A DNA stretch of 64,000 nucleotides from Pseudomonas xantholysinigenes (GTDB lineage: Bacteria; Pseudomonadota; Gammaproteobacteria; Pseudomonadales; Pseudomonadaceae): positions 3,689,001 through 3,753,000 of the forward strand of contig NZ_CP077095.1 of NCBI RefSeq assembly GCF_014268885.2. The letters are read 5' to 3'. Below the pieces are notes generated by a model that did no database searches, was not told the DNA's origin, and saw only the letters and a list, made by a program, of their open reading frames with translations. Shown piece after piece: positions 1-64,000 of the stretch. Both the position numbers and the translations under genes were made by a program. Numbering within the stretch: the first letter of the stretch is position 1; every line of letters begins with the position of its first letter.

Positions 1-2
1 GT

Positions 3-89
3 CGAGTGGGGTTGGAAGACCAGAGCGTTATCTACAGTGCGGGCTTGATGCCCTTGGAGCGGCTCTGCTTCAAGGCCTTCCCTCGATGA
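3..89 (+). CDS. C-terminal end of an unidentified protein (cut by window edge)
   Basis: An open frame runs in from the left edge and stops at TGA 87-89, giving about 28 residues that end in LCFKAFPR. The composition looks protein-like and a strong hairpin follows 10 bases after the stop, which is why I consider it the tail of a real gene. There is too little sequence to name a family. It could also be a chance open frame. Confidence 0.35.
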   Translation, partial: RVGLEDQSVIYSAGLMPLERLCFKAFPR

Positions 90-99
90 TCAGTCGAGA

Positions 100-125
100 A
101 CTTTCGCCTCTAGGGAGGCGAAAGT
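100..125. terminator. Hairpin after the left-edge gene
   Basis: A perfect 11-bp stem (100-110 pairing with 115-125) closes a TAGG loop just after the stop at 89. There is no clear T-run on the + strand, so it could be a terminator or a simple transcript-end hairpin. Confidence 0.45.
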
Positions 126-134
126 CGAGATACA

Positions 135-244
135 AGGAGCGGCCTTATGTCGCGAAAGGGCCGCGCAGCGGCCCCGACGATCTTGAGACTGACTCGCGAT
201 CCTGGGCCTGCTGCGCGGCCCTTTCGCGACATAAGGCCGCTCCT
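135..244. repeat. Inverted pair of putida-type palindromic repeats
   Basis: Two copies of a roughly 35-bp REP-like unit face each other at 135-169 and 210-244, sharing the core GGCCTTATGTCGCGAAAGGG and its reverse complement. The pair lies between the left-edge gene and the end of the START-domain gene, where it can form a large cruciform or transcript hairpin. Related units with variable cores recur at 34481, 51501, 55538, 59255 and 61519. Confidence 0.75.
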
Positions 245-265
245 ACACAGGAAACACGCCCGCCT

Positions 266-874
266 TCAGTTCTTCTCGGCGCGCTCCCTCAGCCCCTTGA
301 GGGTATTGAACGGCGCATCGACCACGAACTTGTTGGCCAGCCACGACGGCACGCTGCCGCCCGGCTCGGTGTGCACCTGGTAGGTCACTTCGGTGCTGTC
401 ACCTTTGGGCACCAGCTTCCAGAAGCCTTCCACCTGGGCGACCCGCACGAAGCCCTTTTCCTCCGGAAGATACTTCGGCTCTTCCTGGAGCTTGCGGGTC
501 AGGCTGCCGTCAGCCTCCTGAACCGTAGTCACATGCAGGATCGAGTCCCGCGGCGTCACCGGCCAGGGCGTATTGAACTGGGTGTAGGTCCAACTTTGCT
601 CACCCTCGCTCTTGAGCAGCTTCTGCGTCTTGCATTCGTGAATCCAGGCACAAGCCCCGGCCACGTCTTCCTGCAGCGCCTTGACCTTGGCCAGCGGCGC
701 CTTGATCAGGGTCACGCCGCGATACGCCTTGTACTTGGAGCCAGCCACCTCGCTGAGGGAAACCTTGATCCCCTCCTCGTCCTTGGCCACCTGCCAATTC
801 TCGGCCCAGGCCGTCGGGGCCAGCACCACGCCCATGCCACACAGCAGGGCAATACGCTTGATCGATCTCATCAT
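266..874 (-). CDS. START-domain lipid-binding-like exported protein
   Basis: The 202-residue product begins with a signal peptide (basic MMRSIKR, a hydrophobic stretch, cleavage probably after AWAE). The rest has the layout of the START/Bet v1-like superfamily: a segment WQVAKDEEGIKVSL near the start and a conserved TPWPVTPRDSI-type core around residue 105. Such proteins bind hydrophobic ligands; the ligand of bacterial secreted versions is generally unknown. The gene stands alone, 30 bp downstream of the cysteine-cluster gene on the same strand, and may be cotranscribed with it. Family assignment is fairly firm, function is open. Confidence 0.8.
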   Translation of the reverse strand: MMRSIKRIALLCGMGVVLAPTAWAENWQVAKDEEGIKVSLSEVAGSKYKAYRGVTLIKAPLAKVKALQEDVAGACAWIHECKTQKLLKSEGEQSWTYTQFNTPWPVTPRDSILHVTTVQEADGSLTRKLQEEPKYLPEEKGFVRVAQVEGFWKLVPKGDSTEVTYQVHTEPGGSVPSWLANKFVVDAPFNTLKGLRERAEKN

Positions 875-904
875 CTTGTTCCTTGTTGTCGAAGATCCAA
901 CCGG

Positions 905-1159
905 TCACGCCGCCGTCATCTGCTCCAGCCACCCGATGATGCGAATGGCTTCGTCACGATCATTGCCACAGATGTCCGCTTCCGCCTTGAAGCCGCCACA
1001 CACCTGCGGCCGCTCGGGCTTGCCGAACAGCGCACAGAGGTTTTCGACATTCAGGTGCAGGCAACGTTCGCCAGCCGGCTTGCCCTGCGGCATACCTGGG
1101 ATTGGCGAGCTGATGGACGGGGCGATGCAGCAGGCACCACAACCCTCGCGGCATTTCAT
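905..1159 (-). CDS. YkgJ-family cysteine-cluster protein
   Basis: This 84-residue protein has the cysteine pattern of the YkgJ/UPF0153 zinc- or iron-chelating family: CREGCGACC at the N terminus, then single cysteines at about residues 33, 42, 54 and 64 (CLHL, LCALF, QVCGG, DICGN). It has no signal peptide and is probably cytoplasmic. The metal and role are unknown in the family. The start is the ATG immediately before KCREGCG. A PsrA-like palindrome (1215-1228) lies about 55 bp upstream. Confidence 0.8.
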   Translation of the reverse strand: MKCREGCGACCIAPSISSPIPGMPQGKPAGERCLHLNVENLCALFGKPERPQVCGGFKAEADICGNDRDEAIRIIGWLEQMTAA

Positions 1160-1214
1160 GACAACAGGACTCCCAGGAGCAAAGCGGGACGAACGTCCCT
1201 GGATACTAACCGCT

Positions 1215-1228
1215 CAAACACACGTTTG
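1215..1228. promoter_or_regulatory. PsrA-like operator upstream of the cysteine-cluster gene
   Basis: CAAAC-ACAC-GTTTG matches the (G/C)AAAC-N2-4-GTTT(G/C) motif known for the fatty-acid-responsive TetR regulator PsrA. It sits in the 107-bp gap upstream of the 905-1159 gene. The same pattern occurs before ETF-QO at 9879. Binding is inferred from the motif only. Confidence 0.4.
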
Positions 1229-1266
1229 AAATTGGCGGGCAGATGAAATCGCGCATGACCCAATAG

Positions 1267-1731
1267 TCAGTTGCGAAATTCGAAGTCGATGGCCGCCCCT
1301 TCCACTTCCCGGCGACTGTCGTTGCGCAACTGCAGTTGCATTTCATTGCTGATCAACCGCCCATTGAGCTGGAAGGGGCTGCTGTCGGATTCAGGTTTGG
1401 TGGGAAACATCGAAGGCAGCAAGGGCTTGCGCATCACCGGTGTGTCACCCAGGTCCGGCTCGAGATGCTTGACCAGCTCGCTAGGCAGACTCAGGTCAAC
1501 CTTGGGCTTGGGCAATGGCTTGGCCACCACTTTGCTGGCCGGCTTCGCCCGAGGCTTAGGTTTTGCCTGGGCTTTCGCAGGCGCCTTGGGTTTGGCGGCG
1601 GGCTTTGGCTTGACCTTGGCAGGCACCTTGCCCTGGGCCTTGGCCACTGGCTCGGCAGCCTGCGCCACTGCGACTGGCAACCAGGGCAAGGCGAAACACA
1701 GGGCGAGGACAAGAGGACGAAGCGATTTCAT
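1267..1731 (-). CDS. Exported Lys/Pro/Ala-rich protein of unknown function
   Basis: I chose the ATG at 1731 because it places a typical signal peptide first (MKSLRPLVLALCFALPWLP, cleavage near AQA), giving 154 residues. Residues about 28-75 are a low-complexity stretch of KPKPA/KPKA-type repeats, strongly basic and proline-rich. The C-terminal 80 residues are ordinary sequence. Similar Pseudomonas proteins have been labelled IF-2-like only because of the repeat; the signal peptide argues against any translation role. A periplasmic location, perhaps spanning or binding peptidoglycan, is my inference. Confidence 0.65.
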   Translation of the reverse strand: MKSLRPLVLALCFALPWLPVAVAQAAEPVAKAQGKVPAKVKPKPAAKPKAPAKAQAKPKPRAKPASKVVAKPLPKPKVDLSLPSELVKHLEPDLGDTPVMRKPLLPSMFPTKPESDSSPFQLNGRLISNEMQLQLRNDSRREVEGAAIDFEFRN

Positions 1732-1790
1732 GGGAACCGGGGCAACCTGTAAAACGCGTATGCTCCCTGTTCCCCGCGCATCTGACAAGC

Positions 1791-3233
1791 CTACAAAAGT
1801 GAGACCGAGGTTTCCTGGCACAATTGCCGGGCCAGCAAGCCCAGGGTGATCACCGCGCGTTCGGCTTCCTTGTTCCAGGGAATTGCACAATTGAGCCGAA
1901 TGCAGTGATTGAATTGCTCGGTGTTGCTGAAGATCAGCCCCGGCGCAATGCTGATGCCCTGCTCCAGCGCGCGCACGTGCAGTTCCTGGGTATTGACCCG
2001 CCCTGGCAAGCTGACCCAGAGGATGAAGCCGCCGGTGGGGCGGGTCATCTGCGTTCCTTCGGGGAAGTGCTGCTGCACGGCCAATTGATAGGCACTGAGG
2101 TTCTTGCGGTATTCCTGGCGTATGTAGCGCAGATGACGGTCATAGCCACCGTTCTCCAGGTAGGCCGCCACCCCCATCTGGGTCACGCTGCAGGCTGAGT
2201 GGGTGGTAAAGGTCTGCAGGCGCTGGATCTCGTCCTGGTAGCGCCCGGCGATCATCCAGCCGACCCGCACGCCCGGGGACAGGGTCTTGGAGAAGCTCGA
2301 GCAGTAGATCACCCGGTCGAGGCGATCGAACGCCTTCAATGCCTTGGTGCGCCCCTGTTCGAACATCAGCTCGCCGTAGATATCGTCCTCGACGATCTGG
2401 ATGTCGAAATCCGAGGCCAGGCGCAACAGTTGCTTCTGCCGCTCCTCGGGCATGGTACCGCCCAGGGGGTTGCTCAACCTTGGCGTGAGCACCAGGGCCT
2501 TGATCGACCACTGGTTGGCGGCCAGCTGCAAGGCTTCGAGGCTGATGCCGGTGGCAGGATCACTGGGGATCTCGATGACTTTGAGGCCCAGCAAGTCGGC
2601 GAGCTGCAGCAGCCCATAATAAGTGGGCGATTCAGCAGCGATCAGATCCCCTGGCCGGGTCAGCACGCGCAGTGACATTTGCAAGGCATCGACGCAGCCA
2701 TGCGTGACCACCACCTCGCGTGGGTCGACCAGCACCCCGGCGTCGCGCATGCGTATGGCGATCTGTCGGCGCAGCGGCTCGAACCCTGGGCTGAACATGT
2801 AGCTGAAGGCGCGCGGGCTATGGAAGCGGGTGACCTTGGCCAGCTGCTGGTGCAGCGCACGCACCGGCAGGTAATCCACATGCGGGACCGCCGCGCCAAA
2901 CGGAAACACGCCGTCACGTCGCGCCTCGACCAGCACCTGCTGGATGATGCTGGCCCGGGTGACCAGGCCCGGTCGCTCGACCCGGGCGATATCCGGGGTC
3001 TGCGCGGTCAATGCTGGGGTCTGGTGCACGTAGTAGCCGGACTGTGGCCGGGCGCGGATCAGGCCCTGATCCTCGAGATTGGCATATGCCTGCAGCACGG
3101 TGGCATGGCTGACATTGAGCTGGGCGCTCATCTTGCGTACCGAGGGTACTCGCTCGCCGGGCTGATAGACACCACGCCGGATATCGTCGGCCAGTTGCTG
3201 GGCGATGCGCTGGTACAGCAGCAGATTGGTCAT
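1791..3233 (-). CDS. MocR-type GntR/aminotransferase regulator
   Basis: The 480-residue protein joins an N-terminal GntR winged helix (residues about 1-75, PSVRKMSAQLNVSHATVLQAY as recognition region) to a fold-type I aminotransferase domain. The PLP-binding lysine is in SSFSKTLSPGVRVGW. MocR proteins use PLP as a cofactor or effector and usually control a nearby gene. The ATG at 3233 was preferred over upstream in-frame starts because the GntR domain begins there. No divergent target is intact: the next thing upstream is the repeat island at 3446, so the target may be itself or a gene elsewhere. Confidence 0.85.
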   Translation of the reverse strand: MTNLLLYQRIAQQLADDIRRGVYQPGERVPSVRKMSAQLNVSHATVLQAYANLEDQGLIRARPQSGYYVHQTPALTAQTPDIARVERPGLVTRASIIQQVLVEARRDGVFPFGAAVPHVDYLPVRALHQQLAKVTRFHSPRAFSYMFSPGFEPLRRQIAIRMRDAGVLVDPREVVVTHGCVDALQMSLRVLTRPGDLIAAESPTYYGLLQLADLLGLKVIEIPSDPATGISLEALQLAANQWSIKALVLTPRLSNPLGGTMPEERQKQLLRLASDFDIQIVEDDIYGELMFEQGRTKALKAFDRLDRVIYCSSFSKTLSPGVRVGWMIAGRYQDEIQRLQTFTTHSACSVTQMGVAAYLENGGYDRHLRYIRQEYRKNLSAYQLAVQQHFPEGTQMTRPTGGFILWVSLPGRVNTQELHVRALEQGISIAPGLIFSNTEQFNHCIRLNCAIPWNKEAERAVITLGLLARQLCQETSVSLL

Positions 3234-3294
3234 GGCGTGGTCTCGAAGCGCTGACGGGGCATTGTTCTTGTGCGGCTCACTGCAGAGCCAGATT

Positions 3295-3360
3295 ACCGTA
3301 ACAGTTGCAAAGTGTACTGGGACAGATCGCAGGATAGTCAACATTACAGTTGCGTAACAG
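3295..3360. promoter_or_regulatory. Candidate MocR operator: repeated ACAGTTGC motifs
   Basis: ACAGTTGC occurs at 3301-3308 and 3346-3353, each next to a GTAAC (GTAACAGTTGC at 3298-3308, ACAGTTGCGTAAC at 3346-3358), with TGTACTGGGACAG at 3313-3325 between them. MocR proteins typically bind such paired repeats near their own promoter. The assignment rests on position and repetition only. Confidence 0.4.
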
Positions 3361-3445
3361 AGGAAATCTGCCCAGTAGCGATCCCGTGCCGTTGCCGTTG
3401 CCGATCAAGAGGCTATCGCCAAACCCAACGCGCGACAGCTGCGCC

Positions 3446-3683
3446 AGCCCAGGCGCCGCCCGTACCTTCGCGACTTCAGGAGGCCGAACGCAGGCCTTGC
3501 GGAGGGAGGTGACGGGCATGGATGCCCGTCAAGCGCTGCGCCCCAGGATGGGGCGTTCAGCGCGGTCCTCCCGGGAGCAAGGCCGGAGTGAGGGGACCCG
3601 GAGCGAAGCGGAGGGCCGGATGAATGGAGCGCAGCGTTTTTTGGTTACTTTTTGTCGCGTTTGACAAAAAGTGACTCGCCGTA
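3446..3683 (+). repeat. Structured dispersed repeat, copy A, left part
   Basis: This is the left 238 bp of a roughly 280-bp repeat whose inverted partner is 5293-5567; the rest of copy A lies beyond the IS at 5130-5180. It contains nested palindromes: TGACGGGCA-TGGA-TGCCCGTCA, GCGCCCCA-GGA-TGGGGCG, and ACTTTTTGTC-GCGTTT-GACAAAAAGT (about 3646-3674). The IS has split a further small hairpin, TCGCC-GTAAA-GGCGA. No convincing protein is encoded. It resembles the large hairpin-rich intergenic repeats known from fluorescent pseudomonads. Confidence 0.8.
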
Positions 3684-3733
3684 TGAACTGACCCCCGAAA
3701 GTTGGACGCCTGACCCCAAGCGGAGGGTGTTCC

Positions 3734-4276
3734 ATGACGAAATACGACCTAGCGCTCAAGCAAGCACTCATCGAGGAGTGTCTTTCTGCCCGGAGTGTTC
3801 ATGAGGTGGCACTGAGGCATAGCCTGAGTGCATCGCTGCTGCGCCGTTGGATAAAGGGCTATGAGCAACACGGTGCTGCAGGTCTGGCTACCAAGTACAG
3901 CCACTACGACGCCCAGTTCAAGTTGAAGGTTTTGCAGTGCATCGAGCAAGACGGACTGTCAGCCCAGCAAGCCTGCATACAGTTTGATATTCGTGGCCCG
4001 AGTAGCATCAGGCAATGGAAAAGGTTGTACGATGAAGGCGGACTAGAAGCACTTCACCCGCATCGTGCCCGAGAATCCAGTATGCCCCGCAAAGCATCAG
4101 AACAACCCAACGTAAGCCCTGCTAAGCCTGCAGATGCTGAGTTGACACCTAAGCAAATGCTCGAAGAGCTGGAGTATTTACGTGCGGAGAATGCCTATCT
4201 AAAAAAGCTCGATGCCTTGATCCAAGCGGATCCACGCACTGCGCAACCAAGAAAGCGCAGGCTGTCCAAGGATTGA
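3734..4276 (+). CDS. IS3-family transposase subunit OrfA
   Basis: OrfA has 180 residues with two helix-turn-helix segments (residues about 10-60, VHEVALRHSLSASLLRRWIKGY, and 60-115, SAQQACIQFDIRGPSSIRQW), as in the IS150-type InsJ proteins. A leucine-zipper-like stretch follows (MLEELEYLRAENAYLKKLDAL). It binds the IS ends. The A-AAA-AAG heptamer at 4201-4207, within the codons for LKK, can shift ribosomes into the -1 frame to make the OrfAB fusion. The stop overlaps the first codon of the orfB reading. Confidence 0.93.
   Translation: MTKYDLALKQALIEECLSARSVHEVALRHSLSASLLRRWIKGYEQHGAAGLATKYSHYDAQFKLKVLQCIEQDGLSAQQACIQFDIRGPSSIRQWKRLYDEGGLEALHPHRARESSMPRKASEQPNVSPAKPADAELTPKQMLEELEYLRAENAYLKKLDALIQADPRTAQPRKRRLSKD
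4201..4207 (+). promoter_or_regulatory. -1 ribosomal frameshift site (A6G)
   Basis: A-AAA-AAG is the classical slippery heptamer of IS3 elements. OrfA is read in frame 2 and orfB in frame 1, so a -1 slip joins them. I read the -1 frame from 4201 to the orfB start and found no stop, so the fusion transposase can be made. Downstream stimulatory structure was not assessed. Confidence 0.8.
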
Positions 4277-5097
4277 GGCATGAACATCGACTGGCTCTGC
4301 TGTTACGTGCTGCAGGGCTGGCACGCAGTACCTTCTATTACCAAAGCAAAGCCTTGGTGGCCGACAAGCATGCGGCCCTCAAAGAACGCATCAAGAGTGT
4401 CTATCACAGGCATAAGGGGCGGTACGGCTATCGCCGCATCACCGCCGTGCTTGGGTGCCATGGCGAGGTGATCAATCACAAGAAGGTGCAGCGGTTGATG
4501 CAGTTAATGGATCTGAAATCGCTGGTAAAAGTGAAGAAATATCGCTCCTACCGAGGTTCCGAAGGGCTTGTTGCATCTGATCTGCTCAAGCGTGAGTTCA
4601 AGGCGGAAGCCCCTAATCAGAAATGGGTAACCGATGTGACAGAGTTCAAGGTGAAAGGGCAGAAGCTGTTTCTTTCGCCTGTGATGGACCTGTACAACGG
4701 CGAAATTCTTGCCTATCAGATCAATCCGCGCCCTGAGTTCAAGATGGTGTCGGCGATGTTGGAGCAAGCTTTCGAGCGGCTGAACCCAGATGACAAACCG
4801 ATATTGCACTCCGATCAGGGCTGGCAATACCGACAGCCCGCTTATCGACATATGCTGGGCAGAAAGAAAATACAACAGAGTATGTCGCGTAAGGGTAACT
4901 GCCTGGACAATGCCGCGATGGAAAGCTTCTTTGGCACACTCAAGAGCGAGTTTTTCTATTTGCAATCGTTTGAGAGTGTTGAACAACTGGCGTCAGGCCT
5001 TGAGGACTACATCGCCTACTACAACCAAGAGCGTATAAGTCTAAGACTGAATGGCTTGAGTCCGGTACAATTTCGGACCCAAGCGCTGAACCCATAG
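4273..5097 (+). CDS. IS3-family transposase catalytic subunit OrfB
   Basis: This is the DDE integrase-like domain (274 residues counted from TTG 4273). The catalytic triad is readable: D in WVTDVTEFKV, D in HSDQGWQY, and E in MESFFGTLKSEFF. An HTH_21-type segment (HRHKGRYGYRRITAVL) precedes it. The frame is open upstream to the slippery site at 4201-4207, so it is probably expressed mainly as an OrfAB fusion rather than from TTG. The stop lies 7 bp before the right inverted repeat. No disruption is visible. Confidence 0.93.
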   Translation: MRHEHRLALLLRAAGLARSTFYYQSKALVADKHAALKERIKSVYHRHKGRYGYRRITAVLGCHGEVINHKKVQRLMQLMDLKSLVKVKKYRSYRGSEGLVASDLLKREFKAEAPNQKWVTDVTEFKVKGQKLFLSPVMDLYNGEILAYQINPRPEFKMVSAMLEQAFERLNPDDKPILHSDQGWQYRQPAYRHMLGRKKIQQSMSRKGNCLDNAAMESFFGTLKSEFFYLQSFESVEQLASGLEDYIAYYNQERISLRLNGLSPVQFRTQALNP

Positions 5098-5129
5098 CGT
5101 ACCCCGTCCAACTTTCGGGGGTCAGTTCA

Positions 5130-5180
5130 CGTAAAGGCGAAAAGGTGATTATGCGTCGATATAGCAAATGAATGCGCTTA
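5130..5180 (+). repeat. Structured dispersed repeat, copy A, right part
   Basis: This is the remainder of copy A after the IS. It lines up with the reverse complement of 5293-5340: both carry AAGGCGAAAAGGTG or AAGGCGGAAAGGTG, then TATGCGTCGA and AAATGAATG. It begins with the duplicated CGTA. Confidence 0.75.
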
Positions 5181-5204
5181 CATCTGTAGAAACCCACGCC
5201 GACC

Positions 5205-5269
5205 GACTTTGACTTTGACTTTGACTTTGACTTTGACTTTGACTTTGACTTTGACTTTGACTTTGACTT
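5205..5269 (+). repeat. Hexanucleotide microsatellite (GACTTT)n
   Basis: GACTTT repeats perfectly for 65 bp, almost 11 units, in the spacer between the two inverted repeat copies. It is non-coding here. Such arrays are prone to length change by slippage. Confidence 0.97.
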
Positions 5270-5292
5270 GCAAAGTGTGGGCCTTGAAAGTT

Positions 5293-5567
5293 ATATGCTC
5301 ATTCATTTTCCATGTCGACGCATAGGCACCTTTCCGCCTTTACGGCGGCCTACTTTTCTCTTGGGAAAAGTAGGCAAAACCGTTCCGCTCCATTCATCCG
5401 GCCCCTACGCTTCGCTCCGGGGTCCCCTCGCTCCGTTCTTGCTCCCGGGAGGACCGCGCTGAACGCCCCATCCTGGGGCGCAGCGCTTGACGGGCATCCA
5501 TGCCCGTCACCTCCCTCCGCAAGAACTCCGCTCGGCCTCCTGAAGTCGCAATTGGCGGCGCCTGGAC
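5293..5567 (-). repeat. Structured dispersed repeat, copy B (inverted, uninterrupted)
   Basis: This is the inverted, intact partner of copy A. Read on the minus strand it keeps the TGACGGGCA and GCGCCCCA hairpins. Where copy A has ACTTTTTGTC/GACAAAAAGT arms, it has CTACTTTTC/GAAAAGTAG arms, and CCGCC-GTAAA-GGCGG where A has TCGCC-GTAAA-GGCGA. Both stems differ by paired changes, so the structure is kept while the sequence drifts. Confidence 0.8.
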
Positions 5568-5595
5568 TATCGCGTACTTAAAAGCAAGAGCAAGA

Positions 5596-5623
5596 ACGAG
5601 AAACGAGAAACGAGAAACGAGAC
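5596..5623 (+). repeat. Heptanucleotide tandem repeat (AACGAGA)4
   Basis: Four perfect 7-bp units lie just outside copy B. The remaining sequence to 5744 shows no gene or recognisable site apart from a weak REP-like GGAGCG stretch. Confidence 0.9.
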
Positions 5624-5744
5624 TTGTAGAACAACGCTCAGGAAAACATACCCATATCAATTACTACAAAGTTATAGAGCCCGCTCCTACAGTCCATATG
5701 AAATACCTGCAGGAGCGAACCCACCCTAACTTAAGCAAAAGCAC

Positions 5745-6554
5745 TCAACGCGCCGGCGCAAGTTTGCCCTTCTCATCGGAGAAGACGATCTCGACCCGTC
5801 GGTTCTGCGCCCTGCCCCGCTCCGAGGCGTTGGCCTCCACCGGGTACTGATCGCCATAGCCTTCAACCTGGATACGTTTCTCATCGATCCCAAGGTCGAC
5901 CAACATGTCAGCCACCGACTGGGCACGGTCGCGGGACAACTTGAGGTTGTCCTCCGCCGCCCCGGTACTATCGGTATAACCCTCGATCCGTACCACCCGA
6001 CGCGGATTGAGCTGAAGGAACTGCACCAGCTTGAGCACAGTGCGGCTAGCCGAACTCTTCAACTCCGCCTGACCGGTATCGAACAGCACATCGCCAAGCG
6101 TCATCACCAGCCCGCGATCAGCCTGTTCAGAGGCCAACGCCGCGATCTGCGCCTCGACGAACTTCCCCTGCTGCTGCACGCTGGCCAACTTGGCCTCGCG
6201 CAGCGCCAACTGCAGGCGTTGACGCTCCAGGTCAAGCTTGGCCAGACGCTCCTGGTTCAGCGCCAGGTTCGCATGTTCACGGGCAATCTCGCTGTAGCGC
6301 TGGCTGAGATAAGCATAATGGCGCACATCGCTGCCGGTACCGACATAACCGGCCAGACGCTCGGCGCGCCCCAGCGATTCGCCGGCGCGAATCACATCAC
6401 GTGGCGCACTGCGCAATACATCAGAGTCATCCTTCACCTTCTGGAAGGCACTACTGGCTTCTTCCAGCGAAGACTCGCTGCGCTGACTGGCGCACCCCTG
6501 CAAACCGACCAGCGCCAACAGGGCCAGCGCGGCGAATGGCGTGATCCGGCTCAT
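5745..6554 (-). CDS. OmpA-family peptidoglycan-binding lipoprotein
   Basis: The 269-residue protein starts with a lipoprotein signal (LVGLQGCAS, lipobox cysteine at about residue 21). Residues about 30-145 are helical and DUF4398-like, with a coiled-coil-prone stretch rich in Q, L, E and R. Residues about 150-262 form an OmpA C-terminal domain with the peptidoglycan motif (GYTDSTGAAEDNLKLSRDRAQSV). It should anchor the outer membrane to the cell wall. The start overlaps the stop of the upstream DUF4398 gene by 4 bp, so the two are translationally coupled. Confidence 0.88.
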   Translation of the reverse strand: MSRITPFAALALLALVGLQGCASQRSESSLEEASSAFQKVKDDSDVLRSAPRDVIRAGESLGRAERLAGYVGTGSDVRHYAYLSQRYSEIAREHANLALNQERLAKLDLERQRLQLALREAKLASVQQQGKFVEAQIAALASEQADRGLVMTLGDVLFDTGQAELKSSASRTVLKLVQFLQLNPRRVVRIEGYTDSTGAAEDNLKLSRDRAQSVADMLVDLGIDEKRIQVEGYGDQYPVEANASERGRAQNRRVEIVFSDEKGKLAPAR

Positions 6555-6904
6555 GGCTGCACCTCCAGCTGCTTGCGCAGACGCTTGATCCGCGACTGCA
6601 TGACCTGCAGCTGCTCCTCGCTCTTCTGGTTCAGCACCAACGCCTCGGCCAGACGCGCATCCAGCTCGGCCTGCTCGGCCCGCATGCGCGCATCGCGGTA
6701 GCTCTCGCCAAGCATGTTGCTCTTGGCCCTGGCCAACTTGTCTTCGGCCATCTTGAATTGCGCCACCTGCTCGGTGGCACCGACGGCCTTGGCCTGTTCA
6801 ACAGCCTGCTCAGACAGGCGCATCTGTTCAATGGGTGCCGGGTCGTTGGCACAACCGGCCAGGCCAAGCATGGCCAGGGCAAGCATCAGGGGTTGGGTTC
6901 TCAC
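6551..6904 (-). CDS. DUF4398 lipoprotein
   Basis: This 117-residue protein has a lipobox (LAMLGLAGCAN) followed by about 95 residues of predicted helix with heptad character (AEDKLARAKSNML to QSRIKRLRKQLEV). It matches the DUF4398 family and resembles the N-terminal helical half of its downstream neighbour, with which it overlaps by 4 bp. The start is GTG at 6904 with GGAAGAG upstream. The pair probably forms an envelope complex; this is inferred from coupling and shared domain only. Confidence 0.8.
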   Translation of the reverse strand: MRTQPLMLALAMLGLAGCANDPAPIEQMRLSEQAVEQAKAVGATEQVAQFKMAEDKLARAKSNMLGESYRDARMRAEQAELDARLAEALVLNQKSEEQLQVMQSRIKRLRKQLEVQP

Positions 6905-6913
6905 GCACTCTTC

Positions 6914-7735
6914 CTACTGTTTGGGGGCGCCCTGCGACGCCTGCATCTGTGCCTTCCAGCGTTCCACATTACGCTGCAGCACCGCTTCGCTCGCCCCGGA
7001 GATCGGCAATTCTGTCAGCTTTTTGGCCAGTTGTCCGCGCAACCAGCTGTCGTTGCATGCCGAGTTGTGCGAAACCGCCAGGTACAACCCCGGCCGGTCC
7101 ACGGGCAAGCCACGGGCGATCAGCTCGTTGCCCATCCCCAGGCTTTGCGCCATGGCCATTCCGGAGTAGCGACCCGCCAGCACATAGTCGACCTGGCCAA
7201 GCACCAGCCTCTGGAACGCCTGGGTGAGATTCTGCGCCGGCTCCAGCTTCAGCTGGGCCTTGGCGAACGCTTCGAAGGCCGGCGTCAGCCGCGCCTTCTC
7301 CGACAAGCCGCCACGGTATTGCGCCAGGTCCGCCGGGCCGTTGAACTCGAGCACCGCGTCGTGGCGGGTCCAGACCAGATACTCATTGAGCTGCAAGGCC
7401 GGATGAATATAGTCCAGGGATGTCAGCTGAGTGACCTGCAACGGGGTATCGAGCAGCAAGTCCATGCGCCCGCTGCGCACTTCGTCGAGCGCCTGCTCAC
7501 GCTTGCCGGCATGCAGCACCTCGACCTTCAACCCCAACTCGTCGGCCACCTGACGCAGCAGATCAACATTGGCGCCAATCAGGTGTTTCGGGTCCTGCGG
7601 ATCCTGCCAGGAATACGGTGGCGCATCCGGACTGCCGGTAGCCACCAGGCGCTCGCACTTCCCTACCGCCCATACCGGGCTCGACAGCAGCGCAAGCGCG
7701 CAAGCCAGCATCCCCTTGCTCGAACGAAACACCAT
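6914..7735 (-). CDS. Periplasmic solute-binding protein, family 3-like
   Basis: The 273-residue protein has a signal peptide (start ATG 7735, cleavage near VWA) and a family 3 binding-protein layout: PPYSW near residue 40, GANVDLLRQVADELG, and a domain hinge region. There is no transporter gene nearby, so it may be an orphan receptor or a divergent sensor-type protein. Its stop is 10 bp upstream of the DUF4398 start, suggesting one transcript with that pair. The ligand cannot be read from the sequence. Confidence 0.78.
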   Translation of the reverse strand: MVFRSSKGMLACALALLSSPVWAVGKCERLVATGSPDAPPYSWQDPQDPKHLIGANVDLLRQVADELGLKVEVLHAGKREQALDEVRSGRMDLLLDTPLQVTQLTSLDYIHPALQLNEYLVWTRHDAVLEFNGPADLAQYRGGLSEKARLTPAFEAFAKAQLKLEPAQNLTQAFQRLVLGQVDYVLAGRYSGMAMAQSLGMGNELIARGLPVDRPGLYLAVSHNSACNDSWLRGQLAKKLTELPISGASEAVLQRNVERWKAQMQASQGAPKQ

Positions 7736-7768
7736 GCAACCACTCCCCGCCCATGAAACAACAGCCAT

Positions 7769-7806
7769 GAAAAAACCCGGACCGCCAAGGGCGGGCCGGG
7801 TTCTTT
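7769..7806 (-). terminator. Rho-independent terminator of etfBA
   Basis: On the minus strand, AACCCGGCCCGCC pairs with GGCGGTCCGGGTT and is followed by a T-run. It lies 20-55 bp past the etfA stop at 7825. Confidence 0.88.
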
Positions 7807-7824
7807 ATAAGTGAAGCAGGCGGA

Positions 7825-8754
7825 TCAGACCAGCTTTTCCAGCTCCGGAACCGCCTCGAACAGGTCGGCGACCAGGCCGTAGTCGGCGACCTGGAAGATC
7901 GGCGCCTCTTCGTCCTTGTTGATCGCGACGATGACCTTCGAGTCTTTCATACCGGCCAGGTGCTGGATCGCGCCGGAGATACCGACGGCGATGTACAACT
8001 GGGGCGCGACGATCTTGCCAGTCTGGCCGACCTGCATGTCGTTCGGCACGAAGCCTGCGTCGACGGCAGCGCGCGAGGCACCGACCGCGGCGCCGAGCTT
8101 GTCGGCCAGGGCGTACAGGTGCTTGAAGTTGTCACCGTTGCCCATGCCACGACCACCGGAAACGACGATCTTGGCGGCGGTCAGTTCAGGACGATCGGAC
8201 TTGGCCAGCTCTTCGCCAACAAAGGCCGACTTGCCGGCATCGTGAGCAGCGGCAACCGCCTCGACAGCAGCCGAACCACCTTCGGCGGCCACGGCGTCGA
8301 AGCCGGTGGTACGCACGGTGATGACCTTGATGGCAGCGTTCGACTGCACGGTAGCGATGGCGTTACCAGCGTAGATCGGGCGCTTGAAGGTATCGGCGGA
8401 TTCGACCGCGATGATCTCGGAGATCTGGTCGACATCCAGCAGCGCGGCAACGCGCGGCAGGATGTTCTTGCCGTTGGTGGTGGCCGGGGCCAGCACATGG
8501 CTGTAGCCCTTGGCCAGCTCGACCAGCAGCGGCGCGACGTTTTCCGGCAGGGCGTGGGCGTAGGCCGCGTTGTCGGCGACCAGCACCTTGGCTACACCGG
8601 CGATCTTCGCGGCGGACTCGGCAACGCCACCGACGTTCGCGCCTGCAACCAGCACGTGGATATCGCCACCGATCTTGGCGGCAGCGGCGACGGTGTTCAG
8701 GGTGGCCGGGGCAACGGCACCGTTTTCGTGTTCAGCGACAACCAGGATAGTCAT
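7825..8754 (-). CDS. etfA: Electron transfer flavoprotein alpha subunit
   Basis: EtfA (309 residues, standard length) carries the FAD of the ETF heterodimer, which takes electrons from acyl-CoA and other dehydrogenases and passes them to ETF-QO. The C-terminal FAD domain is clear: [39 protein letters not shown] and [11 protein letters not shown]. It lies directly after etfB with no gap, followed by a terminator. The oxidoreductase gene is divergently placed 544 bp from etfB. Confidence 0.97.
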
Positions 8755-9504
8755 TTAGATTACCTTCGCTTCGTTCTTCAGCTTCTCGACCAGTTCGGCC
8801 ACCGACTTGACCTTGATACCGGCGCTACGGGCAGCCGGCGCTTCGACTTTCAGGGTCTTGTTGGTGGAGGCGAGGGAAACGCCCAGCGCGTCTGGAGTGA
8901 CAGTCTCCAGAGGCTTCTTCTTGGCCTTCATGATGTTCGGCAGCGACGCGTAGCGTGGCTCGTTCAGGCGCAGGTCGGTAGTGACGATCGCCGGCAGGTT
9001 CAGCGCGACGGTCTGCAGGCCGCCGTCGATTTCACGGGTGACGTTGACCTTGTCGCCAGCGACTTCGACCTTGGAGGCGAAGGTGCCCTGGGCGAAGCCA
9101 GTCAGCGCGGCGAGCATCTGGCCGGTCTGGTTGTTGTCGCTGTCGATGGCCTGCTTGCCGAGGATGACCAGCTGCGGCTGCTCCTTGTCGACAACGGCTT
9201 TCAGCGCCTTGGCCACGGCCAGGGAGTTCAGTTCGTCGGCGGCTTCCACCAGGATGGCGCGGTCAGCACCCAGGGCCAGGGCGGTACGCAGTTGCTCCTG
9301 GGCGGCGGTCGGGCCGACGGAGACGACGACGATTTCGCTCGCCACGCCTTTCTCTTTCAGGCGGACGGCTTCTTCCACGGCGATTTCGCAGAAGGGGTTC
9401 ATGGACATCTTGACGTTTGCAAGGTCGACGCCGGAGTTGTCCGCCTTGACGCGAACCTTGACGTTGTAGTCGACCACTCGTTTGACAGCTACAAGAACCT
9501 TCAT
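8755..9504 (-). CDS. etfB: Electron transfer flavoprotein beta subunit
   Basis: EtfB (249 residues) begins [20 protein letters not shown], as usual. The AMP-binding and dehydrogenase recognition regions are present ([36 protein letters not shown], the ETF beta signature region). It is first in the etfBA operon and pairs with EtfA in the cytoplasm. Upstream lies a 544-bp divergent region shared with ETF-QO. Confidence 0.97.
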
Positions 9505-9878
9505 GGATTCCTCGTTACTCTCCGGTGAAAAGAAGATCGCCTGGGGGCTGCCCGGCGAATGCGCGTGGGTACAAGGGCACCTCTAAAAACGTTCCGGAAG
9601 CGGAAAATTTCAAGTGACCGATCAGTCCTGTCGCGACCCCGGGTTCGAAAACCCACGGGTCATTTCCTGTCGTGGCGTGTAGACTCCACTACAACACCTG
9701 ATTCGGCCCGCAAACCCTGCTCCACGCCTGGTCTTTAGGGGTGCACCTGCGCCCGACGGTCAGCCTACGGCGAGCGTAAAAGCGCTCGTATCTTGACCGT
9801 AACACCCAATCCGGTCAATACGGCAAATTGGCCAGCCTCCAGCCGCGTACCTTTGATTTTACTGGGCTCCGGCAAATT

Positions 9879-9892
9879 CAAACAAACGTTTG
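9879..9892. promoter_or_regulatory. PsrA-like operator at the ETF-QO promoter
   Basis: CAAAC-AAAC-GTTTG fits the PsrA motif and ends 2 bp before the -35 hexamer. Repression of ETF genes by PsrA, relieved by long-chain fatty acids, is known in pseudomonads, so the location makes sense. Confidence 0.6.
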
Positions 9893-9894
9893 TA

Positions 9895-9923
9895 TTGGAC
9901 CCGCCAAGTGGTGTAGATATAAT
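9895..9923 (+). promoter_or_regulatory. Sigma-70 promoter of ETF-QO
   Basis: TTGGAC (9895-9900), a 17-bp spacer, then a perfect TATAAT (9918-9923). The transcript leader would be about 120 nt before the GTG start at 10049. Confidence 0.8.
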
Positions 9924-10048
9924 GCGCGGCCAAGACAAGACGGTGTAGTCCGTCACCGGCGAAGCTACAGCACCCACGCGCCGCACGTGACCGTGAAACA
10001 CCCATAAAAGACAAGCAACAGCGATGAGCCTTGAGTAGGAGAGAACCT

Positions 10049-11713
10049 GTGGAACGCGAATACATGGAATTCGACGTGGTCGTCGTCGGCGCTGGCCCGG
10101 CGGGCCTGTCCGCCGCCTGCCGCCTGAAGCAGAAGGCCGCCGAAGCCGGTAGCGAGATCAGCGTCTGCGTGGTCGAGAAAGGCTCCGAAGTCGGCGCCCA
10201 CATCCTCTCCGGCGCGGTGTTCGAACCGCGCGCCCTGAACGAACTGTTCCCCGACTGGAAAGACCTCGGCGCGCCGCTGAACACCGAAGTCAAGCGCGAC
10301 GACATCTATGTGCTGAAAAGTGCCGACAGCTCGACCAAGGTCCCCGACCTGTTCGTGCCCAAGACCATGCACAACCAGGGCAACTACATCATCTCCCTGG
10401 GCAACCTGTGCCGCTGGCTGGCCCAGCAGGCCGAGAACCTGGGCGTCGAGATCTACCCGGGCTTCGCCGCCCAGGAAGCGCTGTTCGATGAAAACGGCGT
10501 GGTCCGCGGGATCATCACCGGCGACCTCGGCGTCGACCGCGAAGGCAACCCGAAGGACGGCCTGTATACCCCGGGCATGGAACTGCGCGCCAAGTACACC
10601 CTGTTCGCCGAAGGCTGCCGTGGCCATATCGGCAAGCAGCTGATCAAGCGCTTCGACCTGGACAATGAATCCGACGTCCAGCACTACGGCATCGGCCTCA
10701 AGGAAATCTGGGAAATCGACCCGGCCAAGCACGAGCAGGGCCTGGTGGTGCACACCGCCGGCTGGCCGCTGGACGTGATGAGCGCCGAGAACACCGGCGG
10801 CTCCTTCCTTTATCACTTGGAAAACAACCAGGTGGTGGTCGGCCTGATCGTCGACCTGTCCTACTCCAACCCGTACCTGTCGCCGTTCGACGAATTCCAG
10901 CGCCTCAAGCACCACCCGGTGATGGCCCAGTACCTCGAAGGCGGCAAGCGCATCAGCTACGGCGCCCGCGCCATCTGCAAGGGCGGCCTGAACTCGCTGC
11001 CGAAGATGGTCTTCAATGGCGGCGCGCTGATCGGCTGCGACCTGGGCACCCTGAACTTCTCCAAGATCAAGGGCAGCCACACCGCGATGAAATCGGGCAT
11101 GCTCGCCGCCGAAGCCGTGGCCGACGCACTGATCGCCGGCAGTGAGGGCGGTGACCAGTTGAACGGCTATGTCAGCGCCTTCAAGGCCAGCTGGCTGTAC
11201 GAGGAACTGTTCGCCAGCCGCAACTTTGGCCCCGCCCTGCATAAGTTCGGCCCGCTGCTCGGTGGCGCGTTCAACTACATCGACCAGAACTGGTTCGGTG
11301 GCAAGCTGCCGTTCACCCTGCACGACACCAAGCCGGACTATGCCTGCCTCAAGCTCGCCGCCGACTCGCAGAAGATCGACTACCCGAAACCAGATGGCAA
11401 GCTCAGCTTCGACAAGCTCAGCTCGGTATTCCTCTCCAGCACCAACCATGAAGAGGAACAACCCTGCCACCTGAAGCTGACCGACCCGAACATCCCGATC
11501 GCCAGCAACCTGCCGCTGTACGACGAACCGGCGCAGCGCTACTGCCCGGCCGGCGTGTACGAGGTGGTCACCCAGGAAGACGGCAACAAGCGCTTCCAGA
11601 TCAACGCGCAGAACTGCGTGCACTGCAAGACCTGCGACATCAAGGACCCGGCCCAGAACATCACCTGGGTCACCCCCGAAGGCGCCGGCGGGCCGAACTA
11701 CCCAAACATGTAA
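10049..11713 (+). CDS. Electron transfer flavoprotein-ubiquinone oxidoreductase
   Basis: This 554-residue inner-membrane flavoprotein passes electrons from reduced ETF to ubiquinone, linking fatty-acid and amino-acid oxidation to respiration. FAD-binding GxGxxG is near the start (VVVVGAGPAGLSAACRL). The C-terminal 4Fe-4S ligands are in YCPAGVYE and NCVHCKTCDIKDPAQNI. I chose GTG 10049, which has AGGAGA 6-8 bases upstream; an in-frame TTG at 10031 lacks such support. A terminator follows at 11733. Sometimes called etfD. Confidence 0.95.
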   Translation: MEREYMEFDVVVVGAGPAGLSAACRLKQKAAEAGSEISVCVVEKGSEVGAHILSGAVFEPRALNELFPDWKDLGAPLNTEVKRDDIYVLKSADSSTKVPDLFVPKTMHNQGNYIISLGNLCRWLAQQAENLGVEIYPGFAAQEALFDENGVVRGIITGDLGVDREGNPKDGLYTPGMELRAKYTLFAEGCRGHIGKQLIKRFDLDNESDVQHYGIGLKEIWEIDPAKHEQGLVVHTAGWPLDVMSAENTGGSFLYHLENNQVVVGLIVDLSYSNPYLSPFDEFQRLKHHPVMAQYLEGGKRISYGARAICKGGLNSLPKMVFNGGALIGCDLGTLNFSKIKGSHTAMKSGMLAAEAVADALIAGSEGGDQLNGYVSAFKASWLYEELFASRNFGPALHKFGPLLGGAFNYIDQNWFGGKLPFTLHDTKPDYACLKLAADSQKIDYPKPDGKLSFDKLSSVFLSSTNHEEEQPCHLKLTDPNIPIASNLPLYDEPAQRYCPAGVYEVVTQEDGNKRFQINAQNCVHCKTCDIKDPAQNITWVTPEGAGGPNYPNM

Positions 11714-11732
11714 GCCCTGCCCTTGCGGCAAG

Positions 11733-11769
11733 AAAAAGCCCCCTGGCCGTGAGGCCCGGGGGCTTTTTC
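11733..11769 (+). terminator. Rho-independent terminator of ETF-QO
   Basis: AAAAAGCCCCC pairs with GGGGGCTTTTT around CTGGCCGTGAGGCCC, which forms an upper stem. The A- and T-runs on both sides make it usable in both directions, serving mqsA as well. Confidence 0.9.
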
Positions 11770-11782
11770 ATGATTGATAGCG

Positions 11783-12184
11783 TCAGGCAGTTCTGACTTC
11801 CTCGAACAACTCAGGATGGCGGTCGAGCAACTTGAACAGCTTGATCAATGCCAACGGCGGCTTGGTCTTGCCATTTTCGTAACGGGAGAAGGCATTGACT
11901 CCGCCGCCAAAGATTTCGCCGGCTTCACGCTGATCGAGATCGAATTTCCGGCGAACAGCTGCAATGAAGCCAGGGTCTACGACCGAGGCATTGACGCGCT
12001 GATTGAAGGCCCGCATTTCGGCATTCACGCGCCGTGCCACCGGCACCGTCATGATCGCCTCGTCGCATGCAGGACAGAACTCAGCCTCGACCTGCAAAAT
12101 GACCATCGACTCACCCTTGTACGTGTGTGGTAGGTCGCGGACTGCCTGGACCAGCTCCCCTGCTCCACAGATCGGACACTTCAT
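11783..12184 (-). CDS. mqsA: MqsA-type antitoxin and repressor
   Basis: The 133-residue protein has the two-part MqsA structure. The N-terminal zinc domain has CPIC (residues 3-6) and CPAC (37-40), which binds the MqsR toxin. The C-terminal XRE-like helix-turn-helix (RKFDLDQREAGEIFGGGVNAFSRYENGKTKPP) binds AACCT-N3-AGGTT operators. Exactly such an operator lies upstream at 12340-12356. The cognate toxin gene is internally deleted, so here MqsA is an orphan antitoxin that may still act as a transcriptional regulator. All motifs look intact. Confidence 0.95.
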   Translation of the reverse strand: MKCPICGAGELVQAVRDLPHTYKGESMVILQVEAEFCPACDEAIMTVPVARRVNAEMRAFNQRVNASVVDPGFIAAVRRKFDLDQREAGEIFGGGVNAFSRYENGKTKPPLALIKLFKLLDRHPELFEEVRTA

Positions 12185-12187
12185 GGC

Positions 12188-12333
12188 TTACAGCTCCTTG
12201 AAAGACACAATGAGCAAGTCATTGATTACAACCAGCTTGAGATACACCCGGCCCACTGGAGTCATCGGACGATCAACATCATGCCAAGGGCCTGCACACG
12301 TGCCAGTGAGCAATGAGGCGTTCTCTCTTCCAT
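12188..12333 (-). pseudogene. mqsR: mqsR toxin remnant with internal deletion and frameshift
   Basis: From ATG 12333 the first 16 codons read MEERTPHCSLARVQAL, matching the start of E. coli MqsR (98 residues). Translation then runs out of frame to a stop. In the next frame the sequence resumes as WHDVDRPM...VGRVYLKLVVIND...FKEL, matching the last 32 MqsR residues, and stops at 12188-12190, 3 bp before mqsA. The two parts meet at 12284-12286. About 50 codons (near 151 bp) of the middle, including the RNase core, are missing. The toxin must be inactive. Confidence 0.88.
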
Positions 12334-12339
12334 GAAAAA

Positions 12340-12356
12340 TTAACCTTCCAGGTTAA
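12340..12356. promoter_or_regulatory. MqsA operator
   Basis: TTAACCT-TCC-AGGTTAA is a perfect 7-bp-arm palindrome and exactly the AACCT-N3-AGGTT site known for MqsA. It lies 7 bp upstream of the mqsR start. Confidence 0.88.
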
Positions 12357-12368
12357 ATTTGGCTAATA

Positions 12369-12384
12369 GGTTATTCCAATAACC
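12369..12384. promoter_or_regulatory. Second palindrome upstream of mqsRA
   Basis: GGTTATT-CC-AATAACC is a perfect palindrome 12 bp from the MqsA site. The E. coli mqsRA promoter also has two palindromes. The arms are in the opposite polarity to the AACCT-AGGTT site, so its role is uncertain. Confidence 0.5.
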
Positions 12385-12427
12385 CCCGCCTGGAAGCTTG
12401 CCTCAGCCCTCCACCACCCTTACGGCC

Positions 12428-13753
12428 TCATTTGTCACCACACATGATCGGCATCGACTCTACACCGAACACCAACGGTTCCCGACGCCCGAAATACAGT
12501 GCCGTCAGCAGCCCCACCACGCCCATGGCCAGACAAAAACCGACACACACCCACGGGCTCCACGGCATCAGCGCAATCAAAGCCAGCGGCGTGGTGCTGG
12601 CCCACAGCGCGTAGGCGACGTTATAGGTGAAGGAAATCCCCGATACCCGGATTTCAGCCGGGAACAACCCGACCATTACCGACGGCACCACCCCCACCAC
12701 GCCACAGGACAACCCAGCCAGGGCATAGGCCAGCCAGGTCACGCCCCACTGCCCCACGAGGCTGGCATAGAGCGCACCAACGCCCAGCGGCAGCAGTAGG
12801 CTGTAGATCATCAGCGCGCGCCAGGCGCCGATACGGTCGACCAGCAAACCGGCCAGCACGCAACCAATATTGAGGAAGACAATGCCCACGCTGCTTAAGG
12901 CGAAAGTGTGCCCAGCGCTCATGCCGAAACGCTGCTGCATCACCGTGGGCGTGATCACCACCAGCACCACCACCGCCGAAGTCAGCACGCAGGTCAACAG
13001 CGCAGCAGGAATCAGCGACCGGCGATGTTCGCCCAGCACCCTGCGCAATGGAAACGCCACCGGACGTTCCTGGCGCTCGCGCAGGGCCAGGAACACCGGC
13101 GTCTCGCTGAGCCAGCGGCGCAGCCAGACACCGATCACACCGAACACGCCCCCCAGCAGGAACGGATAACGCCAGGCGTAATCGAGAATCTCCTGGGGCG
13201 TGTAGAGCTGCGCCAGCAGGGTCGCGGTCAGCGCTCCGAGCAAGTAACCGAAGGTCAGCCCGGCTTGCAGGAAGCCCAGCGCATATCCGCGTCGCCCAGC
13301 CGGCGCATGCTCGGCGACGAAGGTCCAGGCGCTGGGCACCTCGCCGCCCACCGCCGCCCCCTGCAGGATACGCAGCGCCAGCAGGATCAGCGGCGCGGCG
13401 TAGCCGATGTCGGCGTAGGTCGGCATCACCCCGATCAGCAGGCAGGGCAACGCCATCATCAGGATGCTCAGGCTGAACACCCGCTTGCGCCCCAGGTGAT
13501 CGGCGAAATGCGCCATGAGGATGCCCCCCAGCGGTCGCGCCAGATAGCCGGTGACGAAGATCCCGAAGCTTTGCAGCAAGCGCAGCCACTCCGGCATTTC
13601 AGGCGGGAAGAACAGCTGGCTGAGGGTCAGGGCGAAGAACACGAAGATGATGAAATCGTAGATTTCCAGCGCGCCCCCCAGCGCCGCCAGGCCCAAGGTC
13701 CGGTGGTCGCCACGGCTGAACCGGGGCGGGCGGGCGGTATCGATGGCAGTCAT
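12428..13753 (-). CDS. MFS transporter of the metabolite:H+ symporter type
   Basis: The 441-residue protein shows about 12 membrane segments and the MFS signature between segments 2 and 3 (AHFADHLGRKRVFSLSILMM). The segment LALRILQGAAVGGEVPSAWTFVAEHAP is characteristic of the metabolite:proton symporter family (ProP, ShiA, KgtP relatives), which import organic acids or osmolytes. ATG 13753 begins the cytoplasmic N terminus; the frame is open further upstream but without such sequence. The substrate is not predictable. It stands alone. Confidence 0.85.
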   Translation of the reverse strand: MTAIDTARPPRFSRGDHRTLGLAALGGALEIYDFIIFVFFALTLSQLFFPPEMPEWLRLLQSFGIFVTGYLARPLGGILMAHFADHLGRKRVFSLSILMMALPCLLIGVMPTYADIGYAAPLILLALRILQGAAVGGEVPSAWTFVAEHAPAGRRGYALGFLQAGLTFGYLLGALTATLLAQLYTPQEILDYAWRYPFLLGGVFGVIGVWLRRWLSETPVFLALRERQERPVAFPLRRVLGEHRRSLIPAALLTCVLTSAVVVLVVITPTVMQQRFGMSAGHTFALSSVGIVFLNIGCVLAGLLVDRIGAWRALMIYSLLLPLGVGALYASLVGQWGVTWLAYALAGLSCGVVGVVPSVMVGLFPAEIRVSGISFTYNVAYALWASTTPLALIALMPWSPWVCVGFCLAMGVVGLLTALYFGRREPLVFGVESMPIMCGDK

Positions 13754-13811
13754 GGCAGGTTCCGCAACTTGGCAAAAGGCCAAGAGGATAGCAAAGCGCG
13801 CAGCCAAAGGC

Positions 13812-14297
13812 TCAGGAGCTGCGGCTGAACACGGTGAGGCCGAAGTTGGTGCGCCGCCGCGCGTAGCCGGCGCCACCGACCAGCCCCGCCGGCAGGGGTA
13901 ACTGGGCGACCAGCACCGGCAGGTCGATGATCGCCATGAACGACTCCAGCGCCTCGCTGTCGGGCGCGCGCGGCAGGCTGATGCTGACAGCATGACGGTC
14001 GCTCGGCGGCACGCTCGGCACCTTGAGATGGGGCGATTGGTACAGCAGCGCATGCTGGATCTGCGTGCTGACCCGGCAGAACCGAGCCAGGTCGACGCCG
14101 GCATGGCTGGCCAGCTCGATGTTGCCGATCAACAGGTTGAATGGCTGCAAGGCACTGTGTACCAGGCGCTGCAGGTCGTCGAAGCTTTCGACAGGGGCGA
14201 TCCGGTAGTAGCCCAGCGCGTTGAGCATGCGCTCCAGCTGCAGGCGCTGCTCGGGGTGCTCGTCGGCGATCAGAATACGCATGGCTTTGTTAGGCAT
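13812..14297 (-). CDS. Stand-alone receiver-like protein, probably not phosphorylated
   Basis: The 161-residue product (ATG 14297; MPNKAMRILIADEHPEQ) has the start of a CheY-like receiver with an acidic pair (ADEH) and a helix RLQLERMLNALGYYRIAPV. Where the phosphoacceptor aspartate is expected, after strand 3, the sequence reads NLLIGNIEL, with asparagine in its place. The final part (YARRRTNFGLTVFSRSS) is not receiver-like. It may be a pseudo-receiver that acts by binding. It lies 58 bp upstream of the transporter. Confidence 0.6.
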   Translation of the reverse strand: MPNKAMRILIADEHPEQRLQLERMLNALGYYRIAPVESFDDLQRLVHSALQPFNLLIGNIELASHAGVDLARFCRVSTQIQHALLYQSPHLKVPSVPPSDRHAVSISLPRAPDSEALESFMAIIDLPVLVAQLPLPAGLVGGAGYARRRTNFGLTVFSRSS

Positions 14298-14457
14298 GGC
14301 ACGGGCCTGGGCAGTGAGGTTCGGGAACGACGCTCCATGACCGTACTGCGCCCGTGCGGGCATCGTCGGGCAAAACGCCCGAGCGGGGTCTTTCTTGATA
14401 GTTGTCGTGAAACAAGCAGAAATCAAGTCGCCCGCTCACGGAATTTTCACACCGCCT

Positions 14458-14934
14458 TCACGACTCCCAATGGCGCATGCGCACCCGGCAGTGCTTCATG
14501 GCATTGACGATGTGCTTTTCCACCAGGCTGCGGGAAATACCCAGGCGTTCGGCGATCTGGCCATGGGACAAGCCATCGAGCTTGCGCAACAGGAAACTCT
14601 CGCGACAAGGTGCGCTCAACTCGTCCAGGGCCAGCTGCATCAGGGCCAGGCGCTGATCCAGTTGCATGCCCTGCACAGGCGCCGGGCTGTGCCAGCGCTC
14701 ATCCTGGTCGAGGACTTCCAAGGGTTCGGTCTGACGCACCAGATGACGCCGATGGCGATCGACCACCAGGTTCAGCGCCGTGCGGTAGAGGAACGCGCGG
14801 GGGTGCTCGATCTGCTCGCCGGTGGTGCGCTCCAGTACCCGCAGGTACGCGTCGTGGGCGACATCTTCCGCGGCCTGGCGGCTGCCGAGGCGGGCGCTGA
14901 GAAAGTTCACCAATTCGCGATAGTAATGTTCCAC
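14458..14934 (-). CDS. fpvI: FpvI-like ECF sigma factor
   Basis: This is a 158-residue iron-starvation-class ECF sigma factor. Region 2 includes RQAAEDVAHDAYLRVLE and PRAFLYRTALNLVVDRHRR; region 4 includes CRESFLLRKLDGLSHGQIAERLGISRSLVEKHIVNAMKHCR. Length and position next to pvdRT-opmQ match FpvI of P. aeruginosa, which drives the ferripyoverdine receptor gene fpvA. The expected anti-sigma gene fpvR is not beside it in this window. The start is GTG 14934. A Fur-like box lies at 15012-15030. A generic FecI-type role is the alternative. Confidence 0.75.
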   Translation of the reverse strand: MEHYYRELVNFLSARLGSRQAAEDVAHDAYLRVLERTTGEQIEHPRAFLYRTALNLVVDRHRRHLVRQTEPLEVLDQDERWHSPAPVQGMQLDQRLALMQLALDELSAPCRESFLLRKLDGLSHGQIAERLGISRSLVEKHIVNAMKHCRVRMRHWES

Positions 14935-15011
14935 GATGGCACCTGGCGCCTCTCGGCCTGAGCATGGGCATGGATGAGAGACGGGTCTGGATGATGTCAG
15001 CGTGCGATCTT

Positions 15012-15030
15012 ACAAATTATAATTATTCTC
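15012..15030. promoter_or_regulatory. Fur-box-like site upstream of fpvI
   Basis: On the minus strand GAGAATAATTATAATTTGT matches the 19-bp Fur consensus at 12 of 19 positions. It lies about 80 bp upstream of the fpvI start, in a notably AT-rich patch. Confidence 0.55.
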
Positions 15031-15060
15031 AGCAACACGCCGCTTACCCTCGCCTTGCGC

Positions 15061-15084
15061 TAAATCAATCCCTTCCGGCTTCGT
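15061..15084 (+). promoter_or_regulatory. PvdS-dependent promoter of pvdRT-opmQ
   Basis: TAAAT (15061-15065), 16 bp, CGT (15082-15084), preceded by GC. This is the iron-starvation box recognised by PvdS. It is 67 bp upstream of the pvdR start. Confidence 0.85.
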
Positions 15085-15150
15085 TTAACGTCAGACCCCG
15101 AGCGCGCCGCCCCTGCGGCACGCGCCCACTCCCTCCGGCTGGAATCCCGC

Positions 15151-16329
15151 ATGACACGCACATCCAAACCCCGCCGCCGGGTACTGCTCGGCTTCCTTGG
15201 CCTGCTCGCCCTCGGCAGCCTGGTGGCCTGGCAGAGCCTGCCGTTGGGCGGTACATCGGTCAGTACGGTGCCGGTGATCCGCGCCGATATCGAGAGCAGT
15301 GTCACGGCCCTCGGCACCTTGCAGCCACGCCGTTATGTCGACGTTGGCGCCCAGGCCTCGGGGCAGATCCGCAAGCTGCATGTGGAGGCCGGCGACGAGG
15401 TGCGTCAGGGCCAGCTGCTGGTCGAGATCGACCCTTCCACGCAACAGGCCAAGCTCGACGCCGGACGCTTCTCGATCGAAAACCTCAAGGCCCAGCTGGC
15501 CGAACAACGCGCCCAGTACCAACTGGCCCTGCAGCAGCATCGACGCCAACGAGACCTGGCCACGGCCGGCGCCACCCGCCAGGAAGACCTGCAAGCGGCA
15601 GAGGCCCAGCTCAAGGTGACCCAGGCACGCATCGACATGTACCAGGCACAGATCCGCCAGGCCCAGGCCAGCCTGCGCAGCGACGAGGCCGAGCTAGGTT
15701 ACACGCGCATCTACGCGCCGATGAGCGGCACCGTGGTGGCAGTGGACGCGCGCGAAGGCCAGACCCTCAACGCCCAGCAGCAGACCCCCTTGATCCTGCG
15801 GATCGCCAAGCTGTCGCCAATGACCGTCTGGGCCCAGGTGTCCGAGGCTGACATCGGCAAGGTCAAGCCGGGCATGAATGCCTATTTCACCACCCTCGCT
15901 GGCGGCAAGCGCCGCTGGACCAGCACCGTGCGGCAGATCCTGCCGATCCCGCCCAAGCCCCTGGACCAGACCAGCCAGGGCAGCGGCAGCCCGGCCAGTG
16001 CCAGCACCGGCACCAGCGGTAGCAAGGTGGTGCAATACACCGTGCTACTGGATGTCGACAACCCCGACGGCGCGCTGATGGCCGAGATGACCAGCCAGGT
16101 GTTCTTCGTCGCCGGCCAGGCCAGCCAGGTACTGAGCGCGCCGTTGGCGGCGCTGGAGGATGGCCCGGGTGACGGCCTGCGCCTGGCCCAGGTACTCAAC
16201 AGCCAAGGCAAGGTCGAGGCGCGCCAGGTGCGCACGGGCCTGGCCGACCGGCTGCGCGTGCAGATCCTCGACGGGCTGAACGAAGGCGAGCGCCTGGTCA
16301 TTGGCGGCCCCAGCGCCAGTGGAGGTTGA
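15151..16329 (+). CDS. pvdR: Pyoverdine efflux periplasmic adaptor PvdR
   Basis: PvdR (392 residues) is the MacA-type membrane fusion protein of the PvdRT-OpmQ pump, which exports newly made and recycled pyoverdine from the periplasm. It has an N-terminal membrane anchor ([19 protein letters not shown]) and a split lipoyl domain ([23 protein letters not shown] and [17 protein letters not shown]) around a coiled-coil hairpin (residues about 110-185). A beta-barrel follows. It is first in the operon, 1 bp before pvdT, under a PvdS-type promoter. Confidence 0.93.
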
Positions 16330-16330
16330 C

Positions 16331-18295
16331 ATGAGCACTGCGCTGATCGAGCTGTGTGACATCCGCAAGGTCTATGGCGGCGTCGACTCGCCGCAGGTCG
16401 AGGTCTTGCGCGGCATCAGCCTGAGCATCCACCCCGGCGAATTCGTCGCCATCGTCGGTGCCTCCGGCTCGGGCAAATCGACCCTGATGAACATCCTCGG
16501 CTGCCTCGATCGCCCCAGTAGCGGCAGCTACCGCTTCGCCGGCCGCGACGTGGCCGAACTGGACAGCGACGAGCTGGCCTGGCTGCGCCGCGAAGCCTTC
16601 GGCTTCGTGTTCCAGGGCTATCACCTGATTCCTTCAGGCTCGGCCCAGGAAAACGTCGAGATGCCGGCCATCTATGCCGGCACGCCCCCTGCCGAGCGCC
16701 ATGCCCGTGCCCACGCCCTGCTTGAGCGCCTGGGCCTGGCCAGCCGTACCGGCAACCGTCCGCACCAGTTGTCCGGCGGCCAGCAACAACGCGTCTCGAT
16801 CGCCAGGGCCTTGATGAACGGCGGCCATATCATCCTCGCCGACGAACCCACCGGCGCGCTGGACAGCCATAGCGGCGCCGAGGTCATGGCCCTGCTCGAC
16901 GAGCTGGCCAGCCAGGGCCACGTGATCATCCTCATCACCCACGACCGCGCAGTTGCCGCCCGCGCCCAACGGGTCATCGAAGTCCGCGATGGCCAGGTGG
17001 TCAGCGATTCGGCCGCCGAGCAACCGCCCGCGGTCACCCACGCGTCCTTGCAAGCCGACGACCTGCGCCAGCGCCTCGACCGCGGCGCCACCCTCAAGGG
17101 CGCCTGGAAAGGCGAGCTGCTCGAGGCCCTGCAAGCTGCCTGGCGCGTCATGTGGATCAACCGTTTTCGCACCGCCCTGACCTTGCTCGGTATCGTCATC
17201 GGCGTGGCGTCGGTGGTGGTCATGCTGGCCGTGGGTGAAGGCAGCAAGCGCCAGGTGATGGCGCAGATGGCCGCGTTCGGCTCGAATATCCTCTACCTCA
17301 ACGGCAAGGAGGCCTCCGAGCGCGAGCCCGGCGGCATCGTGACCCTCGACGATGTCGACGCCATTGCCCAGCTGCCGCAGGTGCGCCATGTGATGCCGGT
17401 GATCGGCGACAAGCTGATGGTGCGTCAGGGCAACAACAGCCTGCAGGTCTATGTCGGCGGCAACAACACCTGGTTTCCCGAGGTGTTCGACTGGCCGGTG
17501 GCCGAGGGCAGCTTCTACAGCACAGCCGACGAAGCCAGCGGCGCCGCCGTGGCGGTGATCGGCTCCAAGGTGCGGGACAAGTTGTTCCCCGACGCCAGCA
17601 ACCCGCTTGGCCGTTACGTACTGATCGGCAACGTGCCCTTCCAGGTGGTCGGCGTGCTGGTGGCCAAGGGTGCAAGCTCGGGCCAGCAGGACGCCGACGA
17701 ACGCATCGCCGTGCCCTACTCCGCCGCGGCGATCCGCCTGTTCGGCAGTCGCGACCCCGAGTACGTGGCCATCGCCGCCCAGGACTCCAGGCACGTGAGC
17801 GAGACGGAACAGGCGATCGATCGCCTGCTGCGCCAGCGCCACCAGGGCAAGCACGACTACGAACTGACCAACTCTGCGGCGTTGATCCAGGCCGAGGCCC
17901 GCACCCAGAACAGCCTGTCGTTGATGCTCGGCGCGATCGCGGCGATTTCCCTGCTGGTCGGCGGCATCGGCGTGATGAACATCATGCTCATGACCGTGCG
18001 CGAACGCACCCGGGAGATCGGCATCCGCATGGCCACCGGCGCACGCCAGCGCGACATCCTGCGGCAGTTCCTCTCCGAGGCGGTGATGCTGTCGATGGTC
18101 GGCGGGGTCACCGGCATCGTCCTGGCCCTGGCCATCGGCGGCGGCCTGCTGCTGGCCAGCATCGCCGTGGCCTTCACCTTGCCCGCCATGCTCGGCGCCT
18201 TCGCCTGCGCCGTGATCACCGGGGTGATGTTCGGTTTCATGCCGGCCCGCAAGGCCGCCCGCCTCGACCCGGTCAAGGCCCTCACCAGCGAATAA
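16331..18295 (+). CDS. pvdT: Pyoverdine efflux ATPase/permease PvdT
   Basis: PvdT (654 residues) is a MacB-type ABC half transporter. The nucleotide-binding domain comes first (Walker [10 protein letters not shown], signature LSGGQQQR, Walker [12 protein letters not shown]-loop ITHDR). A linker, four membrane segments and a large periplasmic domain follow (residues about 290-530), ending in the FtsX-like [21 protein letters not shown] region. It powers the tripartite pump with PvdR and OpmQ. The start ATG lies 1 bp after the pvdR stop. Confidence 0.93.
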
Positions 18296-18298
18296 CCC

Positions 18299-19696
18299 AT
18301 GACGATCCCAAGCCGCTTCAGCCTGTTGACCCTGAGCCTGTGCCTCGCCGCTTGTAGCACGCCACCACCGCCGGCGGCGAACATCGAACCGCCGACCACC
18401 TGGCAAGGCCCCACCCAAGTGGCGCAGCCTTTCCCCGACCAGCAGTGGTGGCGCGCCTTCGCCAGCGGCGAGCTGGACCGCCTGGTCGAACGCGCACGGC
18501 ACAACAGCCATGACCTGGCCGCCGCCGCCGCCCGCGTACGTCAGGCCCAAGCCAGCGCGGTCATCGCCGGCGCGCCGTTGCTGCCCGAACTGCGCCTCGG
18601 CCTGGACGGCAGCCGCCAGCGCTTGCTGCGCGGCGATGGCAACGACCAACTCGATGCCAGCAGCAGCGAGCGCACCAGCACCTCGTTCGGCACACGCTTG
18701 AGCGCCAGCTACGAAATCGACTTCTGGGGCGGCTTGCGCGCAAGCCGCGACAGCGCCCTGCGCAGCCTGGCCGCCAGTCGCTTCGACCGCCAGACCGTGG
18801 AGCTGACCCTGACCAGCGCCGTCGCCGACAGCTACCTGCAAGGCCTGGCTCTGGAAGAACAGTTGCGCATCGCCCGCCTCAACCTCGGCAATGCCCGCGA
18901 CGTGCTGGCGTTGGTCGAGGCACGCGAGCGCTCGGGCGCGGCCACGCGCCTGGAACTGGCGCAGCAACGCAGCCTGGTCGCCGCCCAGGAGCGCCAGCTA
19001 CCGCTGCTGGAACAACGCCGCCAGGACAACCGCGTCACCCTGGCGACCCTGCTCGGCGATCCGGTCCAGGCCCTGCCCACCAGCCTCGACACCCTCGACG
19101 CCTTGCGCTGGCCCAGCATTGGCAGCGGCGTGCCCAGCGAACTGCTCGGGCGACGCCCGGACATTGCCGCCGCCGAGGCGCGCCTGGCCGCGGCCAATGC
19201 CGACATCCAGGTGGCCCGGGCCGCCATGCTGCCGCGCCTGGTGCTCGGCGCCGACCTGGGCAGTGGCGCGCGGACCTTCGCCAACCTGCTCGACAGCCCT
19301 TACTACACCCTCACCGCCGGGCTCACCGCGCCGATCTTCAACAATGGCCGCTTGAGCGCGGCCCGGGACCTGGCCAGCGCCAGGCAGCAAGAGCTGCTGG
19401 AAGCCTACCGCGCTAGCATCCTCGCCGGTTTCGCCGATGTCGAGAAGGCGCTCAACGCCATCAGCGGCGTCGAGCGCCAGCGCCAGTGGCAAGACCAGGA
19501 AGTCGAGCAGGCGCGCATCGCCTTCGACCTGGCCCAGCAGCGCTATGGTGCCGGCGCCGAGACCTTGCTCAGCGTACTCGAGACCCAACGCACGCTGTAC
19601 CAGGCCCAGGACCAACAGGCGCAATTGCGCCTGGCACGGCTGCAGGGCAGCGTGGCGCTGTACAAGGCACTGGGTGGGGGATGGCAGGTGCAGTAG
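18299..19696 (+). CDS. opmQ: Pyoverdine efflux outer-membrane channel OpmQ
   Basis: OpmQ (465 residues) is a TolC/OprM-type outer-membrane factor with a lipoprotein signal (LCLAACSTPP). It has the two repeated halves of the family: helical stretches with ARVRQAQASAVIAGAPLLPEL and ARLAAANADIQVARAAMLPRLVL, and a closing YGAGAETLLSVLETQRTLYQAQ segment. It completes the PvdRT-OpmQ pump. It begins 3 bp after pvdT. A 19-bp perfect hairpin follows, between it and convergent pvdP. Confidence 0.93.
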   Translation: MTIPSRFSLLTLSLCLAACSTPPPPAANIEPPTTWQGPTQVAQPFPDQQWWRAFASGELDRLVERARHNSHDLAAAAARVRQAQASAVIAGAPLLPELRLGLDGSRQRLLRGDGNDQLDASSSERTSTSFGTRLSASYEIDFWGGLRASRDSALRSLAASRFDRQTVELTLTSAVADSYLQGLALEEQLRIARLNLGNARDVLALVEARERSGAATRLELAQQRSLVAAQERQLPLLEQRRQDNRVTLATLLGDPVQALPTSLDTLDALRWPSIGSGVPSELLGRRPDIAAAEARLAAANADIQVARAAMLPRLVLGADLGSGARTFANLLDSPYYTLTAGLTAPIFNNGRLSAARDLASARQQELLEAYRASILAGFADVEKALNAISGVERQRQWQDQEVEQARIAFDLAQQRYGAGAETLLSVLETQRTLYQAQDQQAQLRLARLQGSVALYKALGGGWQVQ

Positions 19697-19700
19697 GGCT

Positions 19701-19745
19701 GCCTTGCCAGCGCACCTCGGCAACGTCGAGGTGCGCTGGCAAGGC
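19701..19745. terminator. Bidirectional hairpin between opmQ and pvdP
   Basis: Perfect 19-bp inverted arms (19701-19719 and 19727-19745) with a 7-nt loop lie between two convergent genes. There is no T-run, so it may act as a terminator or as a 3' mRNA stabiliser. Confidence 0.65.
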
Positions 19746-19751
19746 TGACGC

Positions 19752-21374
19752 TCAGGTCACGATATTCTTCAGCGACAGGTGCCGCGCATACCAGGGCCGT
19801 TGCGGCACCTTGCGCAGGAAGGGTTCGATCTGGTCGTCCTCGCCGAAGGTGATGCGCAACGCCAGCTTCATGGTCTCGACGTCCATCTCCACCGACTTGC
19901 CCGGACGCATGCCCGGCTGCGTGCTGCAACCGTGGGTATCCGGCCCCAGCCAAGGGTCGTCGACCTCCACCCAGCGACCGGGCGCGAACCACGGCACACC
20001 ATTGACCTCAAGGCGTCGAACCTGACCGGGATGGTAACGCTCATGGGCGCGGAACCAGTCGTCGATACGGTCGTCGATCCACCCGTGAAAGCCCCAGAAC
20101 ACAGGGTTGACATGGGATGAGAACGGATCGCCGAGAAAGTCGTTGTCACGCCCGAACCAGCGCGCGGCGAAGTCGGCCGAATCCCGTGCGAACGGCACCG
20201 GCGCGCCATTGCCAGGGTCGCGTGGCACCGAGGCCCAGCACATGTGCAACCAGTCGTGCAGATTCATCTCCAGTTCCGAGCCGAAGGCCCCGAGGGACAG
20301 CTTCGACAGGTACAACGGATCCTGGTATTGCGACTCCCAGACCTGGAAGTTGCTGCAGTAGGTTTCGCCGGCCTTGATCGCCCCGACCCACTGCCCATAG
20401 GCCTCGTCACCCGGCGCCTGCCAGCCGGGCGGTACCCGGTAGCCGTCGTGGTTGTCGTAGTAACGGGCAAACCCCGGGCGATCGAGTTCCACGCTCGGTT
20501 GTGGCAACGGGAAACGCGACCAGGAAGGCAAATCCTGCAAGGTGCGCGCATACATCAACATGTGCCGATGCATGAACAGAAAGTCGATGCCCGAACCGTT
20601 ACGGTGCTTGCGTGGCCCCCGGGCATCGCGCTCGCGGTCTCGTGGCCCAGGCTGCCAGCCCAGGCCACGCAGGGCGTTCTGCTTCACTTCCGGCAATTTG
20701 TGCCATTGGTCGCGGGTGGCATGCCAAAGCTGGTGGAACAAGCGGTGCTCGGCACCGATCACCCAGTCCTGCATCTGCGGGGTATAGGGGATCCGTTCAC
20801 GCGCTTCGGGGAACAGGCGCTTGACCGCGACGAAGCGGCTGTCCTGCAACGGCAGGGTCAAGGGCCGGTCCAGGCGCTGCAGGCGCCCGCTCAAGGTACC
20901 GCTGCCGGCGTTGGCGAACTCGCCCCAGACCTCATCTAGGCTGGCCACGCACTCATAGCCTGGCCCACCCTGCGTGCTCATCAGCCGCCAACGCACCGCG
21001 CCCGTGCTGGCACCCACCAGATCGCCGAGCACGCGATAGGCGGGCTCCGTCTCGCCACGCAGGCGTTCACCGGTATCGACGAAGCCGCGCAGGCCGCGCC
21101 CCTTGGTGGCGATATCGAGGAATAGCTCGACGCCCTCGCCCGGCACACCCTCAAGGCCCGCGTCAGCGCCTTCGAAACGAATGTCCCAGACACCGCGCAG
21201 CAGGTCCGCGAGCACCTGGCCGCTGTAGTCGGCCAGCTCCACGCTGGCCTCGCCCGGGGTGACGATATCGTCCTCAGGGTCATGAGTCAGTTGCTTGTGC
21301 GCGTAATAAGCCGCCGTACCCGTGGCACCCGCCACGGCCAGCCCGGCGATGAATCCTCGTCGAGAAATTGTCAT
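19752..21374 (-). CDS. pvdP: Pyoverdine tyrosinase PvdP
   Basis: PvdP (540 residues) is the periplasmic copper tyrosinase that oxidises the D-Tyr of ferribactin to start closing the pyoverdine chromophore. A twin-arginine signal opens it (SRRGFIAGLAVAGATGTAA). Histidine-rich tyrosinase motifs are in the C-terminal half: HQLWHATRDQWH, FMHRHMLMYAR, LHDWLHMCW and HVNPVFWGFHGWIDDR. P. aeruginosa PvdP has similar length and also a Tat signal. It has its own PvdS promoter at 21422-21445, and pvdH lies just upstream on the same strand. Confidence 0.92.
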   Translation of the reverse strand: MTISRRGFIAGLAVAGATGTAAYYAHKQLTHDPEDDIVTPGEASVELADYSGQVLADLLRGVWDIRFEGADAGLEGVPGEGVELFLDIATKGRGLRGFVDTGERLRGETEPAYRVLGDLVGASTGAVRWRLMSTQGGPGYECVASLDEVWGEFANAGSGTLSGRLQRLDRPLTLPLQDSRFVAVKRLFPEARERIPYTPQMQDWVIGAEHRLFHQLWHATRDQWHKLPEVKQNALRGLGWQPGPRDRERDARGPRKHRNGSGIDFLFMHRHMLMYARTLQDLPSWSRFPLPQPSVELDRPGFARYYDNHDGYRVPPGWQAPGDEAYGQWVGAIKAGETYCSNFQVWESQYQDPLYLSKLSLGAFGSELEMNLHDWLHMCWASVPRDPGNGAPVPFARDSADFAARWFGRDNDFLGDPFSSHVNPVFWGFHGWIDDRIDDWFRAHERYHPGQVRRLEVNGVPWFAPGRWVEVDDPWLGPDTHGCSTQPGMRPGKSVEMDVETMKLALRITFGEDDQIEPFLRKVPQRPWYARHLSLKNIVT

Positions 21375-21421
21375 TGCGCCTCAATCCGTCTCCGCGTGAC
21401 GCGGCTTCTACCCAAGCTAGG

Positions 21422-21445
21422 ACGTACCAGGCAGGGGGAAATTTA
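21422..21445 (-). promoter_or_regulatory. PvdS-dependent promoter of pvdP
   Basis: On the minus strand TAAAT (21445-21441), 16 bp, CGT (21424-21422). It lies about 50 bp upstream of the pvdP ATG. Confidence 0.85.
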
Positions 21446-21491
21446 CCTGCGTCCGAGCCCGGAAACACGGGGCCTGGCGGCCCCGGATCGC

Positions 21492-22889
21492 TCAGCCCGC
21501 CACGGCGGCGCGTACTGCCTCGGCGAAGCGCGCGGCGACTTCGTCGATCTGTTCGGCGCTGATGATCAATGGCGGCAGGAAGCGCACCACTGCGCCATGC
21601 CGACCACCCAGCTCGAGGATAAGGCCGCGACGCAGGCATTCGCGCTGCACCTTCGGCGCCAGGGTGCGGCAGGCCGGCGGATGGCCCTGGGCGTCGCGGG
21701 TGCCCGCCGGGTCCACCAGTTCGACCCCCAGCATCAGGCCACGGCCTCGAATGTCGCCCAGTTGCGGGCAGTCCTGCTGCAGCCGCAGCAGATGGCCGCG
21801 CAGCCGTTGGCCCATGGCCTCGGCGTGCTCGCACAGGCGATGCTCGACCAGGTAGCGCATCACCGCCGAACCCGTGGCCATGGCCATCTGGTTGCCGCGG
21901 AAAGTGCCGGCGTGGGCGCCTGGCGACCAGGTATCCAGCCAGTCGCGATAGACCGTGACCGCCATCGGCAGGCTGCCGCCAATGGCCTTGGACAGGGTGA
22001 CCACGTCGGGCACGATGCCGGCGTGCTCGAAGGCGAACATCTTGCCAGTGCGGGCGAAGCCACTCTGGATCTCATCGACGATCAACGCTACGCCGGCCTG
22101 CTCGGTGATCCGCCGCAGACCTCGCAGCCATTCGACGTCCGCCGGGATCACCCCGCCCTCGCCCTGCACCACCTCGACGATCACCGCGGCAGGCAGGGCC
22201 ACGCCCGCCTCCGGATCGTTCAACAGGTTCTCCAGGTAATGCAGGTTGGCACGCACGCCCGCCTCACCGCCCAGGCCGAACGGGCAACGGTAGTCGTAGG
22301 GGTAAGGCAGGAACTGTACCCCGCTGGCGAGCAGCGCGCCCAACGGCTTTTTCGGCCCCAGGCTGCCCATCAGGCTCAGCGCCCCCTGGGTCATGCCGTG
22401 GTAGCCGCCCTGGAACGCCAGCACCGTGCTCCGCCCGGTGGCGGTGCGCACCAGTTTGAGCGCCGCTTCCACCGCATCGGTGCCGGTGGGGCCGCAGAAC
22501 TGGATCTTCGCCTCACGGCGCAATGCCTCGGGCAGCAGGCCGAACAGGTCCTGGACGAACTGATCCTTGACCGGCGTGGTCAGGTCCAGGGTATGCAGCG
22601 GCAGTTCGTCGGCGATCACCTGCTGGATCGCATCGATCACCACCGGGTGGTTATGCCCCAGGGCCAAGGTACCGGCGCCGGCCAGGCAATCGATGAACTG
22701 GCGGCCTTCGACATCCTCGACATAAATGCCCCGGGCACGCTTGAGTGCCAGCGGGATACGCCGCGGATAGCTGCGGGCATTGGACTCCTGCTGTTGCTGG
22801 CGCAGCAGCAGTGGTGATTGCTCGAACTCATACAGCGCGCGCGGCGTGGTGGCCGGCAGCGCCTGGGCCAGGCTGGAAGCGGTCGACAT
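21492..22889 (-). CDS. pvdH: Diaminobutyrate-2-oxoglutarate aminotransferase PvdH
   Basis: PvdH (465 residues from ATG 22889) makes L-2,4-diaminobutyrate from aspartate semialdehyde. Dab is loaded by PvdL to form the chromophore ring. Class III aminotransferase features: [21 protein letters not shown], the [21 protein letters not shown] motif and the PLP lysine in [14 protein letters not shown]. Its PvdS promoter is at 22972-22995. The 117-bp gap to pvdP holds the pvdP promoter. Confidence 0.92.
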
Positions 22890-22971
22890 CGGGAAAACCC
22901 TCGCAAGCAAGCGAATGTGCCCGCCACGCTTCCTGTCAGCGGAGGTGTGTCGGGGCGTTATCGCTTGGAAA

Positions 22972-22995
22972 ACGCTTTGGCGAGGGATGGATTTA
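22972..22995 (-). promoter_or_regulatory. PvdS-dependent promoter of pvdH
   Basis: On the minus strand GC-TAAAT-CC (TAAAT 22995-22991), 16 bp, CGT (22974-22972). TAAATCC is the full iron-starvation box. It lies about 85 bp upstream of the pvdH start. Confidence 0.88.
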
Positions 22996-23055
22996 GCGCT
23001 TGGCGCTGTATTTGTTGTGGCGCTGACAAGCGTGCCCGATCACCGGACCTGCCAT

Positions 23056-24378
23056 TCACGCAGCCGGGCGTGCTGGCACCTGCAACCACACCCGCAAGCC
23101 ATCGGCCTGGCTGTCGAAGCGCAAGGTGCCGGCACAACGCTGGACGATAGCCTGGACAATCGCCAGCCCCAGGCCGCAGCCGCCGCTGTGGCCATGGCGC
23201 CAGAAGCGCTCGGTCAGGTGGGCCAGGTCTTGCTCGGCGATGCCAGGGCCATGGTCGCGCACCATGAAGCCAACCTGGCCGTCGCGCGCCTGCACCGCCA
23301 GTTCCACCTCGGCATCGCCGCCATGGCGCAAGGCGTTGTCCAGCAGGTTGCGCAGGGCCGCCACCGCCAGCGGCGCCGGCATGCCCAGGTAGAGCTGGGC
23401 AGCCTCCTCGGACAGCTGCAGGCGGATGCGTCGATTGTCGCCGCCACCGGCATCCTGCATGGCTTGCAAGGCCACTTGCTCGGCGCTGCATTGCACACCG
23501 TCGTCGAACGACAGGCTGCCCTCGACACGCGCCAGCATCAGCAATTGCTCGAGGGTGCGGTGCATGCGGTCGGTGCCCTGCTCGGCATGCGCCAACGCCT
23601 GCTCGCGCACGGCGCCGTCGGTCATGCGCGCCACCTGCAGGTGGGTCTTGATCGCGGTCAGCGGGCTGCGCAGTTCGTGAGCCGCGTCGTCGGTCAGGCG
23701 CCGCTCGCGCTCGATGGTCTGGGCGATGCGCAGGAACAGCTGGTTCTGTGTGGCGAGCAGCGGTTGCAGCTCGCTGGGCAGGCCCGCCACCTCCAAGGGC
23801 TCGACGCTGTCGGCGCGGCGACGGCGCAAGGCATCGCGCATGCGATTGAGCGGTTCCAGGCCCTTGCCCAGGCCGATCCACAGCAGCCCCAGGCTGCCCA
23901 GCAAAGCCATCAGCACCGGCGCCGAGGCGGCCAGCAGGATCGACTGGTTGAGCGCCTCGCGCTCCTGGTGACGGTCGGCGGTGGTGATGCGCACATCGCC
24001 GTGGTTGTAGGTGAAGGTGCGCCAAGACGCGCCGTCGATGGTCTGGTCGCGAAAGCCACTGCGCCCGTCATCGATGCTGCCGTCATGCTTGTGATTGCTG
24101 GCGAGGATTTCCCCGCGCAGGGAACTGACCTGGCACGCCATGCCATCTGGCACGCTGAACTGGTCGGCGGAAAAATGCGCGTCCTGGCCCTTGGCGGCCA
24201 AGGGCTGCGGCAACTGGTCGATCAGGCCGGCGACCATGCGCGCCGAGGCGACCAGGCGCTGGTCGAGGGAGAACATCATCTGCTGGCGCAGGTCGCGCAG
24301 CATCCACGCGGCAGCCAGCGCCCAGATGACGATGAAAACGCTGCCGAGGATCAGCGACAGGCGCACCCGCAGGCTCAT
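23056..24378 (-). CDS. Two-component sensor histidine kinase (QseC/PmrB/TctE type)
   Basis: The 440-residue kinase has a first membrane helix (residues about 7-27), a periplasmic sensor (28-145), a second helix (146-172), then a HAMP-less linker. The HisKA domain has H234 in DDAAHELRSPLTAIKTHLQ. The ATPase domain has LLDNALRHGG, DHGPGIAEQDL and GLGLAIVQ. It overlaps the regulator gene by 4 bp (ATGA), so the pair is coupled. The divergent Dsb operon and a regulator-type direct repeat at 25171 suggest it senses envelope redox or metal state. Confidence 0.88.
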   Translation of the reverse strand: MSLRVRLSLILGSVFIVIWALAAAWMLRDLRQQMMFSLDQRLVASARMVAGLIDQLPQPLAAKGQDAHFSADQFSVPDGMACQVSSLRGEILASNHKHDGSIDDGRSGFRDQTIDGASWRTFTYNHGDVRITTADRHQEREALNQSILLAASAPVLMALLGSLGLLWIGLGKGLEPLNRMRDALRRRRADSVEPLEVAGLPSELQPLLATQNQLFLRIAQTIERERRLTDDAAHELRSPLTAIKTHLQVARMTDGAVREQALAHAEQGTDRMHRTLEQLLMLARVEGSLSFDDGVQCSAEQVALQAMQDAGGGDNRRIRLQLSEEAAQLYLGMPAPLAVAALRNLLDNALRHGGDAEVELAVQARDGQVGFMVRDHGPGIAEQDLAHLTERFWRHGHSGGCGLGLAIVQAIVQRCAGTLRFDSQADGLRVWLQVPARPAA

Positions 24379-25058
24379 GGTGCCTCCTCTCCCGGCGCCT
24401 GGGCCGGGCCCAGCCGGTAGCCAAGGCCGCGCACGGTCTCGACGATGCCGCCGCCGAGCTTGCGCCGCAGGTGATGGATATGCACGTTCAACGCGTTGCT
24501 CTCGACCTCGTCGCTGAAGCCGTAGACGCAATCCTTGAGCTGTTCGCTGGAGAGCACCCGCCCACGGTTCTGCAACAGCGCCTGCAACAGCGCCTGCTCG
24601 CGGCGCGACAGATCGACTGGCTGACCGGCCAGGGTGGCCAGGCAGCTGCTCGGGTCGTAGCTCAGCGGGCCGTGCTCGATGATATTCACCGCCCGCCCGG
24701 CAGCCCGGCGCAACAGGGTATGCAAGCGCGCGGCCAGCTCGCGCAAGTCGAAAGGCTTGAGCAGGTAGTCGTCGGCGCCGGCCTGCAGGCCATCGACGCG
24801 ATCGGTGACCGCATCGCGGGCGGTGAGCACCAGCACCGGCAGCGTTTCGCCCTGCTGGCGCAGGCGGCGCAGCAGCTTCAGGCCATCTTCGTCGGGCAGG
24901 CCGAGGTCGAGGATCATCACATCGAACTGCGCGGTCTGCAGCAGTTGCCGGGCCTGCGAGGCGCTGGCCACCCGGTCCACGGTCAGGCCCTGGGCCGAAA
25001 GACCGGCGCAGATACCGCTGGCGATCAGGTCGTCGTCCTCGCAGAGCAGAACGTGCAT
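24375..25058 (-). CDS. OmpR/PhoB-type response regulator
   Basis: The 227-residue regulator has a receiver domain (acidic CEDDD at 6-10, phosphoacceptor D51 in MILDLGLPDEDG, K near 102 in LLKPF) and a C-terminal winged helix (residues about 125-220, ending VRGLGYRLGP). ATG 25058 was chosen because it directly precedes the receiver beta-strand MHVLLCEDD. It belongs to the PmrA/QseB/BqsR-like group by overall pattern. A TTTAAC-N5-GTTAAT repeat of the sort this group binds lies in the divergent gap to dsbD. Confidence 0.88.
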   Translation of the reverse strand: MHVLLCEDDDLIASGICAGLSAQGLTVDRVASASQARQLLQTAQFDVMILDLGLPDEDGLKLLRRLRQQGETLPVLVLTARDAVTDRVDGLQAGADDYLLKPFDLRELAARLHTLLRRAAGRAVNIIEHGPLSYDPSSCLATLAGQPVDLSRREQALLQALLQNRGRVLSSEQLKDCVYGFSDEVESNALNVHIHHLRRKLGGGIVETVRGLGYRLGPAQAPGEEAP

Positions 25059-25170
25059 GGGGGCTCTCCTGGGTGGGGTGACGGGCATTGCATAGCATGC
25101 TGATTAAGGGGGGATTATGAACCGTCTTGGCGTTGCCGGTGAGGTTCCGCTAACAACCGTTCCCATCCGG

Positions 25171-25187
25171 TTTAACCTTCAGTTAAT
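25171..25187. promoter_or_regulatory. Candidate response-regulator box before the Dsb operon
   Basis: TTTAAC-CTTCA-GTTAAT is a 6-bp direct repeat spaced by 5, like the YTTAAK-N5-YTTAAK boxes of PmrA/QseB/BqsR regulators. It lies 49 bp upstream of the dsbD start and 113 bp from the regulator gene. Confidence 0.5.
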
Positions 25188-25235
25188 AAGCCATGCCCAG
25201 CATGGCCTCAACTCAAGTTCCAGCAAGGCGTCGAC

Positions 25236-26954
25236 ATGCGTGTTCTCCTGCTTTTCCTGACATTCCTGCTCGCCGGCCCGCTACAGGCCAACCCTTTTGC
25301 CGTCAAGCCGGACTTCCTGCCGGTCAACGACGCCTTCGTCCTGACCCACGAACGCCTGGAAAACGGCCAGACTCGCCTGTACTTCCAGATCAAGGACGGC
25401 TACTACCTCTACCAGAAACGCCTGAAATTCGACGGCCTGCTCCCCACGCAGCACCCCGCCCTGCCCGAGGCCGAAAACCACCACGACGAGTTCTTCGGCG
25501 ACAGCCCGGTCTATCGCCAACAGCTGGAGCTGCTGATACCAGCCGACGCCAGCGGTGAGCTGCGCCTGGGTTGGCAGGGCTGCGCCGATGCCGGCCTGTG
25601 CTACCCGCCACAAACCACGGCCATTGCCCTCGGCGGCACCGCGCCTGCCATGCCAGCAAGCGACCAGGCCAGCGACCAGGCCCTGGCCAGCAACCTGCAA
25701 CAGGGCAGCCTGGCCTGGAGCCTGCTGGCCTTCTTCGGCCTGGGCCTGCTGTTGGCGTTCACCCCCTGCTCGCTGCCGATGCTGCCCATCCTCGCTGGAC
25801 TGGTCCTGGGTAATGGCGCCAGCGCCCGCCGCGGCTGGCTACTGGCCGGTGTCTACGTGCTGAGCATGGCGCTGGTCTATGCCGGGCTGGGCGTGATCGC
25901 CGCGCTGCTCGGCGCCAGCCTGCAGGCCTGGCTGCAACAGCCCTGGTTGCTGGGCAGCCTGGCCGGTCTGTTCGTACTCCTCGCCCTGCCGATGTTCGGC
26001 GCCTTCGAACTGCAACTGCCCAGCGCCCTGCGCGACCGCCTCGACCGCGCCGGCCAGGGCACTCGCGGTGGCAACCTGTATGGCGCGGCGCTGCTCGGCG
26101 CCTTGTCAGGCCTGCTGCTCGGCCCGTGCATGACCGCCCCCCTGGCTGGCGCCCTGTTGTACATCGCCCAGAGCGGCGACGTGCTGCAAGGCGCGCTGGT
26201 GCTGTTCACCCTGGGCCTGGGCATGGGCGTGCCACTGCTGTTGCTGGTCACCCTGGGCAACCGCTACCTGCCGCGCCCAGGTGCCTGGATGAACCTGGTG
26301 AAAGGCCTGTTCGGCTTCGTGTTCCTGGCCATGGCCCTGTACACCGTGCGCGCCATGCTGCCAGACGCCCTGGTACTGGCGCTGGCCGGTGGCTGGCTGA
26401 TCGCCCTGGGTTGGGCCGCCTGGCCAGCGCTGCGGCGCCTGCCTGCCTTGCGGGCGATACCGCTGCTCGGCGCGCTGTGGGGCGGCTTGCTGCTGGTAGG
26501 TGCCGCGGCCGGTGGCAACGACCTGTGGCAGCCGCTGCAACCCTTCGCCGGCCAGCGCGGCGGCAACACCCAGGCCAGCGCCCACGATGCCTTCGTCACC
26601 GTCAACAACCCGAGCGACCTGCAGCGCGAACTCGATAGCGCCAAGGCCAATGGCCAGTGGGTGCTGGTGGACTATTACGCCGACTGGTGCGTGTCCTGCA
26701 AGGTCATGGAAAAACAGGTGTTCGCCCGCGCCGATGTGCAGGCGAGCCTGGCCGGCGTGCACCTGTTGCGGCTGGACGTCACCGCCGACTCGCCGGCCAG
26801 CCGCGAATTGCTCCAGCGCTACCAGGTGCCCGGCCCGCCCAGCCTGATCTGGATCGGCCCGGAAGGCGATGAACGCCGCGCTCGGCGTATCACCGGCGAG
26901 GTCGATGCCGGCGGCTTCCTGCAACACTGGGCACAGACCAGGAGCCAAGGCTGA
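25236..26954 (+). CDS. dsbD: Thiol:disulfide interchange protein DsbD
   Basis: DsbD (572 residues) carries reducing power from cytoplasmic thioredoxin across the inner membrane to periplasmic isomerases. All three domains are readable: the periplasmic alpha domain with a CADAGLC pair (residues about 112-118), eight membrane segments with the two cysteines in FTPCSLPML and LGPCMTAPL, and the C-terminal thioredoxin-like domain with CVSC in YADWCVSCKVMEK. A signal peptide begins at ATG 25236. Its stop overlaps the next start. It lies within the pyoverdine region but is not itself a known pyoverdine gene. Confidence 0.93.
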   Translation: MRVLLLFLTFLLAGPLQANPFAVKPDFLPVNDAFVLTHERLENGQTRLYFQIKDGYYLYQKRLKFDGLLPTQHPALPEAENHHDEFFGDSPVYRQQLELLIPADASGELRLGWQGCADAGLCYPPQTTAIALGGTAPAMPASDQASDQALASNLQQGSLAWSLLAFFGLGLLLAFTPCSLPMLPILAGLVLGNGASARRGWLLAGVYVLSMALVYAGLGVIAALLGASLQAWLQQPWLLGSLAGLFVLLALPMFGAFELQLPSALRDRLDRAGQGTRGGNLYGAALLGALSGLLLGPCMTAPLAGALLYIAQSGDVLQGALVLFTLGLGMGVPLLLLVTLGNRYLPRPGAWMNLVKGLFGFVFLAMALYTVRAMLPDALVLALAGGWLIALGWAAWPALRRLPALRAIPLLGALWGGLLLVGAAAGGNDLWQPLQPFAGQRGGNTQASAHDAFVTVNNPSDLQRELDSAKANGQWVLVDYYADWCVSCKVMEKQVFARADVQASLAGVHLLRLDVTADSPASRELLQRYQVPGPPSLIWIGPEGDERRARRITGEVDAGGFLQHWAQTRSQG

Positions 26955-27784
26955 TGCTGACCGTCACCCTCGGGCCGCTGACCATGGCCCTGAACCACTT
27001 GCTGCTGCTCGCGGCCCTGGGCATCGCCAGCCTGGTCGGCTGGCGCGTGGCCCGGCGTGGTGGCGAAAACCCCGAGTCGGCGCTGTTCAACCTGTTCCTG
27101 CTGGGGCTGCTGTGCGCCCGCCTGGGCTTCGTGCTGGCCTACTGGCCGATGTACCGTGACGACCCGCTGCAGATCATTGACATTCGCGATGGCGGCTTCC
27201 TGCTCTGGGGCGGGCTGCTGGGCGTGGTCCTCGGCACGCTCTGGCAAGGCTGGCGTCGTCCCGGCCTGCGTCGGCCATTGGGCTGGGCACTGTTCAGCGG
27301 CGCGTTGTTCTGGATCCTCGCCAGCCTGGGCAGCCACCTCTACAGCAAAGGCACCGAACTGCCGCAGATGAGCCTGCGCGACAGCCGAGGCCAGGCCGTG
27401 GCCCTGCACGACTACCGGGGCAAGCCGCTGGTGATCAATATCTGGGCCACCTGGTGCCCGCCGTGCCGTCGGGAAATGCCCGTGCTGCAACAGGCCGAGG
27501 ACGACTATCCCCACGTGACCTTCCTGTTCGTCAACCAGGGCGAAACCCCGGAAAACGTCAGCACGTTCATGGCCACCACCGGCCTGAGCCTGTCCCACGT
27601 CCTGTTCGACGGCACTGGCGAGCTGGCCCGCAAGGTCGGCTCCATGGCCCTGCCCACCACCCTGTTCTACAACGCCGATGGGCGGCTGGTCGGCAGCCAC
27701 CTGGGCGAGCTGTCGCGGGCCAGCCTGCGCCATGCCCTCGAACCCTTCGAACGCGCCGACGCGCCCGCCCCACAAGGAAACTGA
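26954..27784 (+). CDS. Membrane-anchored TlpA/DsbE-type thioredoxin with Lgt-like N-terminal segments
   Basis: The 276-residue protein has an unusual N-terminal membrane part (residues about 8-125, four hydrophobic helices; the stretch ARLGFVLAYWPMYRDDPLQIIDIRDGGFLLWGGLLG resembles prolipoprotein diacylglyceryl transferase). A TlpA-type thioredoxin domain follows, with WATWCPPCRREMP (CPPC) and cis-proline region SMALPTTLFY. It probably reduces a periplasmic target using DsbD electrons. It starts 1 bp inside the dsbD stop and is followed 2 bp later by dsbG. The Lgt-like part lacks enough sequence to be an active transferase. Confidence 0.85.
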   Translation: MLTVTLGPLTMALNHLLLLAALGIASLVGWRVARRGGENPESALFNLFLLGLLCARLGFVLAYWPMYRDDPLQIIDIRDGGFLLWGGLLGVVLGTLWQGWRRPGLRRPLGWALFSGALFWILASLGSHLYSKGTELPQMSLRDSRGQAVALHDYRGKPLVINIWATWCPPCRREMPVLQQAEDDYPHVTFLFVNQGETPENVSTFMATTGLSLSHVLFDGTGELARKVGSMALPTTLFYNADGRLVGSHLGELSRASLRHALEPFERADAPAPQGN

Positions 27785-27785
27785 C

Positions 27786-28544
27786 ATGCGATTGAATGCA
27801 CTGCTGCCCCTGACCCTCGCCCTCCTCGCCAGCCCGGCCCTCCAGGCCGAGCAACTACCCAAGGCGATCCAGCAACTGCAGGCCAAGGGCGCCGTGATCA
27901 AAGGCAGCTTCGATGCCCCCGATGGCCTGCGCGGCTATGCCGCCGAGTACCACAACAACGGCATCGCCCTGTACCTCACGCCCGACGGCAAGCACGTGCT
28001 GGTGGGCAGCCTGTTCGACGAGCAAGGCAAGGACCTGAGCGCCGCGCCCCTGGAAAAACTGGTGTACGCACCAATGAGCAAGGCCGTGTGGGCGAAGATG
28101 GAAAACACTGCCTGGATCGCCGACGGCAAAGCCGACGCGCCGCGCGTCGTCTACCTGTTCAGCGACCCCAACTGCCCCTACTGCAACATGTTCTGGCAGC
28201 AGGCACGGCCCTGGGTCGAGTCGGGCAAGGTGCAACTGCGCCATATCATGGTGGGTATCATCCGCGAGGACAGCCCGGGCAAGTCCGCCGCGCTGCTCGC
28301 CGCCAAGGACCCGGCCCAGGCGCTGCAAGCGCATGAGAAAGCCGGCAAGGCCAGCACCCTCAAGGCGCTGGACAAGGTGCCTGACGCGGTGCAGAAGAAA
28401 CTCGAGGCGAACATGGCGCTGATGGAAGAACTGGGGTTGGCGGCGACACCGGCGATCTTCTACCTGGATGAACAAGGGCAGTTGCAGAGCCAGCAAGGGG
28501 CGCCGCGACCGGAGATGCTGGGCAAGATACTCGGCAAGCGTTGA
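27786..28544 (+). CDS. dsbG: DsbG/DsbC-type periplasmic disulfide isomerase
   Basis: The 252-residue protein has a signal peptide (MRLNALLPLTLALLASPALQAE), an N-terminal dimerisation part with GLRGYAAEYHNNGIALYLTPDGKHVLVG, and a thioredoxin domain with CPYC in FSDPNCPYCNMFW. The TPAIFYLD segment holds the cis-proline. It is kept reduced by DsbD, encoded first in this three-gene operon. DsbG (sulfenic-acid reductase) is more likely than DsbC because of the YLTPDGKHVLVGSLFDEQGK region, though I cannot separate them with certainty. Confidence 0.85.
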   Translation: MRLNALLPLTLALLASPALQAEQLPKAIQQLQAKGAVIKGSFDAPDGLRGYAAEYHNNGIALYLTPDGKHVLVGSLFDEQGKDLSAAPLEKLVYAPMSKAVWAKMENTAWIADGKADAPRVVYLFSDPNCPYCNMFWQQARPWVESGKVQLRHIMVGIIREDSPGKSAALLAAKDPAQALQAHEKAGKASTLKALDKVPDAVQKKLEANMALMEELGLAATPAIFYLDEQGQLQSQQGAPRPEMLGKILGKR

Positions 28545-28696
28545 GGTCAAAACGCTGAGGGATGTCCAATCAGCAAAGCCCTTGAAGCTGGAAGGAGCGC
28601 CATGAACCCTTCCAGCCCTTCAGACCCATCACACCGACCTGCATTTTTGCCCTGCCCGCCCCCGAGGACACTAGCAAGGCACACCTGCAAGACCGG

Positions 28697-29071
28697 TCAT
28701 TCGACAAACTCAAAGCTTTCCTCTGCCAGGCCGTGATCCTTCCTGTACTGTTCATCCCAGTCAAAGTAGCCGTCCGGTTCTTCAGCGCTGACGCCTCTCT
28801 GCCAGTATTGCTCTCCATGCGCCAACTCCATGGCCCAGTGATATTCCAACTCATGGGCACGTACAACCGCGGCCATATAGCCACCCAGCGCATTGTTCAC
28901 CAACGCCGAAGAGAACAGCAGCGACTCCGCTTCCGACTCTGACTTTCCGGCATAGTGGACCAAAATAGCTTTTATAACTTCCAGCCAAGTATGGAAGTTG
29001 AAGACCAGGCGCTCACCCGGCTGTTCTTCATTGATCAATACAATATGATCAGCCACATTGCTCTTATTCAT
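28697..29071 (-). CDS. Small acidic protein, possible immunity protein
   Basis: I do not recognise the family. The 124-residue product (ATG 29071; an upstream in-frame TTG at 29083 is possible) is acidic, with no signal or membrane segment. Positional features are the aromatic- and histidine-containing middle (YMAAVVRAHELEYHWAMELAHGEQYW) and an acidic tail. It sits downstream of the Rhs effector on the same strand, beyond a second small gene and a 330-bp degenerate stretch. That layout is typical of displaced toxin-immunity modules, so an orphan immunity role is my inference. The region is AT-richer than its surroundings. Confidence 0.5.
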   Translation of the reverse strand: MNKSNVADHIVLINEEQPGERLVFNFHTWLEVIKAILVHYAGKSESEAESLLFSSALVNNALGGYMAAVVRAHELEYHWAMELAHGEQYWQRGVSAEEPDGYFDWDEQYRKDHGLAEESFEFVE

Positions 29072-29403
29072 CACAAGTGCCAACCCTTCTCACTCACACA
29101 CGCTAAATAGATATCAACCATCCCTACAGCGTTAGAGATCGCAGCCTGCCATCGTCTATACATCGGTGTTGATGACAGCGTCTGCGGTCTCGTCGTAAGC
29201 AGCCCGCAGATGCGTGGTGCTGATGACAAAATCCAGATTTCCGGGGCAAGCCTGATCATGGAAGAGCCTCTAGAGATCATGGACAAGGAGATACGGTCGC
29301 CACCAGGCTAGAGCAGTCCTTGTCGCTTCAAATCGTGCCGCGCGGCAAGCCACATCCTCGTTTACCGCCCCGGCCTGGTCGGCTATTTAACCGAACCTTG
29401 AAA
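29072..29403. other. Degenerate stretch in the Rhs toxin/immunity array
   Basis: No intact gene is visible in 332 bp. On the minus strand one frame gives about 37 codons without a start (RLFHDQACPGNLDFVIS... ending INTDV) and another reads as IRLAPEIWILS-like text. These look like scraps of a displaced C-terminal toxin tip, but this is weak evidence. Confidence 0.35.
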
Positions 29404-29700
29404 TCATCGATCACCGTACACGCGAATGACCTGCCGGGTTGCTACATCCAGTTCCACATGCAGCCCTCCCACCTCGGCAGCTGTCGCCGTCATCCAGTTC
29501 TGTGCCGTGACCTCTTCGGCAAAAAAGCTGATGGTGTAGTAGCGCACCCCATCGCGCTCATGCACGACATCCTCGAAGCTGAGGTTGAAGTTCTCCATGT
29601 CATATTGGCCCGAGGTGACGAAATCGCTACTGCCAACCGCCTCGATCGCCTTGCACAGGAACGGGGTATATTTTTTGTCGAGTCTGACCAGGCTTGCCAT
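29404..29700 (-). CDS. Probable immunity protein to the Rhs toxin
   Basis: The 98-residue product starts at ATG 29700 (MASLVRLDKKYTPFLC), 13 bp after the rhs stop at 29714. It is small, cytoplasmic and not similar to any family I recognise. Rhs and CDI effectors are almost always followed by the gene that neutralises their C-terminal toxin, so position is the main evidence. Beta-rich text in the second half (YYTISFFAEEV, VELDVATRQVIRVYG) is common in such proteins. Confidence 0.65.
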   Translation of the reverse strand: MASLVRLDKKYTPFLCKAIEAVGSSDFVTSGQYDMENFNLSFEDVVHERDGVRYYTISFFAEEVTAQNWMTATAAEVGGLHVELDVATRQVIRVYGDR

Positions 29701-29713
29701 TGCATTCTCCGCC

Positions 29714-32700
29714 TCAGAGAGGCACCGCATCGCCAGGTCCACTGACCTGGCCAAAGATCTTCAGGAAGCTGCCACTGGGCGTGCCCAGGTAGTTGGTAAA
29801 CCCAGGGATGTTCTGACTGGCCGCATTATGAATCCTGATATCAGCCGGCGAGAACGCATCACTGTCCCAGGCATCCCCAGCCTTGTTGGTGCGATTGAAA
29901 CCGCTGTCGGCATAAGCCCCATGGGTATGATACTGCCCCACTGGGGTGGCCCCTTTGGGCATCCCGCGCGCGGAGGTTTTGTATGAAGGCGCCGTCCTGC
30001 CGCTGCCCAGACGGCCCCGGGTGAAGCCATAGCTGCCGTCTCGGCCCTTGAAGATGATCCCGCCATACTCCCGATTCTTGAAAATGGACATCGGGTTGTA
30101 CTTTTTGAGTGCCGCCCGGGCCGCGTCATCGGCCGTTCTGAAGTTGCCGCCGCACTTCCTCAGTCCCAGTGGGTCGACCCACATCAACGGATTGGGTGCA
30201 TAGGCATAAAGATTCAACCCGCCCTGCAACCCGATCGGGTCCTGCTGGGTGAATCGGCCTATATCAGGGTCGTAGAACCTGAATGTGTTGTAGTGCAGGC
30301 CTGTCTCCCGATCCAGATATTGCCCCTGCAAGCGCAGGTTCTGCTGGCTGGCCTGCCCCGGCGCATGCCATTCCTCACTGCTGCGGCCCCATGCCTGGAA
30401 AACACCTTGCCAAACGCTCGCGCCGTGCTCGTCCGTAAGCTGCTCCGCCAGCCCGGCCACATTGACGTGGAAATGGAAAACCTGCTCATGGCCAGGCGGG
30501 CCGTCCACTCTGGCCAGCGGTTCATAGCCGACGGCATCGGCATACAGATAGAGGCTCGGTTTGCCGTCCTGCACTTCCTGCAATAGGCGCAGGCCGTGCC
30601 AGCAGAACTGGGTGACGCTGACTGGAGTTTCGAGCCCATCGCGGTACACACGTTTTTCGACTCGCCTGCCCAATGGGTCGTAGGCGAACTCGATCCGCTC
30701 GCACAGCGGCCCACGTTGCTGCCTGACGCACACCAGCCGATGCTCGGCATCGTACTCGAAGTGCTGGTTCAGACGGTGGCCACTGCGTTTGTGCGCAAGT
30801 CGGCCGAAGCGATCGTAACGGTAGCGCCGGTCCTCAAAGAGCTTGACCCGATCATGGCGTACCCGCTCATTGACCTGATACCCCTCCAGCAGATTGCCGG
30901 CCGGGTCGTAACTGAAGTTCTCGACCACCGGTAACTGTTCAGGCAACTGGCGTGACACACCATGCAGGCGTGCGGTGGGCCCGTGGTCATAGCCGACACG
31001 TCCCTGGTAGCTACCGCGCCCACCTGCACCACCCTGGAAGCGCCCGATCAAGTGTTCCAGCTCGGCGCCCGTGCCACTGCCGGGGCGCTGGGTCTGGGTC
31101 AGGACTTCGCCGACAAGGTTGCTGGCGTCATCGTACTGATAGTCCTTTTGCAACAGCGGCAGGTTCGTCAAACCGCTCCCCTGGTATTCCACGGCCTTGC
31201 GCACCAAGCGCCGAGTGCTGTCGTACTGGGTTCGGGTCAACAGGGCGCCTTGGCTGCGTACGACCTCGTCATGTAACGCATCGCGCTCGAAATCGCTGAT
31301 CACCCGCCCGTCGAGATTGATCTGGTGCAGATGCCCGCTGCCATAACGCAGGTAATTGATCCGGCGCGAGTCAGGCAGCGTCAAGGTCTGCAGGTTACCG
31401 ATGGGATCATAGGTGTAACCGAGCTGCCCCAGCCCCTGGCTTTCGCTCAACAACCGCCCCATGGCGTCGTAGGTGAAGTCCAACTGCTGGACCTGCCCAT
31501 TGCGGTGCGTGAAAAGGATCGCCAGCAGATTGTCAGCAGCATCGTAGCGGTAGGTCGTCTCGCCATCGTCGGTCTGCTTGCACAGCAGACGACCGACCGC
31601 ATCGTGCTCATAGTGGTGAACCTGTGCAGACACTTCAGGCGCATCCGGGCTGCCCGGCAACACGGGCTCCGCTTCACGGCATGGATGCACGGTGCGTTGG
31701 GTGATCGCATCCAGGGCATCATAAAGCTGACTGAAACCGCCACCATCGAGGTTACGCTGACCGACCAGCCGGTCTAGCGCATCCCACTGGAAGCGATAGT
31801 GCTCGCTGTTCTCGTTTTCCAACTGCTGCAAGCGGCCATAAGCATCCCACTGCAACCGCACAGTGTGCCCCAGCGCATCGGTACGCTGCTTCAGTCGACC
31901 GCTGCCGTCGTATTGCCATTGGGTCACGCGCTGGGCTGGGTCGACATGGTGGACCAACTGACCGGCCGCATCGACCTGATAGTGCTCGACCCGGCCATCG
32001 GCCAATTCGCGCTGCTGCAGATGGCCACGCGCATTGAAACGATAACGCGTGGTGCCACCCTCGGCATTGCGCACCTCGTTCAGGTGCCCACGCAGGTCGT
32101 AACGATAATGAGTCAGTTGGCCTGAGCAATCGCGCGAGGCCGTCAGCTGGCCGCGCTCGTTCCAATTGAACGAGCGCTGCTTGTCCAGGGCGTCGACGCT
32201 GTGCGTAAGCCGCCCTCGATCATCGTAGGCGTAGCGGGTCGGCTGCCCGAGCGGATCGACTTCGCCAATCAGGTTGCCCCGTTGATCGTAGCGGTAGCGC
32301 CGCTCCCGCCCGGCGCCGTCCGTGATGCGCGTGGGCAAGGCCCAATGCTCGGTATAGACCACGCTTTCACAACGCCCCAACGGGTCGGTAGTGGCAGCCA
32401 CGCGCCCGAGCGCATCGTAGCCATAGGACCACTCGCCACCTTGTGGATCGAGGGTGCGCCGCAACAGGCCATCGACGTAGTCGTGCCGCCAGCGATATCC
32501 CAGCGCATCGATGTAGGTGTGGACCTCGTTCAGCGCGCCCCAGTGATAGTGTTCCTCACGCCCCAGGCCATCGATGACCTGGGTATGGCCCTGCTCCAGG
32601 TCATAGATGAAGCGATAATCCTCGCCGTCGCTGCCCCAGTGCCGCACCACGCGCCACTCGTGGTCTGGCTGCAGCTCCAGCAGCGGCGGCATGGCGTAAG

Positions 32701-34351
32701 GCGTGCCATCCAGGCTGCACGGCTGGCGCGCCGGCGCTGGCGCGAAGCGGGCCCACTCGTAGTACCGCGTAGCCCCCATGGGCAGCGTATGGCTGGCCAG
32801 CAACCCTTGGTCGGTATAGGTAAAGCGCCGCAACAATTGCCCTTCACCATCGGCGACGCTCTCCAGTTGCCCCGCCGCGGTGTAGCGATACTGCACCAGG
32901 CACTCGCGCTGCTCGACGGCAAAAGCCTGACCGGCCTGCAAGTACAGTCTGTGGATCTCGGCTACCCGACGCGTTTGCCCGTCGGCAAAGCGCAGTTCGA
33001 TGAAAGTCCGGGACGAACTGTCGCCAAGAAACTGCAATCGGCCTTGTTCGTCGTAGAACAGCTCCAGGCAATTGAGGTTGCGATCACCGACCTTGACCAG
33101 GCGCGAGCGCCGGCTGTCCAACGGATCGGTGTGGAACACCTGGTACAACCCGCTGTTGATGTCCTCGACGATGGTGAAACCGTTGTCCTGATGAAAAAAC
33201 GCCAGGCCGTCGAGAATGCTGACGAAGGCACTGCCGACCTGCAAGCGGCCCAGCTCCAGCCTGGATCCCTCATCATCGACGTAGATCCACAACTCGCCCC
33301 CCTCGGGGTGCGCGACACGCTCCAGGCGCACCTCGAAGGGCACGCTCCAACCCATGCCAAACAGGCCATCGCTACGCCGGTCATTGCTGTCATAACGCCG
33401 CGCCCAAGTGATAGGTACCAGCGCCGCGAGTTTGAAATCCACATCTTCGGGGCCGTCCTGGAATTTGCTGCCCATGGCTGGGGCCACCGGGTTGCCCACC
33501 CCGCAGCGACGTCCCTTGAGCATGCCCCGGCGACTGATGAGCATCCCGGCAATCAGGCCGATGATCTTCGCCGCCGCGCTCTTGCCGTCGTGGATGTCAC
33601 GCACGGTGGTGGTACCACCACCAATGCGCACATTGGGCGAATAGGTCATGCCGATCGGCCCGTCGCAGGTGGTCTTGTCGCCGACCCGCGCCGCTGGCTG
33701 ACCATTGATGAACACCTTGTCCGAACCCTGGGCGACGAACTGTTCGGGCATCGGTGGGTGCTTGCTGCACACCGCCTTGTCCTCGGGCTTGGGAATCGAC
33801 CCGGGCGCGGCCGGCGTGGTCACCGGCGGGTTGAAGATGCTGTTGATCTCCTGCGCCAGGCCGATCACCGGCAACACCATCGAGGCGCCGACCATGGCGT
33901 AGGCCCCGATGTTTTCTAGGATCGACGGCTCCTCGGCTGGGCCCAGCGCCTCGACCGGGCCACCACTCACCCCGGCGGCGCGCGCCGCGAGGATGCCATT
34001 GATGCGGGTGTTGTGCGAGCCACTGCTGATCGAGCCGTACGGCTCGGGCGGAAACAGCGAATTGCCGACCCAGTTGCTGAAGTCGCTGATGTGGTCGCCG
34101 ATGCTCTTGTCTTCACCAGCCGGCAGCATCGCGGCCGCACTGACCATGGCCCCGGCGATCAGCGGCGTGAGCGCGGCGGCGGCGCCCCCGGTACCGACCA
34201 CCGCCACCACCGCGCCGCCGATGGCGGCCCCGACCGCCGCGACAGCCGCCGCATAGACGGCGGCCTCGACCAGGCCGCTGACCAGCTCGGCCATCAAGGG
34301 TGGATGGAGAATCAGGTCGCCCATGCGGGCGGCGTGCAGGCTGTCGTCCAT
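29714..34351 (-). CDS. Rhs effector with N-terminal PAAR domain and DUF4329 toxin tip
   Basis: The 1545-residue protein starts at ATG 34351 (MDDSLHAARMGDLILHPP). Residues about 1-110 carry hydrophobic, Ala/Gly-rich helices interleaved with PAAR-type sequence; residues about 180-260 include PPMPEQFVAQGSDKVFINGQPAARVGDKTTCDGPIG, the PAAR tip. From about 290, DUF6531 and many YD/RHS repeats form the shell, ending with the core motif YDPDIGRFTQQDPIGLQGGLNLYAYAPNPLMWVDPLGL. The last 148 residues are a DUF4329-type tip (SIFKNREYGGIIF, GQYHTHGAYAD, FSPADIRIHN). It should be a type VI-delivered antibacterial effector; no VgrG is in the window. The tip's mechanism is unknown. Confidence 0.9.
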   Translation of the reverse strand: MDDSLHAARMGDLILHPPLMAELVSGLVEAAVYAAAVAAVGAAIGGAVVAVVGTGGAAAALTPLIAGAMVSAAAMLPAGEDKSIGDHISDFSNWVGNSLFPPEPYGSISSGSHNTRINGILAARAAGVSGGPVEALGPAEEPSILENIGAYAMVGASMVLPVIGLAQEINSIFNPPVTTPAAPGSIPKPEDKAVCSKHPPMPEQFVAQGSDKVFINGQPAARVGDKTTCDGPIGMTYSPNVRIGGGTTTVRDIHDGKSAAAKIIGLIAGMLISRRGMLKGRRCGVGNPVAPAMGSKFQDGPEDVDFKLAALVPITWARRYDSNDRRSDGLFGMGWSVPFEVRLERVAHPEGGELWIYVDDEGSRLELGRLQVGSAFVSILDGLAFFHQDNGFTIVEDINSGLYQVFHTDPLDSRRSRLVKVGDRNLNCLELFYDEQGRLQFLGDSSSRTFIELRFADGQTRRVAEIHRLYLQAGQAFAVEQRECLVQYRYTAAGQLESVADGEGQLLRRFTYTDQGLLASHTLPMGATRYYEWARFAPAPARQPCSLDGTPYAMPPLLELQPDHEWRVVRHWGSDGEDYRFIYDLEQGHTQVIDGLGREEHYHWGALNEVHTYIDALGYRWRHDYVDGLLRRTLDPQGGEWSYGYDALGRVAATTDPLGRCESVVYTEHWALPTRITDGAGRERRYRYDQRGNLIGEVDPLGQPTRYAYDDRGRLTHSVDALDKQRSFNWNERGQLTASRDCSGQLTHYRYDLRGHLNEVRNAEGGTTRYRFNARGHLQQRELADGRVEHYQVDAAGQLVHHVDPAQRVTQWQYDGSGRLKQRTDALGHTVRLQWDAYGRLQQLENENSEHYRFQWDALDRLVGQRNLDGGGFSQLYDALDAITQRTVHPCREAEPVLPGSPDAPEVSAQVHHYEHDAVGRLLCKQTDDGETTYRYDAADNLLAILFTHRNGQVQQLDFTYDAMGRLLSESQGLGQLGYTYDPIGNLQTLTLPDSRRINYLRYGSGHLHQINLDGRVISDFERDALHDEVVRSQGALLTRTQYDSTRRLVRKAVEYQGSGLTNLPLLQKDYQYDDASNLVGEVLTQTQRPGSGTGAELEHLIGRFQGGAGGRGSYQGRVGYDHGPTARLHGVSRQLPEQLPVVENFSYDPAGNLLEGYQVNERVRHDRVKLFEDRRYRYDRFGRLAHKRSGHRLNQHFEYDAEHRLVCVRQQRGPLCERIEFAYDPLGRRVEKRVYRDGLETPVSVTQFCWHGLRLLQEVQDGKPSLYLYADAVGYEPLARVDGPPGHEQVFHFHVNVAGLAEQLTDEHGASVWQGVFQAWGRSSEEWHAPGQASQQNLRLQGQYLDRETGLHYNTFRFYDPDIGRFTQQDPIGLQGGLNLYAYAPNPLMWVDPLGLRKCGGNFRTADDAARAALKKYNPMSIFKNREYGGIIFKGRDGSYGFTRGRLGSGRTAPSYKTSARGMPKGATPVGQYHTHGAYADSGFNRTNKAGDAWDSDAFSPADIRIHNAASQNIPGFTNYLGTPSGSFLKIFGQVSGPGDAVPL

Positions 34352-34480
34352 GAAACCTGGGAAATCCTTGCGTGGAAGCTGCGCAGGGTAGCACTGGCAA
34401 GGGGGCGCCTTACATGCTGGCCAGGCGCCACGACGGAAGACGGCGCGAAGCAAGCGACGCGGCGCCTGGCACCAGCTATG

Positions 34481-34513
34481 CCGGTGTTCGCGGGGCAAGC
34501 CCGCTCCCACAGG
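34481..34513. repeat. REP-like palindromic unit
   Basis: A single CGGTGTTCGCGGGGCAAGCC-type unit with CCGCTCCCACAGG lies between rhs and pvdL. The rest of the 265-bp gap holds only a GCCCAG/CTGGGC hairpin (34582-34603) after the pvdL stop. Confidence 0.65.
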
Positions 34514-34581
34514 AATCGCGCTAGCTTTAGAAATTGAGCAAGACAGTTGCTCCCACAGGGACAATAGGTACCTGCGCGACA

Positions 34582-34603
34582 GCCCAGCCCCAAAGGACTG
34601 GGC
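34582..34603 (-). terminator. Hairpin after pvdL
   Basis: GCCCAGTCC-TTTGG-GGCTGGGC on the minus strand, 14 bp past the pvdL stop, has a weak T content after it. Confidence 0.4.
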
Positions 34604-34616
34604 GATCGCCTAGGCC

Positions 34617-37600
34617 TTACAGCGCCTCCAGCTCAGCCATCAGATCGCTCAGGCGGTCGACCTTGTCTTCGTCGAGTGCGCTGTCCTGCAGCCCGCGCAC
34701 ATAGTCCGCCAGCTCCTCCACCGTGCTGCACTCGAACATCGCCCGCAACGGCACGTTCAACTGCAAGGCTTTCTGCACCCGCGAGGCGATCTGCGTCGCC
34801 AGCAGCGAATGCCCGCCCAGCTCGAAGAAGTTGTCGCGCACGCCCACCCGCTGCGCCTTGAGCACATCGGCCCAGATGCCGGCGAGGGTCTGCTCCAGCT
34901 CGTCACGCGGCGCCAGGTAGGCCTGGCTGTGCTGGCCGCCGATCTCGATGGCCGGCAGCGCCTTGCGGTCGAGCTTGCCGTTGGCGTTGTGCGGCAGGCT
35001 GTCGAACCAGCCCCAGTGCAGCGGCACCATGTACTCCGGCAGCTCGGCACGCAGGCGGTGCTTGAGCTGGTCGAGCAGGTCGGCATCGGCGGTGACGCCC
35101 TGGTGGGCCACCAGGTAGCCGACCAGGTGCTTGCCATTGACGCCCTCCTGCACACCCACCGCGGCATCGCGCAACTCCGGCTGCTCGTGCAGGCGCGCTT
35201 CGATCTCGCCCAGCTCGATGCGATAACCCCGGATCTTCACCTGATGGTCGATACGTCCAACGTACTCCAGCACACCATCGGGTCGGCGGCGGGCCAGGTC
35301 GCCGGTGCGATACAGGCGTTCGCCCGGCGCGCCGTAAGGGTGCGGGATGAAGGCCTGGGCGGTACGCAGCGGATCGCCCACATAGCCACGCCCCACGCCG
35401 GTGCCGGCGACACACAACTCGCCCACCGCGCCCAGCGGCACCAGGGTCTGGTCCTCGCCGAGCAGGTACAGGCGGTTGTTGTCGGTCGGCGTGCCGATCG
35501 GCAGGTAGCTGCCTTGGGTCGAGGCGACATCGACGCGGAAGAACGCCACATCGTCCGAACACTCCGCCGGGCCATAGGCATTGACCAGGCCAATGGCCGG
35601 GTAGCGCTGCAGCCACTGGGCGGCCAGTTCTGGCGGCATCGCCTCGCCGGTGGGCAGCATCCAGCGCAAGCCGTCGAGGGCCTGGTGGTCGCTGGCGAGC
35701 ATGCCCTGGATCAGCGACGGCACGCTTTCCAGCACGGTGATGCCGGTGTCCTGGACATGCGCCAGCAGGCCCTGCGGATCGTGGGCGATGGCATTGGGCA
35801 CGATCTGCACCGTGGCGCCGAACAGCGGCGCGGCCAGGAACTGCCACACCGAAATATCGAAGCTCTGCGAGGCGGTCTGGGCGATCACGTCCTGCTCGTC
35901 CAGCGCCAGGTACGGCACCTTGCTCAGCTGGTTGTTGAGCATGCCGCGCTGCTCGACCATCACGCCCTTGGGCAGGCCGGTGGAGCCGGAGGTGTAGATC
36001 ACATAGGCCAGGTTGTCCGGGGCACTGTGGATGCCGGGGTTGTGGCTGGCCACGTTGCTCGCCTGCACCTCTTCCCACACCAGCAGCTTAGGCCGCACCG
36101 CGCCGGCCACTTCATCGAGCAACTGGCGCGCCTGCTCGGCGCAGGCGGCGCTGCACACCAGCACTGGCGTACGGCTCAACTCGACGATGCGTTGCAGGCG
36201 CGCCGACGGCAGGCCCGGGTCCAAAGGCAGGTAGCCGGCGCCGGCCTTGAAGCTGCCGACGATCATGCCCAGCAGCGCCAGGCCACGCTCGGCCAGCAAC
36301 GCCACCGGCTGGTCGATGGCCACGCCCGCCGCGACCAGGGCATGCCCGAGGCGGTTGGCCGCCACGTTCAGCCCGGCATAGTCGTAGGACGCCTCCAGGC
36401 AGCGGGCGACGGTGCGCTGCGGATGGGCGGCGACGCGCGCCTCGAACAGCTCGACGTAGCTTTGTTCCAGGGCGTAGCGGTGCGCGGTGCGGTTGCAGTC
36501 CTCGAGCAGGAAGCGTTGCTCTTCGGCGCCCAGCAGCGGCAAGGCGTCGACCTCGCCGTCAAAGCCTTCCACCAATGCCAGCAACAGGCGCTTGAACTCC
36601 GCCAGCAGACGCTCGACGGTGGCGAAGTCGAAGTAGCGCTGGTCAAACGACAGGTGCAGGCCCAGGTCGTCGCCGGGGTAGCACACCGCGGTCAGTGGGA
36701 AGTTGGTGTGGGTCCGGCCCGAATCGGAGCTGGCGTTCAGGTGCTGGGCATGGTCGAGCACCGCGGTTTCCACCGGGGCGTTCTCGAACACGAACAGGCT
36801 GTCGAACAACGGCTGGCCCTTGGGCAGCTCGCTGCACTCCTGGATCGCCACCAGCGGCAGGTACTCGTACTCACGCAGTTGCATGTTGCATTCGAGCAGG
36901 CCCTGCAACCACTGGCGCACACTGCGCCGCTCGCCCAGCTGGGGCAGTTGCACGCGCAAGGCGATGCTGTTGATGAACAGGCCGACGGTGCGCTGCATCT
37001 GCGGCAGGCTCACCGGGCGCCCGGCCACGGTGACGCCGAACACCACATCGCGTTCGCCGCTGTAGCGCGCCAGGGTCAGCGCCCAGGCCGCCTGAGCGAA
37101 GGTGTTGACGGTCAGCTGGTGGGCCTGGGCCAACTCGCGCAGGCGCGCACCTTCACTGACCTCGAGGCGGGTGTAGCAATCCCCCACGACCATGCCGTCG
37201 CCGGCGTGGTCATGGCGCAGCGGTCGGTCGCTGGGCACCGCCGTGGCCCGTTCGAAACCGGCCAGGTTGTCGTGCCACCACTGGCGCGCCTCGGCCAAGT
37301 CCTGGCGCTGCAACCAGCCAATGTAGTCGCGGTAGCGCGGCGGCACCGGCAACTTCGCCTGGCGGCCCTCGCCGAGGGCCTGGTACAGCTCGAAGAAGTC
37401 GTTCATCAGCAGCGAGCGGCACCAGGCATCGATGAGGATGTGATGGTTGCTCATCATGAACCAGTAGCGCGCCTTGTCCACCCGCACCAGGCGCAGGTGG
37501 AACGGTGCTTCGCGCAGCAGTTCGAAACCGGCCTCGCGCTCCTCTTTATGCAGCGCTTGCAGGCGCGCTTCCTGGGCCGCCTCGTCTAGACCGCGCCAAT

Positions 37601-40600
37601 CCTGGTAGTCCAGCGCCAGGTTGCCCGGCTTGTGGATGATCTGCAGCATCGCCTCGCCGGCGTTCCAGCTGAACGAGGCGCGCAGCGCTTCGTGACGCGC
37701 GACCACGGCCTGCCAGGCCTGAGCGAAGCGCTCGGGGTCCAGGGCGCTGTTGATCCGGTAGCGGTCCTGCATGTAGTACAGGCCGGTGCCAGGTTCCAGC
37801 AGGGTGTGCAGCAGCAGGCCTTCCTGCATCGGCGTCAGTGGGTAGACGTCTTCGATCTCGGCGGCCGGCACCGGCAGCGCGTCGATCTGCTCCTGGGTCA
37901 GCTGCGCCAGTGGGAAGTCCGATGGCGTGAAGCTGCCGTTGCCTTCGGTCAGGCAGTGCGCGACCAGGGCCAGCAGTTCCTGGCGATAGGTATCGGCCAA
38001 GGCGGCGATGGTCGACGCCTCGAAACGCTCGGCGCTGAAGGTCCAGCGCAGTTGCAGGGCACCGCCATAGACCTGGCCGTCGACGCTCAACCAGTTCGGC
38101 AGCGGCGCATCCAGGTCATGGGCCAGGCCCGCCGGCGCATCCAGCGGCTGGAACAAGGCCGCGGCGTCGAACTGCTGGTCAAACTGGCCGAGGTAGTTGA
38201 AGGTGATACGCGCCTGGGGCAACGCCGCCATGCGCTCGCGCCCGGCCGGATCGGCCAGGTAGCGCAGCACGCCATAGCCCTGGCCCTTGTGCGGCACCTG
38301 GCGCAGTTGCTCCTTGATGCCCTTGATCGACGCGGCCCGGGCCACGTCGTCGTCACCCTGCGCAGGGCTCAGGCTCAGCGGATAGGCATTGGTGAACCAG
38401 CCGACGCTGCGGGTCAGGTCCATGTCTTCGAACAGGCCATCGCGGCCATGGCCTTCAAGCTGCACCAGCACCTGGGCATCGCCGGTCCAGCGGCACAGGG
38501 TGCGCGCCAGGGCGGTCAGCAACAGGTCGTTGACCTGGGTGCGGTAGGCCGCCGGGGCTTGCTGCAGCAGTTGCCGGGTCTGCTCGACATCCAGCTCGAT
38601 GGCCAAGCTCTGGGCATGGCGTTGCAGGTTGCCACCCTGCGGATGATCGCAGGGCAGCTCATGGCGGGCATCGCCCAGTTGGGCTTCCCACCAGTTCAGT
38701 TCGTCGCGCAGTGAGTCGCTGCCGGCGTAGCTGGCCAGGCGCGCCGCCCAATCGCCCATGGCGTGGGTCTTGGCCGCCAGCGTTTCACCACGGTACAGCG
38801 CCTGCAGGTCTTCCAACAGCACGCGCCAGGAGACGCCATCGACCACCAGGTGGTGGATCGCCAGCAGCAAGCGTTGCGCGCCCTGCCCGTCGGTCACCAG
38901 CAAGGCACGCAGCAGCGGGCCCTGGTCGAGATCGAGGCTGCGTTGCACATCGGTGTACAGCGCCTGGCAAGCGTCGAAGTCGCCCACTGTGGCGGTCCAC
39001 AACAGCGGCTGAGCGACCGGCTGGGCATAATCGCCCTGCCAGCGACCATTGGCCTGGATGAAGCGCAGGCGCAGGCTGTCGTGGTGCGCCACCAGCGCGC
39101 CGAGGGCCTGCTCCAGTTGCTCGGCCTGCAAGGGCTGGCGCGCCTCGAGCAGCACCGCCTGGTTCCAGTGTTGCGGCTGCGCCACCGCGCTGTCGAAGAA
39201 CCAGTGCTGGATCGGCGTCAGGCCAATGCGCCCCTGGCGCGCGCCCTGCTCGATGTCGCTGGGCGCGGCGCTGCGGGTCACTACCGCCGCCAGGGTCTGG
39301 ATGGTCTGGTGCTGGAACAGGTCACGCGGGGTGAACTGCAAGCCCAGTTGACGAGCACGGCTGACCACCTGGATCGACAGGATCGAATCGCCGCCCAACT
39401 CGAAGAAGTTGTCCTGCACGCCGATGCGCGAAACATTGAGCACCTCGCGCCAGACCTGCGCCAGCTGGCTTTCCAGCTCGTTGGCCGGGGCCTGGTAGTG
39501 CTGGCGCGCCTGTTCCAGGTCCGGGGCCGGCAGCGCGCGACGGTCGAGCTTGCCATTGCCCATCAGCGGCAGGCGCTCGAGCAGCACCAGGTGGGCCGGC
39601 ACCATGTAGTCCGGCAGATGCAGCCGGGCATCGGCCTTGACCGCTTCACGCAGCAGGGCCTGGGCCTCGCTGTCGCCAGTCGCCTGCCTGCACACCAGGT
39701 ACCCTACCAGCTGCTTGCCGCCCGGCAGGTCGAGGGCCAGGACCACGGCTTCGTCGACATCCGCGTGCGCTTGCAGGCTGCTCTCGATTTCACCGAGCTC
39801 GATACGGTAGCCACGGATCTTCACCTGCTGGTCGGCGCGGCCGATGTACTCTACCAACCCGTCGGCGCGCAGCCGCACCAGGTCACCGGTGCGGTACAGG
39901 CGCCCACCGTCGGCGCTGAACGGGTCGGCGACGAAGCGTTCGGCGCTGAGCCCCGGGCGGTCATGGTAGCCCTGGGCCAGGCCGGCGCCACCGATGTACA
40001 ACTCACCGATACCGCCCTGCGCCAGCAAGGCCAGATCCTCGTCGAGGATATAGGCGCTACGGGCACCGATCACCCGGCCGATCGGCACGCTGCCGGCGTC
40101 GACGGGCAGCGCTTCAGGCGCCAGGCAAGCCAGCGGCATGACCACCGTTTCGGTCGGGCCATAGGCATTGAAGAACTGCTGCGGCGTGAACGCCTGGCGA
40201 ATGCGCTGCAGGTGCTCGCCGGTCAAGGCTTCACCGCCGGTGATCACCAGCCGCACGGGCAGTTGTTCACCTTGCATGGCCAAGTGTTGGGCCAACTGGC
40301 TGCCGTAGCTTGGGGTGAATCCGAGAATGCTGACCTGCTGCGTGCGCACCAGTTGGCAGATTTCCTCGGCGTCCCATTGACCCTGGGCGCGCAGCACCAC
40401 ACGGGCGCCACACAGCAAGGGGGTCAGCAGCCGCTCGCTGGCGGCGTCGAAGTTGATCGAATAGAAGTGCAGTTCGCAGTCGTCGCTGCGCATGCCGAAT
40501 TCAGCGATCACCGCCTGGCAGTGCATGGCGATCTCGCCATGGCTGACCACCACGCCTTTGGGCTTGCCGGTGGAGCCGGAGGTGTAGATCAGATAGGCCT

Positions 40601-43600
40601 GGTGCTGCGCCAGGTTGAGGTTGTCCAGCGGTGCATCGCTGTAGGCCGACAGGCTTGCGCCATCGTCCTCCAGGCACCAACTGGCCACGCCCTCGGGCAA
40701 TGGCGCCAGGCGCTCGAGCAGCTCGCGCTGGCCAAGCAACAGGCCCAGGCGACTGTCCTCGATCATGTAGCGCAGGCGGTCGAGCGGGTATTCCGGGTCC
40801 AACGGCACATAGGCGCCACCGGCCTTGAGGATCGCCAGCAGGCCGACCACCATCTCCAGCGAGCGCTCCAGCGCCAGGCCGACGCGCACCTGCGGGCCGA
40901 CCCCGCGCTCGCGCAGGGCGCGGGCCAGGCGGTTGGCCTGCTGGTCCAGTTCAGCGTAGCTCAGGTGCTGGCCGGCGAAGGTCAGCGCCAGGGCCTGCGG
41001 CGTGCGCTCGGCCTGGGCGGCGAACAGCCCATGCAGGGTCTGATCGAGGGCGAGATCCTGTTCACCCTGGAGCTGGCCGATCAGCAACTGTTGCTCGGCA
41101 TCGCCGAGCATCGGCAGCTCGCAAAGACGCTGGGCCGGGTTGTCGAGCAAGGCCACCAGCAGCTGCTGCCAGTGCTCGGCCATGCGCGCGATGCGCGGCT
41201 CGTCGAACAGGTCGCGGCTGTAGGTGAAGCAGCAACCCAGGCGGCCGTCGAGGTCGGTGACCTCCAGGTACAGGTCGAACTTGGTGGCGCTGGCGTCGTT
41301 GACCAAATAGTCGACCTGCATGCCGACCAACTCGCGGCTTTGCTGGAACGCCCAGCGCTGCACGTTGCACATCACCTGGAACAGCGGGTTGTAGGCGCTC
41401 GAACGCGGCGGCTGCAAGGCTTCGACCAATTGCTCGAACGGCAGGTCCTGGTGCGACTGGCCCTCGATGATGACCTGGCGCAGCTGTTCGAGCAGCGCCT
41501 GGGCGCTCATCTGCCCATCGAGCTCACACCGCAGTACCTGGGTATTGAGGAAGGCACCGATCAGCCCTTCACTCTCCGGGCGGATGCGGTTGGCCACCGG
41601 CGCGCCGATGCGCAGGTCGCGCTGGCCGCTGTAGCGGTGCAGCAACGCGGCCAGGGTGGCGGTCATGGTCATGAACAGGGTCAGACCCTGCTGGCTGTTG
41701 AAGGCATGCACGCGCTGCACCAGCGCAGGGTCGAGGTCGAAGCGGTACAGCGCGCCACGGTGGCTCTGTACCGCTGGGCGTGGCCGGTCGCTCGGCAGCG
41801 CCAGCACCGGGTGTTCATCACCCAGGCGTGCCTGCCAGTAGGCCAGCTGCCGGGCGCCCTCGCCGCTGTCCAGCCACTGGCGTTGCCACACGCTGTAGTC
41901 GAGATACTGCACCGGCAACGGCGCCAGGGGTGATTCGCGTTCGTCGACGAAGGCTTCGTACAGCTCGCCCAGTTCGCGGGCAAAGATGTCCATGGCCCAG
42001 CCTTCGGTAACGATATGGTGCAGGGTCAGCACGAAGTAATGCTCGCGCTCACCGGCCTTGACCAGGCAGGCACGCAACAACGGCCCACGCTCCAGATCGA
42101 ACGGCAGGTGCGCCTGGTCGTCGGCCAGCTGCTGCAAGCGTTGCTCGCGCAGCTCGGCGCTGACGCTACTGAAATCATGCCAGGCCAGTTGCACACCGCT
42201 GTCGTCGGCCACGCACTGGTAGGGCTTGCCATCGATGCTGGGGAAGGTGGTGCGCAGGGTCTCGTGGCGCACGATCAACGCTTGCAGGGCACGTTCGAAA
42301 GCGTCCACATGCAGCACACCACGCAGGCGCGCCATGCCGCCGACGTTGTAGGCCGGGCTGTCGGGTTCCATCTGCCAGAGGAACCACATGCGTTGCTGCG
42401 AATAGGACAGCGGCACGGCCTGGCGGCGGTCGACCCGGACGATGGCGCCTTGCTGGTTACGCGCGCCACTGTCCTGCAGGCGGGCGATCTCGGCACAGAA
42501 CGCGCCCAATTCGCTGGCCTCGAACAAGGCCTTGAGCGGCAGCTCGACATCCAGCGCCTGACGGGTGCGCGAGACGATCTGGGTGGCCAACAGCGAATGG
42601 CCGCCCAGGGCGAAGAAATCATCCTGCAAGCCAATGCGCGGCAGGTTCAGCACTTCGCGCCAGATCGCCGCGACCTGTTGCTGCAACGCCGATTGCGGCT
42701 CGACATGCTCGCGCTGCTGCCACACCGGGGCCGGCAGCGCCTTGCGCTCGACCTTGCCGCTTGGCCCCAGGGGCATCTGCGCCAGGTGGATCAGTTGCGC
42801 CGGCACCATGTAGGCCGGCAGGCGCTCGGCCAGGGTGGCGAGCAAGGCGGCGGTCTGTTCGACCCCGCTGTAGTAGCCCACCAACTGCGCACCCACGGCA
42901 TCCTTGTGGATCAGCACCAACGCCTGCTCGACGCCTGCCTGGGCCAGCAGCACGGCCTGGACCTCCTCGGGCTCGACACGGAAGCCACGCACCTTCACCT
43001 GCTGGTCAAGGCGCCCGAGGTAATCCAGCGCGGCGCTGCCCACCTGCCAGCGCGCGCGGTCGCCGCTGCGGTACAGCCGTGCGCCGTCACCGTCGGGCTG
43101 GGGCACGAAACGTTCGGCGGTCAGGCCGGCACGGCCGAGGTAACCACGGGCCAGGCCCGCGCCGCCCAGGCACAGTTCACCCGGCACACCCGGCGCGGTC
43201 AGTTCGAATTCATCGTCGAGCACCCGGCACAGCACATTGCCCAGCGGCCGGCCGATCGGCGAGCGCTCGCCGTCACTGGCCTGGCAGTGCCAGTGGGTGA
43301 CGTTGATCGCGGTCTCGGTCGGCCCATAACGGTTGTGCAACTGCACCTGGGGCAGCAGTTGCAGCACACGATCGCGCAGCGCCGCGGACAACGCCTCGCC
43401 GCCGGAGAACAAGCGACGCAGGCTGCTGCAACCGGCGGCCAGCGGTTCCTGGACGAACACCTGGAGCAACGGCGGCACGAAGTGCAGCGTGGTCACCCCA
43501 TGCTGCTGGACCAGCTGCGCGATACGCTGCGGATCGCGGTGCTCGCCAGGGCCGGCCAGCACCAGTTTGCAGCCGCTGAGCAGTGGCCAGAAGCACTCCC

Positions 43601-46600
43601 ACACCGACACATCGAAGCTGATCGGTGCCTTCTGCATCAGTACGTCACTTTCATTCAGGGCATAAGCCTGTTGCATCCAGTGCAGGCGTTCGGCCAATGC
43701 CGCATGGGTATTGCCCACGCCCTTGGGCTGGCCGGTGGAACCCGAGGTGTAGATCACATAGGCCAGGTTGTCGCCGTGCAGGTGCAGGCCCGGAGCCTGG
43801 CTCGGCCAGCTGTCCAGGTGCAACTGGTCGAGGGCGATGGCGCTGACGCCGTCGACCTGGGGCAGCGTGTCGAGCAGGTCGCTGTGGCTGAGCAGCAGGC
43901 CGGCCTTGCAGTCGGCGAGCATGTAGGCCAGGCGTTCGGCCGGGTAGTCGGTGTCGAGCGGCACATAGGCGCCGCCGGCCTTGAGGATCGCCAGCAAACC
44001 GATCAGCAGCTGTGGCGAGCGCTCCAGGGCGATGGCCACGCAGGTATCGGGGCCGACGCCCTTGTCGCGCAGGTAGTGCGCCAGGCGGTTGGCCTGCTGG
44101 TGCAGCTCGGCGTAGTCGAGCTGGCCGCCGTCCCAGACCAGCGCGGTGCGCTCGGGGGTCTGCCGGGCCTGCTCGTTGAGCTGCTCGACGACCAGCCCTG
44201 GCGCGCTGGCCATCGGCGCCTGGCCCCAGCTCAGCAGCTGCGCACGGCCCTGCTCATCCAGCAGTTGCACTTCGCCAAGGGCGAGGTCCGGCGCGGCGCA
44301 GACCTGCTCCAGCAACGCCAGCAGATGGCCGGCCAGGCGTTGGACGGTAACGGGTTCGAACAGCCCGACGGCGTAGTCGAACGCCAGCGTCAGGCGGCCC
44401 TGGTGGTCTTCCTCGCTGTGCAGTTGCAAGTCGATCTTGGCTTCGCGACTGTGCCACGGCAGTTCCTCGGCCAGCAGGCCGGGCAGTCGACGCAGGGCCG
44501 ACAGGTCGCGTTGCTGGTGGTTGAACATGACCTGGAACAATCCCTGCTCGCGGGCCTTCGGTAGCGCTTCGAGCAACTGCTCGAACGGCAGGTCCTGGTG
44601 CGCCTGGGCCTCCAGGGTCGCCTGGCGCACCTGCCCCAGCAGCTGGGCAAATGGCAGGCGGCCATCGAGCTCGGCGCGCAACACCTGGGTGTTGATGAAG
44701 AAACCGACCATGCCTTGGGTTTCCTGGCGCGGGCGGTTGGCGTTGGGCACGCCGACACGGATATCGCCCTGGCCGCTGTAGCGATGCAGCAGCGCTTGCC
44801 AGCCGGCCAGCAGGACCATGAACAGGCTGGCCTGCTGGTCACGGGCCAGGTCTTTCAGGGCCGCGCCAAGCTGGGCCGGCACCTTGACGCTCAGGCGCGC
44901 GGCACGCGGATCGCGCAGGCTGGCCCGTGGCTGGTCGGTGCACAGGTCGAGCACCGCCAGTTCGCCATCGAGCTTGGCTTGCCAGTACGCCAGTTGGCGG
45001 GCGCTTTCGCCATCGGCCAGCCACTGGCGCTGCCAGTTGCCGTAGTCGGCATAGCCCAGGGGCAGTTCGGCCAGGCTCACTGGCTGGCCTTGGGCTGCGT
45101 ACAGGCGGGCGAACTCGTCGAGCAGGATATTCAGCGACCAGCCGTCGGCGACGATATGGTGCAGGGTTACCCACAACTGGTGCTGCTCGTCGTCGAGGCG
45201 CGCCAGGGTCACCCGCAGCAGCGGCCCTTGGCGCAGGTCGAAGGGCTGTTGCGCTTCCTGTTCGCGGCGCGCCGCCACTTCGTCGGCCTCGAGGCCTTCG
45301 AGGTCCAGGCGCTGCACGCTGAGCGGCAGGCTCGGCAGGATGCGTTGCAGGGCCTGGCCATCGACCTCGTCGAAGACCGTGCGCAGGGACTCGTGGCGCG
45401 CCACCAAGGCCTGGAAGCTGGCCTGCAGGGCGTCTTCATCGAGCTCGCCACGCAAGTGCAGGCCAGCCGGAATGTTGTAGGCGGCCGATTGCGGCTCAAG
45501 CTGCCACAGCAACCACAACCGATTCTGCGCCAGCGACTGGGCCAACGCCTGGTCACGGCCCTGGTGGTCGATGCGCCCGACGACGCGGTTGCCATCCGCG
45601 AGAATGGTCGCCACCGCGGCGCTGTAGTCGGCCAGGGTCGGCGCTTCGAACAGGGTTCGCAAACTCAGCTGGATGCCGAGTTCATCACTCAACCGCGCGC
45701 TCACCTGGGTGGCGACGATGGAGTTGCCGCCCAACAGCAGGAAATGATCATCCGCCGCGACCGCTTCCACGCCCAGCAGCTCACGCCAGATAGCGGCGAT
45801 ACGGGTTTGCAGGGCGTCGCCGGTGGTATTGGCGAGCGCCTGCGCCGGTGCAGAAGGGAAACGCGCGTAGCAATCGAGGCTGCCGTCGTCCATGCGCAGA
45901 CGGCATGCTGAACGTTGCAGCTTGCCGCTGGAAGTCTTGGGCAAGGCTCCCGGATTGAGCAACAGCACCACCGCCGGCGCCTGGCGGCAGGCGTCGGCGA
46001 TCACTCGGCGCAGGGTGTTGATCAATTCATCGGGCTGGCGGGCTTTCTGTACGTTGCGACTGATCTCCACCGCCACGCCGATGCCCTCCTCGCCCTGGTC
46101 ATCGACGGCGAACACCGCCACCCGCCCCTTGCGCAGGTCGCCGACCTCGCGCTCCAAGGTCTTTTCCAGGTCCTGCGGGTAGAGGTTCTGGCCACGGACG
46201 ATCAGCATGTCCTTGAGCCGGCCGGTGACGAACACTTCGCCGTCACGCATGAAGCCCAGGTCGCCGGTGCGCAGCCAGGTCTGGCCATCGCGCTCGACGA
46301 AGGTACGGGCGCTGGCCTCGGGGTTGCGCCAGTAGCCCAGGGCGATGCTCGGCCCGGCCGCCCAGATTTCACCAACCTGGTTGTCGCCCAGCGCGTCCAG
46401 GCGCTGCGGCTCGACGATGCGCACCGCGTGATCCGGCTGCGGATAACCGCAGCTCATCAGCACACTGCCCTGGCCCGCTTCGGCGCGGTTGGCAGCGAAT
46501 GCCTCGGCGTCCAGCTCCAGGGCGCCGATGCCCTGGCCACGGCGGCTGCCGCTGACGAACAGGGTGGCCTCGGCCAGGCCGTAGCTGGCGAAGAAGCTGC

Positions 46601-47564
46601 TGGGCTGGAAGCCACAGGCGGCGAACTTCCCGGCGAAGGTATCGAGGCTGTCCTGGCGAATCGGCTCGGAGCCGGAGTAGGCCACGCGCCAGCGGCTCAG
46701 GTCGAGCCCGGCCAGGGCCGATTCGCTGACCCGCTCACTGCACAGGCGGTAGGCGAAATCCGGACCGCCACTGATGGTGCCGCCGTATTCGCTGATCGCC
46801 TGCAACCAGCGCAGGGGCCGGGCGAGGAAGTAGCCCGGCGACATCAGCACGCACGGCACGCCGCTGAAGATCGGCTGCAACAGGCCACCGATCAGGCCCA
46901 TGTCGTGGTACAGCGGCAGCCAGCTGACGATCACGTCATCGGGGTTGAGGTCGATGCCGAAACCGTGGCGGATCAGCTGCTCGTTGGCCACCAGGTTGCC
47001 GTGGCTGACCTGCACGCCCTTGGGCAACGCCGTGGAGCCGGAGGTGTACTGCAGAAAGGCGATGTCATGCCCCGCCAATACCGGCTCGCGCCATTGCGCG
47101 GCGAGCTGCGGGTCCAGGCGGTCCACCGCCAGCAGGGTCGGGCCATTGTCCGCAGCCAGGGCATCAAGGCCCTGCAAACTGTCACACAGCGCCTCTACCG
47201 TCAGCAGCAGACGCGGTTCGGCGTCGGCGATGATCGACAGCAGGCGTTCCTGATGGTGCTGGCGCGACGACTCCGGCGGATAGGCCGGCACCGCGATCAC
47301 CCCGGCGTACAGGCAGCCGAAGAACGCCGCGACATAGTCCGGCCCGCTGGGAAACAGCAGCACGGCGCGCTCGCCGAAGTCGGCACGGGCCTGCAAGGCC
47401 GCGGCGATGGTGCGGGCACGCTGGTCGAGATCCCGGTAGCTGAGCACCGCCTGTTCACCGGGCGCGTCGGCGAGAAAGCGCAAGGCAATCCGTTCCGGGG
47501 TCTGGGCGGCGCGCTGTGCCAGGGCCTGGACCAGCGAGTGCGGGAGTTCGAAGGCGTCCGTCAT
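34617..47564 (-). CDS. pvdL: Pyoverdine chromophore nonribosomal peptide synthetase PvdL
   Basis: PvdL (4315 residues from ATG 47564) builds the acylated Glu-Tyr-Dab precursor of the chromophore. Order by readable motifs: acyl-CoA ligase ([12 protein letters not shown] near residue 175); carrier (Ser near 614, LGGNS); C (HHIVADGW near 800); A ([14 protein letters not shown] near 1270); carrier (near 1656, LGGHS); C (HHIVTEGW near 1848, Glu where Asp is usual); A ([14 protein letters not shown] near 2330); carrier (GGDS near 2727); epimerase ([10 protein letters not shown] near 2905, explaining D-Tyr); C (HHILIDAW near 3375); A (near 3855); carrier (near 4252). No thioesterase, as expected. 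Residue specificities Glu, Tyr, Dab are from the known PvdL, not read here. Its PvdS promoter is at 47658-47681. Confidence 0.95.
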
Positions 47565-47657
47565 GGAATGTTCCTGCCAGTGTCTGGGTGAGTCGTGCCT
47601 GGCTGGCCCCGCGCATGACAGGCGGGCAGCGTTCGGCAGCCGGATGTACACAGGGGA

Positions 47658-47681
47658 ACGGATGGACGGGGCAACAAATTA
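47658..47681 (-). promoter_or_regulatory. PvdS-type promoter of pvdL
   Basis: On the minus strand TAATT (47681-47677), 16 bp, CGT (47660-47658). One mismatch to TAAAT. It lies about 95 bp upstream of the pvdL start. Confidence 0.65.
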
Positions 47682-47776
47682 GGCCCGGATCAGGCCAATG
47701 CAAGTGGCGCGGTTGACGTGCTTCACAGCGTCGCCGCTTAGAACTGAAATCAATCGAAACTCATTAACTTTCGTAT

Positions 47777-47805
47777 TTGACAATCATTATCATTACGCAT
47801 AGCTT
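47777..47805 (+). promoter_or_regulatory. pvdS promoter with Fur box
   Basis: TTGACA (47777-47782), 17 bp, TAGCTT (47800-47805), a weak -10. The 19-bp Fur box 47778-47796 (reverse complement GTAATGATAATGATTGTCA) overlaps the -35 and spacer and closely matches GATAATGATAATCATTATC. Fur-iron should repress pvdS here. Confidence 0.82.
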
Positions 47806-47872
47806 GTCGCACGTCGTAGGAAGCATCCCCTTGAGGTGTGCTCCCTTTCCCCTCTGAGACAAGGTGATTTCC

Positions 47873-48400
47873 ATGGCGGAACAACTATCCACAAGTAAGT
47901 GCGATTCACCATTACTCCAGGCGTTCGTCGACAACCGCAACATCCTGGTCAAGATCGCGGCGCGCATCACCGGCTGCCGTTCGCGCGCCGAGGATGTGGT
48001 GCAGGACGCCTTCTTCCGGCTCAGCGCCGCCCCGCAGATCACTTCATCGTTCAAGGCCCAGCTCAGCTACCTGCTCCAGATCGTGCGCAACCTGGCCATC
48101 GATCACTACCGCAAGCAGGCCATGGAGCTGAAGTACTCCGGCAGTGAAGAGGAGGGCCTGAACGTGGTCATCCAGAACGCCTCGCCCGAAGCCACCCACA
48201 TCAACCTCGCCACCCTCGAGCACATCGCCGCCTCGCTCAACGAGCTGCCCGCGCGCACCCGCTATGCCTTCGAGATGTACCGGCTGCATGGCGTGCCGCA
48301 AAAGGACATCGCCAAGGAGCTCGGGGTCTCGCCGACGCTGGTCAACTTCATGATCCGCGATGCGCTGATCCACTGCCGCAAGAGCAGCCGCCAGGGCTGA
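47873..48400 (+). CDS. pvdS: Iron-starvation ECF sigma factor PvdS (PfrI in P. putida)
   Basis: PvdS (175 residues) directs transcription of pyoverdine genes at TAAAT-N16-CGT promoters. Region 2 reads CRSRAEDVVQDAFFRLS and YLLQIVRNLAIDHYRKQ; region 4 reads LPARTRYAFEMYRLHGVPQKDIAKELGVSPTLVNFMIRDALIHCRK. I chose ATG 47873 because AAGGTG lies 6 bases upstream; an in-frame GTG at 47864 would overlap that ribosome site. It diverges from pvdL with the Fur-controlled promoter in between. In P. putida this gene is also known as pfrI. Confidence 0.93.
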   Translation: MAEQLSTSKCDSPLLQAFVDNRNILVKIAARITGCRSRAEDVVQDAFFRLSAAPQITSSFKAQLSYLLQIVRNLAIDHYRKQAMELKYSGSEEEGLNVVIQNASPEATHINLATLEHIAASLNELPARTRYAFEMYRLHGVPQKDIAKELGVSPTLVNFMIRDALIHCRKSSRQG

Positions 48401-48404
48401 CAGC

Positions 48405-48475
48405 ACGGTTCACCGGCAAGCCGACTCCTACACAGCGCCCAACCTCAGCCCGTAGGAGCCAGCCTTGCTGGCGAA
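48405..48475. repeat. REP-like inverted pair, diverged
   Basis: CACCGGCAAGCCGACTCCTAC-type and GTAGGAGCCAGCCTTGCTGG units face each other in the 109-bp gap between the convergent pvdS and acyltransferase genes. The arms are imperfect. Confidence 0.5.
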
Positions 48476-48509
48476 GCAGACAACGCCGGCACCTACAAGA
48501 CAACGCACC

Positions 48510-49529
48510 TCACACCAAGGTGCAGCGCTCGAAGAACCGCTCACGCCCCAGGATCATCAGCGCCGCACGCTTGTGCGGGAAATCGAATTCTTTTTCGCAA
48601 TGGAAGCACTGGTCGTGCATGTAGCCGATCATCTTGCCGTTGTCGGCGCGCGGCTCGGCCACCACCCGCTGGGTACGCGGGTCATCGAGGAACAGGTAGT
48701 GGACCAGCGCCGACAGCCAGCTGGCGACCTTGTGCGGCCCGCGGTGCGCTTCCTCGCCGACCAGCATGTGAATACCACGATCGTAGTCGTCGGCTGGGTA
48801 GAACGGCGCGATACGATCTTCCTTGGCCCAATAGGCTTCGAAATAAGCGAAGGGCTCATCGTCAAAACAGCCGATCAAGGTCAGGGTGTGCGGATCCTGT
48901 TCGAGCTTGTCCAGGTATTCGCGATGCTGCGCCAGCGTGCCGCCCTCCTGCCAGAAATGCGCCACGCGCGGGTTGTTCTGCCAACGGTTGAAGCGCTCCA
49001 GGTCCTGCTCGATCTCCAGGGTACGCAGCGACACCCATGCCCCCAGGCGCGCATCGAAACGTCGATACACCTCGCCACGCGGCTTGGGCGTGCGGCGTGG
49101 ATGACGCTTGCCCTGGCTGATCTGCATCTGCTGCGGGTAAACGCCGGCCAAGGTCTCGCCCAGCCAGGGCTGGGGCAACTGCCAGAACAACGTGCGCTCG
49201 CACAGGTACTGCCCCGGCGCCTCGCCCGGCACCAGCAAGCCACTGGCCACCGCCTGCGGTTGGGCCTGCGGCAAGTGCCAGACCAGGCGCTGGCAGGCCG
49301 GATCACGCGACAGCAGCCAATAGCAGGCGGCCCACAGCGCTTGCTCCGGGCGCTCGGGGCAGACCTGCTCGAGGTGCACATGCACCCCATCCGCCGCCAC
49401 CAGGCGCACCCCGATCAAGGGGCGTCCTTCCAGGGTGAGGCTCAGGTGGCAATCGCCTTCGTCGGCGTGCAAGGTGCGCCACCGGGGCGCGCAAAGGGGG
49501 GGCGAAGCGGCATCGAACGGCATGGTCAT
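48510..49529 (-). CDS. Siderophore-biosynthesis GNAT acyltransferase (AlcB/IucB type)
   Basis: The 339-residue protein has the IucB/AlcB-type C-terminal half (residues about 155-339): LERFNRWQNNPRVAHFWQEGG, FAYFEAYWAKEDRIAPFYPADDYDRGIHMLVGE, and VAEPRADNGKMIGYMHDQCF. Such enzymes acylate N-hydroxylated ornithine or lysine. In this locus the substrate is probably N5-hydroxyornithine, to be formylated or acetylated for pyoverdine. No ornithine hydroxylase (pvdA) is in the window. A perfect PvdS promoter (49566-49589) links it to the regulon. It corresponds to the gene next to pvdS in P. putida. Confidence 0.85.
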   Translation of the reverse strand: MTMPFDAASPPLCAPRWRTLHADEGDCHLSLTLEGRPLIGVRLVAADGVHVHLEQVCPERPEQALWAACYWLLSRDPACQRLVWHLPQAQPQAVASGLLVPGEAPGQYLCERTLFWQLPQPWLGETLAGVYPQQMQISQGKRHPRRTPKPRGEVYRRFDARLGAWVSLRTLEIEQDLERFNRWQNNPRVAHFWQEGGTLAQHREYLDKLEQDPHTLTLIGCFDDEPFAYFEAYWAKEDRIAPFYPADDYDRGIHMLVGEEAHRGPHKVASWLSALVHYLFLDDPRTQRVVAEPRADNGKMIGYMHDQCFHCEKEFDFPHKRAALMILGRERFFERCTLV

Positions 49530-49565
49530 GACTCACGGCAAGTGAAAGAAGGCTCACTCCAGTGA

Positions 49566-49589
49566 ACGTGACCGGCCCTGGGCAATTTA
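49566..49589 (-). promoter_or_regulatory. PvdS-dependent promoter of the acyltransferase
   Basis: On the minus strand TAAAT (49589-49585), 16 bp, CGT (49568-49566), 37 bp upstream of the start. It overlaps the last codon of the next gene. Confidence 0.85.
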
Positions 49590-50381
49590 GTCGTGCGGGG
49601 CTTGGACGGTGATCTGGTAAGGCTGGAAGATTCGCAACAGCTCACCGTTTTCGCGCAGGCCGCGCAGCAGGCCGGCAAATGCCTCGGGGCTGATCGGCGC
49701 GTCGGGACGCAACAACGCGTAGTGATGGTAGACCTGGTCGACCCGCGTCGAAGCCATGAGCACACTTTCGGGATTGCGTTTGAGAAAATCGATCAGGTAG
49801 GAGCGAGTCACCAGGGCAATATCGGCACGCCCACGCTCGACCATGTTCAGGTTGCTGTCATGGGAGTAGGTCAGGGTCGCGCGAAAGCGCTTCTTCAGGT
49901 AAGCCGGATCCGGATTGAAATCGGCGAAGGCGTAGTGATAGCCGTTGAACAGCGCCAGGCGCTTGCCGTCAAGCTCGTCGAAATAGCGCTGGTCACGCTC
50001 GGCCTGTCGCCGGGTGACGAAGATCTCGGCATCCTCAAGGCCCATGTCCACGGCCTTGTGCGCGATGCCCTGCCAGCCCCATTGCGGGTTCTCGAAGATC
50101 GCCATGTCGGTGCGGCCCTGCTGAAAATCACCGAAGCGCCTGGGGATTGAGGTCGGTACCAGGACGAAACGGTACTGCCCCTGCATCCGATTGAGGGCCT
50201 CCACCAACTGCGGCAGCAGGCCAGTATCGGCGCCCTGCTCCGGGCGCACCGTGTAGGGTGGGAAATGCGCCGCCCCCACTTTCACCTCACGGGCCTCGTC
50301 GGCCCGCGCCGCGGCTGTCAGCAACAAGGTAGCGAACAACAGCAGGGAAGACGACAGCTTGAGGCTGGGCAGAGGGATCAA
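49587..50381 (-). CDS. Periplasmic solute-binding protein, family 3-like
   Basis: The 264-residue protein has a signal peptide (LLLFATLLLTAAARA) and a binding-protein fold: VKVGAAHFPPYTVRPEQG, TGLLPQLVEALNRM, GRTDMAIFENPQW, and the VERGRADIALVTRSYLIDFL region. No permease or ATPase gene is adjacent, so it may be an orphan. Its stop overlaps the acyltransferase promoter by 3 bp; readthrough to the siderophore gene is possible but a dedicated promoter exists. The ligand is unknown. Confidence 0.75.
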   Translation of the reverse strand: MIPLPSLKLSSSLLLFATLLLTAAARADEAREVKVGAAHFPPYTVRPEQGADTGLLPQLVEALNRMQGQYRFVLVPTSIPRRFGDFQQGRTDMAIFENPQWGWQGIAHKAVDMGLEDAEIFVTRRQAERDQRYFDELDGKRLALFNGYHYAFADFNPDPAYLKKRFRATLTYSHDSNLNMVERGRADIALVTRSYLIDFLKRNPESVLMASTRVDQVYHHYALLRPDAPISPEAFAGLLRGLRENGELLRIFQPYQITVQAPHD

Positions 50382-50577
50382 GTCGGGACACTCATCACAG
50401 GTTGGGGCCTTAATGCGCTAAAGCTAGGCGTTTTCCCTGACCGGCACAACCGCCGGATATGCCAAAGTGCCAGGGGATGCCGTGCGCGCCGACTTTGGCT
50501 ACGCTCTACTGGCCCGCGCGCTGGCGCCTCTTCGAGGCCTTACCGGCGGGCCTTCGCGCATTGATAGGGAGCCTGGC

Positions 50578-51129
50578 ATGGGCCATTGGTTGGTGATCGA
50601 CCTGGAAGCCACCACCGACGAGGGTGGCTGGCCGGTCACGGATATGGAAGTCATCGAGATCGGCGCGAGCCTGGTCACCCGCGACGGCCGCGAGGTCGAG
50701 CATTTTCAGCGTTTCGTGCGGCCTCGGCGGCGGCCGCAACTGACCCCGTTCTGCCGCGAGCTGACTCACATCCGCCAGGCCGACGTCGATGGCGCCGCGC
50801 CTTTCGCCGAGGTCTGGGGGCAGTTCGAGCGCTGGCTGACGCATCACCAGGGACACTTGCAGGCCTGGGTCAGCTGGGGCGACTACGACCGCAAGCAGTT
50901 GCTGCAGGAATGGCAGTCGCACCAGGTGCACAGCCTGCTGGCGCAACTGCCGCACATCAACCTCAAGCAGCGCTTCGCCAAGGCCCGCCACCTGCAGCGC
51001 CCGACCGGGCTGAACGGTGCCCTGCAACTGGCCGGGCTGCAGTTTGCCGGGCGCCAGCACCGGGCCCTGGAAGATGCGCGCAACACCGCCCGCCTGCTGC
51101 CCTTGAGCCTGCCGGCGGGAGACGCCTGA
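50578..51129 (+). CDS. DEDDh 3'-5' exonuclease (ERI1/KapD-like)
   Basis: The 183-residue protein starts at ATG 50578 ([18 protein letters not shown]), which places Exo I at the N terminus: D9 and E11 in VIDLEAT. Exo II is around WGDYDRKQL (D near 102) and Exo III in [13 protein letters not shown] (H near 161, D near 166). All four acidic residues and the histidine needed for two-metal catalysis are present. Relatives of this ERI1/KapD branch trim RNA 3' ends. It is a single gene 73 bp before ppnP on the same strand. Confidence 0.85.
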
Positions 51130-51202
51130 AACAGATGACGTCGCGGCGGGCCTTGGGCATACTGGCCAGCCCATTTTTCAGCCCTTTTCCAGGAGCCGCT
51201 CC

Positions 51203-51487
51203 ATGTTCAAGGTCAATGAGTACTTCGATGGCACCGTCAAGTCGATCGCCTTCGAAGGCCAGGAAGGTCCGGCCACCGTCGGCGTCATGGCCCCGGGCGA
51301 ATACGAGTTCGGCACCGCCAAGCGCGAGATCATGCACGTGGTCTGCGGCGCCCTGACCGTCAAGTTGCCGGGCAGCGACAACTGGGAAAAGTTCGGCGCG
51401 GGCAGCCAGTTCAACGTGCCGGCCGACAGCAAGTTCCAGCTCAAGGTCGCCGTCGATACCGCCTACCTGTGCGAGTACCGCGACTAA
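51203..51487 (+). CDS. ppnP: Pyrimidine/purine nucleoside phosphorylase PpnP
   Basis: The 94-residue cupin is of the former DUF1255 family. Whole-length similarity is clear: [39 protein letters not shown] and the ending [11 protein letters not shown]. PpnP splits nucleosides with phosphate to free bases and ribose 1-phosphate. It follows the exonuclease on the same strand, which would make a small nucleic-acid salvage pair. A REP pair follows. Confidence 0.93.
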
Positions 51488-51500
51488 GCTGTCGCCTGCA

Positions 51501-51582
51501 CCGGCCTCTTCGCGGGTAAACCCGCTCCCACAGGTTCAGCACTGCCCTTGACCTGTGGCAGCGGGCTTGCCCGCGAAGAAGG
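51501..51582. repeat. Inverted REP pair
   Basis: CTTCGCGGGTAAACCCGCTC (in 51501-51534) and the inverted AGCGGGCTTGCCCGCGAAG (in 51552-51582), between the convergent ppnP and hydrolase genes. Confidence 0.85.
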
Positions 51583-51587
51583 CAGCA

Positions 51588-52280
51588 TCAACTCTTCAGG
51601 AAACCTGCCACCTTTTCCGCAGCCGCCTGCAGATGCTGCTCATGGCTGAACCCCGAAGCCTTCAACGGCTTCAAGTCATGATCCGCCGCCGCCAGCCAGT
51701 TCACCTCGATCGCCGGCGATAACTCATACCCCGCCACCGCCTCGCGATTGCCCAGGGCATCCCGCTCGCCCTGCACGATCAGCGTCGGCGTGCGCAGCCC
51801 CGCCAGATGCTCGACCCGGGGCTTCTCTGGCTTGCCCACCGCATAGAACGGATAGCCCAGGCACACCAGCGCGTGCGCGCCGAGTTCGTCGGCGAGCAAA
51901 CTGGCCATGCGCCCGCCCATGGACTTGCCGCCCACGGCCAACTTGCCCGCGACCAAAGGTCGCACCTGTTCGTATACAGTCCGCCAGGCTTCGAGCAACA
52001 GCTTCTGCGGATTGGGCGGCCGCTTGCCGCCGCCGACACGCCGCTCGGCCATGTACGGAAACTCGAAGCGCACCACCCCTACCCCTTGCCCTGCCAGCCT
52101 TTGCGCCATGTCCTCCATGAACCCGCTGTCCATCGGCGCACCGGCGCCATGGGCCAGGATCAGGCAGGCGCAAACGCTGCGATCCCCCGTAGTTTTCGGA
52201 GGATCGCAGCGCAAGCCTGGGACATTTCCGATCTTCGCCCATTGATCCCCGTCAATACCGGCACTTAGCCCATTAATCAT
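51588..52280 (-). CDS. Alpha/beta-fold hydrolase (KANL3/Tex30-like family)
   Basis: The 230-residue protein has the family's [19 protein letters not shown] motif, the nucleophile elbow [10 protein letters not shown] and the likely catalytic histidine in [12 protein letters not shown]. The substrate is unknown; relatives are small hydrolases. The start is uncertain. ATG 52280 gives an unusual, cysteine-bearing N terminus over a hairpin (52175-52211) and over the ANR box of ccoN-1. The true start may be further in, but no good ATG is available before ILAHGAG. Confidence 0.75.
52175..52211. repeat. Hairpin within the 5' end of the hydrolase
   Basis: CGCTGCGATCC (52175-52185) and GGATCGCAGCG (52201-52211) are perfect 11-bp arms around CCCGTAGTTTTCGGA. 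It resembles an intergenic palindrome rather than coding sequence. Confidence 0.65.
52242..52255 (+). promoter_or_regulatory. ANR/FNR box of ccoNOQP-1
   Basis: TTGAT-CCCC-GTCAA differs from the consensus TTGAT-N4-ATCAA at one base. Centred at 52248.5 it would set a start site near 52290, 40 bp before ccoN, as for a class II activator. Oxygen-limited induction is expected. Confidence 0.8.
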
Positions 52281-52329
52281 GCTTGCCTCGCTGTTTAGCC
52301 TGCCTATAACCGTGGATGGGAACCCATAC

Positions 52330-53754
<1,425 letters not shown>

Positions 53755-53767
53755 GGAGTAGAGCCTG

Positions 53768-54376
53768 ATGAACCATGAAGTCGTTGAAAAAAACATAGGC
53801 CTGATGGCCCTGCTGATGGTGTTCGCCGTCAGCATCGGTGGCCTGACCCAGATCGTCCCGCTGTTCTTCCAGGACGTCACCAACAAGCCGGTCGAAGGCA
53901 TGAAGCCCTACACCGCCCTGCAGCTCGAAGGCCGCGACATCTACATCCGCGAAGGCTGCGTCGGCTGCCACTCGCAGATGGTCCGGCCGTTCCGCGCCGA
54001 GACCGAGCGCTACGGCCACTACTCGGTGGCCGGCGAGAGCGTGTGGGACCACCCGTTCCTGTGGGGCTCCAAGCGCACCGGGCCGGACCTGGCCCGCGTC
54101 GGCGGCCGCTACTCGGACGACTGGCACCGCGCGCACCTGTACAACCCGCGCAACGTGGTACCGGAGTCGAAGATGCCGTCCTATCCGTGGCTGGTGGCCG
54201 CGCAGGTCGACAACAGCCACACCGACGTCAAGATGCGCGTCCTGCGCAGCCTCGGCGTGCCCTACAGCGACGACGACATCGCCGGCGCCAAGGACGAGGT
54301 CAAGGGCAAGACCGAGATGGACGCGCTGGTCGCCTACCTGCAGGTGCTCGGCACCGCGATCAAGAACAAGAGGTGA
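53768..54376 (+). CDS. ccoO: cbb3 oxidase monoheme subunit CcoO, copy 1
   Basis: CcoO (202 residues) is a membrane-anchored cytochrome c that passes electrons to CcoN. It has a single heme motif CVGCH in [17 protein letters not shown], an N-terminal anchor ([17 protein letters not shown]), and the late methionine ligand (KMPSYPWL). It starts 13 bp after ccoN. Confidence 0.97.
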
Positions 54377-54381
54377 GTGCG

Positions 54382-54573
54382 ATGGAAATGGACATCGGCA
54401 TGATCCGCGGCCTCGGCACCCTGGTAGTGATGATTGCCTTCATCGGCCTGTCACTGTGGGTGTTCAACCGCCGCCGCGACCGAGATTTCGCCGAAGCGCG
54501 CCTGCTGCCCTTCGTCGACGACCGCCTGCCCCCCGCCGGGCAGGAACCTGCCATGAGGAGTAACGGGCAATGA
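54382..54573 (+). CDS. ccoQ: cbb3 oxidase small subunit CcoQ, copy 1
   Basis: This 63-residue protein has one membrane helix ([19 protein letters not shown]) and a charged tail ([11 protein letters not shown]). CcoQ stabilises the oxidase. It lies 5 bp after ccoO and overlaps ccoP by 4 bp. Confidence 0.93.
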
Positions 54574-55511
54574 CCACCTTCTGGAGTACGTACATCAGCG
54601 TACTGACCATCGGCAGCCTGATCGGCCTGACCTGGCTGCTGCTCGGCACCCGCAAGGGCCAGAGCAGCGACACCACCGACCAGACCATGGGCCACAGCTT
54701 CGATGGCATCGAGGAGTACGACAACCCGCTGCCGAAGTGGTGGTTCTGGCTGTTCGTCGGCACCCTGGTGTTCTCGGTCGGCTACCTGATCCTCTACCCG
54801 GGCCTGGGCAACTGGAAAGGCATCCTGCCCGGCTACGAGAACGGCTGGACCCAGGTGGACGAGTGGCAGAAAGAGATGGACAAGGCCGACGCCAAGTTCG
54901 GCCCGATCTTCGCCAAGTACGCCGCCATGCCGGTGGAGGAAGTGGCCAAGGACCCGCAGGCGCTGAAGATGGGCAGCCGACTGTTCGCCTCCAACTGCTC
55001 GGTGTGCCACGGCTCCGACGCCAAGGGCTCCTATGGCTTTCCCAACCTGACCGACAACGACTGGCGCTGGGGCGGCGAGCCGGAGACCATCAAGGCCTCG
55101 ATCATGAACGGCCGCCACGGCATCATGCCGGGCTGGGCCACGGTGATCGGCGAGCAAGGCGTGGCGGATGTGGCCGCGTTCGTGCTGACCAACCTCGATG
55201 GCCGCCAGCTGCCGGCGGACGCCAAGGCCGACCCGGTCAAGGGCAAGGAGATCTTCGCCAGCAACTGCGTGGCCTGCCACGGGCCTGAAGGCAAGGGCAC
55301 CCCCGCCATGGGCGCGCCCAACCTGACCCACCCGCAGGCGTTCATCTACGGCTCGAGCTTCGCCCAGTTGCAGCAGACCATCCGTTATGGCCGTCAGGGC
55401 CAGATGCCTGCGCAGCATGACATCCAGGGCAACGACAAGGTCCACCTGCTAGCGGCCTATGTGTATAGCCTGTCGCAGGACCAAGTACCGGAAACCGTAA
55501 CCGCCAAGTAA
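54570..55511 (+). CDS. ccoP: cbb3 oxidase diheme subunit CcoP, copy 1
   Basis: CcoP (313 residues) brings electrons into the oxidase. It has two membrane segments near the N terminus (residues about 5-25 and 55-80) and two cytochrome c domains with CSVCH (near residue 150) and CVACH (near 234), each followed by a distal methionine (GIMPGW, GQMPAQ). It is about 14 residues shorter than copy 2 in the linker after GILPGY. A hairpin with a short T-run follows (55517-55539). Confidence 0.96.
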
Positions 55512-55516
55512 AACCC

Positions 55517-55539
55517 GAGGGCCGCTTCGCGGCTCTTTT
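55517..55539 (+). terminator. Terminator-like hairpin after ccoP-1
   Basis: GAGGGCCGC-TTC-GCGGCTCTTTT lies 6 bp past the stop. It is partly fused with the REP pair that begins at 55538. Confidence 0.55.
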
Positions 55540-55601
55540 CGCGGGCAAGCCCGCTCCCACAGGTCCAGTGCTGTACCTGTGGGAGCGGGCTTGCCCGCGA
55601 A
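55538..55601. repeat. Perfect inverted REP pair
   Basis: A 27-bp arm at 55538-55564 is perfectly complementary to 55575-55601, around a 10-nt loop. The core is CGCGGGCAAGCCCGCTCCCA. Confidence 0.92.
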
Positions 55602-56014
55602 GGCCTGCACAGTAAGCCCCTTCTCCAGCATCTCCCCCGCCTTGCACCCCCTCCGAACACTACTAAGCTTGTTGCCACAGTGGCTCCGCTCGCAGCGACC
55701 GGAACAGACGTGGTGCACAGCCTGACACCACGCCTGCGATCCAGTCACACGAGCCTGCGGCTTTGGGATGACGCCTTGCCTGCCCGTCCCGGATTTAAAA
55801 GCTTGACCGATCGATCAGAAAAACATGAAAAATGGTACACATTACAAATATTTGTTTGTGTACAATCGTTCAACCCCAACGCCACGGGACGGTGGCGAAA
55901 AGGGTCTGGACACGGGTCGGTGCCCGATCGCCTGCGTTGCCATAACCCTGGTGGTTATCGATACTGGCGCCGATTTACCAACCAACAAGAACACCCAAAC
56001 CGTGGAACCTTAGA
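55602..56014 (+). promoter_or_regulatory. Upstream region of ccoNOQP-2 with an AT-rich palindrome
   Basis: No gene is visible in these 413 bp. The notable element is a near-perfect palindrome at 55835-55863: GTACACA-TT-ACAAATATTTGT-T-TGTGTAC. TACAAT at 55861-55866 may be a -10. I see no TTGAT-N4-ATCAA box, unlike operon 1. Confidence 0.6.
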
Positions 56015-57457
56015 ATGAGCACTGCAATCAGTCCGACTGCTTATAACTATAAGGTCGTCCGCCAGTTCGCCATCATGACGGTGGTCTGGGGGATCCTTGG
56101 CATGGGGCTCGGCGTCTTCATCGCCTCGCAACTGGTATGGCCCCAGCTCAACCTGGACCTGCCATGGACGAGCTTCGGCCGCCTGCGCCCGCTGCACACC
56201 AACCTGGTGATCTTCGCCTTCGGCGGCTGTGCCCTGTTCGGCACCAGCTACTACGTGGTGCAGCGCACCTGCCAGACCCGGCTGATCTCCGACAGCATGG
56301 CCGCCTTCACCTTCTGGGGTTGGCAGGCGGTGATCGTCGGCGCGCTGATCACCCTGCCGATGGGCTTCACCACCACCAAGGAATACGCCGAGCTCGAGTG
56401 GCCGCTGGCGATCCTCCTGGCCATCGTCTGGATCACCTACGCCCTGGTGTTCTTCGGCACCATCGTCAAGCGCAAGACCAAGCACATCTACGTCGGCAAC
56501 TGGTTCTACGGCGCCTTCATCGTGGTCACCGCGATGCTGCACATCGTCAACCACATCTCGCTGCCGGTGAGCCTGTTCAAGTCGTACTCGGCCTACGCCG
56601 GCGCCACCGACGCGATGATCCAGTGGTGGTACGGGCACAACGCCGTGGGCTTCTTCCTTACCACTGGCTTCCTGGGGATGATGTACTACTTCGTGCCCAA
56701 GCAGGCCGAGCGGCCGATCTACTCCTATCGCCTGTCGATCGTGCACTTCTGGGCGCTGATCACCCTGTACATCTGGGCAGGCCCCCACCACCTGCACTAC
56801 ACCGCCCTGCCCGACTGGGCGCAGTCGCTGGGCATGGTGATGTCGATCATCCTCCTGGCGCCGAGCTGGGGCGGCATGATCAACGGCATGATGACCCTGT
56901 CGGGGGCCTGGCATAAGCTGCGCACCGACCCGATCCTGCGCTTTTTGGTGGTCTCGCTGGCGTTCTATGGCATGTCTACCTTCGAAGGCCCGATGATGGC
57001 CATCAAGACAGTCAACTCGCTGTCGCACTACACCGATTGGACCATCGGCCACGTCCACGCCGGCGCTCTTGGCTGGGTGGCGATGATCTCGATCGGCGCG
57101 GTCTACCACATGATCCCGAAACTCTACGGCCGCGAGCAGATGCACAGCATCGGCCTGATCAACGCGCACTTCTGGCTGGCGACCATCGGCACCGTGCTGT
57201 ACATCGCCTCGATGTGGGTCAACGGCATCACCCAGGGCCTGATGTGGCGCGCCATCAACGACGATGGCACCCTCACCTACTCCTTCGTCGAAGCGCTGCA
57301 GGCCAGCCACCCGGGCTTCATCGTCCGCGCCCTGGGCGGTGCGTTCTTCGCCTCCGGCATGCTGCTGATGGCCTACAACGTGCTGCGCACCGTGCGCGCC
57401 GCCAACCCGGCACAGGCTGAGGAAGCCGCCAAGATCGTCGTCGCGGGAGCCCACTGA
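56015..57457 (+). CDS. ccoN: cbb3 cytochrome oxidase catalytic subunit CcoN, copy 2
   Basis: This second CcoN has 480 residues and is very close to copy 1, differing mainly at the N and C termini and in scattered positions. The same heme and copper histidines are present ([38 protein letters not shown]). It is first in ccoNOQP-2 and overlaps the ccoO start by 1 bp. In related pseudomonads the two oxidases are expressed under different oxygen levels. Confidence 0.97.
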
Positions 57458-58065
57458 TGAAGCATGAAGCAGTCGAGAAGAACATTGGCCTGATGGCCTT
57501 CTTCATGGTCATCGCCGTCAGCGTCGGTGGCCTCACGCAGATCGTCCCGCTGTTCTTCCAGGACGTCACCAACAAGCCGGTCGAGGGCATGAAGCCACGC
57601 ACCGCGCTGGAGCTCGAAGGGCGCGACATCTACATCCGCGAAGGCTGCGTCGGCTGCCACTCGCAGATGATCCGCCCGTTCCGCGCCGAGACCGAGCGCT
57701 ACGGCCACTACTCGGTGGCCGGCGAGAGCGTGTGGGACCACCCGTTCCTCTGGGGCTCCAAGCGCACCGGGCCGGACCTGGCCCGCGTCGGCGGCCGCTA
57801 CTCCGACGACTGGCACCGCGCGCACCTGTACAACCCGCGCAACGTGGTGCCGGAGTCGAAGATGCCGTCCTACCCGTGGCTGGTCGAGAACAAGCTCGAT
57901 GGCAAGGACACCGCCAAGAAGATGGAAGTCCTGCGCACCCTGGGCACGCCGTACACCGACGAAGACATCGCCGGCGCCAAGGACGCAGTCAAGGGCAAGA
58001 CCGAGATGGACGCCATCGTCGCGTACCTGCAAGGCCTTGGCACCCTCATCAAGAGCAAACGGTGA
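57457..58065 (+). CDS. ccoO: cbb3 oxidase monoheme subunit CcoO, copy 2
   Basis: The 202-residue protein is nearly identical to CcoO copy 1 in its heme domain ([25 protein letters not shown]) and differs around residues 145-165 ([15 protein letters not shown] in place of [15 protein letters not shown]). It begins within the last codons of ccoN-2 and is followed 5 bp later by ccoQ-2. Confidence 0.97.
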
Positions 58066-58070
58066 CCGTG

Positions 58071-58262
58071 ATGGATATCGGGATGATTCGCGGCCTCGGC
58101 ACCGTGGTGGTGCTGGTGGCCTTCGTGGGCCTGGCGCTGTGGGTGTTTAGCCCGCGGCGCAAGCAGGACTTCGATGAAGCGACGCAACTGCCGTTCGCGG
58201 ACGACCCCGAGGCCACCCGGCACCTCGAGCAAGCACGAGCTTCTAGGAGCAAACAACAATGA
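58071..58262 (+). CDS. ccoQ: cbb3 oxidase small subunit CcoQ, copy 2
   Basis: This 63-residue, single-helix protein ([19 protein letters not shown]) has a charged tail ([11 protein letters not shown]). It overlaps ccoP-2 by 4 bp, the same arrangement as in the first operon, indicating duplication of the whole unit. Confidence 0.93.
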
Positions 58263-59239
58263 CAACCTTCTGGAGTCTGTACGTCAGCGTCCTGACCCTG
58301 GGCACCATCTTCGCCTTGACCTGGCTGCTGCTGTCGACCCGCAAGGGCCAGCGCGAGGAGATCACCGACGAAACCGTCGGCCACGCCTTCGACGGCATCG
58401 AGGAGTACGACAACCCGCTGCCCAAATGGTGGTTCTGGCTGTTCGTCGGCACCGTCGTCTTCGCCCTCGGCTACCTGGTGCTCTACCCCGGCCTGGGCAA
58501 CTGGAAAGGCATCCTGCCCGGCTATGCCTACCTGGATAACGACAAGCAGACCGAGTTCAGCAACGGCCAGGCCGGCTGGACCGGGGTGCACGAGTGGGAA
58601 AAGGAGATGGCCAAGGCCGACGCCCGCTTCGGGCCGATCTTCGCCAAATTCGCCGCCATGCCGCTGGAAGACGTGGCCAAGGATCCGCAGGCACTGAAGA
58701 TGGGCGCCCGGCTGTTCGCCTCCAACTGCTCGGTGTGCCACGGCTCCGATGCCCGCGGCGCCTATGGTTTCCCCAACCTGACCGACAATGACTGGCGCTG
58801 GGGCGGTGAGCCGGAGACCATCAAGACCACCATCATGAACGGCCGCCACGGCGTGATGCCAGGCTGGGCCACGGTGATTGGCGAGCAAGGCGTGGCGGAT
58901 GTGGCCGCGTTCGTGCTGACCAACCTCGACGGGCGCCAGCTGCCGGCGGACGCCAAGGCCGATCCGGCCAAGGGCCAGCAAATCTTTGCCACCAACTGCG
59001 TGGCCTGCCACGGTCCCGAAGGCAAGGGCACCCCAGCCATGGGCGCGCCCAACCTGACCCACCCGCAGGCGTTCATCTACGGTTCGAGCTTCGCCCAGTT
59101 GCAACAGACCATCCGCTATGGCCGCCAAGGGCAGATGCCAGCCCAGGCGCAGATGCAGGGCAACGACAAGGTCCACCTGCTGGCCGCTTATGTCTACAGC
59201 CTGTCGCATCAAGCCGAGCCGCCGACCCAGCCTGAGTAA
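58259..59239 (+). CDS. ccoP: cbb3 oxidase diheme subunit CcoP, copy 2
   Basis: CcoP copy 2 (326 residues) has CSVCH and CVACH heme sites as in copy 1. It contains about 14 extra residues ([18 protein letters not shown] region) in the periplasmic linker before the first heme domain. The tail after the second heme also differs. A REP pair follows its stop. Confidence 0.96.
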
Positions 59240-59254
59240 GGCAGGCCTGGCCTG

Positions 59255-59319
59255 TTCGCGGGTAAACCCGCTCCCACAGGTACTTCACTGATCCTTGTGG
59301 GAGCGGGTTTACCCGCGAA
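59255..59319. repeat. Inverted REP pair
   Basis: TTCGCGGGTAAACCCGCTCC at 59255 onward and its inverse ending at 59319, around a short loop, downstream of ccoP-2. Confidence 0.88.
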
Positions 59320-59355
59320 GAGGCCGGCACTGACAGCACGATTCCTGCAGGCTTC

Positions 59356-59369
59356 ATGACCTGGATCAA
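59356..59369 (+). promoter_or_regulatory. ANR/FNR-like box upstream of ccoG
   Basis: ATGAC-CTGG-ATCAA keeps a full ATCAA half-site and a degenerate partner. It lies about 175 bp upstream of the ccoG start. Assembly genes for cbb3 are ANR targets in several pseudomonads. Confidence 0.55.
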
Positions 59370-59544
59370 TTGACAGCCGCCATATCACGATTCCTATCAA
59401 AAACCCAACGCGACTAAAGGTCGCAGCGCGCCCCGCACGCGCCATCACAGGCGTATCATGGGCCGCAGAGCGCTAGCAGAACGCGCGAGACTGCGGCCGG
59501 CAAGCACTGGCCGCGGCATTTCTCCACTGCCGTGGGACTTGATG

Positions 59545-60960
59545 ATGAGCAAGCAAATTCCGGTACATGATGTCACCCCGCCTGCCAGCAAAGGGAAGGA
59601 TTCCGTCGATCTCTACGCCTCGCGCGAAAAAATCTACACCCGTGCCTTCACTGGCCTGTTCCGCAGGTTGCGGATGGTCGGCGGCGCGGTGCTGTTCCTG
59701 CTGTACTTCGGCACCGTCTGGCTGAGCTGGGGGGGCCGCCAGGCCGTGTGGTGGGACCTGCCCGAACGCAAGTTCTACATCTTCGGCGCCACCATCTGGC
59801 CGCAGGACTTCATCCTGCTCTCGGGCATCCTGATCGTCGCCGCCTTCGGCCTGTTCTTCATCACTGTCTACGCCGGCCGGGTCTGGTGCGGCTACACCTG
59901 CCCACAGAGCGTGTGGACCTGGGTGTTCATGTGGTGCGAGAAGGTCACCGAAGGCGACCGCAACCAGCGCATGAAGCTGGACAAGCAACCGATGAGCGCC
60001 AACAAGTTCCTGCGCAAGTTCACCAAGCACAGCCTGTGGCTGCTGATCGGCTTCGTCACCGGCATGACCTTCGTCGGCTACTTCACCCCGGTCCGCGAAC
60101 TGGTCTTCGAATTCTTCACCGGGCAGGCCGACGGCTGGGCTTACTTCTGGGTCGGCTTCTTCACCCTGGCCACCTATGGCAACGCCGGCTGGTTGCGCGA
60201 GCAAGTGTGCGTGTACATGTGTCCCTATGCGCGCTTCCAGAGCGTGATGTTCGACAAGGACACCCTGATCGTCTCCTACGACCCGCGCCGTGGCGAAACC
60301 CGCGGTCCGCGCAAGAAGGACATGGACTACAAGGCCAAGGGCCTGGGCGACTGCATCGACTGCACCATGTGCGTGCAGGTCTGCCCGACCGGCATCGACA
60401 TCCGCGACGGCCTGCAGATCGAGTGCATCGGCTGCGCCGCCTGCATCGACGCCTGCGACGCGATCATGGACAAGATGAACTACCCCAAGGGCCTCATCAG
60501 CTACACCACCGAACACAACCTGTCAGGCCAGAAAACCCATATGCTGCGCCCACGCCTGATCGGCTACGCGCTGGTGCTGCTGGTGATGATCGGCGCCCTG
60601 GCCACCGCCTTCGCCACCCGTTCGCTGGTCGGCTTCGATGTCGCCAAGGACCGCGTGCTGTACCGCGAGAACGCCCAGGGCCGGATCGAGAACGTCTACA
60701 GCCTCAAGGTGATGAACAAGGACCAACGCGACCACGTCTATGTGCTCGACGCCGCCGGCCTGCCGGACCTCAAGCTCGAAGGTCGGCGCGAAATCCGCGT
60801 CAGCGCTGGCGACATCGTCACCTTGCCGGTGCAGTTGTCGGTCGCCCCCGAGCAACTGCCTTCGACCACCAACGAAATCACCTTCATCCTCAAGGACGCC
60901 GACGACAGCGCCAGCCAGGTTGAAGCCAAGAGCCGCTTCATCGGCCCACAGATCCGCTGA
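59545..60960 (+). CDS. ccoG: cbb3 oxidase assembly ferredoxin-type protein CcoG
   Basis: CcoG (471 residues from ATG 59545; ATG 59542 is equally possible) reduces Cu(II) to Cu(I) for the oxidase copper site. It shows five or so membrane segments, cysteine motifs CGYTCPQSVW and VCVYMCPYARF, and two ferredoxin-type clusters: CIDCTMCVQVCPTGIDIR and CIGCAACIDACD. A periplasmic immunoglobulin-like C-terminal domain follows (residues about 365-471). It starts the ccoGHI(S) group. Confidence 0.95.
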   Translation: MSKQIPVHDVTPPASKGKDSVDLYASREKIYTRAFTGLFRRLRMVGGAVLFLLYFGTVWLSWGGRQAVWWDLPERKFYIFGATIWPQDFILLSGILIVAAFGLFFITVYAGRVWCGYTCPQSVWTWVFMWCEKVTEGDRNQRMKLDKQPMSANKFLRKFTKHSLWLLIGFVTGMTFVGYFTPVRELVFEFFTGQADGWAYFWVGFFTLATYGNAGWLREQVCVYMCPYARFQSVMFDKDTLIVSYDPRRGETRGPRKKDMDYKAKGLGDCIDCTMCVQVCPTGIDIRDGLQIECIGCAACIDACDAIMDKMNYPKGLISYTTEHNLSGQKTHMLRPRLIGYALVLLVMIGALATAFATRSLVGFDVAKDRVLYRENAQGRIENVYSLKVMNKDQRDHVYVLDAAGLPDLKLEGRREIRVSAGDIVTLPVQLSVAPEQLPSTTNEITFILKDADDSASQVEAKSRFIGPQIR

Positions 60961-60975
60961 GAGAGAATTTCGACA

Positions 60976-61503
60976 ATGCCTGCCACCGCCGCCAGCCCCT
61001 GGTACAAGCACCTCTGGCCCTGGATCATCATTGGCATCCTGGCCACTTCGGTGTGCCTGAGCCTGACCATGGTCAGCATCGCCGTGCGCAACCCGGACAA
61101 CCTGGTCAACGACAACTACTACGAAGCCGGCAAGGGCATCAACCGCTCGCTGGACCGCGAGCTACTGGCCCAGGCCCTCAACCTCAAGGCCAGCGTGCAC
61201 CTGGACGACCTCACCGGCGAGGTCGAGGTACGCCTGACCGGCAATAGCGCCCCACAGGCGCTGGAGCTCAACCTCATCTCGCCGACCCAGCCGGACAAAG
61301 ACCGCAAGGTCCAGTTGGCGCGCAGCGAGCCGGGGCGTTATGTCGGCCAGCTGGTCGACAAGGTCGAAGGGCGGCGCTTCGTCGAGTTGCTCGGCAGCCA
61401 GGACGACCATGTGTGGCGATTGTTCGAGGAAGAGAAGGTCGAGCACGGGGTGACCTTGCAGCTGGGGGATGAAGCGTTGCAAGGTGCCGAGCACCAGCAA
61501 TGA
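60976..61503 (+). CDS. ccoH: cbb3 oxidase assembly protein CcoH (FixH family)
   Basis: The 175-residue protein has an N-terminal membrane helix (WIIIGILATSVCLSLTMVSIAV) and the FixH periplasmic domain (NDNYYEAGKGINRSLDRE, VRLTGNSAPQALELNLISPTQ). CcoH is needed to complete cbb3 oxidase. It lies 15 bp after ccoG and precedes ccoI, separated by a REP pair. Confidence 0.93.
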   Translation: MPATAASPWYKHLWPWIIIGILATSVCLSLTMVSIAVRNPDNLVNDNYYEAGKGINRSLDRELLAQALNLKASVHLDDLTGEVEVRLTGNSAPQALELNLISPTQPDKDRKVQLARSEPGRYVGQLVDKVEGRRFVELLGSQDDHVWRLFEEEKVEHGVTLQLGDEALQGAEHQQ

Positions 61504-61518
61504 ATCGCCGCACCGCTG

Positions 61519-61566
61519 TTCGCGGCACAAGGCGGCCCCCCTGTAGGAGCGGCCTTGTGCCGCGAA
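61519..61566. repeat. Inverted REP pair between ccoH and ccoI
   Basis: TTCGCGGCACAAGG and its inverse CCTTGTGCCGCGAA bracket a GTAGGAGC core. It lies within what should be one operon and could lower ccoI expression. Confidence 0.8.
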
Positions 61567-61615
61567 AGGGCCGCAAAGCGACCCCGGCAATCCCAAGCCA
61601 AAAGATAGACGCAAA

Positions 61616-64000
61616 ATGACCCACCCCACCCCCTGCTACCACTGCGCCCTGCCCGTCCCCGCCGGCAGTCGCTTCACCGCCGTGGTGCTTGGCGCGCCAC
61701 GGCAGTTCTGCTGCCCCGGCTGCCAGGCGGTGGCCGAGTCCATCGTCGCCGGGGGCCTGGAGCACTACTACCAGCACCGCAGCGACAGCAACGCCAACCC
61801 CGAGGCCCTGCCCCGCCAGTTGCAGGACGAGCTGGCGCTGTACGACCGCAATGACGTGCAACGCCACTTCGTCCGCCACGAAGGCGAACAGGCCGAGGCC
61901 ACCTTGCTGGTCGAAGGCATCAGCTGCGCCGCCTGTGGCTGGTTGATCGAGAAGCACCTGCGCAACCTACCCGGGGTCGCCGAGGCGCGCCTGAACCTGT
62001 CCAACCACCGCCTGCTGGTTACCTGGGCCGACAGCCAGTTGCCGCTGTCCAGGCTGCTCGCCGAGCTGCGCCAGATCGGCTACGCCGCCCACCCCTACCA
62101 ACCCGACCAGGCTGCCGAACAACTGGCCCGGGAAAACCGCAGCGCCTTGCGTCGCCTCGGCGTGGCCGGCCTGCTGTGGTTCCAGGCGATGATGGCGACC
62201 ATGGCCACCTGGCCGGAATTCAACATCGACCTGTCGCCAGAGATGCACACCATCCTGCGCTGGGTCGCGCTGTTCCTGACCACACCCATCGTGTTCTACA
62301 GCTGCGCGCCGTTCTTCAAGGGCGCCGCCCGCGACCTGCGCACCCGCCACCTGACCATGGACGTCTCGGTATCGCTGGCCATCGCCCTGGCCTATTGCGC
62401 CGGAATCTGGACTGCGATCACCGGTCACGGCGAACTGTACTTCGACACCGTGGGCATGTTCGCCCTGTTCCTGCTCACCGGGCGCTACCTTGAACGCCGC
62501 GCCCGCGAACGCACCGCTACCGCCACCGCGCAACTGGTCAATCTGCTGCCGGCCTCGTGCCTGCGCCTGGATGCCAACGGCCAGGCCGAGCGCATCCTGT
62601 TGGGCGAGCTGCAACGCGGCGACCGCGTGCAGGTGCTGCCCGGCGCGGTGGTCCCCGCCGACGGACGCATCGTCGAAGGCCGCTCCAGCGTCGACGAATC
62701 GCTGCTGACCGGCGAGTACCTGCCCCTGCCACGAGGCGCTGGCGACCGGGTCACCGGCGGCACCCTCAACATCGAGAGCACGCTCACGGTCGAGGTGCAA
62801 GCCCTGGGCCAGGAGTCGCGCCTGTCGGCGATCGTCCGCCTGCTCGAACGCGCCCAGTCGGAGAAACCACGCCTGGCCGAAATCGCCGACCGCGCCTCGC
62901 AGTGGTTCCTGCTGTTCACCCTGGTGGCGGCGCTGGTCATTGGCCTGGTCTGGTGGCAACTCGATGCGCCCCGGGCGTTCTGGATCGTCCTCGCCATGCT
63001 GGTCGCCACCTGCCCCTGCGCCCTGTCGCTGGCGACCCCGACCGCCCTCACCGCTGCCACCGGCACGCTGCACAAACTCGGCCTGTTGGTAACCCGCGGT
63101 CATGTACTGGAGGGCCTGAACCAGATCGACACGGTAATCTTCGACAAGACCGGTACCCTCACCGAAGGCCGCCTGACACTGCGCAGCATCCGCCCGCTGG
63201 GGCGCCTGGACAGCGACAGCTGCCTGGCCCTGGCCGCCGCCCTCGAGAACCGCTCCGAACACCCCATCGCCCGCGCCTTTGGCCGCGCCGCCCAGCCGGC
63301 CGACGCGGTCAGCAGCGTGCCCGGGCTGGGTCTTGAAGGCGAACTGCAGGGCCAGCGCCTGCGCATAGGCCAAGCCTCCTTCGTCTGCGCCCTGAGCGGC
63401 AGCGAAGTGCCTGCCGTGCCTGCACCGCGCGGCCAATGGCTGCTGCTGGGTGATCGCCAGGGGCCGCTGGCCTGGTTCGGCCTCGACGACCGCCTGCGCG
63501 AGGACGCCCCCGGCCTGGTGGCAGCCTGCAAGGCGCGCGGCTGGCAGCCCCTGCTGCTGTCCGGCGACAGCTCGCCGATGGTCGCCGAGGTGGCCGCGCA
63601 GCTGGGCATCGACCAGGCTGTCGGCGGCCTGCGCCCGGACGACAAGCTCGAACGCCTGAAAGCCCTGCAGGCCAAGGGGCATCGAGTATTGATGGTCGGC
63701 GACGGGGTCAACGACGTGCCGGTACTGGCCGCCGCCGACATCAGCATCGCCATGGGCGGCGCCACCGACCTGGCCAAGACCAGCGCCGACGCCGTGCTGC
63801 TGTCCAACCGCCTGCAGGCGCTGGGGCAGGCCTTCGACCTGGCCCGCCGCACCCGGCGCAACATTGTCGAGAACCTGCTCTGGGCGACCTTGTACAATGG
63901 CCTCATGTTGCCGTTCGCCGCGCTTGGCTGGATAACCCCGGTGTGGGCGGCGATCGGCATGTCGGTCAGCTCGCTGATCGTGGTGCTCAACGCCCTGCGC
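61616..64000 (+). CDS. ccoI: Copper-transporting P1B-type ATPase CcoI (FixI), truncated by window edge
   Basis: From ATG 61616 the frame is open to the right edge (795 codons). CcoI moves copper across the inner membrane for assembly of the cbb3 active site. Visible in order: a cysteine cluster (CYHCALP, CCPGCQAVAE), a heavy-metal domain with GISCAACGWL, membrane helices, the phosphatase loop SSVDESLLTGEYLP, the metal-binding CPC in ATCPCALSLATP, the phosphorylation motif DKTGTLTEG, and the hinge VGDGVNDVPVLAAADISIAMG. Only the last helices are missing. Confidence 0.96.
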   Translation, partial: MTHPTPCYHCALPVPAGSRFTAVVLGAPRQFCCPGCQAVAESIVAGGLEHYYQHRSDSNANPEALPRQLQDELALYDRNDVQRHFVRHEGEQAEATLLVEGISCAACGWLIEKHLRNLPGVAEARLNLSNHRLLVTWADSQLPLSRLLAELRQIGYAAHPYQPDQAAEQLARENRSALRRLGVAGLLWFQAMMATMATWPEFNIDLSPEMHTILRWVALFLTTPIVFYSCAPFFKGAARDLRTRHLTMDVSVSLAIALAYCAGIWTAITGHGELYFDTVGMFALFLLTGRYLERRARERTATATAQLVNLLPASCLRLDANGQAERILLGELQRGDRVQVLPGAVVPADGRIVEGRSSVDESLLTGEYLPLPRGAGDRVTGGTLNIESTLTVEVQALGQESRLSAIVRLLERAQSEKPRLAEIADRASQWFLLFTLVAALVIGLVWWQLDAPRAFWIVLAMLVATCPCALSLATPTALTAATGTLHKLGLLVTRGHVLEGLNQIDTVIFDKTGTLTEGRLTLRSIRPLGRLDSDSCLALAAALENRSEHPIARAFGRAAQPADAVSSVPGLGLEGELQGQRLRIGQASFVCALSGSEVPAVPAPRGQWLLLGDRQGPLAWFGLDDRLREDAPGLVAACKARGWQPLLLSGDSSPMVAEVAAQLGIDQAVGGLRPDDKLERLKALQAKGHRVLMVGDGVNDVPVLAAADISIAMGGATDLAKTSADAVLLSNRLQALGQAFDLARRTRRNIVENLLWATLYNGLMLPFAALGWITPVWAAIGMSVSSLIVVLNALR

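Follow-up and report, generated by a model that had tools for sequence, protein, structure and literature searches.

The two facing repeats, A and B, found in the window (the whole stretch of 64,000 nucleotides analysed here, positions 3689001-3753000 of a 5.6 Mb chromosome that consists of a single contig; genome code G000) are the two arms of one composite element. The fold of these arms is under selection, and in five genomes nearly all elements lie in one sense relative to replication. The best reading of our data, to which we assign a probability of roughly 0.55, is that they are paired Rsm-binding RNA repeats, the orientation of which results from replication-coupled dispersal or from selection.

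Architecture and distribution of the composite element

The preliminary description of this DNA had placed two inverted copies around a hexamer array. The coordinates, the inversion and the array between the copies hold (Table 1), and the description as facing copies is correct. The split of the A arm is explained by an insertion sequence (IS), which that description had not recognised, and the replication polarity was beyond its view.

Searches of the own genome, in which the best 40 of 65 candidates were scored for the B query and the best 40 of 77 for the A query, located 27 composite elements, each consisting of one A arm and one B arm; this number is a lower bound since unscored candidates may conceal others. 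Seventeen elements are of type I, A - (GACTTT)n - B with the GGCGCC ends outside, and ten are of type II, B - spacer - A with the GGCGCC ends inside. The type II spacers examined carry a REP-like doublet. Exact (GACTTT)3 words (62 matches in the genome, 0 in the control) are confined to type I elements, of which 15 of 17 contain them, and keep a constant replichore sense throughout the chromosome. The GCCGTT unit that borders the window A arm on its outer side also borders A arms of other type I elements, in up to about 10 copies. The unit of the tandem arrays that border the arms varies by locus, and on the B side different repeat units are found at other elements. Defective copies exist: the B arm at 1.716 Mb is without part of the core, and the H1 sides of the B arms at 2.71 and 0.58 Mb are incompletely matched. 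In a divergent genome (G015), B-A-B tandems occur in which two junction types alternate.

When the genus was surveyed, 42 of 398 genomes yielded a match at E 1e-50 or better. Among the matches listed in a scan for a 34-base arm motif, the species belonged chiefly to the Pseudomonas putida group and included P. peradeniyensis, P. mosselii, P. soli, P. taiwanensis and others. The B arm had no match in 72,556 plasmid and 50,697 phage records, a collection from which records near this genome were possibly excluded, and on these grounds a plasmid or phage origin was rejected.

Table 1. Parts of the composite element and of the IS it contains (window coordinates)
Feature	Position	Strand	Remarks
Outer tandem array, A side, GCCGTT x 2.5	3388..3402	+	read from sequence
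A arm, first part	3440..3683	+ (folding strand +)	
A arm, P1-P2-P3 structured domain (model R1 region)	3473..3597	+	sequence vs arm alignment; covariation
TwoAYGGAY (RF01731) match, A arm	3508..3567	+	40.6 bits, E 2.3e-4, gathering score 43
A arm hairpin H1, GTTACTTTTTGTC / GACAAAAAGTGAC	3644..3675	+	one T-G wobble on + strand
A arm hairpin H2, 5' half (TCGCC + loop)	3676..3683	+	split by IS; 3' half at 5136-5140
IS3-family insertion sequence in A arm H2 loop	3684..5129	+	1446 bp
IS orfA (helix-turn-helix)	3734..4276	+	
IS orfB (rve integrase core)	4273..5097	+	
A arm, second part	5130..5200	+	
Central hexamer array (GACTTT)10.8	5205..5269	+	
B arm	5270..5575	- (folding strand -)	faces A arm
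B arm hairpin H2, CCGCC / GGCGG in + reading	5334..5348	-	
B arm hairpin H1, GCCTACTTTTC / GAAAAGTAGGC in + reading	5348..5375	-	
B arm, P1-P2-P3 structured domain	5422..5546	-	sequence reading; covariation
TwoAYGGAY (RF01731) match, B arm	5452..5511	-	40.6 bits, E 2.3e-4
Outer tandem array, B side, (AACGAGA)4	5595..5622	+	

Fold and covariation of the arms

For the arm alignment, 36 of 238 arms from six genomes were chosen to span the groups, and on the strand running from the GGCGCC end to H1/H2 they aligned cleanly. RNAalifold returned 34 pairs for these arms, 18 of them with at least one double change. A structure of 31 pairs was drawn by hand, from which the inner stem of P2b was omitted because of its shifting register. 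With this structure 98.1% of 1100 cells are paired, compared with 84.9 ± 0.7% in 500 shuffles and with 35-47% when the partners are slid by 1-3 columns. Double changes were observed in 16 of the 31 pairs (11.6 ± 1.5 in the shuffles, 1 of 500 being as high), and the covariation score was 0.382, with 0.146 ± 0.010 for shuffled and at most 0.079 for slid partners. The shuffle control leaves relatedness in, whereas the slid control removes it. The number of further pair types was no higher than in the shuffles, neither for the 36 arms (28 vs 27.6) nor for the 93 distinct arms described below (37 vs 39.0).

Model-based realignment of 141 matches at 72 loci, a procedure that leans toward the structure, gave 93 distinct arms with 96.5% of cells paired, double changes in 19 of 37 pairs and a score of 0.358 (0.129 shuffled, at most 0.088 slid). 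In a pattern parse of 206 arms, the third pair of P2b was C-G in 135 and G-C in 70 arms and the fourth pair was G-C in 106 and C-G in 99, with one deviating cell each. The outer stem of H1 exists as 16 distinct strings in the 217 of 238 arms that were parsed. Taken together, the paired changes are distributed over five helices and six genomes, and the fold of the arms is under selection. Such selection had been proposed from two stems with matched changes on both sides, one of them TCGCC/GGCGA versus CCGCC/GGCGG. Both stems are as described, and the proposal survived the many-copy test, since by most measures compensatory change exceeds chance in the 36 and in the 93 distinct arms and the slid control lies far below.

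Which strand folds

When the wobble cells of the 36 arms were counted on the folding strand, 22 G-U stood against 3 A-C cells; such cells represent related sequences and not independent events. In the core of the 93 distinct arms the corresponding counts were 56 and 16, and 11 of these 16 A-C cells fall into P2b, where the register shifts. For H1, which was parsed by anchors with no folding program involved, we counted 113 G-U and 6 A-C cells, or 7 and 2 by distinct stem string. A contrary total was obtained when the opposite strand was folded into a structure of its own (G-T 357 vs A-C 82). However, that fold misaligned P2 and the folding program favours wobbles on the strand supplied, so that this total is outweighed by the later counts. 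For a molecule folding on the opposite strand these proportions would be inverted. Because G-U cells outnumber A-C cells on the strand running from GGCGCC to H1/H2, the folded molecule is probably an RNA of that strand. Replicative mutation bias explains the wobble excess poorly, since the two arm types differ in their strand with respect to replication. As to the earlier alternative of RNA or single-stranded DNA, RNA has become probable and single-stranded DNA is kept as a rival.

Relation to TwoAYGGAY and to Rsm-binding RNAs

At the gathering threshold Rfam gave no match in the window. When the threshold was relaxed, both window arms matched TwoAYGGAY (RF01731, clan CL00106) on the folding strand, and arms elsewhere exceed the gathering score (L115 with 48.6 and 47.4 bits, L048 with 43.6, L167 with 45.4). 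Since their own 40.6 bits are below 43 and homologous arms elsewhere reach gathering, we filed the window arms as divergent relatives of TwoAYGGAY and not as members. The preliminary description had considered an unnamed structured RNA; the structure stands, and "unnamed" is superseded by the relation of the core to this family. When 321 genomes of the class were searched under strict filters, model R1 matched in 8, own genome included. At one of these matches, L170, there is a complete inverted composite that has GACTTT arrays and hairpins resembling H1. Similar repeats occur in Xanthomonadaceae.

The arms share with TwoAYGGAY two adjacent GGA-loop hairpins in an enclosing stem, the strand, and the occurrence in gammaproteobacteria. 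Of 238 arms, 231 have the P3 loop CATGGATG, and the second hairpin carries a GGA loop in 226. In contrast to TwoAYGGAY, this second loop is mostly AGGAY or AGGGAY (just 4 of the 238 arms have a strict AYGGAY there), outer helices and the H1/H2 hairpins are added, and the arms form polar inverted pairs with tandem arrays. TwoAYGGAY was classed as a probable RNA that is probably not cis-regulatory (PMC2864571) and was predicted to bind CsrA (PMC4333381); in the passages of these two papers that treat the family, its function is given as unknown.

The mean number of GGA motifs per arm, calculated for each genome and arm type, was 8.2-13.0 on the folding strand and 0.5-2.6 on the other strand, and dinucleotide shuffles gave 5.4-7.9. 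Several GGA motifs, some of them in hairpin loops, are also found in CsrA/RsmA-binding RNAs, and the titrating RNAs CsrB, RsmY and RsmZ likewise repeat GGA in hairpin loops and linkers. Unlike the latter, the elements exist as many dispersed chromosomal copies, and a search of the window element for sigma-70-like promoters gave none (0 in 3345-5700, 1.3 expected by chance). Two terminator-like sites in the same interval are no excess over the 2.7 expected. The arm RNA is a predicted Rsm-binding RNA; the grounds for an RNA function and for Rsm binding are good, though short of proof.

The RNAs of P. putida KT2440 listed as bound in vivo by RsmA, RsmE and RsmI contain three entries "ISPpu8 + intergenic region". 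A further entry is the "long palindromic region downstream PP_3547", described as a putative site of ISPpu8 insertion, which the authors handle, in the section concerned, as a question about the IS (PMC7937890). ISPpu8 itself is described as an IS4-family element of 1419 bp with 11-bp duplications (PMC3056050). In G000, 6 arms contain an element of 181-219 bp with a duplication that comprises exactly the 11-bp H2 hairpin. We infer that the palindromic regions in the KT2440 pull-downs are elements of the present kind.

Polarity relative to replication

The dif positions were located with the P. aeruginosa dif pattern, for which up to 3 mismatches were allowed; a single match was obtained in each of 11 genomes out of 16, and the control gave 0. 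All 10 genomes searched for dnaA yielded the gene, which in G000 lies at the start of the chromosome. A tree of all 238 arms, for which strand information was not used, was then compared with strand and replichore. Clade and polarity coincide for 54/54 arms in G000, 40/40 in G110, 34/34 in G097, 16/16 in G203 and 52/54 in G258, and the numbers of polar elements are 27, 20, 19, 10 and 27 of 28, respectively. In these five genomes, 103 of 104 elements have the same sense relative to replication and this sense switches at dif; the 104 are fetched elements only, with the best 40 of 113 candidates scored for G258. The sole reversed element (3587268/3587715) belongs to G258, a genome that is polar and has arms only 74-81% identical to the query. 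In G110, with dnaA at 0.67 Mb and dif at 3.42 Mb, the switch is likewise found at dif.

A looser rule for match ends gave 7/7 elements consistent with the dif of G193 and, with the terminus set opposite dnaA, 4/4 in G167 and 6/8 loci clear and consistent in G384 (2 ambiguous). G220 carries elements on one replichore only, and G306, G074 and G319 have too few clear arms. No polarity was seen in G015: of 20 B-arm places, from which three weaker ones had been excluded, 11 showed the expected sense. For the five genomes the polarity is strongly supported; in the sixth it is absent.

One base pair tracks the strand. In G000, G110, G097 and G258, pair 16-120 is A16-T120 in 81/88 A arms (G16-C120 in 0) and G16-C120 in 80/94 B arms (A16-T120 in 0), the remaining arms being mixed or unread by the pattern. 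The B arms of G203 are mixed at this pair (4 A-T, 4 A-C and 1 G-C of 9). It is likely but not firm that the A and B types predate the species, since in the tree the A clade, which joins four species, is weakly supported (0.57), the G097 B arms stand next to it and the G258 arms form a separate clade.

Co-orientation of a strongly expressed RNA gene was rejected as the cause of the polarity because each element has arms of both senses. A simple ordered signal was rejected as well, since types I and II have opposite order and equal strand sense. Tus-Ter sites and KOPS are fork-polar sequences the orientation of which reverses at the terminus. The elements share this flip; they differ in being hundreds of bases long, structured, and without a known protein reader. 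FtsK KOPS were considered by eye only. In the open-licence PMC literature, searched by titles and abstract openings, no published work on the polarity of the elements was found, and we know of no RNA gene pair with such fork orientation.

Insertion sequences in the hairpins

The window IS has 25-bp terminal inverted repeats and a target duplication, CGTA, at 3680-3683 and 5130-5133. Its helix-turn-helix orfA, rve-type orfB, inverted repeats and a duplication within the 3-4 bp range are those of the IS3 family, and its relatives are annotated as IS3 family transposase. ISPpu8 (IS4 family, 1419 bp; PMC3056050) was rejected as its identity. In G000, 24 IS ends with up to 2 mismatches correspond to 12 copies with recognisable ends, one of them itself interrupted, and all 12 found in this way sit in H2 loops of the elements. 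The duplication is 3 bp long in ten copies and 4 bp in the window copy; at L033 an end is mismatched and was left unscored. Other insertion sequences occupy H1 loops in G203 and G097.

History of the sites

Both flanks are common to a G110 element for 13 of the 27 G000 elements. Some elements unite the flanks of two loci (G110 L076 combines the left flanks of G000 L027 and L025), and such mixed flanks place elements at rearrangement junctions. Between G000 and G097, both of which are fully polar, 3 locus pairs show any flank match (27 and 19 loci). At the orthologous sites of L042 (in G110 and G203) and of L026 and L043 (in G110), arm ends alone remain, as judged by eye. The window element is present in G108 and absent in G203, and in G110 its flanks are far apart. 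The unoccupied G203 site carries TTTGCCGTTGCC, possibly a scar or the target, so that no duplication can be defined there and a clean insertion footprint was rejected. The unoccupied sites read thus represent decay or an undefined footprint. The non-autonomous mobile element of the preliminary description is consistent with the dispersed and species-variable occurrence; the sites common with G110 and the missing clean footprint speak against it. A arms of orthologous elements are 93.2% identical compared with 91.6% among G000 paralogues, and for B arms these values are 90.0% and 88.3% (13 pairs each). Since orthologues are barely closer than paralogues, the copies evolve partly in concert.

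Discussion

According to our preferred reading, each arm would be a TwoAYGGAY-type structured RNA that folds on the strand running from the GGCGCC end to H1 and H2. The composite joins the two diverged arm types, A and B, as an inverted pair, with short tandem arrays in the middle and on the outer sides. A homodimer of the CsrA/RsmA family (RsmA/E/I in P. putida) probably docks at the two GGA hairpins, which hardly vary. The RNA would probably come from read-through of neighbouring genes, as no sigma-70-like promoter was found in the window element, and it may provide a binding site at 3' ends or act as a sponge present in many copies. The composites would disperse, or survive, in a single orientation to the replication fork, with the consequence that A RNA is encoded head-on and B RNA co-directionally. 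Several insertion sequences use their hairpin loops as landing sites. A more specific version, in which the fork reads or sets the orientation of paired RNA repeats, with A head-on, B co-directional and one base pair tracking the strand, we put forward tentatively and regard as doubtful.

RNA as the sole selected feature leaves the polarity unexplained because each element has one arm per sense. The orientation of 103 of 104 elements to the fork would follow from a non-autonomous element acting at the DNA level, a giant BIME- or REPIN-like repeat that forms single-stranded hairpins at the fork and is dispersed by an enzyme acting on one template strand. The inverted pairs, the B-A-B tandems of G015 with their two alternating junction types, and the slight flank sharing of the two fully polar genomes G000 and G097 also fit such an element. 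We nevertheless consider it unlikely: the one-strand excess of G-U over A-C is expected of RNA, no enzyme has been linked to it, 13 of 27 sites were inherited with G110, and G015 is unpolar though its same-type copies are 95-98% alike (upper quartile of pairs). The architecture resembles that of BIMEs and REPINs in that two related arms alternate in orientation with two kinds of spacer. REP sequences are 20-40 nt long, whereas an element arm measures about 280 nt, shows RNA-type covariation and keeps strict fork polarity; on arm length and RNA-like covariation, REP/BIME identity was rejected. Targeting by IS elements is a further likeness, reported for REP sequences with IS1397, ISPsy8, ISPpu9 and ISPpu10 (PMC1525189).

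Two other scenarios appear improbable to us. One is a mark of chromosome architecture that is read according to its direction, for example in fork pausing or segregation, and selected for its orientation. The switch at dif, which is kept in G110 with its dnaA not at 0 but at 0.67 Mb, the polarity kept in G258 despite its divergent arms and the lack of plasmid or phage matches of the B arm would suit such a mark. However, A and B occur in either order with equal sense and so give no single ordered signal, 12 of the 27 elements are split by an IS, G015 is unpolar, and elements are lost by deletion. The other scenario is selfish debris, in which gene conversion of hairpin blocks copies paired changes and the polarity descends from one ancestral set of which mainly symmetric inversions survive. 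It would account for hairpin variants that recur as blocks in A and B arms, for elements at rearrangement junctions and for orthologous arms that are hardly closer than paralogous ones. It is difficult to reconcile with paired changes over five helices and six genomes at 98.1% of cells paired, and with the polarity of non-shared loci. Moreover, unselected block copying should give more unpaired junctions than the two seen in G000. We retain the paired Rsm-binding RNA repeats as the best reading.

The locus places TwoAYGGAY in a genomic setting with dozens of paired arms on each chromosome, extends its structure and assigns it a strand. It adds a fork orientation and, with the published pull-down entries as suggestive data, a candidate partner in RsmA/E/I. 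The polarity implies that a replication-coupled route of dispersal or a direction-dependent function should exist. If the more specific version is true, the elements would tie the Gac/Rsm network to chromosome replication and would be conserved, IS-attracting nodes of chromosome rearrangement.

Insertion elements associated with the hairpins

All 12 IS3-family copies that we located by their ends in P. xantholysinigenes, namely the copy in the window and those at 11 other sites, occupied one and the same hairpin loop of the repeat, that of H2. Judged from these 12 copies, the IS3-family element is dedicated to the repeat in this genome. In addition, the H2 hairpin, 11 bp long, was duplicated in six arms by a small element, which is possibly an ISPpu8-like MITE of the IS4 family; ISPpu8 itself is an IS4-family element of P. 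putida KT2440 with 11-bp duplications.

Elements and the chimaeric hairpin with their locations in P. xantholysinigenes
Feature	Location	Size	Ends
IS3-family element splitting the A arm	3684-5129 (window)		
Small element	L022, L025, L027, L040, L042, L045	181-219 bp	CAGCCCTTTCAAGGT
Chimaeric H1, L027 B arm	near 2712770		

The loop of hairpin H1 was occupied by other insertion sequences in two Pseudomonas genomes, G203 (L128, L129, L134) and G097 (L089). Their host arms differ in stem sequence, and by eye the frames look like rve transposases.

Flanking arrays and copies in other genomes

Short-unit tandem arrays were observed in the outer flanks of the 17 type I elements (A-array-B) of P. xantholysinigenes. 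Most of those beside the A arm are rich in T and most of those beside the B arm rich in A, and their units differ from locus to locus. The copies of another Pseudomonas genome, G015 (L048-L067), are divergent and arranged as B-A and B-A-B arrays; no orientation to replication was found among these elements. A complete composite is present at L170 of G571, a distant genome of the wider class, where the arms are inverted and accompanied by H1-like hairpins and by arrays of the GACTTT type.

Exchange and rearrangement

The two sides of the L027 H1 each derive from a different variant and are unable to pair with each other; this hairpin is a snapshot of arm-to-arm exchange. Between species, junctions of chromosome rearrangement coincide with elements (L076, L078, L081 of Pseudomonas genome G110 versus P. 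xantholysinigenes loci). ISPpu8 copies framed a 275-kb amplification in one P. putida strain (PMC12341930), and this would fit recombination at the repeats if ISPpu8 of KT2440 sits in them.
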